A DNA stretch of 20,988 bases from a virus: positions 1 to 20,988 of IMG/VR virus record IMGVR_UViG_3300042471_000832; one strand, written 5' to 3'. Positions 1 to 20,988 of this stretch are shown here, piece after piece. Under the pieces are notes generated by a model. The model saw nothing but the letters and a program-made list of their open reading frames with translations. It did not search any database and was not told the DNA's origin. The translations under genes and the position numbers were made by a program. The stretch's first letter is position 1. Every line of letters begins with the position of its first letter.

Positions 1-754
1 CCACTTTAACGAAAAGCTTCAGCTCGGCGTCGGTCAGATCCTTCGAGGACTTCTTGCCGAAAGCCTTCTCCGAGTAGGTGGCAAGGTCTGGCTTTTGCCA
101 AGAGCTACCCCCGAGGAGTTTAAACGCTTCCTTACGATCAAAGTTCGGCAAAGATTCGGACTTAATTTTCCCCTCGGTTTTTGGAGCGACAGGGGCTGGC
201 TTGTCCTGCACTGGTTCGGCTTTCACTTCCTGCTCTGCTGGCTTGGCGTCGAAATCCTGCAACTCTTCAGGAGTGTAAACGCCGACAGAAACGCCAGGGT
301 AAACGGTCCTAATCCCTTCGGAAATAACACGCGCGCGAAGCATCGCCCGAGGGTACTGTTTCCAAACGTCCTTGCTAGCCAGCCCAGCGCCCTTCGCCTG
401 AGCAATAGTCCAGGCTACAGTGGCTGATCCACCTGCAGGGTGGCTGAAAGTTCCGGAGACTTCAGCATCAGAATAAACATTCCACACGACCTTCCCGCCC
501 GCAGACTGGAAGCGGGCTAGCATTGCGTCAGCCTTAAGCGCCGGGCGCCCCTGAATGACATGATAATCCCTCGCGGCGATCGCTGGGTGCAGTCCTTCGG
601 CTTGGGCGATCAGCATGAGGGCAACCCCCTGTTCTGGCGTTTTAATCCCAAAAAGGCCGCTCTTAGCGAAGGCTACGGCCATGCGCTCAATATCCGAAAA
701 TGGGATGGCTGGTGGCTGCGGCTGCTGGGTTACTGTCAGGCTTTTCTGTTCCAT
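1..754 (-). CDS. RecT-like single-strand annealing protein, C-terminus cut by window edge
   Basis: Reading leftward from ATG at 754 gives about 251 codons with no stop before the window edge, so the C-terminus is missing. The start is supported by an AAGG-type SD eight bases upstream. The N-terminal half contains IERMAVAFAKSGLFG, then ALMLIAQAEGLHPAIAARDY, GRPALKADAMLARFQ, a stretch ending in WKQYPRAMLRARVISEGIR, and VGVYTPEELQDF. From memory this pattern matches phage proteins annotated as RecT-family recombinases in proteobacterial phages. After about residue 170 there is a Lys/Pro/Glu-rich linker and then a second small segment. RecT-type proteins anneal complementary single strands during phage recombination and replication. 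The adjacent SSB-like gene fits that role. The family call rests on recognition without a search, so it is probable but not certain. Confidence 0.7.
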   Translation of the reverse strand, partial: MEQKSLTVTQQPQPPAIPFSDIERMAVAFAKSGLFGIKTPEQGVALMLIAQAEGLHPAIAARDYHVIQGRPALKADAMLARFQSAGGKVVWNVYSDAEVSGTFSHPAGGSATVAWTIAQAKGAGLASKDVWKQYPRAMLRARVISEGIRTVYPGVSVGVYTPEELQDFDAKPAEQEVKAEPVQDKPAPVAPKTEGKIKSESLPNFDRKEAFKLLGGSSWQKPDLATYSEKAFGKKSSKDLTDAELKLFVKV

Positions 755-945
755 TGTTCAAACCTTTCTTCTCGGTTGGCGTACTCGTGCAGGTAAAGCT
801 CCACTATGTATCGGAGCGTGTGACTGATGTTAGGGTTGATCTCCATGAGCAGCTTGACGTTCTCAGCCGGCAAACGGAAGCAGACTTTATGATCCTTGGC
901 CTTGTCTTCTGGTGGGGGTCTGAATTTGGCGTTGTTCATACTCAA
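736..945 (-). CDS. small ribbon-helix-helix-like DNA-binding protein (69 aa)
   Basis: A 69-residue protein with a short polar N-terminus, then a strand-like segment (VCFRLP) and two predicted helices (AENVKLLMEI and SHTLRYIVELYLHEY). This is the shape of the Arc/CopG ribbon-helix-helix fold; the fold assignment is inferred from pattern only. It lies between the SSB-like gene and the RecT-like gene, overlapping the former by four bases (TTGA) and the latter by 19, so translation is probably coupled. I chose TTG at 945 because a GAGGAG SD sits eight bases upstream; ATG at 939 is the alternative, giving 67 aa with a 14-base spacing. A role as a local transcriptional regulator is possible but unproven. 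Confidence 0.7.
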   Translation of the reverse strand: MSMNNAKFRPPPEDKAKDHKVCFRLPAENVKLLMEINPNISHTLRYIVELYLHEYANREERFEQWNRKA

Positions 946-1403
946 AACGGAAGCTCCTCGACAGTGTCCTGATTGTCCCAGCGATTGGGGGTCTGGGTGC
1001 CAGAGAACTTCTTGGGCGCCGCCTTAGCTGCTGGCTTGGCTTGTGGAGCCGTTTGTGGAGCTGGTGCCTGCTCGCGGGGCTTACCGGAAAGAAAAGCTCC
1101 CTCAAGCCATTCTCGATTGTTAGAAGCCCACACGAAGCGAGTCTTTTCAGGGTTGCCAGTATCGAGGACTGCCCAGAGTTCCGGAGCGTCAAGGTTCCGG
1201 TGCAGGCTGCCTGCCTGCTTGTGGCTCATCCAGAGCTTGAGCTGGCCGAGGCCTTCGACGTGGGCGTTGCACACCCATTTGCCTTCAAACTTAGTGGAGG
1301 CTTCGAGGCTATCGACGCGGATCTGGTGTAGTTCTTTCTTCTCGGGAAACTGGGTCCACTGTTTAGGATCTTTCGGCATAGTTGTCATATCTTCGTGCTC
1401 CAT
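942..1403 (-). CDS. single-stranded DNA-binding (SSB)-like protein with acidic C-terminal tip
   Basis: The N-terminal ~100 residues alternate strands in a way that could form an OB fold (RVDSLEASTKFEGKWVCNAH, LKLWMSHKQAG, ELWAVLDTG). A disordered Ala/Pro/Gln/Lys-rich linker follows, and the protein ends in DTVEELPF. An acidic tip ending in Pro-Phe is the hallmark of bacterial and phage SSB proteins, where it recruits partner proteins. The position two genes before a RecT-like annealing protein agrees. The sequence does not look like classical E. coli SSB, so I call it SSB-like. Start choice: ATG 1403 (153 aa) or ATG 1388 (148 aa), the latter with GGAG nine bases upstream; a TTG at 1418 has no SD. 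An intrinsic terminator lies only about 20 bases upstream. Confidence 0.65.
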   Translation of the reverse strand: MEHEDMTTMPKDPKQWTQFPEKKELHQIRVDSLEASTKFEGKWVCNAHVEGLGQLKLWMSHKQAGSLHRNLDAPELWAVLDTGNPEKTRFVWASNNREWLEGAFLSGKPREQAPAPQTAPQAKPAAKAAPKKFSGTQTPNRWDNQDTVEELPF

Positions 1404-1421
1404 TTGTAGGACCTGCAAGGG

Positions 1422-1459
1422 TTAATAAAACCCGACACCGATGCAGGTCGGTGCCGGGT
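1422..1459 (-). terminator. intrinsic terminator (or attenuator) before the SSB-like gene
   Basis: On the - strand a 12-bp stem (arms 1448-1459 and 1430-1441, one G-U wobble) with a 6-base loop is followed at once by TTTTATT. This is a standard rho-independent terminator for transcripts coming from the 63-aa gene at 1508-1699. The + strand reading has no T-tract, so the direction is clear. Confidence 0.8.
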
Positions 1460-1507
1460 GGCGCTAATACACTACTCTTACGGATAGGCCTATCTAATCA
1501 TCAAGCG

Positions 1508-1699
1508 TCAGTCTTTGCAATGGCCTTTGTAAAGGCCATCACCTTTTTGAGAAGTGCCACCGGCTTTGTCGAGCTTTGCGCCCTTGGACTTGCCAAGGGA
1601 TGCGCCACCAGATGAGCCATAGGCCGCCTTATCTTTCGATCCACCTTTTTTGAGGCTAGCGTCCGTTTTCGGATAGCTTGCCTGTTCTTTCATTTTCAT
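1508..1699 (-). CDS. Lys/Gly/Ser-rich basic peptide (63 aa), unknown function
   Basis: A 63-residue, strongly basic, low-complexity protein built of short Lys-Gly-Gly/Ser-Lys-Gly units (for example SLKKGGSKDKAAYGSSGG) with one Cys near the C-terminus. A GGAGGA SD eight bases before ATG 1699 supports translation. No fold is predicted from the composition. It is the last gene before the intrinsic terminator at 1422-1459. Small basic phage peptides of this kind can be nucleic-acid-binding or virion-associated, but nothing here shows which. Confidence 0.65.
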   Translation of the reverse strand: MKMKEQASYPKTDASLKKGGSKDKAAYGSSGGASLGKSKGAKLDKAGGTSQKGDGLYKGHCKD

Positions 1700-1717
1700 T
1701 ATGGAGTCCTCCGGGTT

Positions 1718-2020
1718 TCAGAATATCTCGTCATCGTCATGGGTTCCAGCTGCAACGTATGTTTTCGGATGATAGGGGAGCACGTTACGGTTGCCTGGCA
1801 TGTCATTCGGAAGCGGTTTAGGGTCTGGGGTCCCATACTTCCGGTCGACAAAGTAAACTTGCTCGAATCTCTTGCTCCAGATCGGAAGATTGCGCCGGTC
1901 AGCCTTACCCCAGAGGCACTGACACAAGAACACAAACAACCCATTGCACTCACTTTGATCCTTGAGCTTACACCAGATAACACCTTGAGAAGCACATTCG
2001 GGACAGTATCCAGAGCTCAT
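1718..2020 (-). CDS. Cys-rich putative zinc-binding protein (100 aa)
   Basis: The start at ATG 2020 is preceded by ACGGAG six bases upstream. The N-terminus has CPEC (residues 6-9), then a Cys near residue 17, another near 25, and a CQC pair near 33-35. This Cys spacing suggests a zinc ribbon or knuckle. The second half is Pro/Lys-rich and polar and ends in an acidic DDDEIF. ATG overlaps the stop of the upstream 50-aa ORF as ATGA, so translation is likely coupled. I do not recognise the family. Zinc binding is inferred from Cys spacing only. Confidence 0.7.
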   Translation of the reverse strand: MSSGYCPECASQGVIWCKLKDQSECNGLFVFLCQCLWGKADRRNLPIWSKRFEQVYFVDRKYGTPDPKPLPNDMPGNRNVLPYHPKTYVAAGTHDDDEIF

Positions 2021-2169
2021 TTCTGACTCCGTGCGTAGGATTCTATAACGCAAGAAATGCTAAAGATAACAAATAGATAAATATAAAATAAATTCATGAT
2101 AAGAATTCCCTTTGAGGTTTTTTGGCACGGGGTTAGCAATAGAAGCAACAGTCGCTCATGCTGGCGCAT
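2017..2169 (-). CDS. tiny hydrophobic membrane peptide (50 aa; possible internal start giving 26 aa)
   Basis: ATG 2169 has an AAAGGAG SD four bases upstream and opens a 50-residue frame with a Leu-rich stretch (RLLLLLLTPC) and then NLFYIYLFVIFSISCVI, which looks like a single transmembrane segment or signal anchor. A second ATG at 2097 with its own AAGGG ten bases upstream would give only the 26-residue hydrophobic part. The stop overlaps the ATG of the next gene as ATGA. The local DNA becomes AT-rich over the membrane segment. Function unknown; it could also be mainly a leader that couples translation to the Cys-rich gene. Confidence 0.4.
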   Translation of the reverse strand: MRQHERLLLLLLTPCQKTSKGILIMNLFYIYLFVIFSISCVIESYARSQK

Positions 2170-2198
2170 GTCGCTCCTTTCATCGCCGCCATTCATCA

Positions 2199-2239
2199 GG
2201 GAAGCCGGGGGGCTCCTAAACGCCCCCATAAGGCTTCCC
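2199..2239. other. strong two-part hairpin without T-tract
   Basis: Arms GGGAAGCC (2199-2206) and GGCTTCCC (2232-2239) enclose a second stem, GGGGGC (2208-2213) and GCCCCC (2222-2227), with an 8-base loop. Neither strand has a following run of T, so it is not a standard intrinsic terminator. On the - strand it lies about 15 bases before the SD of the 50-aa ORF, between two genes, and could stabilise or process the transcript. Confidence 0.55.
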
Positions 2240-2296
2240 CTTGAGTCCAGGCGGCCCGATGACATGACGACATGGACTCCATTGATTCCATTCATC

Positions 2297-2635
2297 TTAG
2301 TTCTCGGTTGAAAAAGATTCTGCGAACTCTTCAGGAACCCATTTAGCGACAGGGCGGCAGTGTGATCCTGAAAGCTGGTAACCTACCTTTGTCCAGCCTT
2401 TGAAGACTGCTCCTAGCCACCGCTTGTCATGTTTCAGCAGGAGCAGGTACAGGTCACTCCCTTTCAGAGTGTACTCTAGCGAGCTAAACACCTCGCCAGC
2501 GGTTAGGGGCTTACGGTAGTGGCTCCAGAGATGCCTGGCTTCTGCCCTTGCTGCTACTAGCAGTCTGCGGCGTTCTTCCTCAAATACCTTGAGGATCCGG
2601 TTCCGTTCCTTGCGTTCTTCGCTGATGATTTTCAT
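2297..2635 (-). CDS. basic 112-aa protein, possible winged-helix DNA-binding
   Basis: The first ~40 residues are an Arg/Lys/Glu-rich helix (MKIISEERKERNRILKVF). The second half contains TAGEVFSSLEYTL, WLGAVFKGWTKVGYQLSG and RPVAKWVPEEF. That second half resembles small phage proteins with a winged-helix-like layout in which a GAVF segment is followed by a strand and a basic end; this is recalled from pattern and not verified. The ATG at 2635 overlaps the stop of the upstream paralog as ATGA, so the two are translationally coupled. Role unknown; DNA binding is the most likely guess. Confidence 0.7.
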   Translation of the reverse strand: MKIISEERKERNRILKVFEEERRRLLVAARAEARHLWSHYRKPLTAGEVFSSLEYTLKGSDLYLLLLKHDKRWLGAVFKGWTKVGYQLSGSHCRPVAKWVPEEFAESFSTEN

Positions 2636-2865
2636 TTGTCGAGGCTCCAGTACTTTTTGACTGCCTGAGCATCTAGAAGACTCACGAAGACACTGGATAC
2701 GATCAACAAGGCATCACTAAGGGATTGAAACTGCTCGACGGTAAGCTCACCGTCGAGCTCTGAGCGAAGCTCTTGAAGGACTGAAAAGGCGATTCGAATG
2801 TCCTTTTGAGCTTCTATCATGTGGTGGTTAACTTCGAGAAGGCGGGCTAGGGTTTGTTCTTTCAT
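2632..2865 (-). CDS. small helical protein, paralog B of a tandem pair (77 aa)
   Basis: A 77-residue, apparently all-helical protein: TLARLLEVNHHMIEAQKDIR, then IAFSVLQELRSEL, then LSDALLIVSSVFVSLLDAQ, ending in KYWSLDK. It aligns along its whole length with the upstream gene at 2862-3116: shared LA..IEV/LLEV, IxFSxLxxxR, SLSDALL/SMSDALL, and the C-terminal KYW.LDK. It starts at ATG 2865 inside an ATGA overlap with that paralog's stop. The hydrophobic spacing suggests a helical bundle or dimer. No function recognised. Confidence 0.8.
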   Translation of the reverse strand: MKEQTLARLLEVNHHMIEAQKDIRIAFSVLQELRSELDGELTVEQFQSLSDALLIVSSVFVSLLDAQAVKKYWSLDK

Positions 2866-3116
2866 TTGTCGAGTTTCCAGTACTTTTCGAGAGTCTGGGT
2901 CTCGATTAGGTTCATGAAGGCGTCGGTCATAGTCAGAAGCGCGTCGCTCATGGATAGGTAATGCCCTTCGTCGATGTCGATCTCGGACGAGAGGTTGTTT
3001 CTGACACTGTTCAGGATAGAGAAGGATATCCGGAGCGCCTTAGTGGCGTCGGCAATGCGTTCGTTTTTAACTTCGATTATCTTAGCTAGCTTCTGCTCGT
3101 TTGATAGTTTGGACAT
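2862..3116 (-). CDS. small helical protein, paralog A of a tandem pair (84 aa)
   Basis: An 84-residue helical protein starting at ATG 3116 with AAGGAG eight bases upstream. Segments: QKLAKIIEVKNERIADATK, LRISFSILNSVRNNL, then MSDALLTMTDAFMNLIETQ and KYWKLDK at the end. It is the first of two adjacent paralogs; the second lacks a separate SD and depends on an ATGA overlap. Conserved positions between the copies are mostly hydrophobic or in the KYW.LDK tail, which points to a retained fold and a functional C-terminus. Function unknown. Confidence 0.8.
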   Translation of the reverse strand: MSKLSNEQKLAKIIEVKNERIADATKALRISFSILNSVRNNLSSEIDIDEGHYLSMSDALLTMTDAFMNLIETQTLEKYWKLDK

Positions 3117-3138
3117 AGTTAGTTCTCCTTAGAGTAGG

Positions 3139-3156
3139 GGCGCCGTCCTTGGCGCC
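3139..3156 (-). other. short GGCGCC hairpin before an SD
   Basis: Perfect 6-bp arms GGCGCC (3139-3144 and 3151-3156) with a 6-base loop lie in the 48-base gap between the 138-aa gene and paralog A, just upstream of the latter's AAGGAG. There is no T-run, so termination is unlikely. It may separate or stabilise mRNA segments. Confidence 0.35.
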
Positions 3157-3164
3157 TGGGCTGT

Positions 3165-3581
3165 TCAGATTGCTGCTAGGCAGTGGTTGAAGGTAGCGTA
3201 AGCCTGGGACTCCGTAAGGCCTCCGTCCTTCATGATCGCCCGGGAGAAGTGGTACCGGTCCGACTGATCATTGCGTGGAAGCCTGCCCCAATAAGCGCAA
3301 GCAAGCTGGAAGGCGTCAACGAAGGCTTCTGGGATACTTGCTTCCCAGTCGTATCCAATAAAAACAAAATCATTTCCACCTTGGAGAATCTCGCCCGTAT
3401 GCTCGCACCGGCTGATGTTCTCATACTTGCGAAGGACTGCATCCACGGATTCCACGCTGATGCTGAGGTCGCGGATGCTGACATTCAGCGAACCAGAACC
3501 ACGGCGGGTGTAAATGCGGATCTTCTTAGTGTCGATTCCGGCTGCTTTAAGTTCTTTCTTAGCTTGGTTTCCGTTGATCAT
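3165..3581 (-). CDS. LPD29-like small phage protein (138 aa)
   Basis: ATG 3581 is preceded by AAGGAG seven bases upstream. The N-terminal ~75 residues read KKELKAAGIDTKKIRIYTRR, a SLNVSIRDLS strand pair, VDAVLRKYENISR, then GEILQGGNDFVFIGYD. This resembles the LPD29-type domain seen in phage and polyvalent proteins, where a basic strand region is followed by GEIL.GGN..V; the match is from memory. The C-terminal half is helical (FVDAFQLACAYWG, SQAYATFNHCLAAI). It is the first gene after a candidate promoter carrying a TGTCCGACA dyad. Biochemical role unknown. Confidence 0.75.
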   Translation of the reverse strand: MINGNQAKKELKAAGIDTKKIRIYTRRGSGSLNVSIRDLSISVESVDAVLRKYENISRCEHTGEILQGGNDFVFIGYDWEASIPEAFVDAFQLACAYWGRLPRNDQSDRYHFSRAIMKDGGLTESQAYATFNHCLAAI

Positions 3582-3621
3582 GTTCGTTCTCCTTGGTTAG
3601 TAGTGCTTACTTGTGAGTCAT

Positions 3622-3649
3622 GTATTACTTATGTCGGACAGATTAGCAA
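3622..3649 (-). promoter_or_regulatory. candidate promoter with TGTCCGACA dyad (operator-like)
   Basis: Read on the - strand: TTGCTA (3649-3644), 16-base spacer, TAATAC (3627-3622). The spacer contains the palindrome TGTCCGACA (3640-3632). The same arrangement occurs upstream of the 213-aa gene at 4293-4320. The -10 match is weak, so the dyad and the repeated layout are the main support. It would drive the gene starting at 3581. Confidence 0.4.
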
Positions 3650-4284
3650 TAGAAAAAGAATGTCGAGGTTATTTTTTTATAAGGGTTAAAAGGTGGCGGA
3701 ATGATCTCGCAGCGTGCGGGCGGAGCTGGGGGAGTCATCCGGGCTTCACAGGCTGGCAAGGGTGGCATGACATCGAAGGCTGGGGCCTCAACCTTGACCT
3801 TCTTACTGCGAGGCTTTCTAGGGGCCTTGGCAGGCTTTACAGGCTCAACAGGGGTGGACGGCTTAGCACACTCCTCGAAGAACTCCTCGACAGACTCGAA
3901 GCCAGCGTCAAGGATCCGGGAGACCTGTTCTTCTGGGAGTTCGACGGTGACGCCTTCCTCGGAGATAGCAGCGGACTCGAAGGCCTCATCCCAGTCAAAG
4001 CCCACGGAGGCGAGGTTAGGCTCGACAGGGGTAGCCTCCTCTTCGACTGCTTCAAGATACTCGGCGATAGCAACTTCAGAGTTCGCATCATACCGACGGC
4101 AAAGTTCGTCCCAAGCGGCCTCTTGGTTCACTTCGAGGCCGGTATCGGTATAGGGCTGCTCGACTAGCTCCCGGAGCTTGCGGGTGGTGTATCCGGTGAA
4201 GTCTTCGACGACAGTCTTGGACTTGCGAGTCCGGACCTTGCGAGGTTTCGAGCTCAGTGTTTTGCGGCGTGCTTTCGTTTCCAT
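3643..4284 (-). CDS. charged 213-aa protein of unknown function
   Basis: Three composition zones are visible: a very basic N-terminus (ARRKTLSSKPRKVRTRKSK, residues 4-23), an acidic middle (about 50-140, with LEAVEEEATPVEP and VEEFFEECAKP), and a second basic, Pro-rich region (KPAKAPRKPRSKKVKVEAP) leading to a Pro-rich tail that ends in a Lys/Phe-rich segment. Central helices (RKLRELVEQPY, AAWDELCRRYD) suggest a small folded core. The only ATG near the 5' end (4284) has just TAGGA one base before it, too close for a normal SD, and the candidate promoter lies within 40 bases, so the mRNA leader may be very short. It is probably the first gene of this transcript. Function not recognised. Confidence 0.7.
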   Translation of the reverse strand: METKARRKTLSSKPRKVRTRKSKTVVEDFTGYTTRKLRELVEQPYTDTGLEVNQEAAWDELCRRYDANSEVAIAEYLEAVEEEATPVEPNLASVGFDWDEAFESAAISEEGVTVELPEEQVSRILDAGFESVEEFFEECAKPSTPVEPVKPAKAPRKPRSKKVKVEAPAFDVMPPLPACEARMTPPAPPARCEIIPPPFNPYKKITSTFFFYC

Positions 4285-4292
4285 GTCCTATG

Positions 4293-4320
4293 GATATGAC
4301 AAGTGTCCGACAATAAGCAA
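4293..4320 (-). promoter_or_regulatory. candidate promoter with TGTCGGACA dyad (operator-like)
   Basis: Read on the - strand: TTGCTT (4320-4315), 16-base spacer, CATATC (4298-4293), with the palindrome TGTCGGACA (4312-4304) inside the spacer. The layout matches the one at 3622-3649 within one base. It would start transcription only a few bases before ATG 4284. Confidence 0.4.
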
Positions 4321-4397
4321 GAGAATAATCACAAGGGAATGAAAATCTTTGAAAGCCAATAAGGACAAGGGTTTAGGGCTACAAGCAGTCCAGGGCT

Positions 4398-4424
4398 ATG
4401 ATAAGGAAAGGTTATCAAAGGCAA
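4398..4424 (-). promoter_or_regulatory. weak sigma70-like promoter candidate
   Basis: On the - strand, TTGCCT (4424-4419) and TATCAT (4403-4398, five of six consensus bases) are separated by 15 bases, slightly short. It would give a leader of about 110 bases to the 213-aa gene. The support is only the hexamers. Confidence 0.2.
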
Positions 4425-4475
4425 TAGTTTCAATAGAGAAAGGAAATCAATAGGTTAGCTAAGGGAAGCGGTGTG

Positions 4476-4739
4476 TTAGGATAATGGAACGATAAGCTTG
4501 AGCTGTACGGCTTGAGCATATTTCCTAAAGCATTCCGAGCACTTAAGCTCCCGACGCCTAGGATATCCAACCCCCTTGGTGATATCATAGACTGATATAC
4601 GCTTACATGATGCAGTAAAACATCGCCCTGGACGATCCGCGGGCGTCACGCAGACAATTCTCCCGTTGCGGTCGACGTACCGCTTGCACTCCCCTGTTGA
4701 TTCTCCGAGTTGTTCTGTCATATATTCAATCCATGTCAT
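4476..4739 (-). CDS. small Cys-containing protein divergent from the packaging genes (87 or 81 aa)
   Basis: An 87-residue frame starting at ATG 4739; a second ATG at 4721 gives 81 aa and avoids overlapping the divergent + strand gene. Neither has a visible SD. Cys residues occur as RCFTASCKR and, about 20 residues later, KCSECFRKY. This Cx5C/Cx2C arrangement could bind zinc, and the region is rich in Arg/Lys. Small zinc proteins at the junction of early and late transcripts are often regulators, but that is speculation here. The lack of SD keeps confidence moderate. Confidence 0.5.
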   Translation of the reverse strand: MTWIEYMTEQLGESTGECKRYVDRNGRIVCVTPADRPGRCFTASCKRISVYDITKGVGYPRRRELKCSECFRKYAQAVQLKLIVPLS

Positions 4740-5041
4740 TGCCGCGCAAAAGTAAAGCCACGATTGATTCTGAACTCCAGTACGTTTCCGAGATCACCGA
4801 GAAGCACTTCGGGATGAAGCTCAATTACCGCCAGCTAGAAAAGCAGGTCGCCGCGATCATCAGCGAGAAGATCGAGGACTACTTTTACCAGCGTTTCAGG
4901 GATTGGACCGTGGTCGACCTTATGGCACTCAGAGAAGCCTTGGGTCCGGCCGATAAGGAGAGCAGGAAATCAGACCGCCAGCGATACCGCGAGGAGCTGG
5001 ACCGCATCGCCGAGGAAGCCGCAGGGATTACGAAGGACTAA
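4733..5041 (+). CDS. hypothetical protein upstream of the terminase genes (102 aa)
   Basis: A 102-residue charged, mainly helical protein (TIDSELQYVSEITEKHFG, LEKQVAAIISEKIEDYFY, then QRYREELDRIAEEAAG). ATG 4733 has no SD; an in-frame TTG at 4697 also lacks one. Its stop overlaps the next start as TAATG, so it belongs to the packaging operon. It could be an additional small packaging subunit or a regulator. I do not recognise the family. Confidence 0.75.
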   Translation: MSLPRKSKATIDSELQYVSEITEKHFGMKLNYRQLEKQVAAIISEKIEDYFYQRFRDWTVVDLMALREALGPADKESRKSDRQRYREELDRIAEEAAGITKD

Positions 5042-5349
5042 TGGCCAAGAGCAGGGAGAATCGCATCGCACAAGTCAAGCTGGAGTTTGACTTGATCCAG
5101 TCATGCCGTGACCGTGGCATTGATCCTGTGGCTGAGTTCTGGAAAACGCTCGCCCTGGTGGACGATCCAGCGATTAAGGCCAAGCTCCTGCTAGAGCTCT
5201 TCGATTACATATACCCAAAGAAGAAGGCAGTGGAGCACACGATCAGCCTCGACACGACGGCGCAGGCCTTGTCCCATGACGACGTAAGGGCCATCCTTGC
5301 GGCCGATCCTTTCACCGCTCCGAGGGCGCTCAATGAGCCTAAACCCTGA
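5041..5349 (+). CDS. probable small terminase subunit (102 aa)
   Basis: A 102-residue helical protein located immediately before the large terminase and overlapping it by 17 bases. The core (FDLIQSCRDRGIDPVAEFWK, then AIKAKLLLELFDYIYPKKKAVEH) resembles small packaging proteins seen next to phage large terminases, where a short helical domain ends in a YPKxKAxE motif. The C-terminal ~35 residues are likely flexible and may contact TerL. In other phages the small subunit recognises the packaging site on the DNA and regulates the TerL motor. The neighbouring 102-aa gene could instead hold that role, or the two could act together. AAGGA precedes the ATG at short distance. Confidence 0.6.
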   Translation: MAKSRENRIAQVKLEFDLIQSCRDRGIDPVAEFWKTLALVDDPAIKAKLLLELFDYIYPKKKAVEHTISLDTTAQALSHDDVRAILAADPFTAPRALNEPKP

Positions 5350-6781
5350 AGCTATCGCAGCCTACCGCCTACATATTGCCAAGGGCATCGAGGAGCTCCA
5401 CAGTCGGTGGCATCCTCACCCTGCGCAGGTAGAGATAGGCCGCGCCCTGTTGTCTGGCGGCTTCCTCGACGTGTTCGCCCAGTGTGGGCGCAACTTCGGC
5501 AAGACTGAGCTGGTGGGCTACCTGACGTGGCGCTACGCCTTTACCTTTCCGAAGAGCGAGAACTACTATTTCGCCCCGTATATGAAACAGGCCCGAGAGA
5601 TCATGTGGGCTAGCCGGCGCATCCAAGACTTCGGTCCCAAGTCATGGATCGAGAGTGTCAACAATACCGAGATGCGGATCACGTTCAAGAATGGATCGTT
5701 CATTAAGCTGGACGGTAGCGACAATGTGGACGCCTACCGCGGCGTCAAGCCCAAGGGACTGTCCATCTACGACGAGTTCAAGGACTTTCGCCCCGAGTTC
5801 CACGAAGCCTACGACCCGAACCGCGCAGCCTTTAACTCGCCGTTGCTTATCATCGGGACCCCTCCCGAGTTTGAAGGTCAGTTCACCAAGATCGCCGAGG
5901 AGTGGTCGTCGAACAAACGGAAGTCATACTTCACCTTCCCGACCAGCTCGAACCCTCATATCTCCCGCAAGTGGCTGGAGGAGAAGAAGGCTGAGCTGAT
6001 CGCCTTGGGTGAAGAGGATAAGTGGTTTCGCGAGTACGAAGCTAGGTTTGTCCGTGGTGGGGCTAAACGAGTGTTCCCCATGCTCAACCCTGACAAGATC
6101 GTCAGGCCTCATTCTCAGGTCACTCAGGAGATTTACCGCGACCGTAAGAAGCTGGAATGGTTCTCATGGGCTGACCCTGCAGGGGCGTCGTGTTTCGCTG
6201 TTCTGTACGGTGCAATCAATCCCTACACCCGAAAGGTGTACTTGCTAGACGAGATCTACGAGACCAATCAAGGCGAGATGACGGTCACCAAGATAGGCCA
6301 TAGGATCCTGAAGACAACTCAGGAGCTCTGGGAGCCTAGCACAACAGGCAACGAGTGGCGGCTAGGCTACGATGAGGCCGAGGCTTGGTTTGCTAACGAG
6401 ATGCTGGACCAGTTCGGCCTACACTTCGAGCCCACTCAGAAGGCCAAGAATGAGAAGGACAAGGGCATCACGCTGATCAAGGACATCCTGCTGGCTGATA
6501 AGCTCGTGGTTTCTGACCGCTGCAAGAAGCTGATCTGGGAGATGGATAACTATCAGAAGGACGACCACGGCAAGTTCGTCAAAAAGAACGACCACTTGAT
6601 TGATTGTCTCAGGTATATTCTGGGAGCGTCTTACTATACGATGAATGAAAGCGTCGAAGTTCAACCCGAGAAGGATGAGATGTGGCGCGGTGCTAGGATC
6701 TCAGATGACTTTCCGGGGTTTAACGAAACTGGAGAAAGGGTAGATGAATGGAATTTGGACACGGACTTAGCCTCTTGGTGA
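5333..6781 (+). CDS. terL: terminase large subunit (packaging ATPase and nuclease)
   Basis: 482 residues from ATG 5333, which has GAGG seven bases upstream. ATPase domain: Walker A-like CGRNFGKT at 51-58, Walker B LSIYDE at 143-148 with the catalytic Glu, and coupling motif IIGTPP at 173-178. RNase H-like nuclease domain: WADPAG with Asp281, YDEAEAWF with Asp347, and NDHLIDCLRY with Asp424, the usual acidic metal ligands. The length is close to that of P22 gp2. TerL cuts concatemeric DNA and pumps it into the prohead through the portal. The gene overlaps the upstream small subunit and the downstream membrane-protein gene. Confidence 0.95.
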   Translation: MSLNPEAIAAYRLHIAKGIEELHSRWHPHPAQVEIGRALLSGGFLDVFAQCGRNFGKTELVGYLTWRYAFTFPKSENYYFAPYMKQAREIMWASRRIQDFGPKSWIESVNNTEMRITFKNGSFIKLDGSDNVDAYRGVKPKGLSIYDEFKDFRPEFHEAYDPNRAAFNSPLLIIGTPPEFEGQFTKIAEEWSSNKRKSYFTFPTSSNPHISRKWLEEKKAELIALGEEDKWFREYEARFVRGGAKRVFPMLNPDKIVRPHSQVTQEIYRDRKKLEWFSWADPAGASCFAVLYGAINPYTRKVYLLDEIYETNQGEMTVTKIGHRILKTTQELWEPSTTGNEWRLGYDEAEAWFANEMLDQFGLHFEPTQKAKNEKDKGITLIKDILLADKLVVSDRCKKLIWEMDNYQKDDHGKFVKKNDHLIDCLRYILGASYYTMNESVEVQPEKDEMWRGARISDDFPGFNETGERVDEWNLDTDLASW

Positions 6782-6975
6782 TTGCAGTAGTCACGGTGGA
6801 GACCATGCTTTTGACTCTTCTTGGCGCTTGGGTGTTCTGGCTTGCAACGGAGTTGAAGGCCATGCAAAAATCGACTCATTCGATTCAGTATGTCCCGGCT
6901 GACACTTCTTTCCAGAAGATGACCGAGGAGATGCAGAAGGCTTTTGAGAAAGATCCATACGAGTCTGTGGGTTAA
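6748..6975 (+). CDS. small single-pass membrane protein between terL and portal (75 aa)
   Basis: ATG 6748 lies inside the end of terL and has GGAGAAAGGG seven bases upstream. Residues about 8-32 (LSLLVIAVVTVETMLLTLLG and following) form one clear transmembrane segment, followed by a polar helical tail of about 40 residues (TSFQKMTEEMQKAFEKD). The design (one membrane span and a cytoplasmic helix) would fit a holin-like, spanin-like or packaging-associated protein. A lysis role at this position would be unusual. The sequence gives no specific family. Confidence 0.8.
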   Translation: MEFGHGLSLLVIAVVTVETMLLTLLGAWVFWLATELKAMQKSTHSIQYVPADTSFQKMTEEMQKAFEKDPYESVG

Positions 6976-6986
6976 GGAGAGATTAA

Positions 6987-9245
6987 ATGGCGTCTGACGT
7001 TTACAGCTGGGATCAGCTTGATTCAGAGACTCAATACACTAGGCCAAACGGGCCAATCTGGCAGTATGACTTGGACGACTCCCGGAACGATAAGGACGTT
7101 CTCGCATGGCTTAGAGCAGAGCGAGATTACCTTGGAAACGAAGATGAGCTCGTCATCCGCAACATGCGCAAGAACCTAGCTCTCTACAAAGGGATCCAGT
7201 ATCAGGACATGGAGTCTAGGATCGACGCTCGTGACCGCGGAGCTGACCGTTCTGGCTTCATGCGCAAGATGGTTTGTAATCACCTTTACGACCTGACCAA
7301 GAACCGCGCCTCCCGGTTGATTAAGTTTAAGCCCGCAGTTGCCGTCCTGCCGGCTAACGATGAGTTTCAGGACAAGGTGGCTGCCAAGAGCTGCGAGATG
7401 CTTCTTGAGCATCTTAATTACATTAACGACTTTGAGGGCCGCGTAAGCCTTAATCTTGCCACCTACGCTATGGTGCAGGGGGAGAGTTACCTGATGGTCC
7501 TTTGGGATAAGGATCGCGGAGACATAAGCCCGGTCTACAAGGAGCTCTCGAAGCGTGGCCGTGTGCCCATGCTGGACGAGAACGGGCAACAGGTTGTGGA
7601 TCCGCAGGGGAATAAGATCTACGTAGATAAGCCTGTTCGTATTGGAGACGTGGTTTACAAGGTGCAGCTAGCGTCCGATGTTCTCCTGCAGCGTAAGCAG
7701 GCGTTCGAGGACGTGGATTATATGTTTACTATGGAGCCTGTAAGCACTGATAGGCTTCGTGTTCTGTACCCTGACAAAGCTTCTGAGATTAAGGATACCG
7801 AGTGTCAGGTGTACGACTACGAGAAGATGGAGATGAAATCGACCAGGCGTGAGGCCATGGTCTACACTTTCTGGCATCGTCGTACGGACATGCTGAAGAG
7901 CGGTCGTAAAATCGTGTTCACGGACACCGTGATCCTTGAGAACGTGGAGTCCCCGTTCTCGCATGATGATCTCCCTTGTGAGCGGTTCACAGATATTGAG
8001 TGGCCTGGTGAGCTTAGGGCCAAGAGTTTCTTCGATACCGTCAAAGGACTGACGGGCGCTTATAACAACCTGACCAACATGGTCATGCGCAATATTATGA
8101 TGGTAAGCCATCCAAAGTGGATGGTTCCTGCTGGATCGGTTGCGCTGGATCGCCTCGGAAACGATATTACAATCGTCCAGTACAAAGGTCCTCAGCCTCC
8201 CGTACTTGCGCAAGCGCAGACGACCCCGAACGAGGTTTACCAGTTCCGGGATAAACTCAAGGAAGAGTTTCAGCAGATCAGCGGGGTGTTCGGAGTGTCT
8301 CGTGGTGAGCCGCCTCCGGGGATTAAGGCCGGCGTGGCTCTGCAGTTCTTGTCGGAGCAGGAGAGTGAGCGGTATAATGAGCTCGTTCTTAAATGGAATG
8401 AGTTCAATAAGAAGATCGCCAAGAAGGCGCTCGCTGTTGCCGGCGATTACTATGACGACGACGATGCGCGCATGATTCGCGTCATGGGTAAGGGCAACGC
8501 ATGGATGACAAAATTCTTTGATTCAGCATACTTAAAGAAAGACTATGATATCCGAGTTCAAAATAGCTCTGCTTTGCCTAAGTCTGTTGCTGCTCGCACG
8601 CAGACGCTTCTGGACCTAAACGAGAGATTCCCGACTCAGTTCAGTGCGGAGCAGGTCATCGACATGCTTGATCTTGCTCAAAGCGACAAGTTCCTCGATC
8701 TGTCGGCTCAGTCTGTAAGGGCTGCCGAGGCCGAGAACGAGCGTCTGATGGAGTCCAAGGATGAGGAAGAAGTTCTTAAGCTAATGCCGCAGGAGTTCGA
8801 GAACCATCTGATTCACTGGAAGATCCACAGTCATCAGATGCAGAGCTATGCCTTCAAGTATACCATGCCGCCTGAAGTGCAAAAACGATTTGAAGAACAT
8901 GTACTTACGCATGAATACTTCATGGAGCAATACGCAATGAAAAACCCTGCTTTTGCTCAGGAGCTATCCAAGCTGCCAATGTATCCGATGTTCTACAAGC
9001 AAACTCCACCAGCCCCGGCAATGGCGCCTGGGGCTGCCACCCCGGCTGCAGTGCCCTCACAAGCAGGTCAATTACTCCCGCCACAGCCAGCTGACCTTGC
9101 GGCATTTCAGCAGCCGGGGATGACTATCAATCCACTAATTGGTGGTGGTGAGCAACAGTTACCCGTCAATGAAATGACGCGTATACCCTCGGCACAGGTA
9201 CAGCTTGGAGCCGGTGGTCCTATTGAGCCAACTAATGCTATCTGA
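6987..9245 (+). CDS. portal protein (752 aa)
   Basis: Starts at ATG 6987 with AAGGAG nearby. The position between terL and the scaffold/capsid genes and the size near that of P22 gp1 point to the dodecameric portal, the ring through which DNA enters and leaves the head. Supporting segments are RNASRLIKFKPAVAVLPAND, LNLATYAMVQGESYLMVLWD, the WPGELRAKSFFDTVKGLTGA helix, and the stem-like GVFGVSRGEPPPGIKAG followed by LQFLSEQESERYNELVLKWN. Residues about 670-752 are Pro/Ala/Gln/Gly-rich and probably disordered, which could form an extended C-terminal crown or barrel region. A stretch of four Asp (DDDD) occurs near residue 490. Confidence 0.9.
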   Translation: MASDVYSWDQLDSETQYTRPNGPIWQYDLDDSRNDKDVLAWLRAERDYLGNEDELVIRNMRKNLALYKGIQYQDMESRIDARDRGADRSGFMRKMVCNHLYDLTKNRASRLIKFKPAVAVLPANDEFQDKVAAKSCEMLLEHLNYINDFEGRVSLNLATYAMVQGESYLMVLWDKDRGDISPVYKELSKRGRVPMLDENGQQVVDPQGNKIYVDKPVRIGDVVYKVQLASDVLLQRKQAFEDVDYMFTMEPVSTDRLRVLYPDKASEIKDTECQVYDYEKMEMKSTRREAMVYTFWHRRTDMLKSGRKIVFTDTVILENVESPFSHDDLPCERFTDIEWPGELRAKSFFDTVKGLTGAYNNLTNMVMRNIMMVSHPKWMVPAGSVALDRLGNDITIVQYKGPQPPVLAQAQTTPNEVYQFRDKLKEEFQQISGVFGVSRGEPPPGIKAGVALQFLSEQESERYNELVLKWNEFNKKIAKKALAVAGDYYDDDDARMIRVMGKGNAWMTKFFDSAYLKKDYDIRVQNSSALPKSVAARTQTLLDLNERFPTQFSAEQVIDMLDLAQSDKFLDLSAQSVRAAEAENERLMESKDEEEVLKLMPQEFENHLIHWKIHSHQMQSYAFKYTMPPEVQKRFEEHVLTHEYFMEQYAMKNPAFAQELSKLPMYPMFYKQTPPAPAMAPGAATPAAVPSQAGQLLPPQPADLAAFQQPGMTINPLIGGGEQQLPVNEMTRIPSAQVQLGAGGPIEPTNAI

Positions 9246-9257
9246 AAGGAATGAAAG

Positions 9258-10499
9258 ATGAGTGCAGATGCCGCAAGCAGCACTCCATCAGCTCAGTCTG
9301 GTGGAGATGCGCCTTTTACCAAGCCAGTAGTCGATGACGGAGCAGGTCTAGAGCTCGCCGGTGGAAGTGGTCCGGTTACGTTCGACGAGCTAGAAAGTGC
9401 GACTCGTGGAGTCCAAGCCAAGAAGGCTCAAGAAAAAAAGGAAGAGCACGAGGCCGAGAAGGTAGCAGTAAAAGGCGAGAAGAAGGCCAAGGACAAAGCC
9501 AAGGACGAACCAGAAGAGAAGCCTGTCGAGAAAAAAGAAAAAGAAGCCCCTCATGAGGAAAGTGTATCGGAAGGGTCGGATAAAAAAGAGTCACCTGTTG
9601 CACAAGGTGATAAAAAAGTTCTAAAATTGAAGAGCGGCGATACCGAGGTTCCCGTTTCTGCAGACGCTCTCGTGACTGTCCGTGTAGACGGAAAGGCTGA
9701 AAGAGTACCCCTGCAGGAAGTGATCAACAGGTATTCGCAGCGGACGCACCTTGATCGGGAGTACGAGCAACTCAAGACTCAGAAGCAACACTTCGAGGAC
9801 GAGCGTACCCGGATCAATAAAGTGCTAGAGAAATCCCAAAAGATGCTCGTGGAAGAGCAGGATCTTGAAGGGTTTCTCGACTGGATCGGCGAGGCTATTG
9901 GCGAGGACGGAGCAACACTCTACCGCCAGCAGATCGAAAAGGTCCAAAGGGAGCTTGAGGAGTTTGCTGGTCTCTCGCCTGAAGAACGCGAATTGCGTAA
10001 CCTGAAGAGAGAGAACGAACGATTCAAGTCCAGACAGCAGGCCGCTCGCGAGGAAGTGCGTAAACAAGAAGCGTTCAAGAAATTGGACGAGGAAGTTACA
10101 GGCCTGATCACCAAGGAAGGTATGACCAAGAAGGAATTGGTCACGGCTTATGACGATCTGATCGAGCTCGGTTATGATGCGTCCCAGTTGAACCCTGACG
10201 TTCTGGTTAAATACCATAAGAACATGCAGACGTTCGGGACGGTTCAGAGTCTTCTGACAGAGATTAACCCAGAGCTCGCGAAGAACGATAAGGTTGTGGC
10301 CGACTGGGTCCAAACTGCAATCCTTAACGGGGCATCACCCCAAATGCTTAAGGAAGCAATGGCACAAGTTTACGAGCAAGAGAGTCTGGTGAAAGCCAAG
10401 GCTCTTGCCAAAAAGATGAGCAAGAATGAGCGCGCTAACCGCTCTTCTCAACCAAAAAACCCCGGCAAAGACGCAATGTTCTTTGACGATATTGTGTGA
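9258..10499 (+). CDS. scaffolding protein (413 aa)
   Basis: AAAGGA lies seven bases before ATG 9258. The first ~125 residues are a Lys/Glu-rich low-complexity region (AQEKKEEHEAEKVAVKGEKK and similar). After a small folded strand region (VLKLKSGDTEVPVSADALVT), most of the remainder is long helix (YEQLKTQKQHFEDERTRINK, ELRNLKRENERFKSRQQAA). It ends in a short basic region and MFFDDIV. The position between portal and major capsid and the extended helical, highly charged composition are typical of scaffolds that template prohead assembly and leave before maturation. The SD-to-stop spacing shows tight linkage with portal. Confidence 0.85.
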   Translation: MSADAASSTPSAQSGGDAPFTKPVVDDGAGLELAGGSGPVTFDELESATRGVQAKKAQEKKEEHEAEKVAVKGEKKAKDKAKDEPEEKPVEKKEKEAPHEESVSEGSDKKESPVAQGDKKVLKLKSGDTEVPVSADALVTVRVDGKAERVPLQEVINRYSQRTHLDREYEQLKTQKQHFEDERTRINKVLEKSQKMLVEEQDLEGFLDWIGEAIGEDGATLYRQQIEKVQRELEEFAGLSPEERELRNLKRENERFKSRQQAAREEVRKQEAFKKLDEEVTGLITKEGMTKKELVTAYDDLIELGYDASQLNPDVLVKYHKNMQTFGTVQSLLTEINPELAKNDKVVADWVQTAILNGASPQMLKEAMAQVYEQESLVKAKALAKKMSKNERANRSSQPKNPGKDAMFFDDIV

Positions 10500-10509
10500 G
10501 GATTAGACG

Positions 10510-11694
10510 ATGGCTAATTTTAACCTTCAGGATGCAAGTAATCTCTTTAAAATCAAGTATGGCAAGCTCTCTGAGAATACCTACAACTCTGCCAACGTGC
10601 TGTTGGCTCGGGTGAAGAAGAGCTACGACTTCGTAGGTAAGCAGCACTCCCGCGCTGTGCCGATCTCCATGTCTGGCGGCGTCGGATCGGGCTCTCTGCC
10701 TACCGCTAACTTCTCGGAAATCGGCGACGCACAGCTGATTGCCAAGAAGATGTACGCTGTCACCCAGATCGACCGTGAGGCCGTCAAAGCTGCTTCGAGC
10801 AGCGAAGGCGCCTTCGTTGAAATGACCAAGTTCGCTGTGCAAAAGGGCGTTGAGTCCTGGATGCGCAACATGAGCCGGGCCCTCTTCAACGATGGAACCG
10901 GAGCTCTTGGAACCATTCAGGCCGGCGGCGTGTTAGGTGCAGGCCCATGGGATTGCATTATCTCGACTGCTACCTGGAAGGAAGCTAACTTTGAAGAAAA
11001 GGACTATGTCAACCTGACCGGTGCATTGACGGCTGTTTTTGAAGTTACGGCTGTCGATCCTGCAACCCGCACCGTCACCCTGACGGCTGTTTCTGGATCG
11101 TACACCCCGGTTGCTGGCGATGTGATCTACATGCAAAACTCGAAGGATAAGGATCCTTCTGGTTTGAAGGGCGTGCTAGGAGCTACCTCCGGATCGCAGT
11201 ACAATATCTCGGTCGGCCGTCGCTGGCAGGCAAGTCAGCTGGCTGCCGGTGGAGCCGGTCTCACCACCGACCTGATGAACCAGCAGATGCTGGAGATTCA
11301 GCGTAAGTCCGGCAAGGTGCCTAACCTGATCATCACCTCGTTCACTCAGTTTCGCAAACTGTTGAATGTCCTTGAAGATCAGAAGCAATACATTGTTGAG
11401 CCCCGGTCTCCTGAGCTCGTCGGAAAGGTCTCTTTCCGCGGCGTGGAGTTCATGAGCTCGGCAGGCCCTGTCGGCGTCTTCCCAGAGCGTTTCTGTGAAG
11501 ATGACCGTATGTACATGCTCAATGACAACTTCATTGAGATCGCGCACCGCCCAGACTTCGGATGGTTCGATGATGATGGCTCCGTGTTCCTCCGTGACGC
11601 TGCAAGCGATTCCTACAGCGCACGCTTCGGCGGCTACCTCGAAGCCTACATCGCACCTCCGTTCCACGGTGTGATCACCGGCTTGGCTACCTAA
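10510..11694 (+). CDS. major capsid protein, HK97-fold (394 aa)
   Basis: ATG 10510 has GAGGA seven bases upstream. The N-arm (FNLQDASNLFKIKYGKLSEN) is followed by the region expected for the E-loop and spine helix (GGVGSGSLPTANFSEIGDAQ, then FVEMTKFAVQKGVESWMRNM). A strand-rich insertion occurs at about 175-215 (TAVFEVTAVDPATRTVTLTA), then an A-domain with LIITSFTQFRKLLNVLEDQK, RGVEFMSSAGPVGVFPE, and the C-terminal ARFGGYLEAYIAPPFHGVITG. The position after a scaffold and before a strong terminator fits the most heavily expressed virion gene. The strand-rich insertion may act like the I-domain of P22-type coats; that is inference. Confidence 0.9.
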   Translation: MANFNLQDASNLFKIKYGKLSENTYNSANVLLARVKKSYDFVGKQHSRAVPISMSGGVGSGSLPTANFSEIGDAQLIAKKMYAVTQIDREAVKAASSSEGAFVEMTKFAVQKGVESWMRNMSRALFNDGTGALGTIQAGGVLGAGPWDCIISTATWKEANFEEKDYVNLTGALTAVFEVTAVDPATRTVTLTAVSGSYTPVAGDVIYMQNSKDKDPSGLKGVLGATSGSQYNISVGRRWQASQLAAGGAGLTTDLMNQQMLEIQRKSGKVPNLIITSFTQFRKLLNVLEDQKQYIVEPRSPELVGKVSFRGVEFMSSAGPVGVFPERFCEDDRMYMLNDNFIEIAHRPDFGWFDDDGSVFLRDAASDSYSARFGGYLEAYIAPPFHGVITGLAT

Positions 11695-11715
11695 GGATCG
11701 GGTAGCGACAGGGGG

Positions 11716-11750
11716 GCGGGGACACTGCGGGTCCTGGCCCCCCGCTTTTT
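11716..11750 (+). terminator. intrinsic terminator after the major capsid gene
   Basis: GCGGGG (11716-11721) pairs with CCCCGC (11740-11745) and is followed by TTTTT (11746-11750). An inner GGAC/GTCC stem and a competing GGGGGG/CCCCCC pairing add stability. It lies 20 bases after the capsid stop and would lower expression of downstream virion genes relative to coat. Confidence 0.8.
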
Positions 11751-11779
11751 AACCTGAGTTTAACCAGAAGGAGATTACC

Positions 11780-12106
11780 ATGCTTCGTTCAATTAAGTCC
11801 CCTCAACGCGCCCCTCGCCAACTTCATTTCAAAGTAGATGGAACCGGTGCTGCTTCCATCCTGATCGGATCGAAAGATGCAACCCTGACCGATAACGGAA
11901 CCGGGGATTATACCCTGACGTTCGAGCAAGCTTTTGCTCGTCTTCCTGTTGTCGTCGCATCTAGCCTTACCGCTGGAGCAGTCATCCAGATTGCATCGGC
12001 TACCGCGTCGGCTTGTCAGATCGTTGTGAAAGATACAGCTGGATCTGCACTCGATGCTGACCTGATGGTGATCGTTCAAGGTTTCGACGCAGCGGACGAG
12101 TACTAA
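11780..12106 (+). CDS. small beta-rich virion protein (108 aa), possible decoration protein
   Basis: AAGGAG six bases before ATG 11780 is the strongest kind of SD. After a basic N-terminus (LRSIKSPQRAPRQLHFKVDG) the sequence alternates short strands: ASILIGSKDATLTDNGTGDY, TLTFEQAFARLPVVVASSLT, then CQIVVKDTAGSALDADLMVI. The DNGTGDYTLTF pattern occurs in small structural proteins of other phages, by recall. The position right after the capsid gene suggests a head decoration or head-completion protein. Nothing in the sequence decides between these. Confidence 0.75.
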   Translation: MLRSIKSPQRAPRQLHFKVDGTGAASILIGSKDATLTDNGTGDYTLTFEQAFARLPVVVASSLTAGAVIQIASATASACQIVVKDTAGSALDADLMVIVQGFDAADEY

Positions 12107-12116
12107 ACGCTAGTCA

Positions 12117-12194
12117 GGCCCGGTAGCTCAGGGGTAGAGTAGCTTTAAGCGCGGCACTTAAAGCGGGTCAGAGGTTCGAATCCTCTCCGGGCCG
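12117..12194 (+). tRNA. tRNA gene with enlarged (8-bp) anticodon stem; identity uncertain
   Basis: Acceptor stem 12117-12123 with 12187-12193 (7 perfect pairs), D-arm GCTC/GAGT (12126-12129, 12137-12140, one G-U) with a GG- and TA-containing loop, a 5-base variable loop, and a perfect T-arm AGAGG/CCTCT with loop TTCGAAT. The anticodon arm is odd: 12142-12149 pairs with 12157-12164 as eight consecutive pairs around a 7-base loop CGCGGCA (12150-12156), so the arm is six bases longer than the standard 17. The central triplet would be CGG (reads CCG, Pro), but position 33 is G where T is expected. CCA is not encoded (CCT follows the discriminator G). It lies between two virion genes. Confidence 0.75.
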
Positions 12195-12211
12195 CCTAAC
12201 GGGGGTTTAAA

Positions 12212-12565
12212 ATGGCTAGTGTTCAACGCCTTGTTCTTCAATCCGGCGCAATTTCTGGAGCTTCTGGATCAACAGACGCCATGAGCCTTGAGGCTTATGT
12301 GACGGATGTTATCGGATCGGTAGTTTGCTCCGCTGCTGGGTTTACTACTTTTGATGCTTATCTTCAGCACTCGCCAGACGGTACGACCTGGTTCGATGTC
12401 GTGCAGCTTGCAAAGCCAGGTGGCGGGTCGCTGGCTGCTACCGGAGCTATGATCGCATCGACGACTAGTCCTATCTTGGGCAAGGTTCGGATGCGGTGGG
12501 CACTTACGGGTGGTGCTCAAACTGCTACTGCCGACTTTGTGGTCTATTACGATAAGAGGAAGTAA
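12212..12565 (+). CDS. beta-rich virion protein (117 aa)
   Basis: Starts 18 bases after the tRNA; only a GGGGG tract seven bases upstream serves as SD. The sequence alternates small residues and strands and contains FDAYLQHSPDGTTWFDVVQL and GKVRMRWALTGGAQTATADF. The HSPDGTTWFDV motif followed by a WALTGG strand is familiar from small phage structural proteins of unknown role. The stop overlaps the next start as TAATG. Probably a head, neck or tail-accessory component. Confidence 0.75.
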   Translation: MASVQRLVLQSGAISGASGSTDAMSLEAYVTDVIGSVVCSAAGFTTFDAYLQHSPDGTTWFDVVQLAKPGGGSLAATGAMIASTTSPILGKVRMRWALTGGAQTATADFVVYYDKRK

Positions 12566-12987
12566 TGTCAAAGGTTGACCTTTATCCCACGCAAACCTCT
12601 TCTCCGAGTGCAGCACAGGTTCAAACTGGAACCGTTATCGGGAATAAAGTAGCAGCGGACGTCAACCTTTTAGGCGGAACGGTAACGGGGACCTTTGAGC
12701 CGACTGGGCTTAGTACGAACGTAAAGACTTCAGTGATGATCGTTACTGATGTCCCCGCTTTAGTGACTCCCTCTCCACTCGCTGACCGTAATGCCATGTC
12801 TATTCGCGTCTGGGGAGATCAGACGGTTTATTTCGGCGAGGATGTTACGGTATCTTCAGCCAACGGGTATCCTAAGACTACGCTGGAAGAGTTAGCACTC
12901 GATATTAAAGAGAATCCAGCAATGGAAATCTGGGCGGTGTGTGAAACAGGTAAAACCTCTGAACTAAGAGTATTGGAGCTGGCCTGA
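12565..12987 (+). CDS. beta-rich virion protein (140 aa)
   Basis: AGAGGA precedes ATG 12565, and the stop overlaps the next ATG by one base (TGATG), so the three consecutive small genes are translationally coupled. The C-terminal half shows DRNAMSIRVWGDQTVYFGED, then NGYPKTTLEELALDIKENPA and EIWAVCETGKTSELRVLELA. This two-part pattern (a strand giving a shielded value, then a WAVC.TG...RVLELA end) is common in small phage virion proteins. The precise site in the virion is unknown. Confidence 0.75.
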   Translation: MSKVDLYPTQTSSPSAAQVQTGTVIGNKVAADVNLLGGTVTGTFEPTGLSTNVKTSVMIVTDVPALVTPSPLADRNAMSIRVWGDQTVYFGEDVTVSSANGYPKTTLEELALDIKENPAMEIWAVCETGKTSELRVLELA

Positions 12988-13232
12988 TGGCATTCGTATC
13001 ATCAACCTTCGCACCTTATGTCCCCCCTCTTAGAGAGAGAATCCTAACGGCGATTGATAGAGTGACAGTGATTAACTACTCAAACCTTGGGTCTTGCGAA
13101 GAAATTATAACAAGTATTGAATATACAGCGGCATCAATTAGCGCGACAGCAAAAGCCACTAAAGCGTTTACATATTCTGATACGACCTTCAGGTATGTAA
13201 TCTCAGCTGTAAACTGGACAGTAGTCCCATGA
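12987..13232 (+). CDS. small virion-associated protein (81 aa), unknown
   Basis: GGAG eight bases before ATG 12987. The first 25 residues contain a basic helix (PLRERILTAIDRVTVINYS). The remainder is Thr/Ser/Ala-rich and strand-forming (ITSIEYTAASISATAKATKA, then FTYSDTTFRYVISAVNWTVV). The C-terminal part resembles a small beta-sandwich. Its setting inside a coupled run of structural genes argues for a virion role. No family recognised. Confidence 0.7.
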   Translation: MAFVSSTFAPYVPPLRERILTAIDRVTVINYSNLGSCEEIITSIEYTAASISATAKATKAFTYSDTTFRYVISAVNWTVVP

Positions 13233-13242
13233 GGAGAATGAA

Positions 13243-15591
13243 ATGAAACTGTTAGACACAGAACTACTGGCCGACGTAGTGTCAGTATACGACCAAACGA
13301 AAACAACTATTCAGGGTAACATTGAAAATAAAACCTTCAATAGCGTGCCCGTCCTTGGTTCGCCTGTAACTAAATTTATCGACGTGGTTACAGACTCGGG
13401 TATCCAGCAAAACGGATTTACGTTCTGCACCACAAACAACCGACTATTTATCGTCGGCGCTGCTATCGGTTCTACCGCTCCAACTATCGCGCAACACCCA
13501 ATCCTCCTTTACAACTTCGACCTGGCGACGGGCGCTTCAAGCTATGTCGGTAGGATCGTTGTCCAACTTCCAGTTGCTTTATTGGTACCCCACACTTTCC
13601 GATCAATAAAAGTGATCGACAACCCGACCACGACTGGTTGGAAGATTTACCTGACTACATCTCAAAACTTTCTTCAATCGGGTCAATTTCTGGTCAACAA
13701 CGTCGGCCAGTCCGACTTCGTCCAGGGTGCGTCACCTCCGCCGATTCAATACCCGATCGCTGCGGGGACAGACCAAAAAGCGGTTTTCCATCTTGGACAA
13801 ACTGCAGTTTCAAACAACCTGACAGGCACCCCGACACTTGGAACTCCTGTCACGTTCAACGTAGCAGGCCATACCTACGTTAACGGAGACCAATGCTATA
13901 TCAGCTCGCAGGCTGGTCCTGCATGGACGGCGTCAACATTCGTAGTCAACACGCGTTATTTCGTCGTCAACGCTGGCGTCGGGACATTCCAGCTATCTGC
14001 GACATTCGGTGGCGCTCCTATCGCAGCAGCAGCAGGACCGACTTCGGTTGTCATCAACCAAATCAACACAGAGATTGAACCCGCAGGCGCGGTGCTCGAT
14101 TTTTCAGCAAACAGACTCTACACGCACACGGGTTTAGCAGCGGCCCATCAATACTTCGTCAGGAATACTTCAATAGCTCCCGTTTATGCGGCGGACTCTG
14201 GGGTGACGATTACAGCAGCGGCTCCGGGCAAGGTGCAAATCGTCGGTCACGGCTACAAGATCAACGATACCGTGATGCTACTGTCTGGAACGGTGCCCGG
14301 TGGTCTAGCTCTCGCAACGGTTTATTTCGTAGTGAACCCATCAGCAAACGACTTTGAACTTAGCGCGACGGCTGGCGGTACTGGTATCACTACCTCAACA
14401 GCAGGTCTCGTAACTATCGGGCGGGCTTGGGGCTACACCAACTCTCAGTGGGTGCATCGGACGAGCATTCTTCCAGCACTAACCGGTGTGATTCTTCTCA
14501 CGGATTCGGAAAACCAAGCGACCCCCGTTGATGCTCCAGTTAACGGAGGGATTCTGAACGGCAATTCGTGCGCGTTCTTTGCTACAAGCACCAACATGTA
14601 TCTCGGGCTGCTCTCTGAGCTTACTGCAGGTGCGACCACGTGGCCGAGCCTCACGACCTCAAACTATCTCGGGGCGATTGGTCAGTATGTTGTTCCTTCT
14701 GCAATCAACGCTTCGTGGTCAAACTCAATCGATCAAGCAATCGTAGCACTCAACACGGTTAAGTTTTTGACGAAGAAAGTCATAAACAACCAAATTGATA
14801 CGGTGTTCGGCCAGATGGGAATCCGGCAATATGAAGCTGTAAACCCACAAGGCGTAGAGATGGAGTTTTTCGGCGCGCCTCAAGGATTCTCCAACCAGTT
14901 TGGTTGGTTGTTCTCAGTGGGACCGGCTTCGGTAACGGGTCAGCGTGGCGTTATCGCGATGGATCTGAAATCTGATATCGCGTGCACGACTTCTTATATC
15001 GTTACGAAAGTTTTAGATTTCGTACCTACGACGACGATCAAGCGATTGAAAGCAACGGTTGAAAATAGAGACCCAGGCTCTCAACTCGTAGTGTTCTACC
15101 GGACTTCAGGGTTCGGCAGCATCTCGGGCGGATGGGTAATGATTAACCCAGACGAGGTTCAAGCCATCGGGTCAGTATCTCAGATTCAATTCAAGCTTGG
15201 AGTCGCGGTCCAGTGTATTGGAAAGTCGACACCGATTCAAATCTCGTCGTTTGCGGTCGGATATGATTCGCTGCAAGAGATGTCGGATTTCTGGGAGTAC
15301 TCGTACGACGACTCAAGCGTGGGTAGCCCGACCCGTTGCGGTTTTAGGCTTCGAGACACCTATGCCGTCGCAGTGCCTAGCGCGCTTACGTTCCGGGCGT
15401 TTGATCTTTCAGACAATTTGCTAGTATCTGAGAGCATCACAGCAGCACCAACCAAGTTCCAATATTCAACTGATGGTGGGACTACTTGGTTGGCATTGGG
15501 AACCATTCCAAACACGATTGGGACGTTGATTAGGTACACGTTCACTTCGCCTCCAGGAGTGGATATCCGACCGAGCTTGAGAGACTCCTAA
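13243..15591 (+). CDS. large beta-rich tail or neck protein with two internal repeats (782 aa)
   Basis: GAGGAG six bases before ATG 13243. Two copies of a ~60-residue module are visible at about residues 207-268 and 334-392: an H.Y..GD/ND opening, a P..L/T spacer, then YFVVN followed by F.LSAT.GG..I. The first copy has NTRYFVVNAGVGTFQLSATF, the second ATVYFVVNPSANDFELSATA. Such modules are common in phage tail and appendage proteins. The C-terminal ~200 residues are strand-rich (VVFYRTSGFGSISGGWVMIN) and could be a beta-sandwich or propeller region. No enzymatic motif is visible. Likely a major component of the tail or its appendages. Confidence 0.8.
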   Translation: MKLLDTELLADVVSVYDQTKTTIQGNIENKTFNSVPVLGSPVTKFIDVVTDSGIQQNGFTFCTTNNRLFIVGAAIGSTAPTIAQHPILLYNFDLATGASSYVGRIVVQLPVALLVPHTFRSIKVIDNPTTTGWKIYLTTSQNFLQSGQFLVNNVGQSDFVQGASPPPIQYPIAAGTDQKAVFHLGQTAVSNNLTGTPTLGTPVTFNVAGHTYVNGDQCYISSQAGPAWTASTFVVNTRYFVVNAGVGTFQLSATFGGAPIAAAAGPTSVVINQINTEIEPAGAVLDFSANRLYTHTGLAAAHQYFVRNTSIAPVYAADSGVTITAAAPGKVQIVGHGYKINDTVMLLSGTVPGGLALATVYFVVNPSANDFELSATAGGTGITTSTAGLVTIGRAWGYTNSQWVHRTSILPALTGVILLTDSENQATPVDAPVNGGILNGNSCAFFATSTNMYLGLLSELTAGATTWPSLTTSNYLGAIGQYVVPSAINASWSNSIDQAIVALNTVKFLTKKVINNQIDTVFGQMGIRQYEAVNPQGVEMEFFGAPQGFSNQFGWLFSVGPASVTGQRGVIAMDLKSDIACTTSYIVTKVLDFVPTTTIKRLKATVENRDPGSQLVVFYRTSGFGSISGGWVMINPDEVQAIGSVSQIQFKLGVAVQCIGKSTPIQISSFAVGYDSLQEMSDFWEYSYDDSSVGSPTRCGFRLRDTYAVAVPSALTFRAFDLSDNLLVSESITAAPTKFQYSTDGGTTWLALGTIPNTIGTLIRYTFTSPPGVDIRPSLRDS

Positions 15592-15600
15592 GGGGACACA

Positions 15601-16689
15601 ATGAGTAACCAACTAATACAGAGCGGAACAGTCGTACAGAGCACGTCTCTTGCTTCAATCTGGGGCAATCAGCTAGTCACTGGCGGCGTCAAACAGGAGT
15701 CAAGTCAGGCGTGCATCGTCGATCTGATTCCGCCTGTATTTGGGGGGATTTCATTTTTAGGGCTAGGGGTTTTGGGCCAGTTTCAGATTCAGTATTCAGC
15801 GGGCCTAGATCCCTCGACTCCGGTCAGGTACGAGATTTATATCCAGGCAGGAACTGCGACTGGGCTTTTTAACCTGATCAATGTCGCGCTTGTGACGCAG
15901 TCATTGACTACGGATCTGTTCGCACTCGCTGACGGGTCCCTTCTGGTTCCAGCAACAACCTACTTCGTCGGAGTTCGAGCAGTCGATGCAGTAGGTAACA
16001 GAGATTCAAACCTAGTATCCCTCTCATTGGTTAGCCCAGGGATTACAGGTGCGAATATCGCGACCATTAGTGGCATGTTCGCGGTCGATGATACGAATGA
16101 TTTTATCGGGAGCTTCTGGGTCGCTGACTCATTGGGGACGATTACTAACCCACTCAGGCTGGGGACCGCATCCTTCGTCGTATACGACAACAATGGAAAC
16201 GCCGTACCAGGGTTTACTCAGAGTGGGATTATTCCAGATATCAATGGGTTCTTTGAAATCACACCGATCCCGTCAATTTTAGATTTCGAGCACAACTTCT
16301 ACGCGGCAAAAGTGACGATCGCAGTGGATGGGGTGCCGATCACCTACACGCTTCCCGTCACTCAGCAACCCGTGTTGCCGCAGTATGAGACGCGAGCCGT
16401 ATTCTCGATTAGCCCAATTAATCAACTACAAGGGACCTTCTGGGTCATTAACAATACGGGCCAAGTAATTGATGACCTTGGGACTGCCTCGTTTTCCATC
16501 CGGGACGTAAACGGAGCACTCATTGGGATAGCTCAATCCGGGCTTGTCGCCGACGTTAACGGTTTCTACAAAATGACTCCGGTCAGTGCTTCAGTGTTAA
16601 CGTCGTTGACTCACTATACCGTGCAAATAGAAATTAATGCGCACGGCGGCCCACGGACTGGTTGTGTAGGCTTGAGCATCGCGGAGTAA
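15601..16689 (+). CDS. fibronectin-III-like and repeat-domain virion protein (362 aa)
   Basis: AAGGGG lies before ATG 15601. Residues about 40-145 look like a fibronectin type III domain (QYSAGLDPSTPVRYEIYIQA ending in PATTYFVGVRAVDAVGNRDS). It is followed by two similar ~100-residue strand domains, at about 150-260 and 265-362. Both contain FW(V) after a G.F/GTF step, then GTASF followed by V.D.NG, and later SG(I/L).(P/A)D(I/V)NGF(F/Y).(I/M)TP. The domain architecture (one FN3 plus two repeats) is typical of surface-exposed phage appendage proteins that contact carbohydrates or the cell surface. The specific ligand is unknown. Confidence 0.8.
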   Translation: MSNQLIQSGTVVQSTSLASIWGNQLVTGGVKQESSQACIVDLIPPVFGGISFLGLGVLGQFQIQYSAGLDPSTPVRYEIYIQAGTATGLFNLINVALVTQSLTTDLFALADGSLLVPATTYFVGVRAVDAVGNRDSNLVSLSLVSPGITGANIATISGMFAVDDTNDFIGSFWVADSLGTITNPLRLGTASFVVYDNNGNAVPGFTQSGIIPDINGFFEITPIPSILDFEHNFYAAKVTIAVDGVPITYTLPVTQQPVLPQYETRAVFSISPINQLQGTFWVINNTGQVIDDLGTASFSIRDVNGALIGIAQSGLVADVNGFYKMTPVSASVLTSLTHYTVQIEINAHGGPRTGCVGLSIAE

Positions 16690-16691
16690 AC

Positions 16692-17219
16692 ATGGCACTG
16701 AGACGCGCACAAATGCTGACTTCGACAAATTACTGGCAAGAGGTAAACCTTGCCTTCAATTTGCCGTTAGCGGTAGCGCCTCAGACCGTTATTTGCACCA
16801 GACTATCAAGCGGAGTTAATCCAATTTCCGTTCAATTAGCCGCTCAGTACTCTGAGACTGGCGACAACCTTAACGTGATGGCCTATTTGCAGCGGGTTGT
16901 AGGTCGACCGATTCAGGCTGGATCATGTGCGTTTTCTCTCACTGAAATTACGGGTGATGGAACATGGAGCGCAGTCAACACTGATACGGTGTCAGGCACT
17001 GAGGATGCAATCGGTCGATGGGTTGGGGTAATTCCAGCCGGTGATGTAATCACTAACCTCTGCATGGGTAAAAGCACTCTAAGAGTAAAAGCGACATTGC
17101 AGCGTGCAGGTAAGACTTTCACAAAAGACATTTATGTGAACCACCTCGGTATAGGTGAGGCCATGGGTTTCTTTAGAAACAAAATTTTGCATATCGAGAC
17201 TGGTAAAAAAGACGAGTAA
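16692..17219 (+). CDS. virion-associated protein (175 aa), unknown
   Basis: Begins at ATG 16692, with CGGAG five bases upstream, three bases after the stop of the preceding gene. The sequence is strand-forming: NYWQEVNLAFNLPLAVAPQT, ICTRLSSGVNPISVQLAAQY, AYLQRVVGRPIQAGSCAFSL and STLRVKATLQRAGKTFTKDI. It ends in a basic tail (FFRNKILHIETGKKDE). An upstream TTG at 16662 would extend it but overlaps the previous gene without an SD. Location among tail genes suggests a structural accessory role. Confidence 0.75.
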   Translation: MALRRAQMLTSTNYWQEVNLAFNLPLAVAPQTVICTRLSSGVNPISVQLAAQYSETGDNLNVMAYLQRVVGRPIQAGSCAFSLTEITGDGTWSAVNTDTVSGTEDAIGRWVGVIPAGDVITNLCMGKSTLRVKATLQRAGKTFTKDIYVNHLGIGEAMGFFRNKILHIETGKKDE

Positions 17220-17276
17220 GCGTCAAACTAGATTAAACCACGAAGATCCCGCTTAAGCAGGGGGAGGGAGTATAGA

Positions 17277-19709
17277 ATGAGTTCACAAAAAGGTTACAGC
17301 ACGCAGGAAAAAGACGACCGGTTATCTGCTCAGTTTCAGACTATTGAACCTGTCAGAGAGCTTCAGTACGGCTCCACGGTTGTAGCCCATCAATTTGTTT
17401 ACGAAGTAGGCACTGACGCCGCTGAAGCTGGCTCTACAGCTTACTCAATCGTAGCTTCTGCCCACGCAGCTCTCAAGGGTGACGTCATCCTTTTGACGAG
17501 CGGTGCCCTTTCAGGCCGTGAAGTAAAGGTCTGGGAAGTATCGGCTAACCTCATTACCCTTGCTGAGACTCTTCCTTCAGCGATTGCTGCAGCTGTCACT
17601 TTTAAAATTCTTCGGCACAAATATCCATCGGTTGACTCGACCGGGGCTGTGAATATCACTGGATCGATTTCATTCTCTGAAGAAGCTACGGCTGCTGACG
17701 GTGGTGCTCTTCCTGCTGTAGTAAAGGTAGTCGGCGGGTATGATGGATCGGCTGTTCAGGTCATTAAAACTAATGCCGCTGGTGAGCTTGAGGTTGATGT
17801 GCTTTCAAGCGCGCTTCCGACTGGAGCGGCTACTGAAGCTACATTATTGGGTGTTGCTACTGAGGCAACAGTAAGCACGCTGGCAAGTGAGGCTACTCTA
17901 GCGACTTTGGCGACCGAAACCACTGTAGCCACCCTTGCCACCGAAGCTACTGTAGCAACGCTCGCCACGGAGGCTACTGTCGCTACACTTGCGACTGCTG
18001 CTGCTCAAGCTGACGGCACTCAAAAGAGTCAGATTGTTGACGGCGCTGGCAACGTCATTAGCTCAACTTCTAATGCTCTCGACGTAAATTTAAAGAGTCC
18101 TGTCATCGTCGATGTTAACCTCGATGAAGCAGATGATTCGGTGGCAGTGTTTGGGTATGATGGCACTGTTAACAGAGCGATCAAGACCGATGCTTCAGGG
18201 GAACTCCAGGTAGATATTCTAAGCTCGGCATTGCCTACTGGAGCTGCTACCGAGACGACTCTTAATGCAATTAAGACTGCAGTAGAGCTGATTGATAACA
18301 CGGTTAGCGGAAACGAATTACAGGTAGACATTGTATCTTCGGCACTTCCATCAGGAGCAGCAACAGAGACAACGCTTCTAGCTATTGAAGCTGATACAAC
18401 TTCACTAGCTGGATGTGTATCTGGTTCGGAAGTTCAAGTAGATGTAGTATCTAGCGCACTCCCTATAGGCGCAGCTACTGAAACTACTCTTGCAGATATC
18501 AAAACCGCTGTTCAGCTCATTGATAACGCGATCTCCGGTAACGAGATGCAGGTTGATGTTGTTAGTTCTGCTCTCCCTACAGGAGCTGCAACGGAAGCGA
18601 CTCTTGCAACACTAGCGACAGAAGCGACTGTAAGCACGCTCGCTACTGAAACTACGGTTTTGACTTTAGGGACAGAGACTACACTTCTAGCAGTTAAAAC
18701 CGCTGTCGAAGCGATTGAAAACACGGTTAGCGGCAGTGAACTTCAAGTCGATGTTGTTACTTCAGCCCTTCCGACCGGAGCCGCAACGAGCGCGGCGCAG
18801 ACTGACGGCTCCCAAAAGACTCAAATTGTAGATGGGTCTGGGAACGTCATCGGATCGACCGGGAACGCATTAGATGTTAATGTAAAAACACCGATTACGG
18901 TCGACGTTAGCTTATCTGAGGCAAATGACTCGGTTGCTGTCTTCGGGAGCGACGGAACTACTAACCGAGCGCTTAAGACTGACGCAAACGGTGAGCTTCA
19001 AATCGACGTTCTTTCGAGCGCATTACCTACCGGAGCTGCAACGGAGACTACTCTTGGAGCGGTTAAAACATCAGTAGAGCTTATTGATGACGCTGTTGTA
19101 GTGGATGGCGCTGCTTTTGCGGGTAAGGGTCTTGTTATTGCTGGTATTACCCCTGGTGGGGTTGCTCAGATTATTGAGACCAATGCCAGCGGACACGTTC
19201 ACGTAGCAGATGGCGGCGGTTCTTTGACGGTTGATGCTACCTCTTGGCCATTGCCGACCGGGGCTGCTACCGAAACCACGCTTTCCACGCTGAATGGGAA
19301 GGTCACTGACTGTAACACTGGTGCGGTGACGATCTCGACGGCTCTTCCAAGTGGAACCAATACGATCGGTAAGATTGACGTTAATACCTTGTCGGTTATC
19401 GACCTTCTTGATGCCGGTATCTTGGATACTTCTAGCACCAACATTAACGGTAGCGCATCGGCTCCTACTCAGGTTGTAGCCTCTACTGCAGCTGCTACAA
19501 AAAAGTTACAGCTCCTCGACACGACTGGAGCTTTCATCGGAGTTTACACTGGTGCGGCTCTCTCTGAGGTGCTTCAGTTTGTAATGGGTCCGGGTTCTGA
19601 CCAGACGATTGAGCATTCAATCCCTGCCGGCACTCGGATTAGCCTGAAACGTCTTGATTCGACTACAGCGGTATCTAGTGGAATTGTGGCAATTAACTTC
19701 ATCGGATGA
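17277..19709 (+). CDS. repeat-built fibre or appendage protein (810 aa)
   Basis: GGGAGG lies before ATG 17277. The first ~130 residues form a non-repetitive N-terminal domain. From about residue 170 to 680 the protein is built of repeats: eight versions of a core ending in ALPTGAAT(E/S), five tandem 9-residue units of the type LATEATVAT at about 193-243, and a ~100-residue block present twice at about 244-345 and 508-605, opening Q(K/T)... IVDG.GNVI.ST.NALDVN. The last ~110 residues are non-repetitive and strand-rich. Repeats of this type are widespread in phage tail-fibre-like proteins, where they form extended trimeric shafts. No enzymatic motif seen. The synonymous variation between repeat copies is high. 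Confidence 0.8.
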   Translation: MSSQKGYSTQEKDDRLSAQFQTIEPVRELQYGSTVVAHQFVYEVGTDAAEAGSTAYSIVASAHAALKGDVILLTSGALSGREVKVWEVSANLITLAETLPSAIAAAVTFKILRHKYPSVDSTGAVNITGSISFSEEATAADGGALPAVVKVVGGYDGSAVQVIKTNAAGELEVDVLSSALPTGAATEATLLGVATEATVSTLASEATLATLATETTVATLATEATVATLATEATVATLATAAAQADGTQKSQIVDGAGNVISSTSNALDVNLKSPVIVDVNLDEADDSVAVFGYDGTVNRAIKTDASGELQVDILSSALPTGAATETTLNAIKTAVELIDNTVSGNELQVDIVSSALPSGAATETTLLAIEADTTSLAGCVSGSEVQVDVVSSALPIGAATETTLADIKTAVQLIDNAISGNEMQVDVVSSALPTGAATEATLATLATEATVSTLATETTVLTLGTETTLLAVKTAVEAIENTVSGSELQVDVVTSALPTGAATSAAQTDGSQKTQIVDGSGNVIGSTGNALDVNVKTPITVDVSLSEANDSVAVFGSDGTTNRALKTDANGELQIDVLSSALPTGAATETTLGAVKTSVELIDDAVVVDGAAFAGKGLVIAGITPGGVAQIIETNASGHVHVADGGGSLTVDATSWPLPTGAATETTLSTLNGKVTDCNTGAVTISTALPSGTNTIGKIDVNTLSVIDLLDAGILDTSSTNINGSASAPTQVVASTAAATKKLQLLDTTGAFIGVYTGAALSEVLQFVMGPGSDQTIEHSIPAGTRISLKRLDSTTAVSSGIVAINFIG
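17853..18005 (+). repeat. nonapeptide repeat tract
   Basis: Five tandem copies of a 9-residue unit of the form TLATEATVA fill this segment, with codons varied between copies. It suggests a regular rod-like shaft segment. Confidence 0.8.
18006..19090 (+). repeat. long internal duplication of ~100 residues, 264 residues apart
   Basis: The block starting at 18006 and the block starting at 18798 encode nearly parallel sequences. Both run from an IVDG.GNVI start through a NALDVN strand, then SVAVFG.DGT.NRA(I/L)KTD and an ALPTGAATETTL end. Between them lie four shorter ALPTGAAT units. The order suggests growth by duplication of a multi-unit segment. Confidence 0.75.
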
Positions 19710-19730
19710 TGAACTAGGAGACTACTTAAA

Positions 19731-20988
19731 ATGCCAGCAAGTATATTTGCAGGATCAAAAGTCAAAACTCTGAAAGGTACGCTTTCGCTTAACGGCGGGG
19801 CGGACGTTATCAGTTCAACTGTAGACCCAACAAGCGTTGCAGTAGACGCAAGTCCAGGCTCTATTCTTCTGAATACGACTTCCGGTAAACAGTACCGGAA
19901 GAACGATTCAGGAAGCTCTACCAACTGGACTGAAGTTGGAGCAGGAACGAGCGGAATTAACTACATTACGAATCCTACGGCTTCGACTAACACGACCGGA
20001 TGGAGCACTTATGCCGACGCTGCTGGTACTACCCCTGTAGACGGTTCTGGTGGTTCACCTACCGTTACCTGGACTCGTTCGACGACTACTCCTCTTCGTG
20101 GAGCTGCTGACTTCAACTTCACTAAAGATGCAGCAAACCGCCAAGGTGAAGGCGTTGCTACTGACATCACGATTGACCTTGCAGATCGTGCCAAGGTTTT
20201 GACGGTTACCTTTGATTATGAGGTTTTAAGCGGAACCTATGCCAGCGGAGATTTAACGGTCTATTTGATCGCTGATCCATCTGGAACTCCAGTTGTTATC
20301 CAGCCAGCTGGATACACTGTACAGGCTGCAACGGTTGGAACGACCATGCGCCAGATTGCTACCTTCCAGACTCAAGCTACTGGACAGAGCTACCGTGTTT
20401 GCTTCCATGTAGCATCTACGTCTGCCTCTGCTTATGTGCTCGCGATTGATAACGTAATCTGTGGACCTCAGACCACAGTGTACGGAAGCCCTGTAACAGA
20501 TTGGCAATCTTACACGCCAACTATTACTAACGCGACTGGCATTACGAGTGCAACGGGTGCATTTCGCAGAATAGGCGACTCATATCATGTGCGCGTGGCG
20601 TTTTCTGTACCAAGCCAAGCAAGAACAGCAACTACTTCGTGGAAAATCAGCTTACCAAATAACGTCACACCAGACACTACAAGCGCGCCAGATATTGGTG
20701 GAACGGCAGTTCACGGGTTTTATGAGGTTTACGGGGATCTAACTGGAACCTCAAACCAATATGTGCAGCTTGATGGAGTCAGAGTGCAGTCGTCCGGTGT
20801 TTTTCTAGCAAAGCGTGGAACAAATAGAGATTTATATGACGCGGACTTTAATAGTGTTGGTGCGGCAAAATATATTTCTGCGGATTTTACTTTTAAAGTT
20901 GCCGGCCTCTCATCCTCCGTCCAAATGTCCAACGACACCGATACTCGGGTGGTTGCTACACGGGCAACGATAACCTCCGGCGGTCCGG
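19731..20988 (+). CDS. tail-fibre or appendage protein, C-terminus cut by window edge
   Basis: ATG 19731 has TAGGAG ten bases upstream, and the frame stays open for 419 codons to the edge. The N-terminal ~60 residues include a SGKQYRKNDSG...NWTEVG strand motif common at the start of phage fibre domains. Residues about 75-245 look like a carbohydrate-binding-type beta-sandwich (AADFNFTKDAANRQGEGVAT, VTFDYEVLSGTYASGDLTVY, RQIATFQTQATGQSYRVCFH). A further module starts near 262 with WQSYTPTITNATGITSATGA and RRIGDSYHVRVAF, a pattern known from phage fibre proteins. Likely a receptor-binding or accessory fibre; the real C-terminus is outside the window. Confidence 0.75.
   Translation, partial: MPASIFAGSKVKTLKGTLSLNGGADVISSTVDPTSVAVDASPGSILLNTTSGKQYRKNDSGSSTNWTEVGAGTSGINYITNPTASTNTTGWSTYADAAGTTPVDGSGGSPTVTWTRSTTTPLRGAADFNFTKDAANRQGEGVATDITIDLADRAKVLTVTFDYEVLSGTYASGDLTVYLIADPSGTPVVIQPAGYTVQAATVGTTMRQIATFQTQATGQSYRVCFHVASTSASAYVLAIDNVICGPQTTVYGSPVTDWQSYTPTITNATGITSATGAFRRIGDSYHVRVAFSVPSQARTATTSWKISLPNNVTPDTTSAPDIGGTAVHGFYEVYGDLTGTSNQYVQLDGVRVQSSGVFLAKRGTNRDLYDADFNSVGAAKYISADFTFKVAGLSSSVQMSNDTDTRVVATRATITSGGP

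Follow-up and report, generated by a model that had tools for sequence, protein, structure and literature searches.

A probable non-decoding tRNA-like domain with an extended anticodon-type arm between virion genes of a tailed-phage family

At a fixed border between their virion genes, a family of tailed phages carries an RNA domain with the fold of a tRNA that most likely does not decode, but marks a gene boundary as a cis-acting part of the late mRNA. We studied it in the IMG/VR virus record IMGVR_UViG_3300042471_000832, whose 20,988 nt, comprising late genes of a tailed phage, are referred to here in their entirety as the window. Three features point to a cis-acting boundary element in late mRNA: the constant place of the domain at a gene border, the hairpins that replace it in relatives and the pairing of its flanks.

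In the window the element occupies positions 12117-12196 of the plus strand, with a cloverleaf at 12117-12193, base 73 at G12194 and C74-C75 at 12195-12196. The 5' strand of the acceptor stem (12117-12123) forms 7 of 7 pairs with 12187-12193 and is followed by U8-A9 and the D arm (GCTC AGGGGTA GAGT, 12126-12140). Next come an extended anticodon-type arm (12142-12164), in which 12142-12149 and 12157-12164 form 8 of 8 base pairs around the loop CGCGGCA, a five-base variable loop, GGGTC (12165-12169), and the T arm with the loop TTCGAAT (12170-12186); the bases G-C-C stand after the acceptor stem. ARAGORN reports a tRNA-Pro(CGG), our own covariance model scores 82.3 bits, and the minimum-energy fold is exactly the cloverleaf, at -32.4 kcal/mol (z -2.1). 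A search with tRNA covariance models had been proposed by the first-pass annotation, and the Rfam tRNA model matches at 48.6 bits (E 8e-8), above its cut-off of 29. The tRNA-like fold, the coordinates and the pairings which that annotation had described are thus correct, as evidenced by sequence, ARAGORN, Rfam and the computed fold. It had also rightly noted an anticodon arm six bases longer than usual (23 bases versus 17 in a tRNA), the lack of U33, as the 7-base loop puts a G at position 33, and the location between virion genes; these are the decoration-type gene and the next one. The 'anticodon' assigned by ARAGORN is an artefact: for relatives the program names Arg, Ser, Leu, Ala, Val or Phe, or leaves the identity undetermined.

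The gene order in the window is terminase, P22-type portal, scaffold-like protein, major capsid protein, a 108-aa decoration-type protein and further virion-type genes, the labels 'scaffold-like' and 'decoration-type' being drawn from this order. The gene for the major capsid protein (10510-11694, plus strand; PHROG 14242 major head protein, E 9e-21) is followed by that for the decoration-type protein (11780-12106, plus strand), assigned from a weak PHROG lectin match and its context in relatives. The gap between the two holds a GC-rich hairpin with a TTTTT tail (11711-11750, plus strand), a companion boundary structure of the tRNA-like element, and every relative tested has a predicted structure in this gap (mean folding z -2.9, n=28 gaps). 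Directly downstream of the element lies the gene for a 117-aa MASV-type protein (12212-12565, plus strand), taken from the list of open reading frames and from relatives, and the sequence GGGGG at 12201-12205 of the same strand is, from its composition and from the spacing in relatives, its likely ribosome-binding sequence. Further along, positions 17277-19706 encode a protein of 810 aa that is rich in repeats of the TEATLATLATE and SALPTGAATETTL types and is probably a fibre protein of the virion. No cultured relative was found by DNA, and by protein the sole match was a capsid of 23% identity from Microbacterium phage Shocker, whose annotation shows no tRNA in the capsid region. No close relative of the capsid was found in bacterial genomes.

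A search with the window capsid protein yielded 80 viral loci, and the elements in these relatives were located by a covariance model built from ARAGORN matches. The tRNA-like element is present in 41 of the 80 capsid-encoding loci in addition to the window, with the same fold in very different sequence, and the decoration protein led to an additional contig with the element, L104. Its position is always directly after the decoration gene (whose product starts MLR[ES]IK..QR), some 10 nt past the stop codon, and the start codon that follows is 8-20 nt away; every whole record searched contains a single copy, apart from G014 with two at the matching ends of the contig. All elements fall into one clade of the capsid-protein tree with 99% support, made up of 35 rows with the element, 4 truncated contigs and 3 rows without it; note that this is a quick tree, and that the L078 row is partial, translated from a contig end with 7 stops removed. 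The capsid proteins of element carriers are only about 65-70% identical to that of the window. Pattern scans of 2.9 million viral contigs for the arm tips GCGGC and GCAAGGACGCTT gave matches confined to this element family, and looser scans for GACG matched five other contigs besides. Four loci keep the element but have an unrelated gene (start MTIQQ..) in the downstream position (L003, 5691; L016, 3712; L026, 5743; L039, 5802). Over-long anticodon arms also occur in tRNA-like genes of unrelated phages (L178, 5254-5334, minus strand; L169, 9175-9255; L180, 2526-2606; L195, 1490-1570); they came from a pattern in which the GACG motif was obligatory, and may represent independent instances of such an element. 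Three genomes of the element family encode an ordinary tRNA-Asn(GTT) with a 5-bp stem, U33 and encoded GCCA (L192, 584-658; L193, 534-608; L194, 640-714), so that these phages carry normal tRNAs too, and this gene constitutes a built-in control.

Judged from covariation, counted over 34 distinct element sequences, the tRNA body is under selection. In the acceptor stem 99.6% of cells are paired and 7 of 7 pairs show changes on both sides; in the T stem the figures are 98.8% and 4 of 5, giving compensatory changes at 11 of the 12 acceptor and T pairs. Double-change cells number 197, compared with 64 in shuffles, and 0 of 500 shuffles reach the observed value. As the first covariance model misaligns the arms of some types (helix 3 at 76%), arms were counted per type. 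Compensatory changes in relatives, for which the first-pass annotation had suggested looking in the 8-bp stem, were found in acceptor, T and arm stems alike, and its argument against simple decay is borne out by this family-wide covariation. Across the 34 elements U8, A9, A21 and C56 never change, and A14 and G18G19 hardly ever do, with G19 invariant or nearly so in the relatives. The tertiary 15:48 (Levitt) pair is G-C in 25 cases, A-T in 7 and broken in 2, a covariation that is evidence for the L-shaped fold itself. The family thus combines a cloverleaf with the tertiary core of an elongator tRNA (U8, A14, G18G19, R15:Y48 and the T-loop), and elbow and acceptor/T stack are present as in RNase P-processed elements of the mascRNA type. 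Base 73 is T in 19, G in 7, C in 6 and A in 2 of the 34 sequences; C74 is kept in 32 of 34 and C75 in 27 of 34, and only 7 of 35 elements encode A76.

The 5-bp anticodon stem, 7-nt loop, U33 and constant anticodon of an elongator tRNA were not found in combination. According to the first-pass annotation, relatives with a normal arm at the same locus would have pointed to a single degenerate copy here; we looked for a 17-base anticodon arm with U33 and saw it in no relative, every arm being extended. The arms are hairpins, mostly with 8-9 predicted pairs (mean z -2.3), whose tip contains GACG in 24 of 34 elements and GCGGC in 8 of 34. Tips are constant within a type, CGACGG in one, GCAAGGACGCTT in another and GCGGC in that of the window, and the stems below them compensate. 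An identical arm is found on unrelated acceptor stems in L001 (3541-3569) and L026 (element at 5648-5727), and this sequence identity suggests that arm modules are exchanged between phages.

Outside the cloverleaf, the leader between stop codon and element (12107-12116 in the window, plus strand) is predicted to pair with the 3' tail in many relatives. With ten bases taken from each side, the total contiguous run is 60 versus 34 (0 of 10000 shuffles), the energy of the resulting acceptor extension is -5.5 versus -3.7 kcal/mol in shuffled flanks (0 of 5000), and pairing stays above chance with the 22 less similar representatives (0 of 10000), although such shuffle counts overstate significance, as the sequences are related and not independent. 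The pairing is weak in the window and its own subgroup, and the solutions differ from phage to phage, with 8 pairs in L030, 6 pairs in L020 and GTGAGG opposite CCTCAT in L024. In four relatives, L028, L034, L038 and L054, the 8-9 bases that separate the element from the start codon lack a Shine-Dalgarno sequence, which is instead found upstream, in perfect form (AAGGAG, AAGGAGG or GGAGG) and immediately next to the element. If the element is closed, Shine-Dalgarno and AUG are by our own count some 10-12 unpaired bases apart. As the four are close kin, this split site may be a single event, and in the window the ribosome-binding site is not split, as GGGGG follows the element. Sequestering of a Shine-Dalgarno sequence by the 3' NCC was rejected as the general reason for the kept NCC, since the same four relatives keep TCC with no downstream Shine-Dalgarno.

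Where the element is missing, other structures take its place. In the three clade members that lack it, a strong hairpin fills the gap, of 14 bp with T8 in L027 and L051 and of 15 bp in L049. Most outgroups with gaps of about 35-85 nt likewise have a hairpin at this place, whereas outgroups with almost no gap have none. Over the element-less gaps of these three members and the outgroups the mean z is -3.0 (n=14 gaps). The locus is thus occupied by a stable structure between operon genes, with different structures at the same place in relatives. An intrinsic terminator was considered and rejected, as no T run follows the stem in the window and most relatives; T8 is found in L043/L077.

Of the three options that the first-pass annotation had offered, a tRNA-like RNA structure serving as mRNA punctuation fits best with the fixed gap and the flank pairing. 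We propose that a tRNA gene was converted into a non-decoding, tRNA-shaped domain of the late mRNA. Provided that transcription runs through, the domain would fold in cis, with the stop codon of the capsid/decoration genes on one side and the next start codon on the other, its closing acceptor stem often lengthened by the predicted leader-tail pairing. The compact L-shaped fold would then form a boundary that shields the capsid-side message from 3'-to-5' decay, limits passage downstream, or both, and the phage would thereby make more of its capsid and decoration proteins than of the proteins that follow. Ribosomes would still start just past the element, which in one subgroup would lie inside a split ribosome-binding site, and the tip of the former anticodon arm would be a conserved recognition module bound by a partner. 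That the mechanism is indeed one of a decay barrier or an expression-setting element we consider an even call from the sequence comparisons. A plain hairpin would do as a barrier, yet the elbow (U8, A14, GG, TTCRA, 15:48) is kept, which suggests that a tRNA-binding factor matters; the kept elbow may point to such a factor, RNase P being the first candidate, or to the stability of the fold itself, and the kept arm tip to a partner. Running counter to the boundary model, most members keep NCC, as RNase P would like.

This last point leads to a reading in which host RNase P, perhaps with RNase Z, cuts the late mRNA at the element and parts the capsid/decoration message from the downstream one, like mascRNA in MALAT1. 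The intact elbow and the 12-bp acceptor/T stack are the parts that RNase P measures (PMC4919913), the kept C74 and C75 match the RCC contact of RNase P RNA, the enzyme does cut some polycistronic mRNAs and phage RNAs (PMC11143913), and mascRNA and menRNA likewise have a longer anticodon-side stem (PMC11693755). In many members, however, the leader is predicted to pair with NCC, so that both contacts of RNase P ought to be covered, position -1 is A in 18 of 35 elements and U in only 4 of 35, and a cut at +1 would strip the next gene of its only clear Shine-Dalgarno sequence in four relatives. Punctuation in the form of an RNase P site, also raised by the first-pass annotation, is thus weakly supported, the ribosome-binding site in some members spanning an uncut element, and we hold it to be unlikely. 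Somewhat less likely still is a translational operator, in which a phage or host protein would bind the invariant arm tip and control initiation of the next gene, like the T4 gp43 operator hairpin or thrS with ThrRS. The constancy of the tips above compensating stems, the distance of 8-20 nt to the start codon, the position between Shine-Dalgarno and AUG in four relatives and the arm that L001 and L026 share despite different acceptor stems would all suit an operator, but the element is kept in the four loci where the downstream gene differs, and no candidate binding protein was identified.

Distinctly improbable is a trans-acting decoy, released from the transcript to titrate or inhibit a host enzyme that targets tRNAs, for instance an anticodon nuclease. 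Such a role would agree with a whole tRNA body kept with no decoding loop and with a fast-evolving stem, but a decoy could sit anywhere, while the position is fixed and hairpins stand in where the element is absent, and the flank pairing suggests a function within the mRNA. The unusual decoding or suppression envisaged in the first-pass annotation is not supported. A working tRNA with an unusual anticodon arm, acting in suppression or frameshifting, would explain why ARAGORN and Rfam call a tRNA, but there is no constant anticodon, U33 or constant discriminator, A76 is mostly not encoded, the arm is too long for normal decoding, and the tRNA-Asn of the same genomes has U33, the 5-bp stem and GCCA, so that we see hardly any chance for it. 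A functionless degenerate relic would account for an arm that departs from tRNA rules, but compensatory changes in every stem, equalled by none of the shuffles, and retention across capsids of only about 65-70% identity to that of the window leave it practically no room. The 6-8 extra bases are too few for the known types of tRNA intron in the anticodon loop. With respect to an integration site (attP at a tRNA), no integrase was found among 20 large ORFs of two records, and the element sits among virion genes. Judged from its flanks, the boundary element seems to be built to stay in the mRNA.

It is possible, if a little short of an even chance, that the family represents a new class, in which a complete tRNA fold was captured into a late operon and its anticodon arm rebuilt as an exchangeable recognition hairpin that in some members bridges Shine-Dalgarno sequence and start codon, which would link a tRNA-shaped domain directly to virion-gene initiation or mRNA stability. 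The searchable open-access literature yielded no description of an element of this kind in phages. Annotation pipelines will list these elements among the phage tRNAs, as normal or aberrant ones whose anticodons are random, and if the proposal is true, part of the phage tRNAs counted to date are cis-acting, tRNA-shaped RNA in virion operons. Together with the hairpins of sister phages, the covarying elements form a natural series for asking how a tRNA fold sets stoichiometry, resists RNases or gives a ribosome-binding site its shape, and if it is read by RNase P or by some other factor that binds tRNA.

Several known systems invite comparison. The operator of E. coli thrS is a tRNA-like mRNA domain just upstream of the ribosome-binding site that binds ThrRS through a mimic of the tRNA-Thr anticodon, whereas the phage element has no constant anticodon. 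Plant virus tRNA-like structures form the 3' ends of RNA genomes, and several of them are chargeable, while the phage element is internal, between tailed-phage genes. The plant structures have been described as viral tRNA mimicry (PMC5723415). Non-tRNA substrates of RNase P, among them C4 antisense RNA, M3 RNA, polycistronic mRNAs and the plant virus TLS (PMC11143913), are likewise tRNA-like folds in viral or operon RNA recognised there by host tRNA enzymes, but the predicted leader-tail pairing of the phage element argues against easy cleavage, and as its free NCC end looks masked in many members we do not file it as an RNase P substrate. The mascRNA and menRNA, tRNA-like 3' elements of MALAT1 and MEN-beta that are not aminoacylated (PMC11693755), resemble it as tRNA-like elements of a longer transcript with the elbow kept and a longer anticodon-side stem carrying a compact loop, but they belong to human nuclear lncRNAs and have a reduced D arm, whereas the phage element is part of a putative mRNA, between two genes, and has a full D arm and variable loop. 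Between malE and malF an intercistronic RNA structure shields the abundant upstream message (PMC5927463); it is a plain structure, in contrast to a tRNA fold with conserved elbow and arm tip, but it shares the place between an abundant upstream product and the next gene, and from this likeness we infer that the phage element may protect the capsid-side message and set stoichiometry. In T4 genes 25 and 38 a structure lies between Shine-Dalgarno sequence and AUG and shortens the distance for gene 25 from 27 to 11 nt (PMC3014915), similar to the effective spacing of about 10-12 nt in L028, L034, L038 and L054, although T4 uses small hairpins and the phages an 80-base tRNA-like domain, and these in one subgroup only. 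We place the element with none of mascRNA/menRNA, the intercistronic protective structures or the split T4 sites, but it resembles each of them in how it may work.
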